64,000 nucleotides of DNA. It comes from Acidobacteriota bacterium. Its GTDB lineage: Bacteria > Acidobacteriota > Terriglobia > Terriglobales > Acidobacteriaceae. Shown piece by piece: positions 1 to 64,000 of the stretch (within the stretch, counting starts at the first letter, position 1; each line of letters opens with the position of its first letter). Location: NCBI GenBank assembly GCA_018268775.1, contig JAFDVV010000057.1, positions 29,642 through 93,641 of the forward strand, read 5' to 3'. The notes under the pieces are model-generated. The model was not told the origin of the DNA. It saw only the letters and a program-made list of their open reading frames with translations, and did not search any database. The position numbers and the translations under genes were made by a program.

Positions 1-885
1 AACGACCTGATCGTCGAAGAAGAAGGTATCTTCACCTCGTTGCTGAGCAACGTGCGTGACGTCTTCTTCCCGCAGAAGCTTCCGCCGCTGGTTCTTGAGT
101 CGAAGCCGATCGCCGTCCCGGACCGGATGAAGACGAGGCAGGACCCCCGGGCGACGGCTTCTTCTATCGTCATTTACGCTCTGCTGTTTCTGCTCTTCGC
201 ATGGTTGCTGCACAAGAAGATACCGTTTGCCGCTCCCGCAAAGACCACCCTGGTGACAGATGTTACGGTCCCTCCGATTGCGCCCATGAAGGCGAACGCC
301 ATGGGCGGGGGCGGCGGACAACGTGGCCCGACTCCCGTGACCAAGGGAACGCCGCCGAAGTTTGCCGAGACGCAGATCGTTCCTCCCAAGGCCCCGCCGC
401 TGCAGGACCCGAAGATCAAGATTGAGCCGACGGTTGAGGTGCAGAAGGACGTGCACATGGCCTCCAGCATTCCGCAGATCGGCGTGGCCAACTCGCCGCT
501 GGTGGGAATGTCGATGGGCAACGGCTCCGGTACGGGCCTCGGCTCGGGGAACGGTTCCGGCATCGGGCCCGGCTCGGGCGGCAACACCGGTGGCGGCCCA
601 AGGCGTATCGGCGGAGGCGTCTCTGCCCCGCAGTTGATCTACTCGGTTGAACCTGAGTTCTCCGAGGAAGCCCGCAAGGCAAAGGTCGCCGGTAACGTGC
701 TCGTCAACCTCTGGGTCGACACCAACGGCAACCCCAGCCACGTGCGCGTCATTCGCGGTGTAGGCATGGGACTCGACGAGAAGGCCGTGGAAGCTGTGCG
801 CCAGTACCGCTTCAAGCCCGCGATGGAGAACGGAAAGCCCGTTCTGGTAGAGCTGAATGTCGAGGTCAACTTCCAGATCTTCTAA
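1..885 (+). CDS. TonB-family energy transducer, 5' partial
   Basis: The frame is open from base 1, so the true start lies outside the window; TTG at 40 is only the first internal start-like codon. The protein has a cytoplasmic stretch, one membrane segment (about residues 58-72 of the visible part, IVIYALLFLLFAWLLH), a Pro/Lys-rich linker, a Gly/Ser/Asn-rich stretch (bases about 500-620), then a C-terminal TonB domain containing YSVEPEFSEEARKAKVAG and a YRFKPA motif. Known role of the family: transmitting proton-motive energy to outer-membrane TonB-dependent receptors. Two such receptors lie in this window, but TonB partners cannot be assigned from sequence. A strong hairpin follows the stop. 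Confidence 0.85.
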   Translation, partial: NDLIVEEEGIFTSLLSNVRDVFFPQKLPPLVLESKPIAVPDRMKTRQDPRATASSIVIYALLFLLFAWLLHKKIPFAAPAKTTLVTDVTVPPIAPMKANAMGGGGGQRGPTPVTKGTPPKFAETQIVPPKAPPLQDPKIKIEPTVEVQKDVHMASSIPQIGVANSPLVGMSMGNGSGTGLGSGNGSGIGPGSGGNTGGGPRRIGGGVSAPQLIYSVEPEFSEEARKAKVAGNVLVNLWVDTNGNPSHVRVIRGVGMGLDEKAVEAVRQYRFKPAMENGKPVLVELNVEVNFQIF

Positions 886-925
886 GAACAGGGAGTAGGG
901 TTTAGGAAATAGGGAGTAGAAAGAT

Positions 926-957
926 GGGGAGGGCCTGCCGGTTGGCAGGCCCTCCCC
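926..957 (+). terminator. Strong hairpin downstream of the tonB-like gene
   Basis: A perfect 14-bp stem (926-939 with 944-957) closed by a 4-base loop lies 40 bases after the TonB-family stop. The T-tract is weak (GGTTGGGTTTC), so it is a probable rather than textbook intrinsic terminator. Confidence 0.6.
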
Positions 958-974
958 GGTTGGGTTTCATGAGA

Positions 975-1122
975 GGTGTCATCCTGAGCGAAGTTTGGCG
1001 CGTTTTTGCGTCAAACGCAGTCGAAGGATCTGTGTTTTGTCTGGCTAGCGGCATCCCGGAGCAAGCCGCAGATCATTCGACTCCGGCCCTCGCGATAAAA
1101 CAGCGAGGGCCTTCGCTCAGGA
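975..1122. repeat. Pair of inverted dispersed palindromic repeats
   Basis: Two units face each other. Unit 975-1032 begins GTCATCCTGAGCG and ends CAGTCGAAGGATCTG. Unit 1067-1122 is the same ends in reverse complement. Each encloses a different self-complementary core (GTTTG..CAAAC in the first, GGCCCTCGC..GCGAGGGCC in the second). The same ends recur at many intergenic sites in this window. They lie between the convergent tonB-like and chemoreceptor genes and have no coding content. Confidence 0.8.
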
Positions 1123-1159
1123 GGAAAACCTCCATATCTGTTAATGATGACTGACTCGT

Positions 1160-2869
1160 TTACGCTGCTCGCGGTGCCGCACTCATCTGGTGTACCGGCA
1201 TTGGACGGGTGAGCTTCACCCCTCCCTCCGATTGCAGGCGGAAGCGATCCACCTGCTCCTCGAGCGTGACTGCCGTCGTGCGCAGTGTCTCGATGCCCGT
1301 GGCCGTTGTCGCCATCTCCACCAGGTTGTCGTGGCTGAGTGAGTGGATTGCGTCGAGGCTCGCTGATGACTGATCCGCTGCCGCGGCCTGCTGCGATGCC
1401 GCGATGGCGATCTGGGCGATCATCTTGTCCACGCGCTCGGCCATGCCGATGATGCGCTCGAGCGCCTCTCCGGCCTGGTTGGTGGTGACGACGCCCTGCT
1501 CGACCGTGCCGGTGCCGCTCTCCATGCTGGAGATGGCGACGCGGGTGCGATCCTGAATCTCCTGAATCATGGTGGCGATCTCGCCGGTGGCCTGCGCCGT
1601 CGACTCGGCCAGGCGGCGTACCTCGCCGGCGACGACCGCGAATCCGCGGCCATGGTCGCCTGCGCGTGCGGCCTCGATGGCTGCATTCAGCGCCAGGAGG
1701 TTGGTCTTGCGGGCGATCTCGTCGATCGTGGTGACGATCTGCGAGATACGCTTGGAGTCTTCGCCCAGCAGGCCGACGGTAGACGACGTCTCGCTGACGG
1801 CCGTTGCGATGGAGTGCATCGACCCGAGCACCTGTTTGACGATGTCACCGCCCTCGCGGGCCGTCTGTGCAGCGCTGCGAGCCGTTTCTGCGGCCGATTG
1901 CGTATGACGCGAGACCTCGGCGATCGAGGCCGACATCTCCTGCATGGCGGTCGCCGCCTGCTGGGTCTGCTGGCTCTGCTGGTCGATACGCTTATGAATC
2001 TGGTCGGAGGACGAGCGCATGGAGACTGCGCTGCCCGCCAGCGAACCGGCCGTGTCGACGACAGTGCCGATGATGGACCCGAGGTTCGATTGCATCTTCT
2101 GCATGGCCTGCGCCAGTGTGCCGATCTGGTCGGAGCCGAAGAGGTTGTCGAGTCTGCTGCCCGTCAGGTCGCCCTCGGCGATGGCGTCGGCGCGCTGAGC
2201 AACCATGTCGATCGAGCGGGTGATGCGGCGCGAGAGCATGAAAGAGATGACTCCCCCGACGATGGCGCCGAGGATCGTTGCGATCCAAAGGGTCCATAGT
2301 GTCGACGAGTTTGCGCGTTTGAGCTGGGCAATCTCCTGGTTGGCCTGCGACATCTGCGACTCGCCCAGGTCGCCGGTCAGGTCGCGGAACGTCTTGCTCA
2401 GAGGGAGAATCTGGTTCTGAAAGGTGTCGTAGGCCTGCGTCGTACCCTGCGGGGTCTTTGACTCGTTGAGCTGCTCCACTTTATCTTCGAGTGTCTTCAG
2501 GTTCGCAAAGCCGCTCTCGATCTCGCGGATGCGGGTGGCGTCGTAGCCCAGAGGGTACTGCTCGTTGTACTGGCGCAGCTTGGCCATCGACTCTTCGGCC
2601 TGCGCCAGGTACTCCTGGCGGGCGCGGCGGAACGACGCCGCCGTGGCTGGATCGACGCCGAACAGCATGTAGGACTCGAGCGCGTGGATGCTGTAGACCA
2701 TCCTGATCCGCAGGTCGCGCGTCACGGCGTTGATGGGAATGTGCTGGGTGGTTGCGCTTGCAGCAAGCCGGTTGGCTTCCTGAATGCGCATGGTTGCCGT
2801 GAATGCGCTGAGCAGCATGGCCACAATTAGAGCGCCCGTTGCAAGGCCGAGTTTTGTCTCAAGTTTCAT
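1160..2869 (-). CDS. Methyl-accepting chemotaxis protein
   Basis: 569-residue transmembrane chemoreceptor. It has an N-terminal membrane anchor (residues 9-26), a helical periplasmic sensor of the four-helix-bundle type (about 30-188), a second membrane segment (about 190-213), a HAMP domain (about 214-267) and a long cytoplasmic signalling coiled coil. The conserved hairpin tip is plain: [20 protein letters not shown], followed by [16 protein letters not shown]. There is no C-terminal NWETF-type CheR-docking pentapeptide. ATG at 2869 follows GGGAAG. No cheA, cheW or cheY cluster is adjacent, so it is an orphan receptor; a lone CheX-like phosphatase lies 15 kb away. The ligand is unknown. Confidence 0.93.
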
Positions 2870-2934
2870 AGGTCTTCCCGTCGCTGAGATTTTTGTTGGA
2901 ACAGGTGGAGGGTTGCCGGGACGCCGGTAGCGGT

Positions 2935-3264
2935 CTAGTGGGGTTCGGTAAAGTTCACATCGACCGTCTGGTCGGTCGCGTCCGGGCCGGGTTCAAAGCG
3001 CCAGCGGCGAACGGCCTCGGCCGCTGCGGGACTGAGAAGGGCATGGCCGGACTCAACCTTTGCATCGGAGACCGTACCGTCGGGTTGCACCGTCAGGTGG
3101 ACGACCACGGTGCCGCTGACGTGCATGCGGCGCGCAAGCTCGGGGTAAACGGGTGGCACTTTGCTGACGACGGAGCGGCGTGCGCTGGCGTGCGCCAGTC
3201 CGGCGCCAACGGCGAGCGCAAGCAGGACGAGTAGATGTGCGGGTAAGCGGCGAAGTGTTGCCAA
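2935..3264 (-). CDS. Mini-TonB: signal peptide plus TonB C-terminal domain
   Basis: 109 residues. The start is TTG at 3264, chosen because GGAGG lies 6 bases upstream; there is no ATG in a better position. The N-terminus is a hydrophobic signal or anchor (residues 8-26, ending AHASA). The rest is a bare TonB C-terminal domain: [20 protein letters not shown], then [10 protein letters not shown]. The long Pro-rich spanning linker of a normal TonB is missing, so this is either a periplasmic TonB_C-only protein or a short anchored one. It lies 65 bases upstream of the chemoreceptor on the same strand and could be co-transcribed with it. Function beyond TonB-fold is not established. Confidence 0.8.
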
Positions 3265-3316
3265 GGGTATCCTCCAAAGGTTTCAGAGGATGTATCGGCA
3301 ACGGGCTGGCTTAGCT

Positions 3317-3934
3317 TTAGTCGATCGCCACCAGGTCGTGGGCTGCGATCTCGGCGAAGGTAAGGTTCTCGGCGGCGCTGCCGGTTCGTTGCTTCCAGTC
3401 CAGGAAGAGCTTGCCGTAGCTGTCGGTCAGGCAGGTTGAGGTGTCGATCTTCAGCGCGGCCAGCATCCGGTCGATCCACTCTGTGGGCCCCTCAAGCTCG
3501 GCGTAGGTGCCGATCGGCGTCTCGTCGATGACCAGGTGCGGCGTGGAGTTTGTTGTCGCATCGATGGCGGACCACTCCGTGCGGTACTTTTCGTAGGTGA
3601 AGGCAGGCGTGTAACCGAGGCTCTCAAAGATATGGCCGAGAGCGGGGCCATCGGCGACGGCGGTCTCCGTCTCGATGCGCACCTTGTAGCGCGAAGACTC
3701 GGTCATGTCGCCGGGGCGCGCCGTACGCTTGTGAGTGACGGTCCAGACAGGGCCGTACTGGCGGATGCGAAGTATCTCCGTGCGCGCGCGCAGATCGCGG
3801 TTGGGAGTGTCGTAGAGCGTGTTCTGCTCAAAGGTGCGCGGCGTGTCGAGATGAAAACCGAACTGGGGAAGGAGGCCCTGAAGAGCGGCTGGATCGGAGA
3901 CGGGAAACTTAAGTTCGATCTCGCGGTTCTGCAT
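3317..3934 (-). CDS. CYTH-domain protein (class IV adenylate cyclase / triphosphatase family)
   Basis: 205 residues. The N-terminal REIELKF carries the ExExK signature of the CYTH superfamily (CyaB adenylate cyclases, thiamine triphosphatases, inorganic triphosphatases). Alternating charged strands follow (RARTEILRIRQYG, TVTHKRTA, RYKVRIETE), as expected for the triphosphate tunnel. ATG at 3934 begins the ExExK strand; the frame is open further upstream but that extension would overlap the divergent Sua5-type gene and is not CYTH-like. The family binds triphosphate substrates with divalent metal. Whether this one makes cAMP or hydrolyses a triphosphate cannot be told from sequence. Confidence 0.85.
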   Translation of the reverse strand: MQNREIELKFPVSDPAALQGLLPQFGFHLDTPRTFEQNTLYDTPNRDLRARTEILRIRQYGPVWTVTHKRTARPGDMTESSRYKVRIETETAVADGPALGHIFESLGYTPAFTYEKYRTEWSAIDATTNSTPHLVIDETPIGTYAELEGPTEWIDRMLAALKIDTSTCLTDSYGKLFLDWKQRTGSAAENLTFAEIAAHDLVAID

Positions 3935-3982
3935 GGCTGGAGTATACGGCGGCAAGGCGGCCACAGGCGATAGGATTGAGGA

Positions 3983-5026
3983 ATGGCTGGTGGAAAAACG
4001 GAGTGCCTGGACGGTATCGCCGGAATCGCCCGCGCGGCGGAGATTCTGCGCGCAGGCGGGATCGTCGCCTTTCCCACCGAGACCGTCTATGGCCTGGGCG
4101 CGAATGCGCTTGATCCTGCGGCAGTTGCAAAGATATTCTCCGCCAAGGAGCGGCCCGGCTGGGACCCCGTGATCGCGCACGTAAGCGACCGCGATATGGT
4201 TGCCCGGGTAGCACAGGTGACACCGGCGGCAGAGAAGCTGATGGACGTCTTCTGGCCGGGGCCCCTAACGCTGTTGTTGCCGAAGACGGCGGCCGTTCCA
4301 GATTCGGTCACTGCGGGGCGTCCGCTGGTTGGGGTAAGAATGCCACGGCACGAGCTTGCTCTCGCATTGATTCGCGAGACAGGGGCTCCGCTGGCCGCCC
4401 CGAGCGCGAACCGCTTCGGCAGGACGAGTCCGACGACGGCCGCGCATGTGCTGGAGGACCTCGATGGCAGAATCGACGCCGTGCTTGACGGAGGGCCGAC
4501 GGCGGTCGGAGTCGAATCCACGGTAATTGGGCCTGCGGAAGAGGGTTTGCGCTGGGTGATGTACCGGCCTGGCGGTGTCTCCGTAGCCGAACTGGAGCGA
4601 GTGCTTGGCACGGGCTCAGTGTCGGTGTTTCGTCCGGCTGAATCCGCGAGCGCGCCGGAGGGCCTGCCATCGCCTGGCGTCGGCATTCGCCACTATGCTC
4701 CGCGCGCACGGCTGGTGCTGGTCTTCGAGCCGTCGCGGAAGGAGGTTGCATCCCGGTTGAGTCTCATCGAGACGATTGATACGCTGCCAGAGTCGCCTGA
4801 CCGGGTTGGCGTGATGTTGCCCGATGGATGGGACGCCTCTCATGCCGCTTTTATCTATCGCTGGGGCGCATGGGGCGACGGCGATGCGCTGGCGCGGAGG
4901 CTGTTCGCCGGCCTGCGCGATCTGGATGAACGCGGCGCGAAGGTAATCGTGTGTCCGGTGCCGGAGATGGACGGCATCGGCGAGGCGATCCGCGACCGGT
5001 TGCGCAAGGCAGCGCGCGAGAAGTAA
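3983..5026 (+). CDS. L-threonylcarbamoyladenylate synthase (Sua5/TsaC type)
   Basis: 347 residues, the length of the two-domain Sua5 form. The N-terminal YrdC-like domain has GIVAFPTETVYGLG, the KERPGWDP loop, FWPGPLTLLLP and PSANRFGRTSPTTA. The C-terminal Sua5 domain is joined by the linker SPGVGIRHYAP. The reaction is known: threonine, bicarbonate and ATP give threonylcarbamoyl-AMP, used for the t6A37 modification of ANN-decoding tRNAs. ATG at 3983 has GAGG just upstream. It is divergent from the CYTH gene with only 48 bases between the starts. Confidence 0.95.
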   Translation: MAGGKTECLDGIAGIARAAEILRAGGIVAFPTETVYGLGANALDPAAVAKIFSAKERPGWDPVIAHVSDRDMVARVAQVTPAAEKLMDVFWPGPLTLLLPKTAAVPDSVTAGRPLVGVRMPRHELALALIRETGAPLAAPSANRFGRTSPTTAAHVLEDLDGRIDAVLDGGPTAVGVESTVIGPAEEGLRWVMYRPGGVSVAELERVLGTGSVSVFRPAESASAPEGLPSPGVGIRHYAPRARLVLVFEPSRKEVASRLSLIETIDTLPESPDRVGVMLPDGWDASHAAFIYRWGAWGDGDALARRLFAGLRDLDERGAKVIVCPVPEMDGIGEAIRDRLRKAAREK

Positions 5027-5085
5027 AAAATGGATTTCGAGTCTTGCTCGAATGAAGGGTGAATGTTGCTGGATAAATGAAGGTG

Positions 5086-5276
5086 TCATCCTGAGCGGAA
5101 CCTCTCGCAGTTTTATCGCGAGAGGCGCAGTCGAAGGATCTGCGGTCGGCTTGAAGTGCTCGCACCTTCTCCATTGTCACGCTACTTTGTCCGTTGTGCC
5201 GCGGCAACCGCAGGTCCTTCGACTGCGTGTTCGCAAAAAGCGCGAACACTCCGCTCAGGATGACACCTTCATTTAT
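5086..5276. repeat. Inverted pair of dispersed palindromic repeats
   Basis: The unit at about 5086-5143 (GTCATCCTGAGCG ... CAGTCGAAGGATCTG) encloses the core CCTCTCGC / GCGAGAGG with an AGTTTTAT loop. The unit at about 5207-5273 is inverted relative to it and encloses TGTTCGC / GCGAACA. Together they fill most of the 270 bases between the convergent Sua5 and holB genes and could also form one long hairpin. No gene is seen here. Confidence 0.8.
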
Positions 5277-5296
5277 TGAGCAATGCTCATTTTTCA

Positions 5297-6451
5297 CTAC
5301 CGCGCCGACGAGGCCAACTGTCCTGCGAAGGCGTCGAGCGAGAGCGAGCGCAGAAGGTTGCGGCGCATTCCGCTCCAGACCTGGTCGAGTGCGCGGCTGG
5401 TCTGTTCGATCCACTGGAAGCTGATGGACTGCGCCATCTTTTCGAGGTCGGCGCGAATGTCGGTGTTGCGGACCAGCTCCGGCGTTCCCGATTGCAGCAG
5501 CAGAATATCTTCGAGCAGCAGCGAGAGTGTGCGGAGGAGGTCGGCGGTCTTCTGCTGGCCTTCGGCGCCGGCGCGGTAGGTCTCGGTCATCTTGAAGAGC
5601 GCGGTGTGGTCGGGTTCGGCCACTGCCTGGCGAAGCAGGAGGAGAGCATCGGCGCGCGCCGCGGTGTAGGCGGCGAGATCGAACGAGAGCGCCTTGCCCG
5701 CCGCTCCCTGTGCGAGACGGGCGATGAGGGTGCGCTGCTTCGGCGGAACATCGTGGCGGCGGTCGGCCAGCAGCATCTCGATCTCTTCGATGGGAAGAGC
5801 GCCGAGGCGAACGAGGGCGCAACGGGAGCGGATTGTGGGCAGAAGCTCGCCGGGGTTCTCCGCGAGGATGATGATGTGGACGGTCGCGGGAGGCTCCTCG
5901 AGCACCTTGAGCAGGGAGTTCGCTGCCTCCTTCATGAAGCTGGCTGCGGTGATGATGAATATCTTGCGCGGGGCCTCGGCGGGAAGGTAGTGGGCGCTGT
6001 GAATGATAGAGCGCACCTGCCCGAGCTTGATGAGGAGCTGTGGCGGGTCGGGCGGGACGATGAGCACGTCTGGGTGCGGCTGCACGAGGACGCGCGTCTC
6101 TTTCTTGTCGGTCTCGCGGAGATCTTCTCGCGCGGCGACCGCCTTGTCGATCTCTTCGTCAAGGTTGAAGGCGTTAGCGATGCGGGTGCAGTTATGGCAG
6201 ACGCCGCAGAAGCCGGCGAGTGTCTGCCCGTTCGACCAGAGGTCGCGCGGCTGGCGTTCGCACTCGACCGCCATGGTCAGCATCAACGCGAGAGTGTATT
6301 TACCTGCTCCGGCAGGTCCGGCAAGGATAAGCGAGTGAGGCAGGCGTCCATGCGCGATCGAGGTGCGGAGGTGCTCGACGGCGGCCGAGTTGCCGAGGAA
6401 GTCGTTGAAGGTGGCAGGGCCAGTGCGCTGCTCAGATTGTGTGCCGCTCAT
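5297..6451 (-). CDS. holB: DNA polymerase III subunit delta'
   Basis: 384 residues, clamp-loader AAA+ subunit. Features in order: FNDFLGN near the N-terminus; a P-loop GPAGAGKYT; a zinc-type Cys cluster (one Cys about 25 residues before the CGVCHNC group); the LLKVLEEPP strand; and the sensor-like SRCALVRL motif. SRC is characteristic of delta' and gamma/tau. Known role: part of the clamp loader that places the beta clamp on primed DNA. ATG at 6451 was chosen for the GGAGGAA just upstream; a GTG 27 bases earlier is possible. thymidylate kinase, often adjacent to holB in other bacteria, is 3.7 kb away here. Confidence 0.9.
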   Translation of the reverse strand: MSGTQSEQRTGPATFNDFLGNSAAVEHLRTSIAHGRLPHSLILAGPAGAGKYTLALMLTMAVECERQPRDLWSNGQTLAGFCGVCHNCTRIANAFNLDEEIDKAVAAREDLRETDKKETRVLVQPHPDVLIVPPDPPQLLIKLGQVRSIIHSAHYLPAEAPRKIFIITAASFMKEAANSLLKVLEEPPATVHIIILAENPGELLPTIRSRCALVRLGALPIEEIEMLLADRRHDVPPKQRTLIARLAQGAAGKALSFDLAAYTAARADALLLLRQAVAEPDHTALFKMTETYRAGAEGQQKTADLLRTLSLLLEDILLLQSGTPELVRNTDIRADLEKMAQSISFQWIEQTSRALDQVWSGMRRNLLRSLSLDAFAGQLASSAR

Positions 6452-6597
6452 CGCCCTTCCTCCAGACCTCTCGGGCACGTCGTAACCGACGCGTTTCGCC
6501 AGACAGATAACTTCTCTCCGTTTATTTTAGAGGACACAATCTTTGAAAGGTGGGAGTGGATCTTCCGTGGGCCGGGTTTTGGCTTGACGAGGGCAAA

Positions 6598-7476
6598 ATG
6601 AACATTCGCAATGTTGCTGGAGGGCTGGTTGTCGTGTTGGGGATGCTGCCAGTAGGTGCATCCGCGCAGAGGTCTTTGAACGCGCCACGGGCTGACGGTC
6701 ATGAGACCCCGCTGATGGTGTACGACGCCGTGGGTGCAGTGAGCGGCTGCGCTCCTCTGGCGGTGATCTCGCCCGGCGCGGGCGGGACGGAGCGCGGCTA
6801 TCGTTACCTGGCCGAGGCTATGGCACAGATGGGATACACGGCGCTGGTGATGGGGCATCGAGAGAGCGGCCCCGGCCCCCTGGGCCGCGACATTATGGGA
6901 AATGGCATACGGAAGGGCGCGGCTGAGTTGGTCGAGAACCAGGCTGCGGAGACCGGCAGACTGCTGGATGTTGGCGCAGCTTTGAAGTGGGCTGGCGCGC
7001 AGTGCAGGGCACCGTTCCGGGTGCTGCTTGGTCATTCGATGGGCGGGGTGACGGTGATGTTGGAGGCTGGCGCGAAGAACCAGATCGGCGTTACGTCGCC
7101 GCCTGCGGGACAAAAGCGGTTCGATGCCTACGTGGCACTGTCTCCGGAGGGGCCAGGCGAGGCCTTCGCCGACCAGGCATGGACGAAGGTACGTGCTCCC
7201 ATGCTGATGTTGACCGGAACGCGCGACCTGCCAGCCAAGGGAACGCCCGAGGAGCGGCTGGTCCCGTGGAAGGAGATGCCGGGCGCGCCGGGGAGCTGCC
7301 AGTGGCTGGGAGTGATCGACGGGGCCACGCACATGAACTTCGGCGGTATTGGCCGCGACGAAGAAAAGGTGACCGCTCTGACCGTAGGTGCAATCAAGGA
7401 GTTCTTGCCGGACGTGCGCCGTGGGAGCTGCCCTCAGCCTGCCGTGCAGACAGGCATGACCATCAAATCCAAGTGA
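6598..7476 (+). CDS. Secreted alpha/beta hydrolase
   Basis: 292 residues from ATG 6598, which places a typical Sec signal peptide at the N-terminus (hydrophobic 7-20, cleavage near GASAQ). The serine-hydrolase nucleophile elbow GHSMGG is at residues 145-150 (Ser147). The later TGTRD and GATHMNF supply likely Asp and His of the triad. An oxyanion region is likely near ISPGAGGTERGY. Overall it resembles dienelactone-hydrolase or chlorophyllase-like predicted esterases. Predicted to act in the periplasm on an unknown ester substrate. It follows the divergent holB after 146 bases and precedes a small hypothetical gene on the same strand. Confidence 0.85.
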   Translation: MNIRNVAGGLVVVLGMLPVGASAQRSLNAPRADGHETPLMVYDAVGAVSGCAPLAVISPGAGGTERGYRYLAEAMAQMGYTALVMGHRESGPGPLGRDIMGNGIRKGAAELVENQAAETGRLLDVGAALKWAGAQCRAPFRVLLGHSMGGVTVMLEAGAKNQIGVTSPPAGQKRFDAYVALSPEGPGEAFADQAWTKVRAPMLMLTGTRDLPAKGTPEERLVPWKEMPGAPGSCQWLGVIDGATHMNFGGIGRDEEKVTALTVGAIKEFLPDVRRGSCPQPAVQTGMTIKSK

Positions 7477-7518
7477 CTGTATTGCAGTGGGATGGCGTCC
7501 TCCTGACGCCTTTGGGGG

Positions 7519-7911
7519 ATGGTGGACAGACGCGCCATCACGCATCATGGAAGGGTGCGGTTCCTCCGGCCCCAGATCGGTCTGCCCGTTGCGCTTGTGC
7601 TGATGAGCGCCGCCGGTGCGAATGCCACGATCAGCACGGTGTGGCGCACTTCTCCAAAGACCGTATTGCAGCTTGAGGACGCAGACGACAGCGGGCAGGC
7701 ATACGAGAGTCTGCGCGACGACGTCTTGCGGCACCCCGACGACTTCGTCACCTTTGCAACGCAGACGGCAGCCAACCGGTTTATCGAAGAGCATGGTCTG
7801 GAGATGAATCGCGAGACGGAGCCGCGGATGGTCCAGCGCGGTGTGCTCGGATACTGGCGAGGCAAGACCGTGGTGGTATTGCCGTTGTACTCGATTCGTC
7901 GCGGACTTTAG
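7519..7911 (+). CDS. Hypothetical protein, 130 residues
   Basis: Not recognised. The codon pattern is that of a real gene (strong G/C third positions, no rare-codon runs). The protein has a basic N-terminus and a hydrophobic stretch (IGLPVALVLMSAAGANA) that could be a signal peptide, then an acidic, mostly hydrophilic body with YESLRDDVLRHPDDF and WRGKTVVVLPLYS. ATG at 7519 follows directly on TTTGGGGG. It lies 42 bases after the hydrolase stop and may be co-transcribed. No function is proposed. Confidence 0.65.
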   Translation: MVDRRAITHHGRVRFLRPQIGLPVALVLMSAAGANATISTVWRTSPKTVLQLEDADDSGQAYESLRDDVLRHPDDFVTFATQTAANRFIEEHGLEMNRETEPRMVQRGVLGYWRGKTVVVLPLYSIRRGL

Positions 7912-7963
7912 AGGGTGCTTCAAGCGTTACTCTGTCGCCTTCCTTTCGCGTCCAGCAAAAAAT

Positions 7964-8009
7964 GCAGATCCTTCGACTGCGCGGCTTCGCCGCCTCGCTC
8001 AGGATGACA
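7964..8009 (-). repeat. Dispersed palindromic repeat unit
   Basis: A compact unit with the ends GCAGATCCTTCGACTG and CGCTCAGGATGAC around the small core CGGC-TTC-GCCG. A degenerate half of the sister type (GCAGGGATTCCTCGACTCC) follows at about 8046-8070. Together they occupy the 233-base gap before hslR; no gene is seen there. Confidence 0.75.
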
Positions 8010-8144
8010 AGATTTGTTTGTGCCCTGTGATGACGCCAGGAGCAAAATGCAGGGATTCCTCGACTCCCTGTGGTCGCTTGGAATCGCACTTCTTGTTGTT
8101 GACGACGCTTTGAGTGAGTGGGGTTACTGTACGAGAATGAAGCG

Positions 8145-8540
8145 ATGACCTCTGTGCGTATGGACAAATGGCTGTGGGCGGCGCGTTTCTTCAAGACGCG
8201 CGCTCTTGCGGCGAAGGCGTGCGATCTGGGCCGTGTGGATTGGAAAAAAGGTGAGATGGCATGGCAGCCGGCGAAGGCTGCGCGCGATGTCCATACAGGC
8301 GACATGCTTCGCGTGAAGAACGACAGTGGCGAGTTTCAGGTCGAGGTGCTGGGCTTGAGCGAGGTGCGCGGGCCTGCTTCAGTGGCGCAGTCGCTCTATC
8401 GCGAGACGGACGAGAGCAAGTCCGCGCGCGCGGCCGTGGTCGAGGCGAAAAAGGCCATCCCGGTGTACGAGTCGACGTGGGAGAGCGGACGGCCTACAAA
8501 GCGCGACCGCAGGGTGATGACGCGGCTGCGTGGGCGGTAG
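8145..8540 (+). CDS. hslR: S4-domain RNA-binding protein (Hsp15 family)
   Basis: 131 residues from ATG 8145, matching the usual Hsp15 length of about 130. The alpha-L/S4 motif starts at once: MDKWLWAARFFKTRALAAKA, then GRVDWKK. The basic C-terminus (PTKRDRRVMTRLRGR) is typical. Known role: Hsp15 binds free 50S subunits carrying nascent chains and helps recycle stalled ribosomes. ATG at 8145 was preferred to an ATG 27 bases upstream because the domain starts immediately after it; the Shine-Dalgarno is weak for both. Confidence 0.88.
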   Translation: MTSVRMDKWLWAARFFKTRALAAKACDLGRVDWKKGEMAWQPAKAARDVHTGDMLRVKNDSGEFQVEVLGLSEVRGPASVAQSLYRETDESKSARAAVVEAKKAIPVYESTWESGRPTKRDRRVMTRLRGR

Positions 8541-8574
8541 GGAAGTTCCTGTGAGTGCTCTTGCGGCGTGAAAA

Positions 8575-8606
8575 GCAGATCCCTCCGCTGCGCTACGGGA
8601 TGACAA
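8575..8606 (-). repeat. Degenerate dispersed repeat unit
   Basis: A short version of the dispersed repeat (GCAGATCCCTCCGCTGCG then CTACGGGATGACAAC) in the gap after hslR. Confidence 0.5.
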
Positions 8607-8670
8607 CAAAGAAGAGCGACAGGCACTTTTTCCAGGTCACTGTATGGTTTTGAAGGGAGATGAATTGCCG

Positions 8671-9297
8671 ATGCAACTGACCAGCAGTAGTTTCAAGGAC
8701 GGGGCCACCATCCCAGGTGAGTTTGCGTTCGCCGTGCCCGATGTGGCGAATCATGTTGCCTTGAGCGCCAACCGCAACCCGCAGCTTGCGTGGGCCGACG
8801 TTCCTGCCGGCACGGAGTCGTTTGTTCTTGTCGTGCGTGACCCCGACGTTCCGAGCCGAGGCGACGATGTGAACAAGGAAGACCGTGAGGTTCCGGCATC
8901 CTTGCCGCGTGTGGATTTCTACCACTGGCTGCTGCTGGATATTCCCGCAAGCGCGAGGGAGATTGCGGCGGGAAGCCAGAGCGACGGAGTTACACCACAT
9001 GGCAAACGCGGGCCTGCCGCTCCGGGTGGGATGCGGCACGGGATCAACAGCTATACGGGCTGGTTTGCGGGCGATCCTGCGATGGAGGGCGACTACTTCG
9101 GCTACGACGGCCCATGCCCTCCGTGGAACGATTCCATCGTGCACCGATATGTCTTTACCTTGTACGCGGTCGACGTGGAGCAGCTTGCGGTGAATGGTGA
9201 GCTGACAGGCGAAAAGGTGCTTGAAGCGCTTGAAGGGCACGTGCTGGCGAAGGCAAGTATGACGGGGACGTATACGCTCAATCCGAGACTGAGATAG
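8671..9297 (+). CDS. PEBP / Raf-kinase-inhibitor-like protein (YbhB/YbcL family)
   Basis: 208 residues. Family signatures are present: NPQLAWADVPAGTESFVLVV followed by DPDVP, and GPCPPWNDSIVHRYVFTLYA, the conserved ligand-binding core of phosphatidylethanolamine-binding proteins. The insert between the two motifs is longer than in E. coli YbhB. There is no signal peptide. ATG 8671 follows GGGAGA with a long spacer; ATG 8644 is an alternative adding nine residues. The cellular role of bacterial members is poorly defined. Confidence 0.88.
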   Translation: MQLTSSSFKDGATIPGEFAFAVPDVANHVALSANRNPQLAWADVPAGTESFVLVVRDPDVPSRGDDVNKEDREVPASLPRVDFYHWLLLDIPASAREIAAGSQSDGVTPHGKRGPAAPGGMRHGINSYTGWFAGDPAMEGDYFGYDGPCPPWNDSIVHRYVFTLYAVDVEQLAVNGELTGEKVLEALEGHVLAKASMTGTYTLNPRLR

Positions 9298-9414
9298 CCC
9301 CTCGGGGATGCCGCGACAGATCCGTCTTCCCGATTGCGGGACTGAAGAGGCGGCGAACGGATACACTTAAAGACCTAACGTAACGAAGCCTTTCAAGACC
9401 CAAGGATTCAGTAA

Positions 9415-9999
9415 ATGAAACTGTTGTTCTCGCTCGTTCTGTCAGCCCTCTTTATGGTTCCCACTGTCTCTCGCGCGCAGATTGGTCTTTACGTCAATCC
9501 TGTGGCCGCGCGGGTGAGCAACTCGCAGGCAGACCACGGAGTGTTCGCGTTTCTCGGAGACGGGTCGACCTCGCGCATGTTCTGGGGGGCAAACCTGGGC
9601 GGCTACTATGACCGCTGGCATGGGGAAAAGTACGACGCGGGCATCGATATCCGCGACACGATCATGGGTGCGAACAACGCGCGGCTAAACAACTTTCTGA
9701 TCGGCGCACGCGTGGTGGCGACGTCGTGGTCGCCGAAATGGCGTCCCTATGCTCAGTTATCGGGCGGCGTTGGAACAACGCGCGCACCGCATAGCACCGT
9801 GAAGACGAGTCGCGCGACCTTCGGCGCATTTGTGGGTGCCGACTACAAGCTGAGCCGCGTGATCGACGTGCGGGCCTTCGAGATTGGCTATGGTTCGCTG
9901 ACAACGATCTCGAGCGCCACGGTGGGCAGCGCGGTCACATCGTTTCCGTCGTCGAACGTGCTTCAGGTGAGCGCGGGGCTGGTCTTCCGGATTCGCTAA
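9415..9999 (+). CDS. Predicted outer-membrane beta-barrel protein
   Basis: 194 residues with a clear signal peptide (MKLLFSLVLSALFMVPTVSRAQ). The mature part is rich in alternating hydrophobic/polar strands and aromatic residues (GANLGGYYDRW, RPYAQLSGGVG, GAFVGADYKLS) and ends in a strand VSAGLVFRIR. This is the layout of small 8-strand porin-like barrels. No specific family recognised. A 117-base gap separates it from the PEBP gene. Confidence 0.7.
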   Translation: MKLLFSLVLSALFMVPTVSRAQIGLYVNPVAARVSNSQADHGVFAFLGDGSTSRMFWGANLGGYYDRWHGEKYDAGIDIRDTIMGANNARLNNFLIGARVVATSWSPKWRPYAQLSGGVGTTRAPHSTVKTSRATFGAFVGADYKLSRVIDVRAFEIGYGSLTTISSATVGSAVTSFPSSNVLQVSAGLVFRIR

Positions 10000-10012
10000 C
10001 CTGCGTTGTTTG

Positions 10013-10128
10013 GGGTGTCATTCCGAGCGAGCCGAAGGCGAGTCGAGGAATCCCCGCATTTTTTCCGCGGCAGCGAGAAGCGGGCTTCTCCACTCCGGCC
10101 CTTTGGCCTTCGGTCGAAATGACAATCG
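10013..10128. repeat. Inverted pair of dispersed repeats, second subtype
   Basis: The unit at 10013-10058 reads GTCATTCCGAGCG ... GAGTCGAGGAATCCCCGC with the core GCC-GAA-GGC. The unit at about 10078-10128 is inverted, with the core GGCC-CTTT-GGCC and end GGTCGAAATGAC. They occupy the 150 bases between the barrel gene and tmk, which converge here. Confidence 0.75.
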
Positions 10129-10150
10129 TTCTTAGTGCCCGCTCATCGCG

Positions 10151-10825
10151 TTAGCTGACCTTGGCGGGTAAGCGTGCGGCGACGATCTCGCGGATGCGTG
10201 TCTCAATCTGGTCGATGCCCGCGTCGTCGCGGATGGCTGCGACGCGCTGAGGCTCGCGCGCTGCGATTACCTCATAGGCATGGTGGATGCGGCGGTAGAA
10301 ATCGTCGTCTTCGCGCTCGAAGCGGTTCTCGTCGGTACCTTTCTGCTGCGCTGTGCGCTTGTTACGGCGGCGGGCGCGTTCGAGCGAAGAGTCAAGCGAG
10401 GGCAGCAGAAGCAGGGTAAGGTCAGGTTGCAGGTCGTCGCAGACGGCCTGGTGCATGGCCAGGATGCGGGCCGATCCCAGCCTTCGGCCTGCGCCCTGGT
10501 AGGCCTCGGATGAGTCGGTATACCGGTCGCAGAGGACAATGGAGCCTGCCTCAAGCGCGGGCAGGATGGTCTCGTGGATGGCCTGTGCGCGATCGGCGAA
10601 CATGAGCGCCATCTCGGCGAGCGGGGCTATAGGGCCGTGGGTGGCCTCGGAGCGCGAGTCGAGCAGAATGGAACGGATGCGGTCGCCAAGCGCCGTTCCG
10701 CCGGGCTGGCGGAGGGTGACGACCCTGCGTCCCTCAGATTCGAGCCAGGCTGCGAGACGGCGAAGCTGGGTGGTTTTGCCGGAGCCGTCAGGCCCCTCGA
10801 AGGTGATAAAAAAACCGCGCGGCAT
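10151..10825 (-). CDS. tmk: Thymidylate kinase
   Basis: 224 residues, the normal length. P-loop FEGPDGSGKTTQLRRL at residues 8-23, the substrate-binding CDRYTDSSEAYQGAGR motif, and a basic LID region (ERARRRNKRT). Converts dTMP to dTDP with ATP, in dTTP synthesis. The start is ATG 10825. It probably forms a single-gene unit; the neighbours on both sides run the other way. Confidence 0.95.
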   Translation of the reverse strand: MPRGFFITFEGPDGSGKTTQLRRLAAWLESEGRRVVTLRQPGGTALGDRIRSILLDSRSEATHGPIAPLAEMALMFADRAQAIHETILPALEAGSIVLCDRYTDSSEAYQGAGRRLGSARILAMHQAVCDDLQPDLTLLLLPSLDSSLERARRRNKRTAQQKGTDENRFEREDDDFYRRIHHAYEVIAAREPQRVAAIRDDAGIDQIETRIREIVAARLPAKVS

Positions 10826-10940
10826 CAGTCCAGCTTACCGCAGTGGCGTCTGGAGGCGTCTAACGTAACAGAGCAGATGTGCTGAGAGCGTGATCGCGCT
10901 CTGGCTGCCGTTCTGCGGACAAGCGGCGAGAGGAGGAGAT

Positions 10941-11102
10941 ATGCTGATCGCCATTTTCATCGTCACAGGAATCATCCTGACTGCAATTTGCATCGTTGCC
11001 TATACATCGAAGAAGTACGGCAACGGCCAGGCACATAGCGCGGTAAGCGATGCGCTGAGGAGCGAGCTGGCCCACAGGCACGCAAGCGGACACACACGCT
11101 AA
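10941..11102 (+). CDS. Small single-span membrane protein, 53 residues
   Basis: ATG 10941 is preceded by an excellent AGGAGGAGAT ribosome-binding site, which supports this as a real small gene. The protein is one hydrophobic helix (MLIAIFIVTGIILTAICIVAY) followed by a polar tail with KKYGNGQAHS. The divergent neighbour is tmk. A strong hairpin follows at 11143. Not recognised as a named family. Confidence 0.65.
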   Translation: MLIAIFIVTGIILTAICIVAYTSKKYGNGQAHSAVSDALRSELAHRHASGHTR

Positions 11103-11142
11103 ACGGCCTCTTCGAGGTACCGTCGAGTGCGTTGCCAAAGGA

Positions 11143-11172
11143 AAGGCCGCTCACGCGGCGATGAGCGGCCTT
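11143..11172. terminator. Shared hairpin between convergent genes
   Basis: An 11-bp perfect stem (AAGGCCGCTCA with TGAGCGGCCTT) with an 8-base loop lies between the small membrane-protein gene and the aldo/keto reductase, which converge. It would fold on either transcript; neither side has a long T-tract. Confidence 0.6.
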
Positions 11173-11187
11173 CGTTGGCGCAAAGCC

Positions 11188-12189
11188 TCAGGACTGACGA
11201 ATGCGCGCCATCTGGGCTTCGTTATAGCGTTCGCCCGCGATCTCACCTGCCGGTAAGGCCGCTTCCAGTTCTGCGACCTCGGCGGGGGTCAGTTTGATGT
11301 CGGCTGCCGCTGCGTTCTCTTCGAGATACTTCCGGCGCTTGGTGCCGGGGATCGGTGCCATATCGTCGCCCTTCGAGAGCACCCAGGCGAGCGCAAGCTG
11401 GCCTGGTTTGACCCCGAGGCGCTCTGCGATGGCCGTCACGCGGTCAACCAGGACCTGGTTCTTGTCGAAGTTTTCTCCCGCAAAACGCGGATAGCGCTCG
11501 GCGCGGAAATCGCCCGCGGCGAGATCGGCCGTGCTCTTGATCGCCCCGGTCAGGAAGCCGCGGCCGAGCGGAGAGTAGGGGACGAAGCCGATGCCAAGTT
11601 CGTGAATGGTGGGGAGTATCTCAGCCTCGACATCGCGTGTCCACAGGGAGTACTCCGTCTGGAGCGCGGTGATGGGGTGCACTTTGTGGGCGCGGCGGAT
11701 GGTTGCGGGGGAGGCCTCGGAGAGGCCGAGGTACTTTACCTTGCCAGCCTTGACCAGATCGGCCATCGCGCCGACGGTGTCTTCGATCGGCGTCTCGGGA
11801 TCGACGCGGTGCTGGTAGTAGAGGTCGATGTGGTCGACGCCCAGGCGTTTGAGCGAGGCATCGCAGGCCTGCCTGACGTACTCGGGCTTGCCGCTGACGA
11901 CCCAGTAGGTGGGGTCGTCCTTCTTGCGGATGTTGGCGAATTTGGTTGCGAGGAAGACCTCGTCGCGGCGTGACTTGATGGTCTTGCCGATCAGCTCTTC
12001 GTTGTCGCCGATGCCGTAAGTGTCGGCCGTATCGAGGAAGTTGATACCGAGGTCGAGCGCGCGGAGGAGAGTCGCTGCGGACTCCTCGTCGTTGCGCGGA
12101 CCGTAGAACTCGCTCATGCCCATGCAGCCGAGCCCCATCTGGGAGACGACCGCGCCCTGCGAACCTAGCTTGATCTTTTTTATGCTCAT
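11188..12189 (-). CDS. Aldo/keto reductase
   Basis: 333 residues, single (beta/alpha)8 NADPH-dependent oxidoreductase. Family motifs: [12 protein letters not shown] near the N-terminus, [18 protein letters not shown] (catalytic Asp and Tyr), VFLATKF (catalytic Lys), LYYQHRVDP (His), and [15 protein letters not shown] in the cofactor-binding C-terminal part. It belongs to the group of bacterial AKRs annotated as general oxidoreductases; the substrate is unknown. It is followed on its 3' side by a shared hairpin and preceded by a small lipoprotein gene on the same strand. Confidence 0.92.
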
Positions 12190-12231
12190 GACTGGGTTAG
12201 ATGAAGTCTACAGAACTTTGGTTCTGGAGAT

Positions 12232-12579
12232 TTACCGGCTCGATGTATTGTTCTGCCAATGAACGCCATCGGGGGCGATGGTGATGTTGACCGGGCCTTG
12301 TGCTCCTTCTTTCAGGAACGGGCCTTCGGAGTCCTGTTCCTTATGTTCGGAGTTGGTGTAGATGAGCTTCATCTTGCCTTCGCCGAGCACCTTGAAGCGG
12401 TAGTGAAAGTCGGCTCCGGGGGCGAGGGATTGGGTGCCGAAGCTCGCGCTGGGGTAATCGACCTCAATCAGCCGGATTGGCTCCGCAGTGTGATTGGAGA
12501 CGGTCGCGGCGACGTAGGGAGAGCGGCAGCCAGCGATGGCGAGCATGGGCAGGAAGGCAAGAGTGCGGAGAAGACGCAT
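12232..12579 (-). CDS. Small predicted lipoprotein
   Basis: 115 residues. The signal peptide ends in a lipobox (AIAGC, Cys18), so it is predicted to be lipid-anchored. The mature part is a beta-rich domain (VAATVSNHTAEPIRLIEVDY, FHYRFKVLGEGKMKLIYT) resembling small immunoglobulin-like secreted domains. No named family recognised. It lies 42 bases upstream of the aldo/keto reductase and could share its transcript. Confidence 0.72.
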   Translation of the reverse strand: MRLLRTLAFLPMLAIAGCRSPYVAATVSNHTAEPIRLIEVDYPSASFGTQSLAPGADFHYRFKVLGEGKMKLIYTNSEHKEQDSEGPFLKEGAQGPVNITIAPDGVHWQNNTSSR

Positions 12580-12708
12580 ACGGGTTCAAGGGTATCAGGT
12601 GCGGTGATTGATGGTTTGGGAAGAAGGAACGGCAATAGATCAGTCTGAATACTTCAGCCGCTAACTCATGGTCGTCATTCTGATGCAACACCCTGATGCA
12701 ACACCAAA

Positions 12709-12839
12709 AGCAGAAGCAGGTTCCTTCGCTTCGCTACGGAATGACAAACAAGAAGACGCGGTGTGCAGGGCAATTACGCAGAAGCAGATTCCTTCGCTTC
12801 GCTACGGAATGACAAACAAAAAGACGTGGCGTGCAGGGG
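12709..12839. repeat. Tandem duplication of a dispersed repeat, 68-base period
   Basis: Two near-identical copies of a block containing TTCCTTCGCTTCGCTACGG then AATGACAAACAA are spaced 68 bases apart (copies start at 12721 and 12789 for the shared core). Just upstream at about 12683 the short motif TGATGCAACACC is also repeated in tandem. The block fills the 265-base gap between the lipoprotein and REC-PAS genes; no gene is seen. Confidence 0.75.
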
Positions 12840-12844
12840 AGTGG

Positions 12845-13651
12845 TCACGCGTAAAGCGGCGGCGGGGTGCGTTCGAGGATGCGGGCGGTGAGGACGACCC
12901 CGGAGCGGTTGTCGTGGAGGGTGATGGGGAAGGCGAGGACGCTCCAGGTGATGTTGAGCTCGCCGGATTTTGGCAGTGCGAGCAGGCCGCGGCGCGTACG
13001 GTCGATGTAGGTCTCGCGCGTGAGGGAGACGGTCTTGAGGACCTCGCGCCAGTCGCGCATGAGGGTGGGCATCTCGTCGAAGACACAGCGGCCGGGGAAC
13101 CAGTCGCGCGACTGGCCAAGATAGTCGGCTGCGCCGTCGTTGCAGTACATCCATACGCCGCGGTCGTCGAAGATCTGCACCAGGACATCGGAGCCGATGG
13201 CCATGGAGATGCGCGAGTAGAAGAAGTCGCGCGCATCGACGACGACAGGGACGCCGCGCCGCTTCGCCTCAAGCGAGCTGAGCGCCGAGAGCAGGTCTTC
13301 GACGGAGCTGTAGCCCTTGAGCAGGTGCATGTCCTCGGCGCCGCCGAAGTGCCGCTCGAGCGTTGCAGAGAGGATGATGATGGGCACATGCGGACGGCGG
13401 CGGCGTAGGTGGGTTGCGACCTCGGTGCCGAACTGCCCCGAGCCGAGGTGGTAGTCGAGAACGGCGATGTCGATGCTGTTGAACGCCTCCATCGCCTCGT
13501 CGATCGTGGAGGCCGGGATGCAGTGGTAGCCATGCTGGCGCAGGATCGCCGATCGAAGATGGAGGTTGGCGGGTTCGTCGTCCAGAAGCAGGACGCGCAC
13601 GCTGCCCGCGTTATTGGACACACCTCCACTCAGCTCGGGCGGCTCGACCAT
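12845..13651 (-). CDS. Response regulator with receiver and PAS-like domains
   Basis: 268 residues. The receiver domain has the acidic pair at Asp24/Asp25, phospho-acceptor Asp66 (AVLDYHLG), Ser95 (ILSAT) and Lys112 (LLKG). The second half (about 140-260) looks like a PAS domain (VLVQIFDDRGVWMYCNDGAADYLG). There is no DNA-binding, GGDEF, EAL or kinase domain, so the output is probably through protein interaction. No partner kinase is adjacent. The frame ends immediately after PPLYA. Function is inferred from domains only. Confidence 0.82.
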   Translation of the reverse strand: MVEPPELSGGVSNNAGSVRVLLLDDEPANLHLRSAILRQHGYHCIPASTIDEAMEAFNSIDIAVLDYHLGSGQFGTEVATHLRRRRPHVPIIILSATLERHFGGAEDMHLLKGYSSVEDLLSALSSLEAKRRGVPVVVDARDFFYSRISMAIGSDVLVQIFDDRGVWMYCNDGAADYLGQSRDWFPGRCVFDEMPTLMRDWREVLKTVSLTRETYIDRTRRGLLALPKSGELNITWSVLAFPITLHDNRSGVVLTARILERTPPPLYA

Positions 13652-13701
13652 GGCTAGCCATAGGATGCAACAGATTGCAGAACCGTCAACTCGCAGATGG
13701 C

Positions 13702-14709
13702 TTATTTTTCATTAATTTTCGGCGAGGACTTCAGGTTGCGAAGTAACTCCGGCAGTCGATTGATGGCCGCGACGGTTCGCAGCCACTGGCGGTTGTCGAT
13801 GGCGGGATAGCCGCTGACGACCTTGCCTGGCTCGACGTCGCCGGGGATGCCGCTCTGGGCAGTGGCGATGGCCCCATCGCCGACGGTGCAGTGGCCGGCA
13901 ACGCCGACCTGGCCGGCAAGGATGACGGATTTGCCGATGGTGGTCGATCCTGCAAGGCCGACCTGCGCGCAGAGGAGTGTGTCCTTGCCCACCGTCGATC
14001 CGTGTCCGACCTGGACGAGATTGTCGACCTTGGCCCCGGCGTGGATGCGGGTCTCGCCGATGGAGGCGCGGTCGATGCAGGCGTTGGCCTGCACTTCGAC
14101 GGCGTCTTCGAGTACGGCGGGCCCGGACTGGAGGATCTTGTACCAGCTTCCGTCGGCCTGCTTTGCGAAGCCGAAGCCGTCGGCACCGATGATGGCACCA
14201 TTCTGGAGGACGACGTTGTCGCCAAGCTGGCAATACTCGCGGACAACGGCGTGGGCGTGCGCGAAGAGGTTGTTACCGGCTCGCACGTTGGGGTAGATGA
14301 CGACGTGGGGAAGCAGGACGGCGTTGTCTCCAATGACCGCGTTGTCGCCAACGACGACATGGGCGCCGACATGGGCGTTCACTCCGATCTTTGCCGTGGG
14401 AGCGACGACAGCGGTGGGGTGGATGCCGGGGGGATAGCTCGGGGCCTGATAGAAGACCTCGATGGTGCGGGCGAAGGCGAGATATGGGTTCGCGATACGC
14501 AAGGTGGCCGCCGGGATGTCGGGGAAAGCAGGCTCGACGAGGACGGCCGAGGCCTGCGTCGTGCGGGCGAGCGAGGCGTACCTTGGGTTGGCCACGAAGG
14601 TGATCTCGCCGGGGCCAGCGGTCTCGATGGAGGCGACCCCGGTGATGTCGGCGGAGGGATCACCCCTGAGGGTGGCTCCAAGGTGCTGGGCCAGGTCGGA
14701 GAGCTTCAT
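13702..14709 (-). CDS. lpxD: UDP-3-O-acylglucosamine N-acyltransferase
   Basis: 335 residues. An N-terminal uridine-binding domain ([19 protein letters not shown]) is followed by a left-handed parallel beta-helix built of hexapeptide repeats (about residues 95-290; for example [20 protein letters not shown]). Conserved catalytic-region motifs include IGADGFGFA and DNLVQVGHG. Known reaction: N-acylation of UDP-3-O-acylglucosamine, third step of lipid A synthesis, implying a lipid-A-bearing outer membrane. No lpxA, fabZ or bamA neighbours, so the usual lpx cluster is split here. Confidence 0.95.
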
Positions 14710-14715
14710 GGAGGG

Positions 14716-14852
14716 AATTCTATAGGACAGGGAATAGGGTGTAGGGAATAGGGAATAGCAGTCATTAGTTCGTCCACGAGCGCCATACTCGCGAAGACAT
14801 GAGATTCAGGGACATGCGGCTTTCTACTCCCTACACCTATTCCCTGGTTCCT
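14716..14852. repeat. Short GGGAATAGGG-type repeats
   Basis: Runs of GGGAATAGGG / GGGTGTAGGGAATAGGG at about 14723-14757, and the inverted form CTACTCCCTACACC then TATTCCCTGG at about 14822-14848. A related run is found at 888-921 after the tonB-like gene. It fills the gap between lpxD and the next gene and is distinct from the palindromic repeat family. Confidence 0.65.
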
Positions 14853-15456
14853 AGTTAGGCCGGGCGTTGGGAGGGAGGGTGCGAAAGAGGTCTTCCTGCA
14901 GGGACGGTGCGGCAGGGGCGGGCAGGGGCTTCTTGCGCGACGGAGTGGTGATGACGGCGATGAGTTGGAGATCGGCGATGGACGTCCGCGGAACATAAAT
15001 GCGCTGGGTGTTGGAGCGGATATCGGGAGGAATGAGGAACAGTCCGGCGTCGTCGAGGATATCGTCGGCGAGGGAGATATCGATGGGGGCTAGGCCCTCA
15101 AACAGGTCGGCTTCAGCGGAGGGGTTGGCAGATGTGCCGCCGGGTGGGTTGAAGGTGAGCCGAAGCCAGAGGCCCTCGGTGCGAGGGCGCGCGAGGAAGG
15201 TCTTGCGAGTGAGGCGTTCGGGGTTTACGGCGTCATTGAGATTGAAGTCGCGGACGTAGCAGATGTATTTGATGTCCTCCAGCGGCAGGGGCAGGACGCG
15301 GCCCGAGAGATCCAGCAGGTCGACGACCCGCTCCGGTGTCTTGCCGCCGGGCTTTGCCGGGGGCTGGCTGCGAACGAGCTTCGACAGCGGAAGGTAGCCG
15401 GGCAGGGTGTCTCCGAGCGAGCGCCGGACGATGACTTTTTTGTGTGCCGAGGACAT
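14851..15456 (-). CDS. Conserved-looking hypothetical protein, 201 residues
   Basis: Not recognised with confidence. Start ATG 15456 (MSSAHKKVIVRRS) is preferred; the frame is open a further 69 bases upstream without a good site. Residues 7-12 begin a beta strand, and VDLLDLSGRVLPLPLEDIKY then ICYVRDFN resemble a small beta-rich domain. The C-terminal half contains FLIPPDIRSNTQRIYVPRTS and a Pro/Ala-rich tail. There is no signal peptide or membrane segment, so it is likely cytoplasmic. It is divergent from the CCA-type gene across about 210 bases. Confidence 0.6.
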   Translation of the reverse strand: MSSAHKKVIVRRSLGDTLPGYLPLSKLVRSQPPAKPGGKTPERVVDLLDLSGRVLPLPLEDIKYICYVRDFNLNDAVNPERLTRKTFLARPRTEGLWLRLTFNPPGGTSANPSAEADLFEGLAPIDISLADDILDDAGLFLIPPDIRSNTQRIYVPRTSIADLQLIAVITTPSRKKPLPAPAAPSLQEDLFRTLPPNARPN

Positions 15457-15579
15457 GGGTCTACTGGCGGATTGTCGCACGGGGCGCGCGGGGAGACAGG
15501 CAAAAGCTGTGTTATGAGTAGTCAATTCGGCAACTCTGTGTTACAGTCAGCTTTTGTGTCTCAGGTAGTGGGACTTTTC

Positions 15580-15634
15580 TAAGCGGTTGATAATCCTTGG
15601 CTTATGCCGGGCCTGGCATCGGGAGAACCGCTTA
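15580..15634 (+). other. Structured leader hairpin upstream of the CCA-type gene
   Basis: A 9-bp outer stem (TAAGCGGTT 15580-15588 with AACCGCTTA 15626-15634) encloses an inner ATGCC/GGCAT stem (15604-15608, 15615-15619). It sits 30 bases before the start codon at 15665, in a 5' region without a good Shine-Dalgarno. There is no T-run, so a regulatory or processing element is more likely than a terminator. Confidence 0.45.
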
Positions 15635-15664
15635 AGACCGGCTTGGAGCGACTGACCAACATAT

Positions 15665-17437
15665 ATGGCCGATTACATCTATCTCCTTGAAAACCGACTT
15701 TCCAAAGCTCAGCAGATCGCCTTGGAGAAAGTACGTGAAGTAGCTCGCGTAAAAGGATTTACCAGCTTTCTTGTAGGCGGGGCCGTCAGAGACCTGACGA
15801 GCGGCTCGCCGGTGCGCGATCTGGATGTAGTGGTTCAGGGAAATGCTCTCAAGCTGAAGAAAGATATAGAGAAAGCTGGCGGAAAAATATCCGGAGAATC
15901 CGAGGCAACACAATCGTTCTTTGTCCGGTTTCCGGGGTCGGTTCGATTGGCAGTCGGCTCGACGCAGGCGGTCAGCTATCCAAAGCCGGGTAAACCGGTC
16001 TATAAGCCGGCAAACATTCTTGAGGACCTGCGCCAGAGAGACTTTACGGCGAACGCGATGGCCCTGTCGCTGAACCAGGGATCGTATGGTCTGCTGATGG
16101 ATCCGCTGAACGGCGTGGCAGACATTGAAAACCGCGAGCTGCGCCTGGTGAATCCTTACGGGTTTATCGAAGATCCGGTGCGGATGATCCGCGCGGTGCG
16201 GTTTATGGCGCGTCTTGGCTGGCAGATGGACGAGCGCACACGGTCGCGGTATGAGACCGGCAAGGAAGAGAACTATATAGCTGCGATGCCGGCTTCGCAG
16301 CGGGGGTATGAGACGGAAGAGCTCTTTCTGGAGGAAGAGCCTCTGCGGGTGATCAGGCGGCTTGAGGCCGAGGGGTGGATGAAGCACCTGAACCCGGCGG
16401 TGGCCTCGAACAAGGCGAATGTGAATGAGCTGGAGAAGCTGCGGGATGTCCAGACGCAACTGCATATGCAGGGGATACACGCAGAGACTTCGGCGGCAAT
16501 CTTTCCTCTATTGACTGCGAAGATGGCCCCGAAGGACGTTGCGGCGCTCAAGAAGAGCTTTGTACGGCAGGGGTTCGTGGACGACATCAATGGCCTGGAG
16601 GCGGAGGGCAAGGCGTTCGCCGCGCAGCTCGCGAGCAAGGATGCGGCGCAGCCTTCGAAGGCGTGGAAGCTGCTGCATTCGGCCCGGCCTGAGGCTGTCC
16701 TTTGGGCTGCGCACCATGTGAAGACGGCTGGCGTGCAGAACAAGCTGAAGGCCTTCTATACAGAGTGGCCGCAGGCTCGGCAGAGGATTCCATATGCGCA
16801 GATGCTTGAGATGCGCATTACACCCGATGTTGCGGGATACGACGAACTGCTGGACAAGCTGTTCTTCGAGCTGATGGACAACAGGCTTGGCACGCCCGAG
16901 GAGATGAAGGCGTTTCTTGAGCCGTATTCGCCTCCCGCTCCGCCTCCGCCGGTTCATCTGCGCCGCGCCCGCGCAACACGCAAGGACGCAAAGCCACCCA
17001 AGAGCCGTAAGAAGGCCGCAGCGGCAGCGACCGAAGAAGGGCAGGATCAGGCAGCGGCTTCTGTAGAAGCGGCAGCAGCCCAGGAGACGGCGAAGAAGTC
17101 AGCCCCTGCGGTTTCGAAGGCGAAGAAGGAAGAGCCGAAGAAGGTTGTCGCGGCAGCTAAGGCCGCCCCTGTTCCAGCTAAGAAGGCTGTTCCTGTTGCC
17201 GTGAAGAACACTGCTCCAGCGAAGAAGGTTGTGGCCAAGCCGGTGGCGAAGAAGGCACTCGCGAAAAAGGCTGCGCCTCATAAGCCGGTGAAGGTTGTGG
17301 CGAAGAAGGCTGCTCCGAAAGCTGTTGCCAAAAAGGCCCCGGTAAAGAAGGCTATAGCGAAGAAGCCGGTGGCGTCGAAGAAGGCCCCGGCAAAGAAAGC
17401 AGCGGCAAAGAAGGCTGCTCCGAAGAAGAAGCGATAG
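15665..17437 (+). CDS. CCA-adding / poly(A) polymerase family enzyme with histone-like tail
   Basis: 590 residues. Residues 1-210 form the class II nucleotidyltransferase head and neck: FLVGGAVRD (35-43), the catalytic RDLDVVV (51-57), RDFTANAMAL and the VRMIRAVRFMARLGW region. The middle (about 210-425) is helical, with no HD phosphohydrolase motif seen. From about residue 430 the sequence changes to a tail of some 160 residues made almost only of Lys, Ala, Pro and Val (KKAAP, AKKA, PVKKA), like histone H1 or bacterial HC1 tails. Core function: adding CCA or A residues to RNA 3' ends. The tail would bind nucleic acid; this is inference. Confidence 0.85.
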   Translation: MADYIYLLENRLSKAQQIALEKVREVARVKGFTSFLVGGAVRDLTSGSPVRDLDVVVQGNALKLKKDIEKAGGKISGESEATQSFFVRFPGSVRLAVGSTQAVSYPKPGKPVYKPANILEDLRQRDFTANAMALSLNQGSYGLLMDPLNGVADIENRELRLVNPYGFIEDPVRMIRAVRFMARLGWQMDERTRSRYETGKEENYIAAMPASQRGYETEELFLEEEPLRVIRRLEAEGWMKHLNPAVASNKANVNELEKLRDVQTQLHMQGIHAETSAAIFPLLTAKMAPKDVAALKKSFVRQGFVDDINGLEAEGKAFAAQLASKDAAQPSKAWKLLHSARPEAVLWAAHHVKTAGVQNKLKAFYTEWPQARQRIPYAQMLEMRITPDVAGYDELLDKLFFELMDNRLGTPEEMKAFLEPYSPPAPPPPVHLRRARATRKDAKPPKSRKKAAAAATEEGQDQAAASVEAAAAQETAKKSAPAVSKAKKEEPKKVVAAAKAAPVPAKKAVPVAVKNTAPAKKVVAKPVAKKALAKKAAPHKPVKVVAKKAAPKAVAKKAPVKKAIAKKPVASKKAPAKKAAAKKAAPKKKR

Positions 17438-17453
17438 CATTTCTGGATTGCAG

Positions 17454-17495
17454 AATGACCGAGTTGGCATAGCCAGCTCGGTCATTTGGTTTTAA
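17454..17495 (+). terminator. Intrinsic terminator after the CCA-type gene
   Basis: A 10-bp outer stem (AATGACCGAG 17454-17463 with CTCGGTCATT 17477-17486) with an inner TGGC-ATA-GCCA hairpin is followed by TTGGTTTTAAT. It lies 17 bases after the stop codon. Confidence 0.8.
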
Positions 17496-17519
17496 TCAGG
17501 TTTTCTGCGGCACAGGCGA

Positions 17520-17567
17520 AATGCGGGGATTCCTCCACTCCGCTTCGCTTCGGTCGGAATGACACCA
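17520..17567 (-). repeat. Dispersed palindromic repeat unit, second subtype
   Basis: Ends GCGGGGATTCCTCCACTCC and CGGTCGGAATGACACC around a short GCTTCGCTTC core, in the gap between the CCA-type and cheX genes. Confidence 0.65.
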
Positions 17568-17637
17568 TTGGCGGAGCGGATGCTTCTGGCTGCTCTGGCA
17601 TTAGTGACAAAATGACGGGCGGCGAGTTGACGGAGGT

Positions 17638-18141
17638 CTATGGGCATTCGCCGTAGATATTGATGGTGAGGGGCGAGTCGTGGAACCAGTAGCTGCGGGC
17701 CATGCGGAAGGCGGTGGTCTTGCGGTGGATGTCGTAGTGGGTGCCAGTGACGACGGTGGGGACGGAGAGCAGGCAGGCGGCGTGTAGCGCGGGGATCTTC
17801 GACTTCCAGGCCCCGGCGAGGATGTTGGCAATCTCGCCGAGCGCGTCGTAGACGTCGCCGTTGAGTTCGGCGATCTCGATACCGAGCATGGCTGCGGCGA
17901 TCTGTTTGGCGGTGGCCTCGTTGACGACGATGCTGTAACCTCCGCTGAGCGCGCCGGCCAGACCGACGACGGCGGTCAGAGTAATCGGGATATTGGTGGG
18001 GGCGACGGCCGATTCGGACACGGTGACGGCAGAGCCAAGCATGGTGGCGAAGACCTCGTCGACGGACTGGTCGAGGAGGGCGGTGTCGGTGATCTCGGTG
18101 AGAAGGGCGGTCTGCTCCGGTGCGTCGATGGTCGGGGCCAT
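17638..18141 (-). CDS. CheX-like chemotaxis phosphatase
   Basis: 167 residues from ATG 18141. The CheC/CheX/FliY signature D-x3-E-x2-N is present in DALGEIAN (Asp99, Glu103, Asn106), with a proline 22 residues later; Glu and Asn are the residues that catalyse dephosphorylation of CheY-P. Only one copy of the motif is present, as in CheX. The C-terminal PLTINIYGE strand is also typical. No che genes are adjacent, so the target response regulator is unknown; candidates in the window are the REC proteins at 12845 and 59355 (inference only). Start choice is moderate because the AGGAG lies 14 bases upstream. Confidence 0.8.
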   Translation of the reverse strand: MAPTIDAPEQTALLTEITDTALLDQSVDEVFATMLGSAVTVSESAVAPTNIPITLTAVVGLAGALSGGYSIVVNEATAKQIAAAMLGIEIAELNGDVYDALGEIANILAGAWKSKIPALHAACLLSVPTVVTGTHYDIHRKTTAFRMARSYWFHDSPLTINIYGECP

Positions 18142-18213
18142 GGTGGGTCGGTAGTCTCCTGCGCGGATGGTCTTGCTTGCTCTATCGGCAAGGGAAGGGA
18201 AGGGATGAGGGAG

Positions 18214-18250
18214 AAAGAAAAAGGCCCGGCCTCCGCGAGGAGACCGGGCC
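18214..18250 (-). terminator. Intrinsic terminator of the TonB-dependent receptor
   Basis: Read on the minus strand: GGCCCGG-TCTCC-TCGC-GGAGG-CCGGGCC hairpin followed by TTTTTCTTT, 12 bases after the receptor stop. This is a textbook intrinsic terminator that isolates the receptor from the downstream cheX gene. Confidence 0.88.
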
Positions 18251-18262
18251 AGGTTGTAAGGG

Positions 18263-21200
18263 TTAGAAGTGGTACTTGACCGACAACTGGAGCTGACGCG
18301 GACCAGAGCGGACAGCGGTGATCTGGCTGAAGCTCGCTGCGCTGGCATTGTTGCCGGGGTTGGACCAGTAGGCACTGTTGAAGAGGTTGTCGGCATCAGC
18401 GCGGAAGTTGATCTGATGCTCGTGCCAGATGGTGAAGTCCTTGGTAACGGACGCGCCGTAGGTTTGGAATCCGGGTGCACGTTCCGAGCCTACGCCAGCA
18501 TTTCCAAAGGTTCCGAGAGCTGGCTGACCATAAGCGCACACACCGTTGTCGACTCCGGCACCTGTGCAAGGAGTTGCAGAGGGGTCGGTTCCAAACCAAT
18601 TGTTGAGAGAGCGATTGACAATCTTCAACGTGCGGTAGTGATTTGCACGCTGCGAGTTGCCATTGACACCCGAGTTGTTGTTTGCGGTGATGTTGACAGG
18701 GAAACCGGTGTAGAAGATACCAGTCATGCCAACCTTCCATCCGCCGACGAGTTCGTCGAGGATGAAGGGCATGCTGGCGCCGAACATGCGGTTGCGACCA
18801 AGAGGAAGATCATAGACAAGATTCCCGTTGATCGAGTGACGCACGTCATAGCCGGAGTTGCCGTACTCGGCGTGCATGTTGTACACGTTCTCAGCGTAGG
18901 CAGATTGCGCGCTGACGCCGGGCACACCGTAGAAGCCGGTGCTGTTGGTGAGTGCGTGTGCCCAGGTGTAGTTGGCTGTGTACTGCAGACCGTGCCATGC
19001 ACGCTGGCGGAAGCTGGCCTGCAATGCGTTGTAGTTCATCATGGCGTTGGAGTCGGTAAAGCGGACGACGCCGTTGTACTTCACGCCAGGGGTTGCCTGG
19101 AATGGAGCAGGTTGAATGGTTGGGCAGGTCGCTGCCGTTCCTGTTGGAACTGGAACTGACACAGTCTGAACCACGCCGCCGACGATGCACGGAGCGCGCA
19201 GCTGATTGCGCTGATTTGCGGTAACAAGGTGCTGTCCTGCTTGACCCACATAGCCGATCTGGAATGAAGAGGTGTTGGTGACCTGATATTCCAGAGTGAG
19301 ATTGTAGATTGAGATAAACGCCGGCTTGATCTTTCTGTTCCAGACGTTCCATGTGTTTCCGATGGCTGCGCCGGATCCCATGCCATCCTCAACCCGGTAG
19401 AAGGTACCCGGTGCAGAGGAAGAAGCCTGAGAAGCGGTGCTCTGAAACGCAGATTGGAAGGGAAGGTTGGTGGTCATGCGCAGATTCGCGCCGGTTCCTT
19501 CCATATAATTCTGCAGGCCGTAGCCTCCGCGCACGACGAACTTGGGCACTACGTTCCAAGCGAAACCAACGCGAGGCATGACGCTGCCATGGAATGGATC
19601 GACCAGACCGCGTCCGTAACCTGCTGCTTTGGCTGTGACGCATGGAATTCCGCTGAGCGCGCAGGCGTTGGTGTTGTCGGCGTCGACGATAATCGTTCCC
19701 GGGTTGTTGGGATCGATGGTCGACATCTTGTGGTTGACCTCGTAGATCGGCTGCATGTATTCGTAGCGGACACCGAGGTTGAGGGTGAGGGTGGGCAGTA
19801 CCTTCCAATCGTCCTGGAAGAAGTAGGCGGAACGCCAGGAGCGCATGCCTACCGGTCCGGCTACGCCGCCGATGCTCTTGAAGCCTGCACGGTCGAGATA
19901 CATATCGGCTGCCGTATAACCGGTGCTGAATCCATTCGGATCGGTCGGGGCACCGAAGTAAGATGTTCCGGGCCCAAGGAAGAAGTAGCCACCCAGCGAG
20001 CCGTCGTTGCCGGGATAGAAGTTGTTCTGCTGCTCGCGCAGGAACTGGACGCCCATTTTGAAGGTATGCCGGTTCTTGAGCCAGGTGAAGTTGTCGCCGT
20101 AAAGGAAGTTGTTGATGGTGTAGTTGGTGCCGGTGTTTTGATTGCCGAGGGTTGTGTATTCAGTACCGTTTGTAGCGGTAAAACCTTGTGGGCTGGCGGA
20201 GTTTGTGAAGGCGAGAGCCGAGAAACCTGCAAACGCCTGCGCGTAAGGATTGTTAGCGCCGATGCCGAGGAGCTTGTTGCCGTTCAGGCCAAATGCGCCG
20301 GTGCGGTCGAGCAACACTGCGCCAAGGTTCTGGAGACGGGTGTAACCGGCACGGAACTCGTTAACCATCGACGAGTTGAAGGTATGGACTTCGCTGAGCG
20401 AGAAGCCACGCACCGGAAAGGTGGGAGCGCTGGTGAAGCTGGTTGGGAGAACGCTTTGCGATGTAGCACCCTGGTTGGCAAAGGAGAACCGGACGGATGC
20501 AGTGTCCTTCTCGCTCGCCTTCCAGTCAACCCTGACATCGAACTGGTTGCCGTAGTTGCGGCTCTTCGTGGGGCCTTGGTAGTTGCCGCTGGCTGGCGTG
20601 TTTGTCGGGTTCGGTGCCTTGTTCGGAAGCGGATAGAGCTCGGGATGAGCAAAGAGGTACTGGAGAGCCGGGTTGAGTGTCGTTGAGGGAAGGATATTGC
20701 CGGTATAGATTGGAGAACCGGTGGCTGTTGCGTTGTAGAGCTGAATGAGCTTGGCATTGGAAGCGCATACGCCGCCCGTTTGCGAGCACATCAGCGATGG
20801 GTTGAGCAATTCAGAGAAGTTGCCCTGGCGCTGCAATGCAGTCATGACAGTCGCTGTACCTACGCCGCCGGAGTGAAAGCGTCCGCCCTGGTAGTCGCCG
20901 AAGAAGAAGAGTTTGTCCTTCCAGATCGGTCCGCCGATGCTTCCGCCGAATTGATCACGTGTGAAGGGGCCACGCGGAGTAATCAGAGATGCATTTGCAA
21001 CGTGTTTGTTGGCCCATGTGTTGGCGTTGAGGTTCTGATTGCCGAGCGCAAAGAAGGCACTACCATGGAACTGGTTGGTGCCGCTCTTCGTCTGGTAGAG
21101 GACGTCTCCACCGAGGACGTTGCCGTACTCAGCCGGAGCATTGGCGGAGATGACCTGAACCTGTCCGAGAGCATCGGGGCTGGGGTTGTAACCCGGTAGG

Positions 21201-21841
21201 TCATCCAGTGTGGCGTTGATCAGCATACCGTCGAGCAGATACTGATTGGTCTGCTGGCGATTTCCGTTGACCGAGACGGTGGTGTTGGCGCTGATGGGAC
21301 CCGAAATACCAGCGTTGTTGACCATGTTGTTGGGCTGGGTGCTGATGGCGCCGGGAAGGAACATGGTGAGCGCAATCACATTGCGGCTGACCAGAGGCAT
21401 GTTCTCAATAGCGCGGGTGTCGAGCGTTGTGGAAAGAACAGGGCTCTCAGTGTTGATCAGAGGGACGATCTCAGACTCGACGGAGACCTTGGATTCGGTG
21501 CCGGCGAGGTTGAGCTTGGCGTCGAACTTGACAGTCTGACCCGTATCGAGGGCGAACGGTCCGACGGTGCTGGTTGCGAAGCCGGGGGCATCAACCGAGA
21601 CCTTGTACTTGCCGATCTGGAGGAAGCGGATGTTGTAGATGCCTTCGTTGTTGCTGGTGGTCGCGGTTGCAACACCGGTGTCGACGTTGGTGGCTGTGAC
21701 CTTGGCGTTCGGTACGACGGCACCGGACGCGTCGGTGACGATACCGGTAACACCGCCGGTGACCGTCTGCGCCCCTGCGGCCAGGCTACATACCAGTAGC
21801 AGGACCAGCGGGAGGAATGTTTGTTTGAGATATTTTTGCAT
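18263..21841 (-). CDS. TonB-dependent outer-membrane receptor, CarboxypepD_reg type
   Basis: 1,192 residues. Signal peptide MQKYLKQTFLPLVLLLVCSL ending AAGAQ. A carboxypeptidase-regulatory-like Ig domain follows (about 27-110: GIVTDASGAVVPNAKVTATN). The plug domain holds NRQQTNQYLLDG and NAPAEYGNVLGG. The remainder is a large beta-barrel ending in LQLSVKYHF with the C-terminal Phe expected for outer-membrane insertion. It belongs to the Oar-like receptors expanded in Acidobacteriota, generally linked to uptake of large or carbohydrate substrates; the substrate here is unknown. ATG 21841 follows AGGAG at 7 bases. No SusD-like partner is present. Confidence 0.93.
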   Translation of the reverse strand: MQKYLKQTFLPLVLLLVCSLAAGAQTVTGGVTGIVTDASGAVVPNAKVTATNVDTGVATATTSNNEGIYNIRFLQIGKYKVSVDAPGFATSTVGPFALDTGQTVKFDAKLNLAGTESKVSVESEIVPLINTESPVLSTTLDTRAIENMPLVSRNVIALTMFLPGAISTQPNNMVNNAGISGPISANTTVSVNGNRQQTNQYLLDGMLINATLDDLPGYNPSPDALGQVQVISANAPAEYGNVLGGDVLYQTKSGTNQFHGSAFFALGNQNLNANTWANKHVANASLITPRGPFTRDQFGGSIGGPIWKDKLFFFGDYQGGRFHSGGVGTATVMTALQRQGNFSELLNPSLMCSQTGGVCASNAKLIQLYNATATGSPIYTGNILPSTTLNPALQYLFAHPELYPLPNKAPNPTNTPASGNYQGPTKSRNYGNQFDVRVDWKASEKDTASVRFSFANQGATSQSVLPTSFTSAPTFPVRGFSLSEVHTFNSSMVNEFRAGYTRLQNLGAVLLDRTGAFGLNGNKLLGIGANNPYAQAFAGFSALAFTNSASPQGFTATNGTEYTTLGNQNTGTNYTINNFLYGDNFTWLKNRHTFKMGVQFLREQQNNFYPGNDGSLGGYFFLGPGTSYFGAPTDPNGFSTGYTAADMYLDRAGFKSIGGVAGPVGMRSWRSAYFFQDDWKVLPTLTLNLGVRYEYMQPIYEVNHKMSTIDPNNPGTIIVDADNTNACALSGIPCVTAKAAGYGRGLVDPFHGSVMPRVGFAWNVVPKFVVRGGYGLQNYMEGTGANLRMTTNLPFQSAFQSTASQASSSAPGTFYRVEDGMGSGAAIGNTWNVWNRKIKPAFISIYNLTLEYQVTNTSSFQIGYVGQAGQHLVTANQRNQLRAPCIVGGVVQTVSVPVPTGTAATCPTIQPAPFQATPGVKYNGVVRFTDSNAMMNYNALQASFRQRAWHGLQYTANYTWAHALTNSTGFYGVPGVSAQSAYAENVYNMHAEYGNSGYDVRHSINGNLVYDLPLGRNRMFGASMPFILDELVGGWKVGMTGIFYTGFPVNITANNNSGVNGNSQRANHYRTLKIVNRSLNNWFGTDPSATPCTGAGVDNGVCAYGQPALGTFGNAGVGSERAPGFQTYGASVTKDFTIWHEHQINFRADADNLFNSAYWSNPGNNASAASFSQITAVRSGPRQLQLSVKYHF

Positions 21842-22453
21842 CTGTGTCTCCTAAAGTGCTTGGTGATGCGGTATAGCAGTTTCTTTTACGGCTGGGCTGA
21901 TGGAGCAAAGAAATCTTGATCTTCCTGTGGCCTGTCTTTTCGGGAAGAGCATCGAGGTCGATGCAGGCTTCCGCAAAGACGGCGTTACGATGCGGCCACG
22001 GGTAGAAGCGGGAGATCGGTGAATCGGAGCTCTGCTCGATCCCAACCTTGGTTTTGGTGTCTTCGACCGTGAAGTGGTAGTCGTTTGCGTTGCTGGAATG
22101 GCCGTCGGTATCTCCGGCCAGAGATTGTCCAGTCTGAGGGTTCCTCCTTGTTTGCGGTGTTGGTTTGTGCAACCTCTGCGGCGTCCCAGGGGGAGCGTTG
22201 CGCTCAAGCCTGTGGGGGACGTCAAAGTCAGCGGAATCGGGTTCTCAATGGAAGGGGAAGTCGCAGCGGCTGGCTCTGCCTGCCGGAGAGCAGGCGGCAC
22301 AGCGGCCGCAGGCGGGCCGCTGTGTAGATGTATGGACAACCGGCAATTCAGAACTCGAAACAAGAGCGACTCCGTAAAAGACCCGTACTCCTAAAGCGAT
22401 TGCTGAGCAAAATAGCGATGCCGGGCCTGCAAAAGGGAGCAAGCCAAACCGGC
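21842..22453. other. 612-base gap upstream of the receptor, no clear gene
   Basis: I see no convincing complete gene. On the minus strand a stretch at about 21900-22140 reads through as a protein-like segment containing DYHFTVEDTKTKVGI and FYPWPHRNAVFAEACIDLDA, which could be the decayed C-terminus of an exported enzyme. It has no plausible start and runs into the receptor leader. The receptor promoter must lie within the right part of this gap; no clear -35/-10 pair was found. Confidence 0.4.
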
Positions 22454-24004
22454 CTACGGCCGAATGGACATCGAGTGGTGAAAGATATTATTCGAATCGT
22501 AACGCTTTTTAACACTCTGAAGGAAGGGGTAAAGTTCGCCTTCGCCGTAATATAGTTGGGGCCAGAAATCGTAGGCCAGCATGTCGGCGTCGGGGTAGTT
22601 GATGTAGCAGCCCTCGTAATACTCGCCCCAATAGGGTGTTCCCCTATGTTTTTCATCGACTTCCGGGCCGGAATAGAGTTCGCTGTAGAAGTCGTGGAGC
22701 CATTGGATGTGGGCGGCGTCCTCCTCAGGCTTTCGCCAATAGGTCTGAAACTGGAGCTTGAGGATGGAGGCCCGCTGAGGAATCGAGGTAGATTCCGCCA
22801 GTCCCGGCTTGTTGACGGCCCCGCCGTAGGAGTCGACCGCCAGGACGCCGCCTACCTCGGCACCGGGGAAGGTCCGGTTGAGGTGCTTGTAGATGACCTT
22901 TGCCTCGTAGGAGGTGAAGGTTCGCTTCATGTAGCTGGACTTGTACTTTGCCCGGGTGCCTCCGCCGAAGCCGCCGCGTACCGTGGCGTCGAACCAGGGC
23001 TGCCGGTTCATCATATGAGGGCCGGAGCAGGGGAGCGGGGTGCCGTCGGGCTTTGTGACGATCTCGCTCTTGCCGGCGGCGGGGGTGTGGCGGGCTTCCA
23101 TCGGCTCGGTCTTGGCGACGACCGGCTTGCAGGGCTGGAAGAGGTCGACAAACTCGTTGAGCGGGGCGAGGTCGTTGCAGGTGCCGTCGGGATTGCAGAA
23201 CTGCACGGAGATGTTGATGCGACCGGAAGAGCGATGCGATAGCCCGAGGAAGGTGAACATGCCCCAGGTGTCGGGGTCCTTGCCGCGGGTCTCGAAGTAA
23301 TGGCCGTAGGTGGTGATGATGGCCTCGAAGCGCTCGGGGGTCATGTCCTCCCAGGGGAAGGCCATATTGACACCGATGACCTCGCGGGGAGCGATGGGCA
23401 TCTTGTCGAAGTAGTACGCCGCAATCACGCCGAAGTTCCCGCCACCGGCCCCACGGCAGGCGCGGAAGAGGTCTGCGTCGTGCGTGGCATCGACGCGGCG
23501 CTTCACTACGTTGCCAGAGGCGTCGACGGTGAGGATATCGACAGCGCTGAGCCAGTCGACCGTGAGTCCGTGGAGACGGCTGAGGACACCGTAGCCGCCC
23601 CCGGAGATGTGTCCGCCAGCCGCAACGCCGTAACACGACCCGCCGGGAAATGTGACGCCGTACTGCTTATACAGCTCGCTGTAAGCGTCGCCCAGACGCA
23701 TACCAGTCCCAATCTTGTAGGTGTGCCCGCTTCCTGAGGCATCGAAGCCGTTCAGCAGGCTGACGTCGAGGATTGCCCCGCCGGGATTGTTGGCGACGAA
23801 GTCTTCATAACAGTGCCCGCCGGAGCGAATGGTGGGGCGCAGGCCAGCTTTGACGGTCTTCTGGAGGGCCTCGGCGAGGTCGTCCGCGTTTTGACATACA
23901 ACGATGCTGGCAGGGCCGTCGGCCTCAGTAGAGGGAAAGCGAAGGTTGTTGCCCTTACGGAGGGTGAGATAACGCGGGTCCTGACGAGAGACGGTGATCG
24001 ACAT
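22454..24004 (-). CDS. FAD-linked oxidase with bicovalent flavin motif and BBE domain
   Basis: 516 residues, vanillyl-alcohol-oxidase/PCMH superfamily. The FAD-binding domain (about 30-210) has RSGGHCYE with His64 and [12 protein letters not shown] with Cys124. A His and a Cys 60 residues apart is the arrangement that bonds FAD through both residues in glucooligosaccharide-oxidase-type and berberine-bridge-type enzymes. The C-terminal berberine-bridge domain has GCYINYPD and ends [11 protein letters not shown]. Such enzymes oxidise sugars or alcohols with O2. No signal peptide is seen, so it is probably cytoplasmic, which is unusual for a carbohydrate oxidase. Substrate unknown. Confidence 0.88.
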
Positions 24005-24433
24005 GTTCTTCCTTGACTGCCTGGTTGTGATACGGGTGAAAACCTGCCGATATCGACGGGTGGTGTGCCATAAAGGACATCCATCTAAAGTTCAACCCCG
24101 AGAACCGGCTATCGCAAAAGACCGCTACTGATGGAGTCCTGCATGCACTTCCGCGGACTTCCTGTGTGTGTTCAGAGTGTTTCGATTTGATTACAGAGCC
24201 GTTATTCATGTCAACTGGCTGAAGGGTCATGAGTTAGCTAGGGCAAATGACCTACAATTCTCGTTGTGACACTAGTGAAAGCTGCGGGGATTCCTCGGCC
24301 CGGTGCTTGCAGCACTTCGCCCGCAATGCCACTCTCTATAGCCTGGCACCTCTTATCGATAGCGCTTCTGATATTTGGGGGAGGTGTAATGGAGTCGAGG
24401 GTTGTTCGTCTTTGTGGGTGGAGGAAGGCTTGA
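24005..24433. other. 429-base intergenic region upstream of the metal ATPase
   Basis: No gene supported. At about 24252-24266 there is a short dyad ACAA-TTCTCG-TTGT, followed by GACACTAG, that could be a regulator site. At about 24280-24300 a degenerate half of the dispersed repeat (GCGGGGATTCCTCGGCCC) appears. The ATPase promoter is expected here but no confident -35/-10 pair was found. Confidence 0.4.
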
Positions 24434-26827
24434 ATGGGCGAGATTGCGAAAGATGCCGTGTGCGGGATGCATGTGGCCGTTGCAACGGCAAAGTGGGCGT
24501 TCGAGTATGGGGGAAAGCGGTGGTATTTCTGCTGCGAAGGGTGCAGGAAGAAGTTTGCGAACGACCCTGAGAGGTATGCCGGGAGCCGGCATGACTCGCA
24601 TGCAGCCGGACTGGTTTCAATCGGAAACGAACAGCCTGCCAAGGCTGGTTGCTGCGGCGGTGGTCATGAGGGGAGGCATGGTGCGTCTGCGCAGGTAACA
24701 GCCGGGGCAGGGGCGGTGGGGAAGTATACGTGCCCGATGCACCCGGAGATCGTTAAGGATGGTCCGGGAAGCTGTCCGAAGTGCGGTATGGCTCTTGAAC
24801 CGCAGGAGATCACGGGTGAGGACGAGGGCAATCCGGAGCTGGAAGACTTTACACGCAGGTTGTGGACGAGCGTGGGTTTGGCGCTTCCCCTGATTGTGGT
24901 TATGGCGCTGGAGATGTTGCCGGGAAACCCGTTCGCGGGTTGGATCCACAGCCGGTGGCTGGGTTGGGTGGAGATGGCGCTGGCGACGCCGGTTGTGTTG
25001 TGGTGCGGCTGGCCGTTCTTCGAACGCGGTTGGGCCTCGGTGGTGCATCGCAGCCTGAATATGTTCACGCTGATCGCGCTTGGAACCGGAGCGGCCTATC
25101 TATATAGCGCGTTTGCAGTCATTGCGCCGGGGGTGTTTCCGGATTCGTTTCGCGAAAATGGCGCCCTGGGTTTGTACTTTGAGGCGGCAGCGGTGATTAC
25201 GGCGTTGGTGCTACTGGGCCAGGTGCTGGAGCTGAAGGCGCGAGACAAGACTGGAGACGCGATTCGCGCGTTGCTGGGACTGGCTCCCAAGACGGCGCGG
25301 CGTGTTGAGAACGGTGGAGCGGAGAGAGATGTTCCGCTGACAGAGATTGTTGTGGGAGACAGGTTGCGGGTTCGCCCGGGAGAAAAGGTACCGGTGGACG
25401 GTGTCGTGATCGAGGGGCGAAGCTCGGTCGACGAGTCGATGGTGAGCGGCGAGCCGGTACCGGTCGAGAAGGGCGAGGGTGATCGGGTTGTCGGCGGCAC
25501 GATCAACGGCAACGGCACGATCGTGGTTCGCGCGGAGCATGTGGGGGCCGATACGCTGCTGGCGCAGATCGTGAAGATGGTGAGCGAGGCACAGAGGTCT
25601 CGCGCTCCAATCCAGCGACTGGCGGACAAAGTTGCCGGCTACTTTGTTCCTGTGGTGCTTGCCGTTGCCGTGCTGGCCGCGGCGGCATGGTCGCTATGGG
25701 GACCGGAGCCGCGATTGGCCCATGCGTTGGTGATTGCGGTGGCGGTGCTGATGATTGCCTGCCCATGCGCGCTGGGGTTGGCGACTCCGATGTCGATCAT
25801 GGTTGCGACAGGGCGCGGAGCACATGAAGGAGTTCTGGTTCGCAGCGCGGCGGCGTTGGAGACGCTGGAGAAGGTTGACACATTGGTTCTGGACAAGACT
25901 GGCACTGTGACGGAAGGCAAACCGCGCGTGACGGACATCGTCGTTGCAGATGGTTTTAGCGAGGACGAATTGCTGAAGGTAGTTGCAAGCCTTGAGAAGG
26001 CAAGCGAGCATCCGCTTGCGGCTGCGATCGTTCATCGAGCAGCAGAAGGAGGAATTGCCCTTGAAGATGTAGGGGAGTTTGCTTCGATGACAGGAAGGGG
26101 AGTTGCGGGCGTTGTCGGAGGACGCCCTGTTGCGGCAGGGAATGAGACGATGCTTCGCGATGCGGGCGTTGCAGCAGGAGAGGCGGCCGAGCAGACAGAG
26201 CGGCTTCGTCGGGAGGGGAAGACGGTGATGCTGGTGGCGGTCGACGGGCGGTATGCGGGAGTGATCGCGGTCGCCGACCCGGTCAAGGCATCGACACCGC
26301 TGGCGATCGATGAGCTGAAGCGGAGTGGGGTGGAGATTGTGATGGTGACGGGGGACAATCGCGTGACGGCGGCTGCGGTGGCGGCGAAGCTGGGCATCGA
26401 GTTTGAAGCAGAGGTGTCTCCCGAGGGAAAGGCGGAGGTCATAAGACGGCTTCAAAAGGCAGGAAAGACTGTTGCGATGGCGGGCGATGGGATCAACGAT
26501 GCTCCCGCGCTGGCGGCGGCGCATGTTGGGATCGCCATGGGAACGGGAACCGACGTGGCAATGGCCGCCGGCGGCATCACGCTTGTAAGTGGCGACCTGC
26601 GCGGACTTCTACGAGCACGCGCGTTGAGTGTACGAACGATGAAGAACATACGGCAGAACCTGTTCTTCGCGTTCATCTACAACGCGGCCGGAGTCCCTCT
26701 GGCGGCGGGAGTACTATATCCGCTGTTTGGGTGGCTGCTGAGCCCGATGGTGGCTGCGGCGGCGATGAGCTTCAGCTCGGTTTCAGTGATTGCCAATGCT
26801 CTGCGGCTTCGGGCCGACAAACTTTGA
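24434..26827 (+). CDS. Heavy-metal P1B-type ATPase with YHS and metal-binding domains
   Basis: 797 residues. Residues 7-48 form a YHS domain ([19 protein letters not shown]). A His/Cys-rich linker ([11 protein letters not shown]) leads to a heavy-metal-binding domain at 97-125 ([20 protein letters not shown]). The ATPase core follows: actuator SGEP, transmembrane metal site CPC (443-445), phosphorylation DKTGT (487-491), SEHPLAAAI and [13 protein letters not shown] with these N-terminal domains is typical of copper exporters rather than zinc/cadmium. There is no classical HMA GMTCxxC domain. ATG 24434 follows GAGGAAGG at 5 bases. Predicted inner-membrane metal efflux. Confidence 0.93.
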
Positions 26828-26894
26828 GGAGGATCAAAGTTAGCGATTAAGTACGTAATTAGAACAAAAAGCGGCGAGGTGATGCAGCGAATTT

Positions 26895-26931
26895 GTACGC
26901 GCGTTGGAATATATGAGGCCAACGCGCGTAC
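26895..26931. terminator. Shared hairpin between convergent genes
   Basis: A perfect 13-bp stem (GTACGCGCGTTGG 26895-26907 with its complement 26919-26931) and 11-base loop lies between the ATPase and the convergent sugar-isomerase-like gene. It can fold on both transcripts; no strong T-tract. Confidence 0.65.
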
Positions 26932-26941
26932 GAGCGCTTGG

Positions 26942-27793
26942 CTAACGTAAACCCATGCCTGCCATCACTCCGCGCATGTAGGCGAAGCTCTTTGTGACAC
27001 CGGGCATCGGGTCGTTTTCATTAATTTCGTACTCGAGATCAACGTTGCCTTTATAGCCGATGTCGACGAGGGCGCGGAAGATCGCGGGGACGGGCATGAC
27101 GCCGTCGCCGACTGCCACCTGGCTCTCTTTGACCATGCCGTTGGCGAGGTCCTTCATATGGAGATCGAAGAGACGTGGTCCGACCTTTTTGATGGCTGCG
27201 ACGGGATCGGTGCCAGTACGCATGGTGTGCCCGACGTCGATGCAGCAGCCGATGCGGGGATCCATCGACTTCACAACTTCAAGCACATCAAGGGGCGAGG
27301 GCCACTGTTTGTCTTCAGTGCCGTGATTGTGGATGGCGAGTTTGATGTCGTATTGCTTGACGAACTTTTCGACGCGAGGAAGGACCTGCCGGGTGGGAGC
27401 GCCGACGATGATGGGAATCCCGGCGGCCTTGACGTACTCAAACTTCGACTTGATGTCGTCGTCGTCATCTTTGCCGAAGTAGATGGTTCCGGCGGCAGTT
27501 AGCGTTAACCCTGCGGCCCGGTATTCCGCGGCCTTTGGGGCGATCTGGTCGAAGGGCGTCATGGGCAGATGGACGTCCTTGAGATTCAGGTAAGGGGTCT
27601 TGAGTTCCTTCATGAAGCCGATTAACTGCTGCTGGTTGAATTTGCGAAAGGTATAGCTGGCGATGCCCAGGCGAATCTGCGATGGGGATGCCGCCGGTGC
27701 GGCAAAAGCAGCGGATGTGTTGGAGAGGGCGGCGGTGGCGGCGAGAGCGGTTCCACCACAAAGCAGGCGGCGGCGCGAGAGGGTTGGATTCAT
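26942..27793 (-). CDS. Tat-exported sugar phosphate isomerase/epimerase-like protein
   Basis: 283 residues from ATG 27793 (ATG 27802 would add three residues). The N-terminus is a Tat signal: LSRRRLL then a hydrophobic stretch and cleavage near AAFAAP. The mature part is a xylose-isomerase-like TIM barrel: IRLGIASYTFRKF, LAIHNHGTEDKQW, GCCIDVGHT and DLEYEINEND hold His, Asp and Glu residues typical of the metal site. Tat export fits a folded metalloenzyme in the periplasm. It is divergent from a TonB-dependent receptor that is followed by a second protein of this type. Substrate unknown; sugar or cyclitol is inference. Confidence 0.85.
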   Translation of the reverse strand: MNPTLSRRRLLCGGTALAATAALSNTSAAFAAPAASPSQIRLGIASYTFRKFNQQQLIGFMKELKTPYLNLKDVHLPMTPFDQIAPKAAEYRAAGLTLTAAGTIYFGKDDDDDIKSKFEYVKAAGIPIIVGAPTRQVLPRVEKFVKQYDIKLAIHNHGTEDKQWPSPLDVLEVVKSMDPRIGCCIDVGHTMRTGTDPVAAIKKVGPRLFDLHMKDLANGMVKESQVAVGDGVMPVPAIFRALVDIGYKGNVDLEYEINENDPMPGVTKSFAYMRGVMAGMGLR

Positions 27794-27879
27794 GAAGGGC
27801 ATAGTAGCGAGGATGGCGGGTGGTCGTCCAGTTGGAAAGTGGTTTGCGAGAGGATGAAACCACTCAATTTTAATTTTCG

Positions 27880-27909
27880 TTGACACCACTGAAGCATTGC
27901 TGGTAGTTT
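27880..27909 (+). promoter_or_regulatory. Candidate sigma-70-type promoter for the receptor gene
   Basis: TTGACA at 27880-27885 and TAGTTT at 27904-27909 with an 18-base spacer, 66 bases before the receptor ATG. The -10 is imperfect, so this is tentative. Confidence 0.4.
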
Positions 27910-27974
27910 TCGTTCGCTCTTCAAACAATAAAAAATTGCGTCACGAGATTTTCCTTCATTTGGGAGGCTTTGCG

Positions 27975-30900
27975 ATGAAACGTTTATGGATGGTTCTGTC
28001 AGTTGCCCTATGTCTAGCAGCGTTGCCACTTGCGTCGAGAGCGCAGGCGGTCAATGCGACGCTGCTGGGCACGGTCCAGGATACGACCGGCGCGACAATC
28101 AACAATGCGAAGGTCACTGCAACGAACACGGCGACGTCGACCGTGTATGAATCGGTGACGAACTCCGCCGGAAACTATACGATCCCAAACCTTCCTCCCG
28201 GGACCTATTCGGTGGCGGTTGTCGCGCAGGGGTTCAAGAAGGAGACGCACCAGAACATCGCGGTGCTGATCAATACCGCGACGCGCGCGGACTTCGACCT
28301 TGCACCGGGCAGCGTTTCGGAAGAGGTGATGGTGACGACGGCGCCCCCGCTGTTGCAGACGGATCGGGCCGACATCAGCACAAAGCTGGAGGCGCACCAG
28401 ATCGACAATCTTCCGATGACGACGAACCGGAACTTCCAGTCATTGCTGAACCTGGTGCCGGGAACATCGCCTGCGACCTTTCAGCACTCGCAGTTTTTCA
28501 ATTCTCAGGGGTCGCTGCAGACGCAGGTAAACGGTTCGCCGCGTATGGGAAACCTGTACCAGATTGAAGGTATCGACGACGATGAGCGGACAGGCCTTCT
28601 GCAGATCATCATCCCGCCTGCGGATGCGATCCAGTCAGTGGATATCTCGACGAACAACTTCGATGCCGAGATGGGCCGCGCGATTGGCGCAGTGACGAAC
28701 GTGATCCTGAAATCGGGATCGAATTCGTTCCATGGATCGGCGTTTGAGTACATACAGAACAATGCTGTGAATGCGCGGTCGCGTTTTGGTGGGCCGCTGG
28801 GTCATCTTTCTTATAACAACTTTGGCGGCTCGATCGGCGGTCCAATCTTCAAAGACAAGCTGTTTTTCTTTGGCGATTACCAGGGGAGTACAGACCATGA
28901 GAAGTTGTCCAACACGTTTACGATTCCAGACGCACGCTACTTTACTCCCAATGCGCAGGGGTTCATCGACCTGAGTGCCATGCTGGATGGGACGAAAGTA
29001 AGTTCCGCCGGGTTCAAAGCAGGGCAGATATTCGATCCAACGACGGGAGATGGATCGGCCGGCAGTCCACGCACTCCATTTGCGAACAACCAGATTCCTA
29101 TTGGCAAGGTGAACCCCATCTCGCTGGATATTCTGAAGCGGGTCAATGCGGCTGCGGCACAATTTGGAACTCTGAACCCTTCAGCGCCGATTGGAGCGCC
29201 GGTAAATAACTACACCAGCAATCTTCCGTTCACGAAGGGAACGAACAGTTGGGACACGAAGATCGACTACACATTGAACGAGAGAAACCATGTAAGCGGC
29301 CGGTTCAGTTGGCAGCGGGTGAATACGTTCCAGGCACCTGCCTTCGGTCCATTTCTTGGCGGCCCCGCAGGTGGAGGCTTCCAAGGGACGGGCACGCAGA
29401 CCTCGTACAGTACGGGAGTGAATTACGACCATGTGTTTTCATCGACGCTGTTTACCGAAGCGCGCTTCGGTGTAGCTCACCTCCTAAACAATGCGCAACC
29501 CAGCAACTACGGCTCAAACGATGCGACTGCGCTGGGAATTCCTGGCGTCAACATCAATCAGTTCTCCAGCGGCCAGGTCGGTATCTCGATGGGCGGAGTC
29601 TTTACCGGCACGATGATCGGCTATTCTGCATCGGTGCCATGGATTCGTGCTGAGGCCAACATCGATTTCGTCAACAACTGGACGAAGATCATTCGCAATC
29701 ACACGCTCAAGTTTGGAGGAGACCTTCGGCGCGTTCGCGATGACCTGTTGCAAGACCAGACATTCAGCCCGCGCGGCGTATTCAATTTTTCGGACAACCA
29801 GAGCTCCGACTCGAGAGCAACAACCAACCTGGCAAACAATGTAGGGAGCTTCTTGTTCGATCGCCCGAGCAGTGTCGGCCGCGACGTGAACACGATCTTC
29901 CCAGCGTACCGGCAGTGGTGGCTGTTTGCCTTCGCGACCGACAAATGGCAGGTGACGCCGAAGCTGACATTGGACCTGGGGGTTCGCTGGGAGTTTTATC
30001 CTCCGGCGACTCCGAAGGTCAACGGCGGTTTCTCGAACTATATCCCCGACACAAACAGCGTTGTTATTGCCGGTGTAGGTGGCAATCCCTCGAATCTTGG
30101 GATGAAGACCCGCTATAACTACTTCGCTCCTCGCACCGGTTTCGCGTATCGTGCGACGGACAACACGGTTGTTCGCGGAGGATTTGGAATTAGTTATATG
30201 CCGTTCGCCGACAATAACTATGCCTACAACTACCCAGTGCGCGCCAACAATAGCTACGGTCTTCCGGCGGGCAGCCCCTATCAGGCCGCTGTGCTGGCGG
30301 ATGGAGTAACGGTTGCGACCTTCCAGGCTGGGTTCCCGGCTCCGGTTGCGGTTCCGGTTCCTTCAAACGGCGTCATTCCTATGACGACGTCCGGTCTGGC
30401 TGCGCAGAACCTGATTTATATTCCAACCGACTACAAGAACCCCTATACAGAGTCATGGAATGTAGCGGTGCAGCAGGCGCTGCCTTACGACATGTCGTTG
30501 CAGGTAGCTTACGTTGGGAACCATGGCGTGAGAGTTCCAGGCAATGTGGATATCAATAACCCATTGACCTATGGCGGGGGCGCCGGATCGAAGCCGGAGT
30601 ACAACTGTGTTGGGTGCCCGTCGACGGTACATCGTACGGCGACGACCAGCATGATCTTCAAAGGGTACTCGTCGAATTACCATTCGCTGCAGACGCAGTT
30701 GACGAAGCGCTTCAGTCATAGTCTCTCGTTCACATCAGCCTTTACATGGAGCAAAGGCCTGGGCTACATAAGCGGTGATGATGGAGGTCTGACGTTCTTC
30801 ATCAACCAACGCAGAAACTACGCTCCGAACGATTTTGATCGCACGATCAATTTTGCGCAGAGCTTTACGTATGAACTGCCCTTCGGAAAGGGACACAACT

Positions 30901-31436
30901 ACCTGACCAGCGGTCCTGCATCTTTTGTGCTGGGCGGTTGGAAGCTGTCGGGTATTGTTCAGGCCGTAACCGGTACGCCATTTACCGTTACAGCCAACGG
31001 CAGCTCGTTGAACACCCCGGGTACGACTCAGACGGCAACACTAAGCGGCCCATACAAGGTCATGCATGGTATTGGCAGTGCGAGCAAGTGGTTCGATACG
31101 ACGGCGTTTACACAGCCTTCGGGTTGCACCGCTACTCCGTGCACAGCGCAGAACGTTGGCTTGGGAAATACGGGACGCAACCAGTTCCGTGGACCGGGCT
31201 ATGTGCAGAACAATGTGTCGCTCTTCAAGAGCTTCCCGATCTGGCACGAGGCATCGCTGACGACGCGCTTCGATGCGTTCCAGATGACGAACACGCCACA
31301 GTACAACAATCCGAATGGAAGCCTGACTTCAGGAGCTTTCGGGACTGTAACCGGAACACTGGGTAGCGGTCAGGGGAGCGTAAATGGAATAGGCGGCGGG
31401 CGCAGCCTTCAGGCGTCGGCGCGGATTACGTTCTAA
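27975..31436 (+). CDS. TonB-dependent outer-membrane receptor, CarboxypepD_reg type
   Basis: 1,153 residues from ATG 27975, chosen for GGGAGG 7 bases upstream and the signal peptide MKRLWMVLSVALCLAALPLA ending SRAQA. The Ig-like regulatory domain (about 25-105: GTVQDTTGATINNAKVTATN) precedes a plug domain and a large barrel ending SLQASARITF. It is the same architecture as the receptor at 18263 but clearly divergent in sequence. It is flanked on both sides by Tat-exported isomerase-like genes, one divergent and one downstream on the same strand, suggesting a carbohydrate-type substrate (inference). Confidence 0.93.
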   Translation: MKRLWMVLSVALCLAALPLASRAQAVNATLLGTVQDTTGATINNAKVTATNTATSTVYESVTNSAGNYTIPNLPPGTYSVAVVAQGFKKETHQNIAVLINTATRADFDLAPGSVSEEVMVTTAPPLLQTDRADISTKLEAHQIDNLPMTTNRNFQSLLNLVPGTSPATFQHSQFFNSQGSLQTQVNGSPRMGNLYQIEGIDDDERTGLLQIIIPPADAIQSVDISTNNFDAEMGRAIGAVTNVILKSGSNSFHGSAFEYIQNNAVNARSRFGGPLGHLSYNNFGGSIGGPIFKDKLFFFGDYQGSTDHEKLSNTFTIPDARYFTPNAQGFIDLSAMLDGTKVSSAGFKAGQIFDPTTGDGSAGSPRTPFANNQIPIGKVNPISLDILKRVNAAAAQFGTLNPSAPIGAPVNNYTSNLPFTKGTNSWDTKIDYTLNERNHVSGRFSWQRVNTFQAPAFGPFLGGPAGGGFQGTGTQTSYSTGVNYDHVFSSTLFTEARFGVAHLLNNAQPSNYGSNDATALGIPGVNINQFSSGQVGISMGGVFTGTMIGYSASVPWIRAEANIDFVNNWTKIIRNHTLKFGGDLRRVRDDLLQDQTFSPRGVFNFSDNQSSDSRATTNLANNVGSFLFDRPSSVGRDVNTIFPAYRQWWLFAFATDKWQVTPKLTLDLGVRWEFYPPATPKVNGGFSNYIPDTNSVVIAGVGGNPSNLGMKTRYNYFAPRTGFAYRATDNTVVRGGFGISYMPFADNNYAYNYPVRANNSYGLPAGSPYQAAVLADGVTVATFQAGFPAPVAVPVPSNGVIPMTTSGLAAQNLIYIPTDYKNPYTESWNVAVQQALPYDMSLQVAYVGNHGVRVPGNVDINNPLTYGGGAGSKPEYNCVGCPSTVHRTATTSMIFKGYSSNYHSLQTQLTKRFSHSLSFTSAFTWSKGLGYISGDDGGLTFFINQRRNYAPNDFDRTINFAQSFTYELPFGKGHNYLTSGPASFVLGGWKLSGIVQAVTGTPFTVTANGSSLNTPGTTQTATLSGPYKVMHGIGSASKWFDTTAFTQPSGCTATPCTAQNVGLGNTGRNQFRGPGYVQNNVSLFKSFPIWHEASLTTRFDAFQMTNTPQYNNPNGSLTSGAFGTVTGTLGSGQGSVNGIGGGRSLQASARITF

Positions 31437-31463
31437 GGTCTGAGGCTATTTGCGGAGAATCGG

Positions 31464-31507
31464 AGGCCAGTTTCTGTTTCGGCAGAGACTGGCCTTATCT
31501 TTATCGT
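31464..31507 (+). terminator. Hairpin between the receptor and the downstream isomerase gene
   Basis: AGGCCAGTTTCTG pairs with CAGAGACTGGCCT (one G-T wobble), followed by TATCTTTATC. Only 96 bases separate the two genes, so it may be a partial terminator that lowers expression of the downstream gene. Confidence 0.65.
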
Positions 31508-31532
31508 TGTAACGCATTAGGAGGAACGAGCA

Positions 31533-32495
31533 ATGGATCGGATTTCGAGGCGCGGTTTTCTTGCGGGTGGAGTGGCAATTGGGGTGGCTGCCGGTATGGA
31601 GCGTTCGGCGTTTGCATACAAGGCGTCGCCGTTCAGAGTCGCGGTGATTACGGACGAGATCTCGCAGGACTTCGACCATGCATGCTCGGTTGCGGCGAAG
31701 GACTTCGGCATGCAGTGGGTGGAGCTGCGCGGGATGTGGAAGAAGAGTTTGCAGTCGCTGAGCGATGCAGAGATCGCAGAGGCGCAGAAGATTCTTGCGA
31801 GGTACAACCTCCGCGTGACCGATATTGCGAGCCCGCTGTTCAAGGTGGACTGGCCGGGCGCGCCGAAGTCGGAGCATGGCCCGAAGAACGCTCCCGTAGC
31901 TGGCGATGTGTTGAAGGAGCAGGATGCGGTGCTGGAGAAGAGCATCGCCCTGGCGAAGCAGTTCAAGACAGACAAGGTACGCTGCTTCGATTTCTGGCGC
32001 ATAGAAAACGTCGCGCCCTATCGCGAGGCGATTGACCATAAGCTCGCAGAGGCTGCGGCCGTTTGCGGGAAGCAGGGAGTGACGCTTGTGCTGGAGAACG
32101 AGTTTGCGTGTAACACGGCAACAGGCCGCGAGGCGGCGCGGACGCTTGGCGCGGTGAAGTCGCCGCACCTTGCGCTGAACTGGGACCCGGGCAACGCTGT
32201 GATGCGGGGCGAGTTCGATGCGTATCCGGCCGCATGGAATCTTCTGCCGAAGAATCGGGTTCATCATTGCCACGTGAAGAATGCGGTGAAGGGCGCCGAT
32301 GGCAAGGTGGTGTGGTCACCTGTGGGGACGGGGATCATCGACTGGACCGGGCAGTTTCGCGATCTCGCGAAGGCGGGGTACCGTGACGCCGTAAGTCTGG
32401 AGACGCACTGGCATGGCGGATCGTCGCCTGAGGATTCGACCAGGCAGAGCTGGGCGGGGATGAAGAAGGCGCTTGAGGACTCTGGCAATCTGTAG
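31533..32495 (+). CDS. Tat-exported sugar phosphate isomerase/epimerase-like protein
   Basis: 320 residues. Tat signal SRRGFLAGG with a hydrophobic core and a cleavage site near SAFAYK. The TIM-barrel body contains FRVAVITDEISQDFDHAC, VTLVLENEFACNTATG, LALNWDPGNAV, HHCHVKNA and a C-terminal VSLETHWHG, which supply Glu, Asp and His residues of the metal site of the xylose-isomerase-like family. ATG 31533 has AGGAGG at 8 bases. It differs strongly from the isomerase-like protein at 26942, so they are not recent duplicates. Probably shares a promoter with the receptor upstream. Confidence 0.87.
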   Translation: MDRISRRGFLAGGVAIGVAAGMERSAFAYKASPFRVAVITDEISQDFDHACSVAAKDFGMQWVELRGMWKKSLQSLSDAEIAEAQKILARYNLRVTDIASPLFKVDWPGAPKSEHGPKNAPVAGDVLKEQDAVLEKSIALAKQFKTDKVRCFDFWRIENVAPYREAIDHKLAEAAAVCGKQGVTLVLENEFACNTATGREAARTLGAVKSPHLALNWDPGNAVMRGEFDAYPAAWNLLPKNRVHHCHVKNAVKGADGKVVWSPVGTGIIDWTGQFRDLAKAGYRDAVSLETHWHGGSSPEDSTRQSWAGMKKALEDSGNL

Positions 32496-32526
32496 CTCTT
32501 GGTCTTTAGGCCCAAAGGTGAACTAC

Positions 32527-32557
32527 TGAGATTCTTCGGCTACGCCTCAGAATGACG
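32527..32557 (-). repeat. Degenerate dispersed repeat unit
   Basis: GAGATTCTTCGGCTACGCC then TCAGAATGAC, a short degenerate relative of the dispersed repeats, downstream of the isomerase-like gene. Confidence 0.45.
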
Positions 32558-32656
32558 GCTTTGATTGCTGCGATCCTCGGACGCGCAGGTCTGGCAGGCC
32601 TCTGTGCGTCTGTGGAAAGATTGCGATAAATGCGAAAACACCCCAATATATTGACG

Positions 32657-32685
32657 TTGACCTGCTGTTGAGCACTTGCTATAGT
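32657..32685 (+). promoter_or_regulatory. Promoter of the nrdAB riboswitch leader
   Basis: TTGACC (32657-32662), a 17-base spacer and TATAGT (32680-32685). Transcription would start near 32692, right at the first bases of the cobalamin aptamer, which strongly supports the call. Confidence 0.75.
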
Positions 32686-32689
32686 GAGT

Positions 32690-32860
32690 GAACTTCATGG
32701 TGTTGCTTGGTCGCAAGATGAGCAACTGAAAAGGGAATCCGGTGAAAATCCGGAGCTGCCCCGCAGCGGTAAGCAGGAACGAACGCTCCACAGAGGCACT
32801 GGCCGAAGGGCTGGGAAGCCGGAGCAAGTAGGCAGCCTGTGAGTCCGAAGACCTGCCATG
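32690..32860 (+). promoter_or_regulatory. Cobalamin riboswitch upstream of nrdAB
   Basis: The aptamer core is plain: GGGAATCCGGTG, a paired arm, GCTGCCCCGCAGCGGTAA, and the 3' B12-box region GAGTCCGAAGACCTGCC ending at about 32857. Known role: adenosylcobalamin or methylcobalamin binding represses the downstream gene. The downstream gene makes a B12-independent ribonucleotide reductase, which fits repression when B12 is available. Between aptamer and start codon, CTCCGAG (32892-32898) is exactly complementary to CTCGGAG (32953-32959), which contains the Shine-Dalgarno of nrdA; a competing local hairpin CACCTCC / GGAAGGTG could expose it. Confidence 0.93.
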
Positions 32861-32965
32861 AGTCGTGCCCGCAGGCACGAAATTCACACACCTCCGAGGG
32901 GAAGGTGCGGTGGTAGCGGTCTGCCCTTGGCAGGCATCTTCCGCTGTACCGGCTCGGAGCAAAGG

Positions 32966-35377
32966 ATGCTCCCCATGGCTACGGCGCAGACGACGCTCAC
33001 CGATCTCGATCCGAACTTTCCCCCATCCGATGCCGTGCCTCAGATGCAGGTGCGCAAACGCAACGGCTCGCTTGAACCTGTGGATGTGAACAAGATTGTA
33101 CGGGCGGTGCAGCGGTGCTGCTACGGTCTGCCGCATGTCGACCCGCTGCGCGTTGCCAGCAAGACGATCGGTGGGCTCTTCGACGGTGCTTCGACGCGGG
33201 AGCTCGATTCGATATCGATTCAGACTGCGGCGGCGCTGATCGCGGAGGAGCCGGAGTACTCGCGACTGGCCGCGCGGCTGCTGCTGGCGACGATTGAGAA
33301 AGAGGTGGCGGGTCAGAATATCTACTCGTTCTCGCAGTCGATCGAGGTCGGACATCGCGAGGGCGTTGTGTCAAAGGATGCGGCGGAGTTCGTTGCCGCG
33401 AATGCGCGCAAGCTGAACAGCGCGATCGACGACCGGCTCTCCGACAGGTTTGAGTACTTCGGTTTGCGCACGGTCTATGACCGCTACCTGTTGCGTCATC
33501 CAATTACGCGGCAGGTGATCGAGACGCCGCAATACTTCTTCATGCGTGTTTCGGCGGGCCTGTCGGTGCGCGTGAACGAGGCGGCGGAGTTCTATCGCCT
33601 GCTGGCTTCGCACGACTATCTGCCCAGTTCGCCGACGCTCTTCAACAGCGGGACAAAGCACTCGCAGATGTCGTCGTGCTACCTGCTGGATTCGCCGAAG
33701 GACTCGCTGGAGTCGATCTACGACGCCTACAAGCAGATCGCGATGCTGTCGAAGTTCTCAGGCGGCATCGGTCTTGCGTTTCATCGAGTGCGTTCGGAGG
33801 GCTCGTTGATTCGCGCGACGAATGGTCTGTCGAACGGCATTGTGCCGTGGCTGCGCACGCTAGATGCATCGGTTGCCGCGGTCAACCAGGGCGGCAAACG
33901 CAAGGGCGCGTGCTGTGTCTACCTGGAGCCGTGGCATGCAGATGTGGAGTCGTTCCTGGAGATGCGCGACAACACGGGCGACCAGGCACGGCGGACGTAC
34001 AACCTCAATCTCGCCAACTGGATTCCGGATCTGTTTATGAAGCGCGTCGATGAGGACGGCTTGTGGTCGCTCTTCGATCCGAAGGATGTTCCGCACCTGC
34101 CGGACCTGTACGGTGCTGAGTTCGAGCGTGCTTATGTGGAGGCCGAAGAGCAGAAGAGATATGTGCGACAGGTAAAGGCGCGCGATCTCTACGCGCGGAT
34201 GATGCGAACACTGGCCGAGACCGGCAACGGTTGGATGGTCTTCAAGGATTCATGCAATGTGAAGTGCAATCAGACTGGCTTGCCGGAGAACGTCGTTCAT
34301 CTGTCGAACCTTTGCACGGAGATCACCGAGGTGACGTCGTCGGCAGAGACGGCTGTGTGCAACCTGGGTTCGATCAATCTGGCGCGGCATGTTACCGACG
34401 GCGCGTTTGACTTCGACAAGTTGGCTGCAACAGTTCGCCACGCGGTGCCGATGCTCGACCGCGTGATCGACATCAACTATTACCCTGTGCCGCAGGCGGC
34501 GGTAGCGAACAGCCGGTGGCGGCCCGTTGGCCTTGGAGTGATGGGGCTTCAGGATGTCTTCTTTCAGCTCCGGCTGGCCTTCGACTCGCCGGAGGCGCGT
34601 GCGCTCTCTGCGAAGATTCAGGAGGAGATCTACTTCCACGCGGTGACTGTATCGTGCGAGCTTGCGGAACAGCACGGCCCGCACGCTGCCTTTCAGGAGT
34701 CGCGCGCCGCAAAGGGAGAGTTCCAGTTCGATCTATGGGGAGTGAAGCCCGAGGCCAGCGCGCGGTGGGAGTTGCTGCGTGAGCGCATGAAGACGTCGGG
34801 TTTGCGCAATTCGCTGATGGTTGCAATTGCTCCCACGGCGACGATCGCCTCGATCGTGGGCTGCTATGAGTGCATCGAGCCGCAGGTCTCCAATCTCTTC
34901 AAGCGCGAGACGCTGTCGGGTGAGTTTATGCAGATCAACCGCTATCTTGTGCAGGAGCTGAAACAGCTAGGCATGTGGTCGGAGGAGATGCGGACACGCA
35001 TCAAGCTTGCCGAGGGATCGATACAGGCGATTGAAGAGATACCCGCGGAGGTGCGTTCGATCTACCGCACCGTATGGGAGCAGCCGATGCGTTCGCTCAT
35101 CGATATGGCGGCCGACCGAGGGGCCTTTATCGATCAAAGCCAGTCGCTGAATCTGTTTGCGGAGTCGCCAAATATCGGACGGCTCAGCTCAATGTATATG
35201 TATGCGTGGAAGCGCGGCATCAAGACGACGTACTACCTGCGCTCGCGTCCGGCAACAAAGATCGCGAAGACGACTGTCTCGTCTGCGTCGAAGAGCGGCG
35301 CTGTCGCCGCAATCAATGCATCCGCGAGTGTCGCCTGCTCGCTCGACAATCCAGAGAGCTGCGAAGCCTGCCAGTAA
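32966..35377 (+). CDS. nrdA: Class I ribonucleoside-diphosphate reductase, alpha subunit
   Basis: 803 residues from ATG 32966, which has GGAG at 6 bases; ATG 32975 is an alternative. An N-terminal ATP-cone (about 27-115, VRKRNGSLEPVDVNKIVRAV) gives allosteric activity control. Catalytic residues match E. coli NrdA: Cys238 and Cys465 as the redox pair, Asn448, Cys450 and Glu452 in NLCTE, and the PTATIAS loop. The C-terminal tail ends with a Cys799/Cys802 pair for re-reduction by thioredoxin or glutaredoxin. It converts ribonucleotides to deoxyribonucleotides using the NrdB radical and needs no cobalamin. Located 11 bases upstream of nrdB. Confidence 0.95.
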   Translation: MLPMATAQTTLTDLDPNFPPSDAVPQMQVRKRNGSLEPVDVNKIVRAVQRCCYGLPHVDPLRVASKTIGGLFDGASTRELDSISIQTAAALIAEEPEYSRLAARLLLATIEKEVAGQNIYSFSQSIEVGHREGVVSKDAAEFVAANARKLNSAIDDRLSDRFEYFGLRTVYDRYLLRHPITRQVIETPQYFFMRVSAGLSVRVNEAAEFYRLLASHDYLPSSPTLFNSGTKHSQMSSCYLLDSPKDSLESIYDAYKQIAMLSKFSGGIGLAFHRVRSEGSLIRATNGLSNGIVPWLRTLDASVAAVNQGGKRKGACCVYLEPWHADVESFLEMRDNTGDQARRTYNLNLANWIPDLFMKRVDEDGLWSLFDPKDVPHLPDLYGAEFERAYVEAEEQKRYVRQVKARDLYARMMRTLAETGNGWMVFKDSCNVKCNQTGLPENVVHLSNLCTEITEVTSSAETAVCNLGSINLARHVTDGAFDFDKLAATVRHAVPMLDRVIDINYYPVPQAAVANSRWRPVGLGVMGLQDVFFQLRLAFDSPEARALSAKIQEEIYFHAVTVSCELAEQHGPHAAFQESRAAKGEFQFDLWGVKPEASARWELLRERMKTSGLRNSLMVAIAPTATIASIVGCYECIEPQVSNLFKRETLSGEFMQINRYLVQELKQLGMWSEEMRTRIKLAEGSIQAIEEIPAEVRSIYRTVWEQPMRSLIDMAADRGAFIDQSQSLNLFAESPNIGRLSSMYMYAWKRGIKTTYYLRSRPATKIAKTTVSSASKSGAVAAINASASVACSLDNPESCEACQ

Positions 35378-35388
35378 GGGAGAAAATC

Positions 35389-36408
35389 ATGTCCATCGCA
35401 ACACCGAACGCTATCCTCGATCCCGGCCTTTCACTCACGTTGAGGCCGATGCGCTATCCCACTTTCTTTGAGATGTTCAAGGATGGCATCCGCAATACCT
35501 GGACGGTCGAGGAGGTCGATTTCTCGACCGACCTGGTTGACCTGCGTTCGCGTCTGACTCCTGCCGAGATACACCTGATCCAACGGCTGGTTGCATTCTT
35601 CGCGACGGGGGATTCGATCGTCTCCAACAATCTGGTCCTGAATCTTTACAAGCACATTAACTCGCCGGAGGCGCGGCTGTACCTTTCGCGCCAACTCTTC
35701 GAAGAGGCAGTGCATGTTCAGTTCTACCTGACGCTGTTGGACAACTATGTGCCAGACCCCGACGCGCGAGCGGCGGCGTTCGCTGCGGTGGAGAACATTC
35801 CTTCGATTACGAAGAAGGCTCAGTTTTGCATGCGCTGGATGGACTCTATTCAACAGTTGGATGAGCTGCGAACGCCGGCGGAGCGGAAGCAGTTTCTTCT
35901 GAACCTTGTCTGCTTTGCGGGGTGCATCGAAGGCCTGTTTTTCTTCGCGGCGTTTGCCTATGTTTATTTTCTGCGTTCGCGCGGTTTGTTGAATGGGCTC
36001 GCAGCGGGAACGAACTGGGTCTTCCGCGATGAGAGTTGTCATCTTGAGTTCGCGTTTGAAGTGGTGAATGTGGTGCGCTCGGAGGAGCCGGAGCTATTCG
36101 ACGCAGAGTTGGAGCGACAGATTGTCGAGATGATGAAAGAGGCCGTTGAGTGCGAGTTGCAGTTTGCCGAGGACCTTCTCTCGGGCGGCGTTGCGGGCTT
36201 GTCGGTGCGTGAGATGCGCCAGTACCTGGAGTACGTTGCGGACTCGCGCGTGATGCGGCTGGGAATGCCGCCGATCTTCGGCTCCAAGAACCCGTTCGCG
36301 TTTATGGAGCTTCAGGATGTGCAGGAGTTGACGAATTTCTTTGAACGGCGCGTCTCCGCATATCAGGTTGCAGTGGCCGGGGAGGTGGCCTTCCACGAAG
36401 ACTTTTAG
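35389..36408 (+). CDS. nrdB: Class I ribonucleoside-diphosphate reductase, beta subunit
   Basis: 339 residues from ATG 35389 with AAGGGAG just upstream. Metal ligands and radical site follow the class Ia pattern: Asp75 (FATGDSIV), Glu106 and His109 (EEAVHVQFY), and Tyr113 at the position of E. coli Tyr122, with the second set in FRDESCHLEF. The presence of the tyrosine argues for a tyrosyl-radical, di-iron (or dimanganese) enzyme rather than class Ic. The C-terminal FHEDF tail would dock into NrdA. Co-transcribed with nrdA under the cobalamin riboswitch. Confidence 0.95.
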   Translation: MSIATPNAILDPGLSLTLRPMRYPTFFEMFKDGIRNTWTVEEVDFSTDLVDLRSRLTPAEIHLIQRLVAFFATGDSIVSNNLVLNLYKHINSPEARLYLSRQLFEEAVHVQFYLTLLDNYVPDPDARAAAFAAVENIPSITKKAQFCMRWMDSIQQLDELRTPAERKQFLLNLVCFAGCIEGLFFFAAFAYVYFLRSRGLLNGLAAGTNWVFRDESCHLEFAFEVVNVVRSEEPELFDAELERQIVEMMKEAVECELQFAEDLLSGGVAGLSVREMRQYLEYVADSRVMRLGMPPIFGSKNPFAFMELQDVQELTNFFERRVSAYQVAVAGEVAFHEDF

Positions 36409-36469
36409 TTGAGAGCGTCAGTCGTATTGGTTTGCGACCGACGATCGACAATTCGATGCTTTGCGGTGT

Positions 36470-36625
36470 CCGATCATGGGATCGGAATTAAAAGGGAATC
36501 CGGTGAAGATCCGGAACTGCCCCGCAGCGGTAAGCAGGAACGAACGCTCCAAAAAGCACTGGCGCAAGCTGGGAAGCTGGGGTTAGTAGGCAGCCTGCAA
36601 AGTCCGAAGACCTGCCGTGAAGCGT
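36470..36625 (+). promoter_or_regulatory. Cobalamin riboswitch upstream of metE
   Basis: The second aptamer holds GGGAATCCGGTG, ACTGCCCCGCAGCGGTAA and AGTCCGAAGACCTGCC. It is nearly identical to the nrdAB aptamer over a core of about 60 bases, including a normally variable stretch (GCAGGAACGAACGCTCC). Both share the downstream motif CACCTCCGAGGGG. It lies 61 bases after nrdB stops, so it may be reached by read-through from nrdAB as well as from its own promoter (only weak -35/-10 candidates, near 36432 and 36455). Predicted to repress metE when cobalamin is present. Confidence 0.93.
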
Positions 36626-36690
36626 ATTTGTTCAACCACCTCCGAGGGGAGGAAGGGTGACGATAGCGCCACGGTATCCCCGCGTGCGCC

Positions 36691-36729
36691 CGTCTCTTCC
36701 TTTTCTCTGAGTCAACATCAGGAGAGACG
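36691..36729 (+). promoter_or_regulatory. Shine-Dalgarno-masking stem before metE
   Basis: CGTCTCTTCC (36691-36700) is complementary, with one bulged base, to GGAGAGACG (36721-36729), which is the metE Shine-Dalgarno and the bases up to the ATG. This fits a translational expression platform for the riboswitch. There is no terminator-like hairpin with a T-run between aptamer and start codon. Confidence 0.6.
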
Positions 36730-39012
36730 ATGAATTTTCCTAAGACAGGCAATCTTGGATTCCCACGCATGGGAGCACGGCGCGAGCTCAAGTTCGCCCT
36801 GGAAGGCTTTTGGAGCGGCAAGCATGACGAGGCTGAGTTACGCAGTGTAGCGGCTGAGCTTCGTAGAACGCACTGGAAGATGCAATATGAAGCCGGAATT
36901 GTGACTCCGCCTTCAAACGACTTTTCCTTGTACGACCATGTGCTCGACCTTGCGACTGCCGTTGGCGCTGTTCCCAGGCGGTTCGGTCATACGGGGGGAC
37001 GTGTGAGTCTGGCAACCTATTTCGCAATGGCGCGTGGCTCCGGCGGCGCAACAGCGATGGAGATGACGAAGTGGTTCGACACGAACTACCACTATGTGGT
37101 TCCGGAGTTTGAGCCAGAAATGCAGTACGAGCTGCTCTCGACAAAGATTGTCGATGAATATCTGGAGGCCAGGGAGCAGGGTATTGAAACGCGTCCAGTG
37201 TTGTTGGGGCCGGTTTCGTTTGTGCTTCTGGGCAAGCCGACAGATGAGAGCATTGATCGAAGAGATGTACTGTTGGCATTGCTTCCGATCTATGTGGAGA
37301 TATTGCAGCGGTTGCGTAATGCGGGTGCGGAGTGGGTACAGATCGATGAACCTTGCCTCGGACTCGACCTTAGCGATGAATCGCAATCGTATTATGGCGC
37401 AGCTTATGAAGCTTTGCGAAAAAGCCCCAGGCCCAACATCATGCTGGCCACGTACTTTGCAGACATTGCGCAGAACCTGAATCTCGCGTTGGAACTCGGC
37501 GTAGAGGGCCTGCATTTGGATATGGTTCGTGCACCACAACAGCTTGCGGCACTGTCAGCCAAGAGCAAGGATGGTCTTTTTGTGTCGTTGGGGCTCATTG
37601 ACGGGCGCAACGTCTGGAAGGCCGATCTACAGAAGGCAGCCACAGTATTGCGAGAGGCGATTGCGCGCTTCGGCGCGGACAAGGTCCAGGTCGCGCCGTC
37701 CTGCTCGCTGTTACATACGCCAGTCGATCTCGATCTTGAGGTGAAAATGGATCCGGAGATTCGGTCGTGGATGGCCTTTGCGAAGCAGAAGCTGAGCGAG
37801 AGTGCGGTGCTTGCAAAGGCCATTGATGACGACGATTCTATCGTGAACGAGTTAAACATCAATGCGGCGGCGATGGATTCGAGACGGCGGTCGCCCCGAA
37901 TCCATAAGGAGAAAGTCTTGCAGAGGGTCGATTCGGTCGACTCATCGATGCTGGAGCGAACGAGTCCATATGCAGTCAGGCATCAGCAACAAGCCCAGGC
38001 TTTGAAGCTGCCGTGCCTTCCGACGACGACGATCGGTTCATTTCCCCAGACCGCTGAAGTGAGAAAGATGCGCGCGTCGTTTCGTAGTGGAAAGATCGAC
38101 GCGGCTTCGTATAAAGGTTTCCTTGAATCGGAGACGGAAAGGTGCATTCGATTCCAGGAACAGGCCGGCATCGATGTGCTGGTGCATGGAGAGTTCGAGC
38201 GCAACGACATGGTGGAGTATTTTGGCGAGCAGTTGGACGGATTTGTGTTCAGTGAGTATGGGTGGGTGCAGAGTTATGGTTCGCGTTGTGTGAAACCGCC
38301 GATTATCTATGGGGACGTTGCGCGGCCGAAGCCGATGACGCTGGGGTGGTCAAGTTATGCACAGTCGCTGACTCCATTGCCGGTGAAGGGGATGCTGACG
38401 GGACCGGTGACCATTCTGCAATGGTCGTTTGTGCGCGACGATCAACCACGTTCGCAGACCTGTCGACAGATTGCACTCGCAATTCGCGACGAGGTCCGCG
38501 ATCTGGAGGCGGCGGGCCTGAAGATCATTCAGATTGACGAACCGGCGATTCGCGAGGGACTGCCCCTGCGTCGTGCCGATTGGCCAGTCTATCTGGCGTG
38601 GAGCGTCGATGCGTTTCGTCTCGCTGCCTCCGGCGTTGCCGACACCACACAGATTCACACTCACATGTGCTACTCGGAGTTCAATGACATGATGGATGCA
38701 ATCGTCAGAATGGATGCGGATGTGATCTCCATTGAATGTTCCAGGTCGCGCATGGAACTGCTCGATGCTTTCAAGCGGGTACGATATCCCAATGGGATCG
38801 GGCCAGGTGTCTACGATATTCACTCACCGCGGGTTCCGGCAAAAGGAGAGATGGAAGGCCTTTTGTGTAAGGCGCTGGAGGTGTTGTCGCCCGAACAGTT
38901 GTGGGTCAATCCCGACTGTGGGTTGAAGACGCGTGGATGGGAAGAGGTCGGACAGGCGCTTGCGAATATGGTGCAGACCGCGAAGCGAGTCCGTCAGTCT
39001 TTGGCAAAGTAA
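36730..39012 (+). CDS. metE: Cobalamin-independent methionine synthase
   Basis: 760 residues, full length for MetE. Two related TIM-barrel halves: N-terminal NLGFPRMGARRELKFALE and C-terminal TTTIGSFPQTAEVRKMR. Zinc ligands are His645 and Cys647 (HTHMC), Glu669 (ISIEC) and Cys730 (NPDCGLKTR), each offset by four from E. coli. Known reaction: methyl transfer from 5-methyltetrahydropteroyl-polyglutamate to homocysteine, slower than MetH but needing no B12. ATG 36730 is preceded by GGAGAGACG, masked in the predicted leader stem. The riboswitch predicts that a B12-dependent MetH exists elsewhere in the genome. Confidence 0.96.
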   Translation: MNFPKTGNLGFPRMGARRELKFALEGFWSGKHDEAELRSVAAELRRTHWKMQYEAGIVTPPSNDFSLYDHVLDLATAVGAVPRRFGHTGGRVSLATYFAMARGSGGATAMEMTKWFDTNYHYVVPEFEPEMQYELLSTKIVDEYLEAREQGIETRPVLLGPVSFVLLGKPTDESIDRRDVLLALLPIYVEILQRLRNAGAEWVQIDEPCLGLDLSDESQSYYGAAYEALRKSPRPNIMLATYFADIAQNLNLALELGVEGLHLDMVRAPQQLAALSAKSKDGLFVSLGLIDGRNVWKADLQKAATVLREAIARFGADKVQVAPSCSLLHTPVDLDLEVKMDPEIRSWMAFAKQKLSESAVLAKAIDDDDSIVNELNINAAAMDSRRRSPRIHKEKVLQRVDSVDSSMLERTSPYAVRHQQQAQALKLPCLPTTTIGSFPQTAEVRKMRASFRSGKIDAASYKGFLESETERCIRFQEQAGIDVLVHGEFERNDMVEYFGEQLDGFVFSEYGWVQSYGSRCVKPPIIYGDVARPKPMTLGWSSYAQSLTPLPVKGMLTGPVTILQWSFVRDDQPRSQTCRQIALAIRDEVRDLEAAGLKIIQIDEPAIREGLPLRRADWPVYLAWSVDAFRLAASGVADTTQIHTHMCYSEFNDMMDAIVRMDADVISIECSRSRMELLDAFKRVRYPNGIGPGVYDIHSPRVPAKGEMEGLLCKALEVLSPEQLWVNPDCGLKTRGWEEVGQALANMVQTAKRVRQSLAK

Positions 39013-39144
39013 TCGGCGAAGTTTGCCGGAATTTAGGCAAGAACTGGGTCTGGTGTCGCGAGATATACAGGCCCAATACTTTTGGCTCTGCGCGAAGCAA
39101 TTCTTCTATAACTGAATACTGAAGATAAACGCCGGAGTGGTGCA

Positions 39145-40371
39145 ATGAATCGTCGAGCTTTTTTGCAAAGGTCTGCTGCCTTTACCGGATGCAGCGCTGT
39201 CGGCTTGTCCGGCTGTATGAGGAAGGCGGTAGTTGCGCCGGCTGCAACTGCGCCATCGCTGCCTTTTTACGATGCGCCTGGGGCGATACCTCCTATCCGT
39301 GCGGATGTCGATCGCATCTTTCGCATTACGGTGTGCCTGAGGCCGTTCCGCGCGGCGGGGCCTCGTCTGGATGTTGAGCGTGTCGGTGAAAAAATAGTTG
39401 TTCATAACTATGGACACGGCGGGAGCGGGTGGTCTCTCTCATGGGGATCGGCCGATGTGGTGGTGCAGAAGGCCCTTGAAGCGGGGAATGGCGCCAGGGA
39501 TGTTGCGGTCATTGGCTGTGGTGCGCTTGGATTGACTGCGGCGATTACAGCGCAGCGCGCAGGACTTAGTGTAACGATTTATGCAAAAGAGCGACCGCCG
39601 TATGTGCGTTCGTCGCGCGCTACGGGATCGTGGACGCCGGATTCGCGCATCGCGCTAACGTCGGCGACAGCCCCGGGATTTGCAGCGCAGTGGGAGTCGA
39701 TGGCGCGCACATCGTTCGCGATGTATCAGAGCTATCTTGGCATGCCTGGAACCCCTATTGAGTGGACCGATCGATATGCGCTTTCGGACATGACGCGCAA
39801 AGAGAGTGCGGCACTCGATGATGAAGGCAATACGCACGGCTTCGTGCACTATGCGGACAGGTTGGCGGACATCACTCCGCGCTCGCGGGACATCCCGGCC
39901 GGGTCGCATCCTTTTCCTACGAAGTATGTGCGGCGCAGCTCTTCGCTTACGTTCAATGTTGCGGACTACTCTCGCCAGTTGATGAACGATTTTCTGATTA
40001 CGGGCGGAAGAATTGAGACGAAGGAGTTCCACTCGCCGCAGGAGATTGCCGCGTTACCGCAGCGTGTGGCGATTAACTGCACGGGTTATGGTGCGCGTCA
40101 GCTCTGGTCGGATGACAGCATCGTGCCGATTCGAGGGCAGATTGCGTGGTTGATTCCGCAGGAAGGGGTCAACTATGGCCTGTTCTACAAAGGCCTCTAT
40201 GTGCTTGCGCGCCGCGACGGTATCGTCGTGCAGCCAGGGTTTGGAGGAGAAGACGAAGGCTGGAACGACACCAATGAGCAACCCGATCGGGCGGCAGCAA
40301 TTGCCGGGGTTGAAGTTCTGCAAGACCTCTATCGGCGAATGGAAAAGATGCCACGTAGCCGGACTTCATAG
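39145..40371 (+). CDS. FAD-dependent oxidoreductase, circularly permuted DAO type
   Basis: 408 residues. The N-terminus has an RRAFLQ Tat-like motif and a lipobox-like LSGC (Cys24), so it is probably exported and possibly lipid-anchored. The order of DAO-family motifs is unusual: LRPFR (65-69) and HNYGHGG (87-93), normally at the C-terminus of D-amino-acid oxidases, come before the FAD dinucleotide-binding motif VIGCGALGL (122-130). The other conserved DAO strand (ARRDGIVVQPGFGG, about 355-368) is near the C-terminus. It appears to be a circular permutation. Likely oxidises an amino acid or similar amine in the periplasm; substrate unknown. It follows metE by 132 bases. Confidence 0.82.
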   Translation: MNRRAFLQRSAAFTGCSAVGLSGCMRKAVVAPAATAPSLPFYDAPGAIPPIRADVDRIFRITVCLRPFRAAGPRLDVERVGEKIVVHNYGHGGSGWSLSWGSADVVVQKALEAGNGARDVAVIGCGALGLTAAITAQRAGLSVTIYAKERPPYVRSSRATGSWTPDSRIALTSATAPGFAAQWESMARTSFAMYQSYLGMPGTPIEWTDRYALSDMTRKESAALDDEGNTHGFVHYADRLADITPRSRDIPAGSHPFPTKYVRRSSSLTFNVADYSRQLMNDFLITGGRIETKEFHSPQEIAALPQRVAINCTGYGARQLWSDDSIVPIRGQIAWLIPQEGVNYGLFYKGLYVLARRDGIVVQPGFGGEDEGWNDTNEQPDRAAAIAGVEVLQDLYRRMEKMPRSRTS

Positions 40372-40384
40372 AGCGCGACGTACC

Positions 40385-42349
40385 TCACATGGCCTCGATC
40401 TTTATCCGGACTTGTGCTCCGCGTTCCATTTTGATCTCAAGTGGAACGCATTCGAAGCCAGGCACCAGGTTGAAGGTTCGTTCCTTCGGTAGCGGTTCAA
40501 AGTGTCCCTCGGTTGCGGCTACTCGTAGGCTGCCGCTCTTGCGCGTTATGCGAACGGCCCTATCGTCTGTTATGGTCGCGTCTTCATCGCTTCTAGCAAT
40601 CACTGGCAGGATGAACCGGACTGGCTGCGAGGGTGAGTTGGCGGCTTCATAGGAGGCGTGTATCTCTACGGTGCTGCCGGTGAAGAGATAGGAGATGTTG
40701 TAGCGAATCTCTCCCGTAGCAGGCGGCTTCTGCGAGGCTGAGAGTAGACGCCCCGAAGCTGCAAAATTGGCCTCCGTGATGGAGGCGGTCGTTGTCAGCA
40801 GGGCATTGTCGTCACTCAGACTGGTGTAAGGGATACCGGCGGCGTACTCGATACGCGGCGTCAGAGTCATATGTGAAGCATCGCTGAATACCTGCTGGTT
40901 CGATAGCTCGATGAGTTGATACTGAGTCATGCTTGCAGTCAGAACAGGGCCTAGCCGCTGATGATAGAGCAGCGAGAGCGCCCCTCCGGTGGCATGACCT
41001 CCACCGCTCGAGCCACTCCCCGCCTGCACGTGTTCAACGTAATCCCAGTCGTACTGTGTTACGGTGGCGCGCCAGTCGCCGACGGCGACCAGCGTGGTCC
41101 CAATCTCGGGAAATGTTTTTACGCCATAGGCTGAGTCGCGGGGTAGGCTGGCAGAGGCCGGAGTGTCAGGCTGTGTTCGAGTGCGGTCAAGCACGGTGGC
41201 CAATGCTTTGGCATGCGTAAAAGTGTGATGGATACACGGCCTGTCGCCATGTATGAAATAGTCGGGGCCACCGTACAGAAGGCCGTCGTGAGTGCAGGAC
41301 GCCATCAGACGCAGATTGCGTCTGGCGACTTCCGCAAACCGAGCGTCGTGCCCGGCGAGTAGGGCATAGGCAGACTGACAGCCGTCGCTTGTTCTGCTGC
41401 CCCACCATGTCCACTTATAGTTACGCGTACCCCAACTGTTGTCCCACGCGCCGTCAGGCAGCATGAACTCCATGTGGGACTTCAGCGCTTCAACTGTACG
41501 CTCAAGCACCATGGCGTCTCCGGTGGCGAGACTGTAGAGAGCGAGCGCGGGAAGCGACTCTTCAACGTTGTACCCGAGGTCGACAGGGCGGCAGCCCTTC
41601 TCAGTTGTCTTGTCGAGTGGATGGCCCTCTCCAAAGATCAGATTGTTGGGTGTGAGATAGTTGAGGCTTTCATGTGCCAGTGCCCTGGCACGATCAAGAT
41701 AGCTGTGCTCGCCGAGCACTTGTCCGCAAAGAGCAAAACAGTATGAGGCTGTGATGGGGTAGTTGATGTTTCCCGTTTGAATCGTGATGAAGCCGTTGAG
41801 GAACTTTGCCGCGTGTGCAAGCCGTTCCAGCCATTGATGCCGTGTCGCCGCATCGAGCAGGTCGCCATGATGGTGAATCGCCTCGCCGAGAGCGATTGCA
41901 TGAAAGACGGTGATGCCTTTCCAGGAGCTGAGGGTGACATCGTTCACCCAGCTTCCGTCTTCGCGGCTTACTTGCCGCTCGGTCCAGTCGTTGACCATGA
42001 GTGCAGCCCGAAGGTATTTAGCGTCGCCACTGGTCTTTGCCATACGGAGCAGCGGATAGAGGGCGTCTCCGCAGCGTCCGTGAACGATTGCGCAGGCAGG
42101 GCAGAGCAGTGCGCCGTGAAGGCCGGCATCGTGTATGCCCAATACCTGGTGATCCAACATCCCGTCGCACCATGTTTTCAGTGTTTCCGAATAGAGATTG
42201 CGGGGTGGCGCCGGGGTGCCGACGGCTGAGCGCTTGCTGAAGGTTGCAGCCTGGGTGGTGGCAGGGAAGAACGCGGATGCCGCGCCAGCGGCGGAGAGAT
42301 AAAGCAACTCTCTGCGAGAGAGTTGCTCAATTCCATCTCGATTTTTCAT
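40385..42349 (-). CDS. Tat-exported protein, predicted (alpha/alpha) toroid, polysaccharide-active?
   Basis: 654 residues. Tat signal peptide (LSRRELLYLSAAGAASAFF, cleavage near TQAATF). Residues about 50-400 are a series of helical hairpins rich in Trp, His and Tyr (SWVNDVTLSSWKGITVFHAI, GCRPVDLGYNVEESLPALAL), like the six-hairpin toroids of glycosidases and polysaccharide lyases. The C-terminal 250 residues are beta-rich (RYNISYLFTGSTVEIHASY), the usual beta-sandwich companion in heparinase-type lyases. No family assigned with certainty. Its stop is only 13 bases from that of the convergent permuted oxidoreductase. Confidence 0.72.
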   Translation of the reverse strand: MKNRDGIEQLSRRELLYLSAAGAASAFFPATTQAATFSKRSAVGTPAPPRNLYSETLKTWCDGMLDHQVLGIHDAGLHGALLCPACAIVHGRCGDALYPLLRMAKTSGDAKYLRAALMVNDWTERQVSREDGSWVNDVTLSSWKGITVFHAIALGEAIHHHGDLLDAATRHQWLERLAHAAKFLNGFITIQTGNINYPITASYCFALCGQVLGEHSYLDRARALAHESLNYLTPNNLIFGEGHPLDKTTEKGCRPVDLGYNVEESLPALALYSLATGDAMVLERTVEALKSHMEFMLPDGAWDNSWGTRNYKWTWWGSRTSDGCQSAYALLAGHDARFAEVARRNLRLMASCTHDGLLYGGPDYFIHGDRPCIHHTFTHAKALATVLDRTRTQPDTPASASLPRDSAYGVKTFPEIGTTLVAVGDWRATVTQYDWDYVEHVQAGSGSSGGGHATGGALSLLYHQRLGPVLTASMTQYQLIELSNQQVFSDASHMTLTPRIEYAAGIPYTSLSDDNALLTTTASITEANFAASGRLLSASQKPPATGEIRYNISYLFTGSTVEIHASYEAANSPSQPVRFILPVIARSDEDATITDDRAVRITRKSGSLRVAATEGHFEPLPKERTFNLVPGFECVPLEIKMERGAQVRIKIEAM

Positions 42350-42411
42350 CGGAGCATCTTAGAGGAGCGCCGCAAAGGGATGCCATACCCGAAAGTGGGG
42401 GTGGCAAGAAG

Positions 42412-43380
42412 CTACAGTTCCAGCCTTGAGTCGTCGATTGCGAGCCTGACATTGCCGTCGGAGTTTGCCAGGCGGCGAACCGCTTCCATCTTGTCGACGT
42501 TGGCCTTCAGCATGACGACGGCAATCGGAATGGACTTTCCCGCCGACTTGATGGTGCGGATCGCGGTCTCGCGGTCGATGTTGCAGACCTTCATCAGCAC
42601 ACGAATGCCGCGCTCGACCAGCTTGGCGTTCTTCATGTGTACGTTCACCATCAGGTTGTCGTACACATAGCCGAGCCGTGTCATCGCTCCAGTGGTGATC
42701 ATGTTCAGAATCATCTTCTGGGCCGTTGCGGACTTCATGCGGGTGGAGCCGGAGAGTGCTTCAGGGCCGACATCGGCGATGATGGTCGTGTCCGCCACGT
42801 CTGCCAACGCCGTGTTCAGGTTGCAGACGACGGCTGCGGTCTTCGCCCCGCGAGCGCGAGCGTATTCGACAGCCCCTACAACATAGGGTGTGCGGCCGGA
42901 AGCCGATACGCCGATGACGATGTCTTTACGCGTGGGGCGCCGGCGGGCGATGTCCCGTTGGCCGATCTCAGGGGAGTCTTCGTTGACGTCGGAGGCCGAT
43001 GCCAGGGCCTTGGGGCCGCCAGCCATGATGTACTGCACCTGCGCAGGGGCAGTGGAGAAGGTGGGCGGGCACTCCGAGGCGTCCAGCGAGGCGATACGTC
43101 CCGAAGATCCGGCCCCAACATAAATCAATCTGCCGCCATCGCGCAGCGATCGTGCGACCGTGTCGATCACGATCGCGATCTCAGGCAGCGCCTTTTTTAC
43201 GGCAGCAGCGATCTTTGAATCTTCGTGATTGATGATCCGCGCGATCTCAAGGGCAGACTTTGTATCGAGGCCCTCGGAGGCAGAGTTGGGGGTCTCGGTG
43301 ATGAGTTTCTGGAACTCATCGGAGGTATTTTGAGCGGATTTCGACGGTGGAGTCGACTCGACCATGGTGAGAGTAGCCAT
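42412..43380 (-). CDS. murQ: N-acetylmuramic acid 6-phosphate etherase
   Basis: 322 residues. The SIS fold has GGRLIYVGAGSSGRIASLDA, SECPPTF, VIGVSASGRTPYV and the hallmark GPEALSGSTRMKSATAQK. Known reaction: splits the lactyl ether of MurNAc-6-P to GlcNAc-6-P and D-lactate in peptidoglycan recycling. ATG 43380 is far from the divergent beta-lactamase-fold gene (about 230 bases). The adjacent toroid gene lies 62 bases downstream on the same strand, but a functional link is only a guess. Confidence 0.95.
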   Translation of the reverse strand: MATLTMVESTPPSKSAQNTSDEFQKLITETPNSASEGLDTKSALEIARIINHEDSKIAAAVKKALPEIAIVIDTVARSLRDGGRLIYVGAGSSGRIASLDASECPPTFSTAPAQVQYIMAGGPKALASASDVNEDSPEIGQRDIARRRPTRKDIVIGVSASGRTPYVVGAVEYARARGAKTAAVVCNLNTALADVADTTIIADVGPEALSGSTRMKSATAQKMILNMITTGAMTRLGYVYDNLMVNVHMKNAKLVERGIRVLMKVCNIDRETAIRTIKSAGKSIPIAVVMLKANVDKMEAVRRLANSDGNVRLAIDDSRLEL

Positions 43381-43612
43381 AGAGATTTTACGGGTTGTTC
43401 GCCTGCTGCTCCTCTTTTACATGATTCTAGTCCTATTAGGACGTAGCTGCGCACGGAAAGGTACATGTTTGATACTCCGGACACTGGGGAATGATCGCTA
43501 CGCAATGCGCAGTTTTCCTGGAATGGGTTGACGGTTGGGTCTTCCCGTACGAAACTCGGGCGATTGCAGGATTGCAGCAACGAGGCCACGGTTTATCTGT
43601 AATATGCAGGTC

Positions 43613-44665
43613 ATGGCAAATAGATCGCTCTGGCGCCGCTCAGCGGCCGGTTTTCTTTTGATTGGATTGGGCGCGGCGGGCCTTCGCGCGGAGGCACAGC
43701 CCTTTTCGTTGGATGTACAGAAGACGGATTCTTCGCTCGAAAAAAGTCTCATGGCGTTGGCGTCGACGCATCGCGGTCATGTGGCCCTGTACGCAATCCA
43801 GTTGAATACAGGAAAGACTGTCGCCATCGATGCCGATCATCCTGTACAGACAGCCTCTGTGATTAAGCTGGCCATCCTGTTTGAGGCCATGGAGCAGGTT
43901 CGGGCAGGGAAGGCACACTGGGACGAAAAGCTGACTCTCGCCAAGGGCGATGGCGTCAGCGGCTCGGGAGTACTCTCGTTTTTCGATACCCCGCTTACGC
44001 TGACGCTGAAGGATGTCCTGACGATGATGGTGATCGTGAGCGACAACACTGCGACGAACCTGGCGATCGACCGTTTTGGCGTCGACGCGGTGAACGCCAG
44101 GATTGCCTGGCTGGACCTGAAGGACACGCACCTGTACAAGAAGGTCATGAAGCCTGCGACCGGCCCTATGCCTGCGGACCAACCGAAGTTTGGTTTGGGA
44201 AAGACGACGGCGCGGGAGATGGCGACGATTATGGAGAGGATTGGCCTGTGCGAGCTTGCTGGCCCTGGCGACAAGCCGCAGGCAGGAGACGCTGCGATCT
44301 GCCAGGTGGCCTTAACTATGCTGCGTAACCAGTTCTACCGAAACACGATACCGAGGTATCTCGAGAAGCTGGATTCAAGCGAGACAGGGTCAGGCATTGC
44401 CAGCAAGACGGGCAGTTTGAATGCGGTCCGCAACGATGTTGCTCTTGTGGCCGGAAAAGAGGGGCCGATGGTGATTTCCATCTTCACCTACGATAATGAA
44501 GATAAGAGCTGGACTGCCGACAATGAGGCTGAGATGATGATTGCAAAGCTGGCAAAAGGGATCGTCGATGCCTGGTCGCCAGAGGGATTGGATGGCAAGA
44601 ATCTCGTTCCTGGGCTTGGGATGGGCACTACGGCTTCCGGGGCATCGAAAAGCGCGTCTAAATGA
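43613..44665 (+). CDS. Class A beta-lactamase-fold serine hydrolase
   Basis: 350 residues from ATG 43613, with a signal peptide (hydrophobic 11-24, cleavage near RAEAQ). Active-site motifs are Ser82-x-x-Lys85 (SVIK), Ser143-Asp-Asn (SDN) and Lys265-Thr-Gly (KTG). The omega-loop Glu of class A enzymes (ExxLN, about 36 residues after SDN) is absent; the region reads HLYKKVMKP. The C-terminus is a Ser/Gly-rich tail. It may be a penicillin-binding-like or degenerate enzyme rather than an efficient beta-lactamase. It overlaps lepB by 4 bases (ATGA), so the two are translationally coupled. Confidence 0.85.
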   Translation: MANRSLWRRSAAGFLLIGLGAAGLRAEAQPFSLDVQKTDSSLEKSLMALASTHRGHVALYAIQLNTGKTVAIDADHPVQTASVIKLAILFEAMEQVRAGKAHWDEKLTLAKGDGVSGSGVLSFFDTPLTLTLKDVLTMMVIVSDNTATNLAIDRFGVDAVNARIAWLDLKDTHLYKKVMKPATGPMPADQPKFGLGKTTAREMATIMERIGLCELAGPGDKPQAGDAAICQVALTMLRNQFYRNTIPRYLEKLDSSETGSGIASKTGSLNAVRNDVALVAGKEGPMVISIFTYDNEDKSWTADNEAEMMIAKLAKGIVDAWSPEGLDGKNLVPGLGMGTTASGASKSASK

Positions 44666-45255
44666 TTGAGGAAGATAGCAAGGCTGTGGAAGCGAACGAA
44701 CCGCAAGAACCGGCACAAGAATTACCCGCTGCGCCTGCCCGGAAGAAGGGCAGCGCACACTCGTGGATTCGTGATCTCGTTATCTCTGTCGCCGTCTCCA
44801 GCTTCATCATTATCTTTCTCTACCAACCGGTACGCGTAGAGGGGACAAGCATGCTCCCCATGCTTGAAGACCAGGACAGGCTCTTCATCAACAAGCTGGC
44901 TTACAGAGTGGGTGAGATTCAGCGCGGCGATGTGGTCGTCTTCCTTTACCCGCACGATCACCAGAAGAGCTACATCAAGCGCGTCATCGCGCTTCCCGGC
45001 GACGACCTTCGTATCGACCGCGGCCGCGTCTTCGTGAACGGGCACGAACTCGTGGAAAGGTACGTTCCCCCTCGTTTTGAAGACGATCGCTCTCTCCCTG
45101 AAACTGTCGTCCCGCAACACGAGTACTTCGTGATGGGGGACCACCGTTCCATATCGAGCGACAGCCGTGATTTCGGCCCGGTGGATCGCGACCTGATTTA
45201 TGGGAAGGCGGCCTTCGTCTACTGGCCAATGGAGCAGGCGGGTGTCGTGCGCTAA
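44662..45255 (+). CDS. lepB: Signal peptidase I
   Basis: 197 residues. A polar, Glu/Pro/Ala-rich N-terminus leads to a single membrane segment (about 38-55). The catalytic Ser63 is in VEGTSMLPML and the general base Lys106 in SYIKRVIALPGD; MGDHRSISSDSRDFGPV follows. It cleaves signal peptides from Sec and Tat substrates at the periplasmic face. ATG at 44662 overlaps the TGA of the upstream gene. A strong terminator follows. Confidence 0.95.
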   Translation: MIEEDSKAVEANEPQEPAQELPAAPARKKGSAHSWIRDLVISVAVSSFIIIFLYQPVRVEGTSMLPMLEDQDRLFINKLAYRVGEIQRGDVVVFLYPHDHQKSYIKRVIALPGDDLRIDRGRVFVNGHELVERYVPPRFEDDRSLPETVVPQHEYFVMGDHRSISSDSRDFGPVDRDLIYGKAAFVYWPMEQAGVVR

Positions 45256-45272
45256 AGCAGGTTAAGCTGAAC

Positions 45273-45305
45273 CGGCGTGGTCAATGACCACGCCGTTTCT
45301 CTTTT
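45273..45305 (+). terminator. Intrinsic terminator of lepB
   Basis: CGGCGTGGTC-AAT-GACCACGCCG perfect stem followed by TTTCTCTTTT, 17 bases after the lepB stop and just before the convergent tpiA end. Confidence 0.9.
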
Positions 45306-45317
45306 CGGGATCTGTAT

Positions 45318-46079
45318 TTATCGTGCGGTGGCGTTCGCCACGATCTGCGAAAAGGAGCCGGGATCGAGCGAGGCCCCTCCGACGAGCGCGCCGTCGATGT
45401 CTTCCAGGCAGCAAAGGGAAGCGGCGTTGTCGGGCTTTACCGAGCCGCCGTAGAGGATCCTCGTCGCTGCGGCGACGGCGGTCCCTGCTACCTTTGCCAA
45501 CTGCGCGCGGATGATCTTGTGCGCTTCCTCGGCGATCTCCGGCGTAGCGGTCTTACCGGTTCCGATGGCCCATACAGGTTCATAGGCGATGACGAGGGGG
45601 CCAAGCGCGGCAGGATCGATGCCCTCGAGCGCGACCGAGACCTGCAGGTTGAGCACGTCGGCGGTCTTGTTGGACTCGCGCTCGTGCAAATGTTCTCCGA
45701 CGCAGACGATTGGTACCAGGCCGTGCGCGAGCGCGGATTTCAACTTCAGGTTCACAGTGGTATCGGTCTCGTTGAAGTGTTGTCTCCGCTCGGAGTGGCC
45801 GATGAGGACGTGCGTGGCACCGATGGCGGTAAGCATCGTCGGCGAGGTCTCGCCGGTATAGGCACCCTCGTTGAGCCAGTGCATCGTCTGTGCGCCGATG
45901 GAGACAGCTTTGCCCCGCGCAGCATCGACGAGCGCAGGCAACGAGGTCATCGGCGGGCAGAGAACGACCTCGGCCCGGTCGTTCTGCTTGACCAGAGGAG
46001 CGAAGTGGGTGAGAAACGCCGTAGACTCGGCGGGGTTCTTGTACATCTTCCAGTTGGCGGCGATGAGCAGTTTACGCAT
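45318..46079 (-). CDS. tpiA: Triose-phosphate isomerase
   Basis: 253 residues, complete. Catalytic residues: Asn9 and Lys11 (IAANWKMYK), His94 (LIGHSERR) and Glu166 (IAYEPVWAIGTGKTATPE, which also includes the flexible loop). Interconverts dihydroxyacetone phosphate and glyceraldehyde-3-phosphate. It lies 50 bases downstream of pgk on the same strand and is probably co-transcribed with it. Confidence 0.97.
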   Translation of the reverse strand: MRKLLIAANWKMYKNPAESTAFLTHFAPLVKQNDRAEVVLCPPMTSLPALVDAARGKAVSIGAQTMHWLNEGAYTGETSPTMLTAIGATHVLIGHSERRQHFNETDTTVNLKLKSALAHGLVPIVCVGEHLHERESNKTADVLNLQVSVALEGIDPAALGPLVIAYEPVWAIGTGKTATPEIAEEAHKIIRAQLAKVAGTAVAAATRILYGGSVKPDNAASLCCLEDIDGALVGGASLDPGSFSQIVANATAR

Positions 46080-46129
46080 GGTTGACCCGTCTTCCAGTAT
46101 GAGGAATTTGTTTGTACAGCAGTGCTGCT

Positions 46130-47356
46130 TTATTTGTTTGTCAGAGCTGCTACGCCCGGCAGTGTCTTGCCTTCGAGAAACTCCAGCGAGGCCCCACCTC
46201 CGGTCGAGATGTGGGTGATCTTGCCGGCGACTCCGGACTGCTGTACTGCGGCTACGGAATCACCGCCGCCTACGATGCTGGTGGCGTCCTGATTTGCGGC
46301 GACGGCCTTGGCGACGGCGTTGGTCCCCTTCGCGAAGACGGGCATCTCGAAGACCCCCATCGGTCCGTTCCACACGATGGTGATGGCGTCGGCGATCTCT
46401 TTCTTGAAGAGATCGACCGAGGCGGGGCCGATGTCGAGCGCCATAAGGTCGGCAGGGAAGGCCCCGTCACCGGCGAAGACCTGCGTCTTCGCATCGGGAG
46501 CAAACTTGTCGGCCAGTACGTGGTCGACGGGCAGAAGGAAGTTCACGCCTTTCTTTTCGGCTTTCGCGAGGGCGGCCTTTGCAACGTCGATCTTGTCGGT
46601 CTCGACGAGAGATTTGCCGGTCGTCTGTCCCTTGGCGTTCAGGAAGGTGTAGGCCATGCCTCCGCCGATGATCAGCGAGGTGACACGGTCGAGCAGGCTG
46701 TCGATCACCTCGATCTTGTCGGAGACCTTGGCCCCGCCGATGATGGCGACAAATGGCTTGATGGGGTCGCCGACGGCCTTGCCGAGATAGGTCAGCTCCT
46801 TCTCCATGAGCAGGCCGGCCGCGGAAACCTTCACGTGGTGCGTGACGCCTTCTGTCGATGCGTGGGCGCGGTGCGCGCTGCCGAAGGCATCGTTGATATA
46901 GATGTCGCAGAGCGATGCCAACTGCTTTGCGAATGCAGGATCGTTCTTCTCCTCTTCGGCGTGAAAGCGAAGGTTTTCGAGCAGAAGCGGCTGGCCGGGT
47001 TCGAGAGCGGCGACCATCTCGCTGGCGATCTCGCCGACGCACTCCGGCGAAAAGGCGACGTTCTCCTCATCGCTGATGACGTGGTCCAGAAGCTCACGCA
47101 GGCGATCGACGACCGGCCGCAGGCTCATCGACGGCACCACCTTGCCCTTGGGCCTGCCCAGGTGCGAGCAGAGAATGACGCGCGCCTTGCGCCGGAGCGC
47201 ATACTCGATCGTAGGGATCGTCTCGCGGATGCGTGTGTCGTCGGTGATGCGGGGGGCGCTGTCGGGTCCATCGACTGCAAGGGGTACGTTGAAGTCAACG
47301 CGGATCAAGACGCGTTTGTTCGTGAGGTCTATATCGCGGATGGACAGCTTCGACAT
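46130..47356 (-). CDS. pgk: Phosphoglycerate kinase
   Basis: 408 residues from ATG 47356, chosen for AAGGAACC upstream and because the protein starts in the usual place (SKLSIRDIDLTNKRVLIRVD). Motifs: VDFNVPL, SHLGRPKGK, GGAKVSDKIEV and the C-terminal nucleotide-loop GGGDSVAAV. Transfers phosphate from 1,3-bisphosphoglycerate to ADP in glycolysis. The frame remains open upstream, but that part is not homologous to Pgk. Likely co-transcribed with tpiA. Confidence 0.97.
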   Translation of the reverse strand: MSKLSIRDIDLTNKRVLIRVDFNVPLAVDGPDSAPRITDDTRIRETIPTIEYALRRKARVILCSHLGRPKGKVVPSMSLRPVVDRLRELLDHVISDEENVAFSPECVGEIASEMVAALEPGQPLLLENLRFHAEEEKNDPAFAKQLASLCDIYINDAFGSAHRAHASTEGVTHHVKVSAAGLLMEKELTYLGKAVGDPIKPFVAIIGGAKVSDKIEVIDSLLDRVTSLIIGGGMAYTFLNAKGQTTGKSLVETDKIDVAKAALAKAEKKGVNFLLPVDHVLADKFAPDAKTQVFAGDGAFPADLMALDIGPASVDLFKKEIADAITIVWNGPMGVFEMPVFAKGTNAVAKAVAANQDATSIVGGGDSVAAVQQSGVAGKITHISTGGGASLEFLEGKTLPGVAALTNK

Positions 47357-47487
47357 GCAGGTTCCTTTTCGACGGGGAAAGTCTGACTTGTGTGCCTTTG
47401 ATTCAACGAACAGGTTGCCACTATCCATGATAGCGGGTGACGGGCGCTTCTGCTTATGGCAAGGTACAGTGCCCCGTTTGGGGGGCA

Positions 47488-47862
47488 TTACTCAGGGATG
47501 TAGGCGTCGGCTTCGATCTCGATATGCCAGTGCGGGTTCAGCAGCTCCTTGACGACGACCATTGTGGCTGCGGGAAGCACTGTGCCGAAAAACCTGCCGT
47601 GCACCTGCCCAACGGCCTTCCAGTCCTCGGCGCGCGTCAGGAACATACGTGTGCGGTATACATGCTCGATGGAGGCACCGGCGTTCTTCAGTGCCTCGGC
47701 AATGATTGTCAGGCAGCGCTCGGTCTGTCGGGCAACGTCGAGGTCGTCTGCGCCTACAGGCCCCGTGCCAGAGACATGCACGTGGTTGCCGATGCGGACA
47801 GCGCGAGAAAAGCCGATGACAGGCTCATAGGGAGAAGTGCCTGCAATGTTTGTCCGTTTCAT
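47488..47862 (-). CDS. RidA family protein
   Basis: 124 residues, usual length. RidA/YjgF fold: FSRAVRIGNHVHVSGTGPVG, AGASIEHVYRTRMFLTRAED with the Arg used for substrate in RidA, and a C-terminal IEIEADAYIPE. Canonical RidA removes reactive enamine/imine intermediates made by PLP enzymes; divergent subfamilies do other jobs, so the substrate is uncertain. No clear Shine-Dalgarno upstream of ATG 47862. Confidence 0.88.
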   Translation of the reverse strand: MKRTNIAGTSPYEPVIGFSRAVRIGNHVHVSGTGPVGADDLDVARQTERCLTIIAEALKNAGASIEHVYRTRMFLTRAEDWKAVGQVHGRFFGTVLPAATMVVVKELLNPHWHIEIEADAYIPE

Positions 47863-47925
47863 GAGTAGAGTCTAACCGCAAATCCAGTAATAAATCGTAG
47901 CGTTGGATGATATAGCATCTGGCCT

Positions 47926-48945
47926 ATGCGCGACGCCAGGAATCGAAGGATACTCGACGTCTTGTGTGTCTTTCTTTCTGCTCACTTTGCAATTGCCTAT
48001 CTGACCTTGACGCGGCCGATGGTCGATTTCGGGACGTATAAAAATATCGACCAACTACGCGGTCCATTTGCATTTCGCCTGCTTCCTGCACTTATCTGGA
48101 AGTGGGTGGTCATCGTTGCGGCGCTCGTACATCGGTGCCTGCCGCGGCTCCATCTACCTCAGTTGAACGCACCGTTCGATTCGAACGAAGACTGGTTCCT
48201 CTTCTTCCTTACGTTCGCTGCTCTGCTTGGCACGCTCAGTATCGCGAGACGGCTGGCGCGTGAGATCGACAAGACGGAAGGATTTGAGTGGCTGGCGGTC
48301 GGAATGGCTTATGCCGCCTACTTCGACACGATCCTGGTGCTCAATCGGAACCTTTTCTATCCATACGATTTAGCGGCCCTGTTTTTCTTTACGACGTTGT
48401 CGTACCTGGCTTACCGGGAGCGCGCTCTCGCCTTTGCCCTGGTGCTTGTGCCGGCGATGGTCAACAAAGAGACTGCGGCCATGGCAATCTTTCTGTACTT
48501 CGGTCTGCATGTGCGCCGCAGCAATCTAGTGAAGATGTTGGCGATCTGCACTGCCTTTGGCCTTGAGGTGATTGCGATCCGTTTGGGCCAGAGCTTCTAC
48601 CTCAACTCGCTCTGTCCCGGTTGCGCAAGCCCGCCAGAGCATCACCTGCTTCTGAACCTAAAGCAGATGGCGAACCCATTGTTCTGGGCCGCGCTTCCAG
48701 GAGTCCTTGGCTTTGCCTGGGTTGCAGCATTGGTCTTCTGGCGATATGTTCCGCTGCGCACCCGTCGAACCGTGGCGGGACTGTCTGCTGGCTGGTTTGT
48801 GGTGATGATGGTGACCGGCATTATCAGGGAGATCAGAATCTTCTCCGAGCTCTCGGGGCCCTTGCTCATCGTTGTTGCCCAAGGCTTGAGCGGCTGGCTT
48901 GCACAGAAGAAGACAGAAAACGATGTCGGGTTATTTGCTTCGTAG
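47926..48945 (+). CDS. Polytopic membrane protein, unknown
   Basis: 339 residues with about eight hydrophobic segments (for example DVLCVFLSAHFAIAYLTL, DWFLFFLTFAALLGTLS, LAALFFFTTLSYLAY and LFWAALPGVLGFAWVAALVF). A PFAFRLLPALIW motif after the first segment and a conserved MVNKETAAMA in the middle resemble membrane proteins of the glycosyltransferase-C type without proving it. It is on the opposite strand from, and splits, the gap and pgk-tpiA genes. Divergent from ridA across 63 bases. Confidence 0.75.
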   Translation: MRDARNRRILDVLCVFLSAHFAIAYLTLTRPMVDFGTYKNIDQLRGPFAFRLLPALIWKWVVIVAALVHRCLPRLHLPQLNAPFDSNEDWFLFFLTFAALLGTLSIARRLAREIDKTEGFEWLAVGMAYAAYFDTILVLNRNLFYPYDLAALFFFTTLSYLAYRERALAFALVLVPAMVNKETAAMAIFLYFGLHVRRSNLVKMLAICTAFGLEVIAIRLGQSFYLNSLCPGCASPPEHHLLLNLKQMANPLFWAALPGVLGFAWVAALVFWRYVPLRTRRTVAGLSAGWFVVMMVTGIIREIRIFSELSGPLLIVVAQGLSGWLAQKKTENDVGLFAS

Positions 48946-48952
48946 CATAACG

Positions 48953-48985
48953 AAGGGCTTGCAGCCGGCCTGGCTGCAAGCCCTT
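48953..48985. terminator. Shared hairpin between convergent genes
   Basis: A perfect 14-bp stem (AAGGGCTTGCAGCC 48953-48966 with its complement 48972-48985) and 5-base loop lie between the membrane-protein gene and gap, which converge. Weak T-tract on either side. Confidence 0.65.
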
Positions 48986-49010
48986 CCTGCAATGGTAATT
49001 GCGTTGTGCT

Positions 49011-50015
<1,005 letters not shown>

Positions 50016-50188
50016 GGTTACCGTTGCTCCTGTCAATTTGTAGTGTCTTCTAACTATTGTAGAACGTTGCAGCGGAAGGTGCATCCGGATGGCGGAAATC
50101 CCCATAAAAGGACTGGAAATTGCGAGAAGGGTGCTACCTCTGGTACGCCGATTTGCGGGCAGGTTTGGCCCTGTGTTACAAGCGAGAT

Positions 50189-51025
50189 ATGCGCGATCTG
50201 CGCGATTGGATAAGCGAAAAGATGAGACGACGCCCAAGACGTGGACCGAATGAATCGGAGTCCACGGGCAAGAGCGGACAGGAACTGCCCGCAAACCAAC
50301 CAGCCCCGCTGCGGCCTTCATACCCCGAACCGGCGGCTGCGACTGCCCCTCAGGGCATTGACGAACCTGTGGCACAAGTCGCTGCCGAAGTTCAGGATGC
50401 AGTTGTTCACACACCCGAACCGTCGGAACAGAAAGTCGTTGTGGAGACGCAGCCTGAGTCGCTTGCGACTCCGCCTGCGGAGCAGCCGGCGGCGAAGTCG
50501 CCGAAGGGCTTCGTGGTCCTGACGATCGGTCTTCCTGGGTCGGGCAAGACGACCTGGTACAAGCGCCGCGGCGTCACGCCATTGTCGAGCGATCTGTTGC
50601 GCACGATCCTCTTCGACGACATTACCGAACAACGCTATCAAGGGCTGGTCTTCTCCACGCTGCGGAGTCTTCTGCGCGCGCGGCTGATCGCCAAGATGCC
50701 CTGGAACTATGTCGACGCGACCAACCTGTCGCCCCACGAGCGCCGTCAGTGGATTCGTATGGCCAAGAGCTTCGGCTATGAGGTGCAGGCGGTCTTCTTC
50801 GACGTGCCGCTGGCGGTCTGCATGGAGCGGAACCGCAAGCGCGACCGCGCCGTGACCGACGATGTGATGCAGAAGATGGCAGACCGGCTCAAGCCTCCAA
50901 GCTTCAAGGAAGGCTTCGAGAAGATCACCATCGTGCGCGTGAAGGGCCAGGGAGGCGCGGCCTCCGATTCTCCCGCGGCGGGCCAGCAGCATGGCGCTGA
51001 GGCCGACCCAGAGGCTGCACAGTAA
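50189..51025 (+). CDS. P-loop kinase-like ATPase with disordered N-terminus
   Basis: 278 residues from ATG 50189. Residues 1-105 are polar, Pro/Glu/Ala-rich and probably disordered. Residues 106-255 are a P-loop domain: Walker A GLPGSGKTT, a switch-like SSDLLRTILF, and YVDATNLSPHERRQW; this is the polynucleotide-kinase/zeta-toxin-like AAA_33 group. The C-terminus is low complexity. Substrate unknown: RNA, DNA or small molecule phosphorylation are all possible. It precedes the osmoprotectant transporter by 25 bases and could be in the same transcript. Confidence 0.78.
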   Translation: MRDLRDWISEKMRRRPRRGPNESESTGKSGQELPANQPAPLRPSYPEPAAATAPQGIDEPVAQVAAEVQDAVVHTPEPSEQKVVVETQPESLATPPAEQPAAKSPKGFVVLTIGLPGSGKTTWYKRRGVTPLSSDLLRTILFDDITEQRYQGLVFSTLRSLLRARLIAKMPWNYVDATNLSPHERRQWIRMAKSFGYEVQAVFFDVPLAVCMERNRKRDRAVTDDVMQKMADRLKPPSFKEGFEKITIVRVKGQGGAASDSPAAGQQHGAEADPEAAQ

Positions 51026-51050
51026 AGAAGCAAGCGGTAGAGTAAACGAC

Positions 51051-51812
51051 ATGCCCACGGCTGGCGTTGAGTTCGCGAAGGTGAGCTACACGGCAGACGA
51101 TGGGCATATTGTTTTGCGTGATGTTTCGTTTTCCGTCGAAGCGGGAACCACGACAGCCCTGCTTGGCCGCAGCGGGTCGGGTAAGACGACACTGCTCCGG
51201 ACCGTAAACGGGTTGGTGCGGCCGACCTCGGGAGAGGTGATGGTCGGCGGCTGCGCAGTGACGGCCATCCATGACGTCGAGAGTAAGTCTGCACTCCGCC
51301 GGGGTATCGGTTACGTCATCCAGGAGACGGGCCTCTTTCCGCACATGACGGTCGAGCGCAACGCCGCGATGGCGCTCGAACTTGCGGGGCGCTCGATGCC
51401 CGAGTGCGAGAGGCGCGCCCGTGAGGTGATCGAACTCGCTGGCCTCGACTTCGACAAGCTGCGTGCGCGCTACCCCTGGCAGCTCTCCGGCGGCCAGCGG
51501 CAGCGTGTCGGGCTCGCACGGGCGCTCGCGCTCGACCCGCCGCTGCTGCTGATGGATGAGCCGTTCGGGGCGCTCGACCCGCTGACCCGGGCAGAGATGC
51601 AGGACATGCTCAAGGGACTGCTGAGTGAGTTGAAGAAAACGGTCCTGCTGGTGACCCATGACCTGAATGAGGCACTGTATCTGGCGGATCGTGTCGTCTT
51701 TCTCGACGATGGAGAGGTGACTGCGGATCTTCCGGCTGGCGACGTACTCCGATCGCAGATTTCTCAAGTAAAAGATTATGTTGTGGCAGTAAATCGCAGG
51801 GGAAATGAATGA
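51051..51812 (+). CDS. Osmoprotectant ABC transporter, ATP-binding subunit
   Basis: 253 residues from ATG 51051. Walker A GRSGSGKTTLLR, signature LSGGQRQRVGLARALALDPP, Walker B LLLMDEPFGALDP, switch His in LLVTHDLNEALYLAD. The Q-loop area reads GYVIQETGLFPHMTVERN, typical of glycine betaine/choline (ProV/OpuCA) ATPases, but the C-terminal CBS domains of OpuCA are missing. Start of an overlapping three-gene operon: its stop overlaps the permease start by 4 bases. Confidence 0.92.
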   Translation: MPTAGVEFAKVSYTADDGHIVLRDVSFSVEAGTTTALLGRSGSGKTTLLRTVNGLVRPTSGEVMVGGCAVTAIHDVESKSALRRGIGYVIQETGLFPHMTVERNAAMALELAGRSMPECERRAREVIELAGLDFDKLRARYPWQLSGGQRQRVGLARALALDPPLLLMDEPFGALDPLTRAEMQDMLKGLLSELKKTVLLVTHDLNEALYLADRVVFLDDGEVTADLPAGDVLRSQISQVKDYVVAVNRRGNE

Positions 51813-52441
51813 TGTATCTCATTCATCGGCATGGGTGGGAGATTGCACGTTTGACCTTCGAGCACCTATGGCTCACGCTCAGCGCCATGCTGCTGGCGAT
51901 TGGCATCGGTCTGCCGCTCGGCATTCTACTCACGCGGAGGCCCAGGCTGGTGCGTCCGGTGATTGGTTTTGCGAACATCGTGCAGACGGTGCCGAGCCTC
52001 GCGCTCTTCGGTCTTCTGCTGCCAGTGCCCTGGCTGGGGGAGAACGCGGCGCGGCTGGCCATTGTCGCGCTCACCGGATACGCGCTTCTGCCGATCCTGC
52101 GGAATACCTATGCGGGCATCCGCAGCGTCGATGCCGAACTTGCGGGAGTTGCCGATGCTTTAGGCATGACGGCCCGGCAAAAGCTGTTGAAGGTTGAACT
52201 TCCGCTTGCCGCGAGTGTCATCATGGCGGGCCTTCGCACGGCAACCGTGACCTGCGTCGGCATCGCCACCATTGCCGCAGCGATTGGGGCCGGTGGACTT
52301 GGCGAGCTGATCTTCCGAGGCGTGGCCAGCGTCGACAATGGCCTTGTGCTTGCCGGAGCGATCCCCGCGGCCTTGTTGGCCCTGGTTGCAGACGCGCTGC
52401 TGGGGCTGCTTGAAAAGAAGCTGACGGTGCGGCGGGCATGA
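51809..52441 (+). CDS. Osmoprotectant ABC transporter, permease subunit
   Basis: 210 residues, about five membrane helices. The coupling-helix motif is ELAGVADALGMTARQKLLKVELPLA, with GFANIVQTVPSLALFGLLLP typical of glycine betaine/choline permeases (OpuCB/ProW family). Start and stop both overlap neighbours by 4 bases (ATGA), showing tight translational coupling. Only one permease gene is present, so a homodimer is expected. Confidence 0.93.
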   Translation: MMYLIHRHGWEIARLTFEHLWLTLSAMLLAIGIGLPLGILLTRRPRLVRPVIGFANIVQTVPSLALFGLLLPVPWLGENAARLAIVALTGYALLPILRNTYAGIRSVDAELAGVADALGMTARQKLLKVELPLAASVIMAGLRTATVTCVGIATIAAAIGAGGLGELIFRGVASVDNGLVLAGAIPAALLALVADALLGLLEKKLTVRRA

Positions 52442-53343
52442 AGGGCCATGCTCCCAGGTTTCTTTCTGCCGCTCTGGTCTTTGGACTGATTCTGCTTGCC
52501 GCATGTGGGCCTCCGCGCTCTTCGCGCATCACCATCGGGGCAAAGAACTTTACGGAGCAGGTGGTATTGGGCGAGCTTCTGGCACAGGAGATCGAAGCAG
52601 TGACGGGGGAGCCTGTTGTCCGGCGCTTCTATCTGGCAGGCAGCTATATCTGCCAGCAGGCCTTGGTGAGTGGCCGCATCGATGCTTATGTCGAGTACAC
52701 GGGCACGGCGCTTACGGCGATTCTGAAGCAGCCGCTACCTCCGGCCGGAGAGCGCGACAGGAGGCAGGTCTTCGATACGGTGCGGCGGCTCTATGCGCAG
52801 CGCTACGCCGTCCGCGTTGAGCCGGGTCTCGGGTTCGAAGACACGTTTGCCATGGTGGTTCGCGGGGTCGATGCGCAACGGATGGGGCTGAAGACGATCT
52901 CCGATGCCGTGCCATACGCATCTCAGATGAGGTTGGGAGTCGGTTATGAATTTGAGGAGCGGCCGGACGGTCTGCGTGGGCTTGAGGCGGCCTATGGACT
53001 GAGGTTCGCCGGGCTACCCCGGCTGATGGATCTGGGGCTGCTTTACCGTGCGTTGTCGAACGGACAGGTGGACATGGTGGCTGGGAACTCCACCGATGGC
53101 CCGATTCGAGCGCTTGGTTTTGTCGCGCTGGAGGATGACAAGCATTACTTCCCACCGTACGAGGCGGTGCCGCTGGTGCGCGAAGACTCCCTCCGTCGCC
53201 ATCCGGGGATTCAGACTGCGATGGACCGATTGGCCGGAAAGTTGACCGCAGACGAGGTTCGCGAGATGAATAATGCAGTGGATGGCGAGCATCGAGATGT
53301 CGCCGCGGTTGTGCGCGAGTTTCGCCGCAGCAAAGGTCTTTGA
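52438..53343 (+). CDS. Osmoprotectant ABC transporter, substrate-binding lipoprotein
   Basis: 301 residues. Lipoprotein signal with a lipobox LLAACG (Cys23). The mature part begins RITIGAKNFTEQVVLGELLA, characteristic of OpuAC/OpuCC-type quaternary-amine binding proteins; YVEYTGTALTAIL and DMVAGNSTDG follow. Captures betaine, choline or related compatible solutes in the periplasm; the exact ligand cannot be read from sequence. Its start overlaps the permease stop. Confidence 0.92.
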   Translation: MKGHAPRFLSAALVFGLILLAACGPPRSSRITIGAKNFTEQVVLGELLAQEIEAVTGEPVVRRFYLAGSYICQQALVSGRIDAYVEYTGTALTAILKQPLPPAGERDRRQVFDTVRRLYAQRYAVRVEPGLGFEDTFAMVVRGVDAQRMGLKTISDAVPYASQMRLGVGYEFEERPDGLRGLEAAYGLRFAGLPRLMDLGLLYRALSNGQVDMVAGNSTDGPIRALGFVALEDDKHYFPPYEAVPLVREDSLRRHPGIQTAMDRLAGKLTADEVREMNNAVDGEHRDVAAVVREFRRSKGL

Positions 53344-53357
53344 ATGGAGGTGCATGA

Positions 53358-53867
53358 ATGGCTGAGCAAAAGGTAGAGCCGTGGCTGCGCGGTACAAGGG
53401 GTGAAGTCGATGCCGTTCGTCGTGGAGTGATCCATGCGCTGGAGCTGGCCGCCGAGGATGTGGCGCGTTGGTGCGATCCGTTGAACGGCGAGGAGATGGA
53501 GGCGCGTCCCCTGGGCCTGCCTTCTGTGGGGTTTCAGTTGCGCCATATTGCGCGGTCGCTGGACCGCCTGCTGACCTATGCCGAGGGGCAGCAACTCAGC
53601 GAGCGGCAGATGAAGTTGCTGCGGAGCGAAGAGGAGTTCATCGATCGCGAGGCGACGCTGATGGAGTTTGCCGAGGCCATCGAGGTCTCCGTCAAGCGTG
53701 TACTGGCGATCTCATCGGGAAGTTATGAGGAGCCTCGAAGGGTTGGCCGTAGAGAGCTTCCCACGTCGGTGGGTGGGCTGCTGGTCCATGTCGCCGACCA
53801 TACGCAAAGGCACGTCGGGCAGACGGTGACGACGGTGAAGGCTGTGATGGCGACGCGGCCGAAGTGA
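53358..53867 (+). CDS. DinB-family protein
   Basis: 169 residues, four-helix-bundle DinB-like fold. Candidate metal-binding His residues occur in GFQLRHIARSLDRLL and VHVADHTQRHVGQ. Some family members are metal-dependent thiol-S-transferases (BstA, YfiT types); this one cannot be assigned. It begins 14 bases after the transporter operon with GGAGG upstream, and may be part of the transcript. Confidence 0.82.
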   Translation: MAEQKVEPWLRGTRGEVDAVRRGVIHALELAAEDVARWCDPLNGEEMEARPLGLPSVGFQLRHIARSLDRLLTYAEGQQLSERQMKLLRSEEEFIDREATLMEFAEAIEVSVKRVLAISSGSYEEPRRVGRRELPTSVGGLLVHVADHTQRHVGQTVTTVKAVMATRPK

Positions 53868-53885
53868 GGGATTTGAGACGCAGGT

Positions 53886-54524
53886 TCAGCCGACGAGATG
53901 GCCCATCTTGTCGCGCTTGGTCCGAAGATAGCGCTCGTTCGTAGGTTCGGACGGGACCTCGGCGGAGATGCGTTCGACGACCTTGACTCCGGCAAGTTCG
54001 AGCGCCTCGACCTTGGCCGGGTTGTTCGTCATAAGCCGTACTGCGGGAACGCCAAGCTGCTTGAGAATCTCCGCCGGAAGTTCGAACTCGCGGCAGTCGG
54101 CCTTGTAGCCCAACTCGATGTTCGCCTCGATGGTGTCCAGTCCCTGGTCCTGCAGCTCATAGGCGCGGAGCTTCGCCATCAGGCCAATGCCGCGCCCTTC
54201 CTGCTGCTCGTAGATCAGAATGCCGGCACCGGCGTCGGTGATCGTTGCAAGTGCAAGTTCGAGCTGCTGGCGGCAGTCGCAGCGCAGCGAGTGGAAGACG
54301 TCCCCGGTAAGGCACTGGGAGTGAATGCGGACGACCGGTGGCGCGGCATGGATATCTCCCATGACGAGGGCGACAGCTTCCTCGATGCGTCTTGCGGGAG
54401 CCGGGGTGGCGTCGTTGCAGGGGCCGGGGTTGTCGATGATGCCCTCGAAGCCCAGGATGCGAAAGTGTCCCCAGCGGCTGGGAAAGTCGGCTTCGGCGAT
54501 CTTGTTGACTTCTGTAAAGGTCAT
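53886..54524 (-). CDS. ribA: GTP cyclohydrolase II
   Basis: 212 residues from ATG 54524. Zinc Cys71, Cys82 and Cys84 (SQCLTGDVFHSLRCDC), followed by IYEQQEGRGIGL and MTNNPAKVEAL. Converts GTP to diaminopyrimidine, formate and pyrophosphate, the first step of riboflavin synthesis. It is a stand-alone RibA with no DHBP synthase domain; no other rib genes or FMN riboswitch lie nearby. Confidence 0.95.
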   Translation of the reverse strand: MTFTEVNKIAEADFPSRWGHFRILGFEGIIDNPGPCNDATPAPARRIEEAVALVMGDIHAAPPVVRIHSQCLTGDVFHSLRCDCRQQLELALATITDAGAGILIYEQQEGRGIGLMAKLRAYELQDQGLDTIEANIELGYKADCREFELPAEILKQLGVPAVRLMTNNPAKVEALELAGVKVVERISAEVPSEPTNERYLRTKRDKMGHLVG

Positions 54525-54651
54525 CGTCTTTCGATTATACGTTTCACCGGTCACACGAGATTGGATTCGCGAGCGGGCAACACGATGCAAAGCCGGACAA
54601 TGCCAGCGAATCCATGCGTGCCCGAGGGCGGGTGAAGCGTAGAGTAAGGGG

Positions 54652-56091
54652 GTGGCGCATATTTCTCAGTCGCTGATTTTGATTACGTTGCTTGTGGAAC
54701 TTGGAGTGGCGGCGGCGCTCTCCAGTTCGCTGGCACGGTCGAGCGTCTTCAAGCGCCTGCTTCTGGCCGAAAACCGAACGTTGCGCCAGACGGCGGGTCT
54801 GGTTGCGTTGATCTGCGTTCCTCTGGCGCTGGGTGTGCTGGTCCGTGTGAAGGTGCCAAATTTTTTGGCGGCGGACATCTCGCTTGAGGCGACGATCCTT
54901 CTGGGAGTGCTGGTAGGGCCGCTGGCGGCGATGGCTGGCGGCGCGGCGATGTCCTTGCCAGCCATGGGGCACCACGAGTACTGGACGCTCCCGGTAAATC
55001 TCATCATCGCAGCGATAGCTGGTACCTTCGGGCGTTTTGCCGACCGCGAGGATGTGTGGTCGTTCTCGCCGATGATCGACCTGAGCATCTATCGTTGGGT
55101 GACGAGGAACATACGCCGTCCGCACCTGGACCGGCAGATTCTGCTGCTAGTCCTTATCTCGGGCATGCAGTTGTGCCTGAGTCTGCTGTCGCGGTTCTAC
55201 CCTCGCAGATACTTCGCCTTGCACTCGGACGAGTGGTGGGTGGAGCTTCTGATCTGCGCAAACGCGCCGATCGTTGTCGGTATCCCGCTGAAGATATGGA
55301 ACGCGATCCGCGTGGAAAAGAAGCTGGAGGAGCAGGGAAGACTGCTGCTGGAAGCGCGCCTGGATGCGCTGCAACGGCAGATCAACCCGCATTTTCTTTT
55401 CAATACTTTGAACTCGATCACGTCACTGGTACGGGTACAGCCTGAGCTGGCCCGGGAGATGATTGTGAAGCTGGCGAACATTCTCCGCGTGCTGCTGAAA
55501 GACCGCGAAGCGTTTGTTCCTCTCAGTGAAGAACTTGCGTTTACCGACGACTATCTCGATATCGAAGTGGTGCGCTTTGGAGAAAAGCTGAAGGTTGTGA
55601 AGGAGATCGCGCCTGAGACCCTGGACATCGTAGTGCCGGGCATGTTGCTGCAACCGCTGATTGAAAACAGCATTAAGCATGGACTGGAACCGAGGATCAG
55701 CGGTGGAACCGTAACGCTGCGCAGCCGTATCTCCGACGACGGAATGCTGACGATCGAGGTGGAAGACGACGGCGTGGGGATACCGGTGGAGCGCGACGAC
55801 GCGTCTCCGATGAAAGGTCCGGGATCGGGTACGGGCATTGGCATGCGGAACGTGCGTGAACGTATGGAGGTGCAGTACGGGACACTCGGAAGCGTTGAGA
55901 TCAACAGCCGCCCTGGCCGCGGAACCAAGGTGATCCTGCGCATGCCTGTGCTTGAGGCCGGTGCCGTGGCCTGGCCCCAGAGCGGCCGGGAGGTCCTTGA
56001 GGCGGCGACCAACGTTGTGGGAGATGTCATACGCAAGGTCGATCCCGATGGCCGACTGACCCAGGCATTGCGCTCGGGCGCTCGGCGCTAA
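54652..56091 (+). CDS. LytS-type sensor histidine kinase
   Basis: 479 residues, start GTG 54652. N-terminal half: five to six membrane helices of the 5TM/LYT sensor type. Then a linker helix and the phospho-acceptor segment LQRQINPHFLFNTLNS (His in NPHF), and a GHKL ATPase domain (QPLIENSIKHGLEP, EDDGVGIP, GIGMRNVRERM). Such kinases pair with LytTR DNA-binding response regulators in cell-wall or carbon-source signalling. No LytTR regulator is adjacent, so it is an orphan here. Confidence 0.9.
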   Translation: MAHISQSLILITLLVELGVAAALSSSLARSSVFKRLLLAENRTLRQTAGLVALICVPLALGVLVRVKVPNFLAADISLEATILLGVLVGPLAAMAGGAAMSLPAMGHHEYWTLPVNLIIAAIAGTFGRFADREDVWSFSPMIDLSIYRWVTRNIRRPHLDRQILLLVLISGMQLCLSLLSRFYPRRYFALHSDEWWVELLICANAPIVVGIPLKIWNAIRVEKKLEEQGRLLLEARLDALQRQINPHFLFNTLNSITSLVRVQPELAREMIVKLANILRVLLKDREAFVPLSEELAFTDDYLDIEVVRFGEKLKVVKEIAPETLDIVVPGMLLQPLIENSIKHGLEPRISGGTVTLRSRISDDGMLTIEVEDDGVGIPVERDDASPMKGPGSGTGIGMRNVRERMEVQYGTLGSVEINSRPGRGTKVILRMPVLEAGAVAWPQSGREVLEAATNVVGDVIRKVDPDGRLTQALRSGARR

Positions 56092-56127
56092 GAGCGTGGT
56101 AGGTCCGACGCCTTATATTGGTGGTTC

Positions 56128-57009
56128 TTATACGCGCGGGCGGGCCGAAAGGCTGCCGAAGTGGATGAGTGCCGGCGCGTTGGCTTGTGACAACCTTGCA
56201 GGCATCGCAGCAAGAAGGGCCTGCATCTCAACCTCGCGGTGGGTGCGAAGACGCGTTGTGACGCGATCGAGATCGCGGTCGTTGTAGCCGGGATGACAGA
56301 CAAGCTCGAATGTACCCTCGGACGGCAGGGCGTTGAGTATCTCGCTGAGGGTCGCGGTATTGAGGTTTCCTGTGGCGGAGACGCCGACGGTGCCGTTGGT
56401 CGTCGCGATGGTGCCATTGCGAATCTGGGGATGGCGATCGAAGGACCGTTGCAGGCGGTTGAGGATATTGATCTGCATGCGACGTTTGAAGCCGGCATGA
56501 GCGAGGTCTTGCGTGAACCGCGGCTCGAAGGGATTGCGTATAGAGCCAATCGACGCGTCTTCGAGGACGCGAAGAAGCGGCCGGGCCACGGCAGGGAAGA
56601 GATGCGTATGTTTGTGCGAGTCGACGTGGGTGATGGCGATGCCCGCCTGTCGCAGGCGAGCGATCTGAGCGTATGCTTCGCGCACGATGTCCTCTTCACA
56701 AATCTGGCCCAGGAGCAGAGCGCGAACAAAGCCAGCCAGGGATGGGCGAAAGCTTTTGCGGTCGGGGCCGATGAGTGTAGGGATTCGATCGGGGAGCGAG
56801 ACAGGGGTCCCATCGGTAAGAACGATGTGACAGCCGACGCCCAGCGATGGGTTGGCATGCGCAATCGCCACGGCCTCGTCGAAGGCCGCGCCCGTTGCCA
56901 TCAGCGTTGCGGAGGTGAGCGCGCCCGTGCGATGCAGTTCGAGGATGGAGCGATTGATGCCGGAGGTAAGGCCGAAGTCGTCCGCATTGACAATGAGGCG
57001 GGGAGGCAT
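56128..57009 (-). CDS. ChbG/HpnK-family deacetylase
   Basis: 293 residues from ATG 57009. Carbohydrate deacetylase fold of the YdjC/ChbG/HpnK group: LIVNADDFGL (metal Asp residues), GCHIVLTDGTPVS, ITHVDSHKHTHLFPAVA and ELVCHPGYND supply Asp and His for the metal site. Members deacetylate chitooligosaccharides or, as HpnK, hopanoid-linked glucosamine. No chb or hpn neighbours, so the substrate is not resolved. The tRNA-Val gene is immediately upstream on the same strand. Confidence 0.88.
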   Translation of the reverse strand: MPPRLIVNADDFGLTSGINRSILELHRTGALTSATLMATGAAFDEAVAIAHANPSLGVGCHIVLTDGTPVSLPDRIPTLIGPDRKSFRPSLAGFVRALLLGQICEEDIVREAYAQIARLRQAGIAITHVDSHKHTHLFPAVARPLLRVLEDASIGSIRNPFEPRFTQDLAHAGFKRRMQINILNRLQRSFDRHPQIRNGTIATTNGTVGVSATGNLNTATLSEILNALPSEGTFELVCHPGYNDRDLDRVTTRLRTHREVEMQALLAAMPARLSQANAPALIHFGSLSARPRV

Positions 57010-57036
57010 GAGCTGTGGACTTCGGCAGAGTAGAAG

Positions 57037-57113
<77 letters not shown>

Positions 57114-57234
57114 ACTTCCTCAATCAGTGTATGGGACGCGGTGGAGAGATGCAACGATTGGCGGTGGGTTTGTCAAACAGACCGGCTGCGGCTATCGTCA
57201 ATCGTTGTGTGTATTTCGAAAGGACGCGAAGAGT

Positions 57235-58695
57235 ATGGGGATTCGGTTGCATTTCTGGGGCGCGGCACAGACGGTCACGGGATCGTCTCATCATCTTGAG
57301 TGCGCGGGCAAGAATATCCTGCTGGACTGCGGATTGTTTCAAGGCAAGCGGCAGGAGGCGCAACAGATCAATACGCATCTCGCGCTCTCGCCTGCGCAGC
57401 TTGCGGGCCAGGGGGCCGATGCACTGACGTCCGTCGTACTCTCGCACGCGCACATCGACCACAGCGGCAATCTTGCTTCGCTGACGAAGCAGGGCTATCG
57501 CGGCCCGATCTATACCACGCCTTCGACGATCGACCTGTGCGATCCCATGCTGAAGGACAGCGCCCACATTCAGGAAGGCGACGCGGACTTCATGAATCGC
57601 CGGAGAGGAAAGCGCCGTATGATTGGCGCCCCTGAAGGCGCGGCTCCGATAGAGCCTCTTTACACAGAGGCCGACGCCGAGCAGGTGCTCCAGCAACTGA
57701 AGCCTGTAAAGCTGCATGAACCCGAGTTGCTTGCCGGGTCGTCCGCCGATGCCGGGTTCAGCATCTCGCTGACGAACGCAGGGCACATGCTGGGATCGGC
57801 TTGTGTGTTGGTCAACGCTGTGGAGCATGGCCAGACGACGCGGCTGCTCTTCTCTGGCGATGTTGGAAGAAAGGACCTCCCGATCATTCAGGATCCGGAC
57901 CCCGCTCCGGCAGCGGACTACCTGATTATGGAGAGCACCTACGGCAACCGGTTGCATCAGCCGATTGGCCCGGTGAAGCAGAAGCTGGCCAGCCTGGTGC
58001 GGCGTGTTGCGGCACGTGGTGGCCGCATTATCGTTCCAGCGTTCGCGGTGGAACGAACACAGCAACTGGTGATGCTGCTTCATCAGTTGATCGATGAGAA
58101 GAAAATTCCCGACATCCCGATGTTTGTGGACAGCCCATTGGCTACAAATGTGACAGATGTCTTCCGCAAGCACACCGAAGATTGGGACAAGGAGATTTGC
58201 GAGTTCTATCACAAGGGGGTTGACCCCTTTGGCTGGTCGAGGTTGAAGTATACGAAGACCGTGCAAGAGAGCAAGGCGCTGAACGACCTACGCGTACCGT
58301 ATCTTGTGATGGCGGCCTCGGGCATGTGCGAAGCCGGACGCATTCTTCATCATCTGAAGAATGGCATCGAAGACCCGCGAAACCTCGTTCTGATTACCGG
58401 CTATCAGGCGGCAAACACACTTGGCCGCAAGCTGGTGGAGCGGCAACCTGAGGTCAACATCTTCGGCGAACCGATGCGCGTGCGCGCCGAGGTGGATTCG
58501 ATCGGTGAGCTGAGCGGGCATGCCGACCAGCACGAGCTGTTGAGCTGGATGGAGCCGGTTGTCCCGACGCTGAAGAAGGTCTTCCTGGTGCATGGCGAGC
58601 CGCCTGCGCAGCAGGCGCTCAAGGAAGAGATTGAAAAGTTGTACAAGTTAGAGGTGATTTGCCCGAAACGTGGCGATCGCTTCGATGTGTCGTAG
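57235..58695 (+). CDS. Metallo-beta-lactamase / beta-CASP RNA-processing nuclease
   Basis: 486 residues from ATG 57235. MBL core: VTGSSHHLE, LLDCGLFQGKR, the HxHxDH motif in VVLSHAHIDHSGN, and NAGHMLGSACVLV. beta-CASP insert with MESTYGNRLH and GGRIIVPAFAVERTQQL; final motif ELSGHADQHEL. The family includes CPSF-73-like and YsnF-type nucleases acting on RNA. Divergent from tRNA-Val, 121 bases away. RNA target unknown. Confidence 0.92.
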   Translation: MGIRLHFWGAAQTVTGSSHHLECAGKNILLDCGLFQGKRQEAQQINTHLALSPAQLAGQGADALTSVVLSHAHIDHSGNLASLTKQGYRGPIYTTPSTIDLCDPMLKDSAHIQEGDADFMNRRRGKRRMIGAPEGAAPIEPLYTEADAEQVLQQLKPVKLHEPELLAGSSADAGFSISLTNAGHMLGSACVLVNAVEHGQTTRLLFSGDVGRKDLPIIQDPDPAPAADYLIMESTYGNRLHQPIGPVKQKLASLVRRVAARGGRIIVPAFAVERTQQLVMLLHQLIDEKKIPDIPMFVDSPLATNVTDVFRKHTEDWDKEICEFYHKGVDPFGWSRLKYTKTVQESKALNDLRVPYLVMAASGMCEAGRILHHLKNGIEDPRNLVLITGYQAANTLGRKLVERQPEVNIFGEPMRVRAEVDSIGELSGHADQHELLSWMEPVVPTLKKVFLVHGEPPAQQALKEEIEKLYKLEVICPKRGDRFDVS

Positions 58696-58707
58696 CAATC
58701 CCGGGAC

Positions 58708-59358
58708 TTAATGGGCTGCCGCAGGCGTGAGCGGAAGGAACCGCGACGAGGGGTAGCCCTGCGCGCGAAGCTGAAGACACCGCCATGCCTCAACTGAGGT
58801 AAGCACGACCTTGTGATGAATGCCGTACTCGGGCGGCCATGCGGAAGCGTGCGTTCTCCAGTCAATCGAGAGTGATGGCTGGCGCGTGTTGAAGGCGTTC
58901 ATGATCAGCGCGGTGCGGCCAAGGTGATAGGGCGAGCTGACGATCTCAGCCGACGACCATCCGTGCTGATGCATGATGGTTGCGGAATAGAAGATGTTCT
59001 GGACGGTGTTCTGTGCCTGCCCCTCTTCGATGATGTCGGCGGCTGGAACTCCCTGCGCTTCAGCGAAGACTGCCATGCTGTGCGCTTCGACGAAATGGTT
59101 ATGTGCCGCACCGCCGGTCATGATGAGGCGAGGCGCTACACCGGCTTTGTATTCGCGCACGCCTTCGAGCACCCGCTCTCTCTGCTCCGGTGAAGGCGAC
59201 CCATCGGGTCTGGACGGCGTGCCAAGGACGACAATCGCGTCGAAGCGCGTTGCGGCGGTGTTGTGGGTCGGCAGCGTGAAAAAGTTGCCGTAGACAACAA
59301 GTGCCGCGGCAAACGCAAGAACAATAACGGCAAAGAGAAGATTCCGAAGAAATTTCAC
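58708..59358 (-). CDS. YdcF/ElyC-like (DUF218) membrane-anchored protein
   Basis: 216 residues, GTG start at 59358. A single N-terminal membrane helix (5-25) is followed by the DUF218 domain: FDAIVVLGTPSRPDG, RLIMTGGAAH and NTVQNIFYSATIM, a Rossmann-like fold. ElyC-like members affect envelope polysaccharide or peptidoglycan precursor use; function here is unknown. The start overlaps the stop of the REC gene by 4 bases (GTGA), so translation is coupled. Confidence 0.88.
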   Translation of the reverse strand: MKFLRNLLFAVIVLAFAAALVVYGNFFTLPTHNTAATRFDAIVVLGTPSRPDGSPSPEQRERVLEGVREYKAGVAPRLIMTGGAAHNHFVEAHSMAVFAEAQGVPAADIIEEGQAQNTVQNIFYSATIMHQHGWSSAEIVSSPYHLGRTALIMNAFNTRQPSLSIDWRTHASAWPPEYGIHHKVVLTSVEAWRCLQLRAQGYPSSRFLPLTPAAAH

Positions 59359-59780
59359 GCCCTCAGGGTAGCAGAGCTTTCGACCGTCTCCGAGTCAAGA
59401 ATGCGATGCACCTCGGCAAGCAATTTCGGCAGCAGGAAAGGCTTCGGCAGAAAAGTCCAGTTCCGGATGCGCATCTGTTCCAGTTCAACGGGCTCCATCA
59501 TCATGCCGGAGACGATGAGGACGGGTAGAGACGGTCTTATGGACTTGATCTCGCGGGCCAGGTCCATGCCGTTGCGTCCGGGCATGGAAAAGTCGGTGAT
59601 TAGCAGGTCGATGGCGGGCGAGCGGCGGAAAATATGTACCGCGCGGTCGGCGTCTTCACAGGTGTGGACGCGATAGCCCTCATGCTCAAGAAACGTGCGG
59701 AGGAGTGAGCGGATGTCGGCGTCGTCGTCGACGACGAGGATCGTGTACGGTGCCTTGAGATAAGGGTTCTCGAGATGCAT
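59355..59780 (-). CDS. Stand-alone receiver-domain response regulator
   Basis: 141 residues from ATG 59780. Acidic triad Asp18-Asp20 region (VVDDDADI), phospho-acceptor Asp63 (LITDFSMPG), Ser91 (VSGMM) and Lys113 (FLPKPF). No output domain. Overlaps the YdcF-like gene by 4 bases. Orphan: the kinase is unknown; a LytS-like kinase is 3.7 kb away but a link is not supported. The upstream 163 bases hold no gene. Confidence 0.88.
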   Translation of the reverse strand: MHLENPYLKAPYTILVVDDDADIRSLLRTFLEHEGYRVHTCEDADRAVHIFRRSPAIDLLITDFSMPGRNGMDLAREIKSIRPSLPVLIVSGMMMEPVELEQMRIRNWTFLPKPFLLPKLLAEVHRILDSETVESSATLRA

Positions 59781-59943
59781 TGTTCTTCGACGCTTCAAAT
59801 TCAAATTCGTGATACGTAGGATTTGATGCGACTTGACCTCTGGAAATCATCACGAGCCGATCACAAATCATACGATTGTCTGAGGGGGAGACGGAAGAAT
59901 CTTCGCGGAGAAAGTACATAGTTACAGAAAGATTCATAAGGTA

Positions 59944-61932
59944 TCAACTGAACAAAAATTCCTTCGTGCGTAGCTCTTTCACTGTGTCGCGCAGCTTGGC
60001 TGCTCTTTCGAACTCGAATTTCTTCGCGGACTCGCGCATGTCGGATTCAAGCTTACCGATGTAGGCATCCAACTCCTGCTGCGTGGCGAAGTCGGGCATG
60101 TCGCCTGTCTCTTCAGTAAGATCGGCGTAGTCGGCTTTGAGGATCCCGGCAAGCGCCATCTCCGTGGGGCGGATGACGGACTGGGGCGTAATGCCGTTCT
60201 CTTCGTTATAGGCTTCTTGAATGGCGCGACGGCGGTTGGTCTCGTCGATCGCGCGCTGCATGGATTCGGTCATCTTATCGGCGTAGAGGATGGCGCGGCC
60301 TTCGAGGTGGCGGGCAGCGCGTCCGATGGTCTGGATGAGCGAGCCCTGCGAGCGGAGGAATCCTTCCTTGTCGGCGTCGAGGATTGCAACAAGCGATACC
60401 TCGGGAAGATCGAGGCCTTCGCGGAGCAGATTGATGCCGATGAGCACGTCGTACTCGCCTTTGCGCAGGTCGCGGAGAAGCTTGATGCGCTCCAGTGTCT
60501 CGATCTCCGAGTGCATGTAGCGGCAGCGGACGCCGACTTCGGTGTAGTAGCCTGCGAGGTCTTCGGCCATGCGCTTGGTGAGCGTCGTGACGAGCACACG
60601 TTGGTTCTTCGCGGTGCGCTCGCGAATCTCGGCAAGCAGGTCGTCGATCTGGCCTTTGACGGGGCGTATCTCGACCTCTGGATCGGTAAGTCCGGTGGGG
60701 CGAATAATCTGTTCGACAACCACGCCGGCCGACTTCGTCAGTTCGTAAGGCCCAGGCGTGGCGCTGACGTAGACGATCTGCCCGGTGCGCGACTCGAACT
60801 CCTCGAAGCGAAGAGGTCGATTGTCGAGCGCCGACGGCAGGCGGAAGCCATAGTCGATGAGGTTCTGCTTGCGCGAACGGTCGCCGTGCCACATGCCGTG
60901 AAGCTGCGGTACGGTGACGTGCGATTCGTCGATGAAGATGAGGAAGTCGCGAGGGAAGTAGTCGAGTAGTGTTGGCGGAGGTTCACCGGGTAGTCGTCCG
61001 GACATGTGACGCGAGTAATTCTCGATGCCGTGGCAGTAGCCGACGGACTTGATCATCTCGAGATCGAAACGCGTGCGCTGATGGATGCGTTGCGACTCAA
61101 CGAGGCGGCCTTCTTTCTCAAGCTGTGCCTCCCAATCGAAGAGCTCTGCAAGGATCGAGTCCATTGCGGAGGTCTTGCGCTCGGGCTGCACGACGTAGTG
61201 GCTCTTGGGGTAGATGGGCAGGCGCGAATACTTCTGCTTGACCGAGCCGAAGAGCGGGTCGATCTGCGAGAGCGAGTCGATCTCGTCGCCGAACAGTTCG
61301 ATGCGGTAGGCGCTCTCGTCATAGGTGGGGTAGACCTCGATGATGTCGCCGCGAACGCGGAAGGTGCCACGGCGGAAGTCGACGTCGTTGCGCTCGTAGA
61401 GAATCTCGACCAGGCGGCGTGTGATGTCCTCGCGTTTGATCTTCTGGCCTTTCTCGAGCAGCAACAACATGCCGTAGTACGCCTCGGGCGAACCCAGGCC
61501 GTAGATGCACGAGACGGACGAGACGATGATGCAGTCGCGGCGCTCGAAGAGGGAGCGCGTCGCTGAGAGACGCAGCTTGTCCAGCTCCTCGTTGATGGTG
61601 GCTTCTTTCTCGATGTAGAGGTCGCCCGATGGGATGTAGGCCTCGGGCTGGTAGTAGTCATAGTAGGAGACGAAGTATTCGACGGCGTTTGAAGGGAAGA
61701 ACTGCTTGAACTCGTGATAGAGCTGCGCGGCCAGCGTCTTGTTGTGTGCGAGGATTAGCGCGGGCCGGTTCAGCTCGGCGATGATCTTTGCCATGGTGAA
61801 GGTCTTGCCCGAGCCGGTGACGCCGAGCAGCACCTGGTCTTTTTCTCCCGCGTTGAGACCCGAGACGAGTTCGCCGATCGCGCGGGGCTGGTCGCCCTGC
61901 GGCTTGTACGTGGTGGTGAGCTGGAAGTCCAT
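59944..61932 (-). CDS. uvrB: Excinuclease ABC subunit B
   Basis: 662 residues from ATG 61932. P-loop [12 protein letters not shown], the beta-hairpin region [15 protein letters not shown], helicase motifs ([27 protein letters not shown]), and a C-terminal UVR domain ([20 protein letters not shown]) for UvrC contact. Lesion-verifying DNA helicase of nucleotide excision repair. The frame continues upstream of 61932, but that sequence is antisense to the phosphatase gene and not UvrB-like. Starts of the two genes are 40 bases apart. Confidence 0.96.
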
Positions 61933-61971
61933 CACCACATAAGATAGTGGAAGAGCGACGGAGGATGCTGA

Positions 61972-62562
61972 ATGAGTGACGGAATTGAGCTTTGGCTGAT
62001 ACGCCACGGCGAGACGGAGTGGAGCCTGGGCGGTCAGCACACCAGCCGCACAGACATCCCGTTGACCGCGCAGGGGCGAGAACGCGCGGTGAAGCTGAAG
62101 GATTATCTGAAGGGGACGAAGTTCGACGCCGTCTTCGTAAGTCCAATGCAGCGCGCAAGGGAGACGTGCGCGATTGCGGGACTTGCCGGCCAGGCGGTTG
62201 TCGACGACAACCTGATGGAGTGGGACTACGGCATCTATGAGGGAAAGACGACAGCCCAGATTCGTGGCGAGACTCCCGGCTGGAGTGTATGGAAGGACCC
62301 GATCGTCGATGGCGAGACCGCGGAGCACGTGGGCGAGCGAGCCGACGCGATGATCGCGCGTGCGCTGGCATCAACACCGGCGGGGGGCCGTGTTGCGTTG
62401 TTTGCCCATGCGCACATTCTGAGGATTCTTGCGGCGCGATGGCTGTTGCTGTCTGCTGCGGATGGCAGCCTGTTTGCGCTGGGCACGGGGAGCGTCAGCG
62501 TGCTTGGGTGGGAGCGTGAGACTCGCGTGATTCAGTCGTGGAATCGTGGCTTCGACGGCTAG
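61972..62562 (+). CDS. Histidine phosphatase family protein
   Basis: 196 residues. Catalytic [10 protein letters not shown] at the N-terminus, the [11 protein letters not shown] and [11 protein letters not shown] motifs, and the second His in [14 protein letters not shown]. It is a phosphoglycerate-mutase-like phosphatase (broad or sugar-phosphate type) rather than a cofactor-dependent mutase, given its length and motif set. ATG 61972 has GGAGG at 7 bases. Its last 68 bases overlap the end of the convergent CLC gene. Confidence 0.9.
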
Positions 62563-63829
62563 GATGCTTGTCTTGGCCAAGCTTCTGCGCGTGGTAGATG
62601 CCGCTGTGTCCGCTGAATAGATAGCTGGTGACGCAGGCGATCGCCGCAAATGCCCCTGCCTCGGTGCCAAAGAGTTCGAGCGCCATTAGGCCGCCTGCAA
62701 TGGGGGTGTTTGCCGCTCCGGCAAAAACAGCAACGAAGCCCATCGCGGCTAAAAGCGACGAAGGCAGAGGAAGAATGCCTGAGAGCGCGTTGCCGAGCGT
62801 GCCTCCAATGAAGAAGAGCGGCGTGACCTCGCCACCTTTGAATCCCGAGCCTAGCGTAAGTGATGTGAAGGCGAACTTCGCCGCGAAGTCGTAACGCGGA
62901 AGATGCTGCGAGAAGGCAGCAACGATAGTAGGGATACCGAGGCCGATGTATTTTGTGGTGTGGATGACGAAGACCGCGAGCGCGACGACAACGCCCCCGA
63001 CAAGGGGCCGTAGCGGAGCGTATCTGATATAGCGCTTGAAGAGCGCGCCGACCGTGTGAGTGCATCTGGCGAAGAGCAGGGCGGTCAGGCCGAAGATTGC
63101 GCCAGCCACAATCGCCGACAAGATGCTGGACGGTGTAAGCGGGGAGACCCCAGTGACGGTGTAGATCGTATGGTGTATTCCCCATCGATGCGTCGTATAG
63201 TCGCCCGCAAACGCTCCCACGAAGCATGGCAGGATGGCGTCGTAGCCCACGCTACCGATCGTGAGCACCTCAAGACCGAAGACTGCTCCCGCGAGCGGTG
63301 TGCCGAAGACGGAGCCGAAGCCAGCGCTGATCCCGGCCATCAACAGGGCACGGCGATCATGTTCCGGAAAGTGGATATTCAGCCGACGGAGCACCCGCGT
63401 AATCTGGTCGGCGAGCGAGGCGCCAGCTTGTATCGCCGTGCCTTCGCGGCCCGCCGATCCGCCAAAGAGATGGGTGATGGCCGTACCGATCAGGATGAGC
63501 GGCGTCATACGGGCAGGTATCGTGCGGTCCGGTGTGTGTGGTGTGCTAGGTATCTCGGTGTGTATCTCGTCGAGGATGAGATCGTTTCCGCCTTCGACCG
63601 AACGGCCCAGATGGAGATACATGAATCCGATGGCGAAGCCCGCCATGGGAAGCAACGCGATGATCCAGCGATGCGACTCGCGTGTGTCCGTGGCCCAGTT
63701 GAGGCTGGCCAGCAGAAGCGCGGAGGCTGTGCCGCCGAGAATTCCGGCAAGAGTGGCCAGAAGAATCCAGCGCAAGGTGTTGGTAAGAAGATGGAGCTGA
63801 CGATTCAGAGCGTACACAAAAGCGGGCAT
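62495..63829 (-). CDS. CLC-F type fluoride/proton antiporter
   Basis: 444 residues, about ten or more membrane helices, CLC fold. The selectivity motif reads GNDLI (81-85), close to GNNLI of fluoride-exporting CLC-F proteins, not the GSGIP of chloride CLCs. It is followed by GGSAGREGTAIQAG (124-137), which holds the gating Glu. ATG 63829 is 3 bases after GTAGGAGG, and that site is masked by a fluoride riboswitch (63834-63900). Predicted to export fluoride from the cytoplasm in exchange for protons. Its 3' end overlaps the histidine phosphatase gene by 68 bases on the other strand. Confidence 0.92.
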   Translation of the reverse strand: MPAFVYALNRQLHLLTNTLRWILLATLAGILGGTASALLLASLNWATDTRESHRWIIALLPMAGFAIGFMYLHLGRSVEGGNDLILDEIHTEIPSTPHTPDRTIPARMTPLILIGTAITHLFGGSAGREGTAIQAGASLADQITRVLRRLNIHFPEHDRRALLMAGISAGFGSVFGTPLAGAVFGLEVLTIGSVGYDAILPCFVGAFAGDYTTHRWGIHHTIYTVTGVSPLTPSSILSAIVAGAIFGLTALLFARCTHTVGALFKRYIRYAPLRPLVGGVVVALAVFVIHTTKYIGLGIPTIVAAFSQHLPRYDFAAKFAFTSLTLGSGFKGGEVTPLFFIGGTLGNALSGILPLPSSLLAAMGFVAVFAGAANTPIAGGLMALELFGTEAGAFAAIACVTSYLFSGHSGIYHAQKLGQDKHPSRRSHDSTTESRESHAPTQAR

Positions 63830-63833
63830 GGGC

Positions 63834-63900
63834 CTCCTACAGAGATCGTAGGAGTCATCAGCAGCGTATGTACTGCGGTTAGAGGCGGAACCCCATCGCC
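63834..63900 (-). promoter_or_regulatory. Fluoride (crcB) riboswitch controlling the CLC-F gene
   Basis: Read on the minus strand: GGCGATGGGG opens the aptamer, then CCGCCTC, TAACCGC and the 3' segment TGATGACTCCTACG, matching the conserved fluoride riboswitch core. The closing segment CTCCTAC (complement of 63848-63854) is exactly complementary to GTAGGAG (complement of 63834-63840), the Shine-Dalgarno of the CLC-F gene, across an 8-base loop. Fluoride binding should hold CTCCTAC in the aptamer and free the ribosome site. Confidence 0.92.
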
Positions 63901-63916
63901 TTTGTTTTGTGAGTTC

Positions 63917-63945
63917 AGGCTAACAAGCACTGCAAGCAAGGTCAA
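63917..63945 (-). promoter_or_regulatory. Promoter of the fluoride riboswitch / CLC-F unit
   Basis: On the minus strand TTGACC (63940-63945), a 17-base spacer and TAGCCT (63917-63922). The start would be near 63910, about 10 bases before the aptamer. Bases beyond 63945 to the window end hold no recognised feature. Confidence 0.6.
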
Positions 63946-64000
63946 AGAGATTCTGCGCTATGCGCGATATGCTCCGGCTGCAATCCCACCCCGATCACCC

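Follow-up and report, generated by a model that had tools for sequence, protein, structure and literature searches.

The window, a stretch of 64,000 nucleotides from the genome of an Acidobacteriota soil bacterium, contains on its forward strand an open reading frame of 408 amino acids (39145..40371) that starts with the ATG at 39145 and whose stop codon ends at 40371. The gene was found to encode a flavoprotein of the D-amino-acid oxidase (DAO) family that carries a Tat/lipoprotein signal and whose chain is, with near certainty, circularly permuted. It stands alone between metE upstream (36730-39012) and a convergent gene on the reverse strand (40388-42349), which encodes a Tat-signal protein of 654 amino acids with no Pfam match at an E-value of 0.001. 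Beyond it, a gene for a MurQ-like SIS-domain protein (42412-43380, reverse strand) adjoins the divergent gene of an exported class-A beta-lactamase-like serine hydrolase (forward strand, from about 43610), the pair spanning 42412-44665. Inclusion of the permuted gene in a peptidoglycan-recycling operon was rejected, as the MurQ-like and beta-lactamase-like genes are set off from it by the oppositely oriented gene, and no link is claimed. The genome has about six RidA-family genes, and one of them (47500-47826, reverse strand) is located 7 kb downstream of the permuted gene, probably by chance. In the nearest relative (G036, locus L081), the permuted DAO likewise has a RidA gene no more than 8 kb away. 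An amine oxidase homologue is encoded on another contig of the host genome, and the permuted gene lies outside any amino-acid-oxidation cluster there.

The encoded protein can be divided into five parts, all on the forward strand. Residues 1-24 (39145..39216) comprise a twin-arginine signal, NRRAFLQ, that leads to an LSGC lipobox with a predicted acylated Cys24, and they include the invariant R3, R4, and C24. They are followed by a flexible linker (residues 25-54, 39217..39306) that would separate the enzyme from its lipid anchor; it is poorly conserved and has a low pLDDT up to residue 42. The C-terminal segment of a conventional DAO now comes in front (residues 55-113, 39307..39483), as delimited by phmmer, Pfam, a rotation scan, and a structural model. 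This segment includes the LRPxR strand with the LRPFR motif (residues 65-69, 39337..39351), in which Arg66 was aligned with Arg283 of human DAO, the HNYGHGG motif (residues 87-93, 39403..39423), which was read in the frame and falls in conserved columns, and the C-terminal helix. A joint of five residues (114-118, 39484..39498) connects the two former termini of the chain; it was placed by the model and the rotation-scan optimum, and in the AlphaFold model it sits between the helix 92-113 and the strand 119-123. The N-terminal and middle part of DAO follows (residues 119-400, 39499..40344), supported by profile matches, alignments, and the model. It begins with the FAD-binding beta1-GCGALG-alpha unit, where GCGALG is the ADP-binding motif for FAD (residues 124-129, 39514..39531; G124, G126, and G129 invariant), and ends with the helix located ahead of LRPxR in a conventional DAO. 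This helix (residues 382-400, 40288..40344) is the new C-terminal element of the model and corresponds to H241-254/H256-260 of a conventional model. The new termini are located in the short loop between it and the LRPxR strand.

The motif order given in the preliminary description, with LRPFR and HNYGHGG ahead of GCGALG, was read directly in the translation of the frame, and the GxGxxG motif was not found at the N-terminus, where it lies in the conventional D-amino-acid oxidase (DAAO) and D-aspartate oxidase (DASPO) family. A phmmer search against the PDB matched residues 58-113 of the query to residues 320-375 of a fungal DAAO (7ct4) and residues 118-334 to residues 7-204 of 1c0i. Similarly, a whole-genome search with the Pfam DAO profile placed profile positions 303-352 at 68957-69109 of the contig, upstream of positions 1-289 at 69140-69943, and hence in swapped order at this locus. 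In the rotation scan, the mature protein was rotated in steps of two residues and scored with a profile built from seven conventional DAO sequences of this phylum. The best single-domain score was 77.2 bits in the natural order (profile 1-241); opening the chain at residues 112-120 raised it to its peak of 130.6 bits (profile 1-307). Across 51 homologues, the mean gain was 50 bits. A rotated query compared to single PDB sequences of solved DAAOs gave longer continuous alignments without a clear gain in the best E-value; the profile-based scan is the more sensitive of the two tests.

That the motif order arose as an artefact, from two gene pieces, a frameshift, a misassembly, or chance motifs, is extremely improbable. 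The same order was observed in single open frames of many isolates and metagenome-assembled genomes (MAGs) from at least three phyla, the permuted gene is present in the complete genome of Terriglobus roseus, and both parts were joined in one fold by a confident model. A split gene was ruled out, as the gene is intact with a conserved order in many independent genomes.

An AlphaFold2 model built from 31 permuted homologues had a pLDDT of 85.6 and a pTM of 0.85. Its strands (E) and helices (H) run E58-69, E77-80, E83-87, H92-113, E119-123, and H127-138 through to H382-400, while a conventional DAO of the same phylum, modeled in the same way, includes E263-273, E278-284, E287-293, and H296-315 at its end and E6-10 and H14-25 through to H256-260 before them. 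The main elements of the two models correspond one to one in a rotated order, which indirectly agrees with the earlier expectation, named as the point on which the permutation would stand or fall, that residues 60-110 stand where the C-terminal region of DAO lies. The element due before LRPxR had also been placed at the C-terminus, which was correct as to its location; it is modeled as a helix (382-400) rather than the strand proposed, and the LRPxR strand (58-69) itself is intact. In Foldseek, which aligned in sequence order only, the 33 best PDB matches of the permuted model were all DAAO or D-aspartate oxidase with TMt values of 0.51-0.64, whereas the 33 best matches of the conventional control, also DAAO and DASPO, had values of 0.78-0.89. 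Higher values for the control would be anticipated if the two models differ mainly in chain order. The circular permutation was thus borne out by sequence, Pfam profile, rotation scan, and predicted structure.

Residues of the DAO active site were retained in both chain orders. R66, P67, and R69 were identical among 47 permuted and six conventional sequences, HNYGHGG (87-93) was nearly identical in the two sets, and further columns common to both included W100, G101, the glycines of GxGxxG, S156, N311, C312, and R356. In human DAAO, R283 binds the carboxylate of the substrate, and the HNYGHGG motif is flavin-binding in DAO. As these core motif residues are conserved, the permuted family is very likely catalytic. 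The human lid tyrosines Y224 and Y228 were aligned to Y348 and Y352, which are present in this protein and variable across the permuted family; hence, substrates may differ between subclades. In addition, Y344 was nearly invariant and Q339 was conserved in the permuted family only.

The N-terminal sequence, MNRRAFLQRS...LSGC, is consistent with a Tat signal and a lipobox, and the export signal described ahead of the permuted part is corroborated by the invariance of R3, R4, and C24 in 31 of 31 aligned homologues. Based on these motifs, the gene product is predicted to be a Tat-exported lipoprotein. Residues 10-42 of the model had a pLDDT below 50. Among 51 permuted homologues, a Tat-like start was found in 46, most of them with the lipobox cysteine and a few without it (L032, L034, L055, and L078). 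One protein was truncated (L068), and four contained no signal: those of Bradyrhizobium (L056), Rhizobium (L057), Nonomuraea (L058), and a member of Pseudomonadota (L076). The signal-less proteins clustered with L078 in the phylogeny. Permutation and export are therefore separable, since a small clade exists without any signal. Export by Tat suits an enzyme in which FAD has to be bound prior to passage across the membrane. In a conventional DAO, the first strand of the FAD domain lies very close to the start of the chain, whereas in the permuted protein the signal is followed by some 30 residues of disordered linker. It is an attractive conjecture that the new N-terminal layout eased the fusion to a signal and anchor.

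The suggestion that similar unannotated proteins may exist was confirmed: the protein belongs to a sizeable family and is by no means peculiar to a single genome. Its homologues include proteins of Granulicella, Terriglobus roseus, Bryocella, Bryobacter, and other MAGs. Among 297 Acidobacteriota species sampled, 26 have a permuted homologue by a count of strong matches, as compared to a clear conventional DAO in seven genomes of the phylum; among the Pseudomonadota sampled, the figure is 20 of 398. Records of a plasmid collection added Niveispirillum, Kozakia, Bradyrhizobium, Rhizobium, Mesorhizobium, and the actinomycete Nonomuraea. All 54 homologues in which the motif order was read, from Acidobacteriota, Pseudomonadota, and one actinomycete, were permuted, a count that leaves out the loci L061, L062, L070, and L071, which the script left unclassified. 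A maximum-likelihood tree of permuted sequences and six conventional ones rotated in silico separated the two forms with a support of 100/99. This is consistent with one permutation event, but is not proof of a single origin, as the conventional sample was small and from one phylum.

The gene neighborhoods of some relatives suggest amino-acid oxidation in the cell envelope, while most of the 49 loci examined had no amino-acid-oxidation cluster. A Tat-type flavin amine oxidase was found nearby in five loci (L097, L108, L109, L117 of Granulicella paludicola, and L119 of Bryocella), although the number of independent loci is lower because L108 and L109 are close relatives. A Tat-type aminotransferase was nearby in four loci and an exported Rid protein (secreted RidA) in three. 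Several loci contained a TonB receptor, and in Granulicella paludicola a secreted M19 dipeptidase was encoded near the permuted gene. Cytochrome c genes were nearby in three of the 49 loci searched: in Kozakia, such a gene follows the permuted gene at a distance of 5 bp, and in two related loci, it adjoins the amine oxidase gene.

Signal-less permuted DAO genes had a different setting. In L056, L057, and L058, the gene is directly upstream of that of a TPP-dependent enzyme, and in the rhizobial L056 and L057, it is preceded by a gene for a berberine-type FAD oxidase (or a similarly named FAD-binding oxidoreductase). This shared setting looks like an undescribed pathway, and the role of the signal-less clade may differ given its TPP enzyme neighbors, with or without the berberine-type oxidase.

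Among known enzymes, DAAO (EC 1.4.3.3; Rhodotorula 1c0i, Rasamsonia 7ct4, and human 2du8) shares with the permuted protein the same fold elements, the FAD motif, the LRPxR arginine, and the HNYGHGG, NCTG, and RGQ motifs. D-aspartate oxidase (EC 1.4.3.1; human 6rkf and Cryptococcus humicola 9vpf) is comparable, with the human enzyme an equally close fold match. The permuted protein differs from both in its rotated chain, its Tat/lipoprotein N-terminus, and lid tyrosines that are not conserved across the family, and its activity is predicted. Glycine oxidase (ThiO) belongs to the same DAO superfamily (PF01266), but has the conventional order and lacks such a signal. It was absent among the 39 phmmer and 50 Foldseek matches listed for the permuted protein, so that membership in this group was unsupported by the closest sequence and fold matches. 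The Pseudomonas enzymes DadA and DauA with their Rid partners are similar in the suggested imine-producing, respiration-linked oxidation and in the Rid genes near some permuted loci; however, they are not close matches and not permuted, and the linkage in the permuted family is restricted to a minority of loci.

Taken with the neighborhoods, the permuted protein is probably a periplasmic oxidase or dehydrogenase of D-amino acids that is held by a lipid anchor, where the substrate class, the electron acceptor, and the export are predictions. About five residues join the old termini, and the new ones lie in the short loop ahead of the LRPxR strand. The protein would fold and bind FAD in the cytoplasm, be exported in the folded state by Tat, and be acylated at Cys24, which would anchor it to a membrane facing the periplasm. 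Arg66 would hold the carboxylate of a D-amino acid, derived for example from peptidoglycan or soil peptides, and the flavin would accept a hydride from the alpha carbon. The imine product would be released and hydrolyzed, and the flavin reoxidized by oxygen or a c-type cytochrome. In two published studies, Rid proteins are described as acting on imines from amino-acid oxidases and as speeding a D-arginine dehydrogenase in vitro (PMC5619798, PMC5979572).

An exported and permuted flavoenzyme of the DAO superfamily could instead act on a substrate other than a D-amino acid. Examples would be glycine, sarcosine, and other N-substituted amines, hydroxy acids, and components of pathways for natural products or the cell wall. 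The variation of the two lid tyrosines by subclade, the conservation of Y344 and Q339 confined to the permuted family, and the signal-less clade, which adjoins a TPP enzyme (two members with a berberine-type FAD oxidase) rather than amino-acid genes, would all fit such a substrate. Nevertheless, this reading is unlikely, given an invariant carboxylate arginine, a sequence and fold closest to DAAO and D-aspartate oxidase rather than glycine oxidase, and amino-acid enzymes among the neighbors of the Tat clade. Within the favored D-amino-acid reading, a respiratory dehydrogenase with a c-type cytochrome instead of oxygen as its electron acceptor is possible, though doubtful. The cytochrome gene of Kozakia and those of the two related loci, where it adjoins an amine oxidase gene, point to such an acceptor, whereas the scarcity of cytochromes among the loci searched and the oxygen-using oxidases that are the closest characterized relatives argue against it. 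More speculative is a broader scenario, in which one ancient permutation founded a separate and widespread bacterial DAO branch, enabled coupling to Tat export and lipoprotein anchoring by opening the new N-terminus outside the first strand of the FAD domain, and led to an envelope system of D-amino-acid respiration with an exported amine oxidase, RidA, an aminotransferase, and cytochrome c as partners.

Pfam and NCBIfam recognized only generic FAD oxidoreductase families in the protein. The permuted family is thereby hidden by automated annotation, which assigns a generic DAO in Pfam and names the records FAD-dependent oxidoreductase. A search restricted to open-access papers retrieved no description of a natural circular permutant of the DAO fold, and open-literature searches for D-amino acid oxidase with Tat or periplasm retrieved nothing on a permuted protein. 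Asaia, like Kozakia, is an acetic acid bacterium. The secretome of Asaia bogorensis lists a released 'D-amino acid oxidase' (PMC12502724), which may be of either the permuted or the conventional form. The permuted family represents a natural experiment on the tolerance of a two-domain flavoenzyme to rewiring and may provide soil bacteria with a way to degrade D-amino acids in the envelope. It also offers an alternative chain layout for the engineering of DAAO, an enzyme used in biosensors and beta-lactam production.

The distribution of the permuted gene was patchy within the host genus. In G423, a genome of the same family, only fragments were found (G423:C3:25775-26199 and C15:160704-160799), and another fragment occurred in G439 (G439:C7:151698-151841). 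One of these fragments contains an in-frame stop, and together they suggest a recent loss of the permuted gene. Additionally, the gene of locus L004 (JANXWZ010000138.1), on a contig labeled as a Rhodanobacteraceae MAG, was nested inside Granulicella in the phylogeny and had a neighborhood of the Acidobacteria type, and this contig was probably misbinned.
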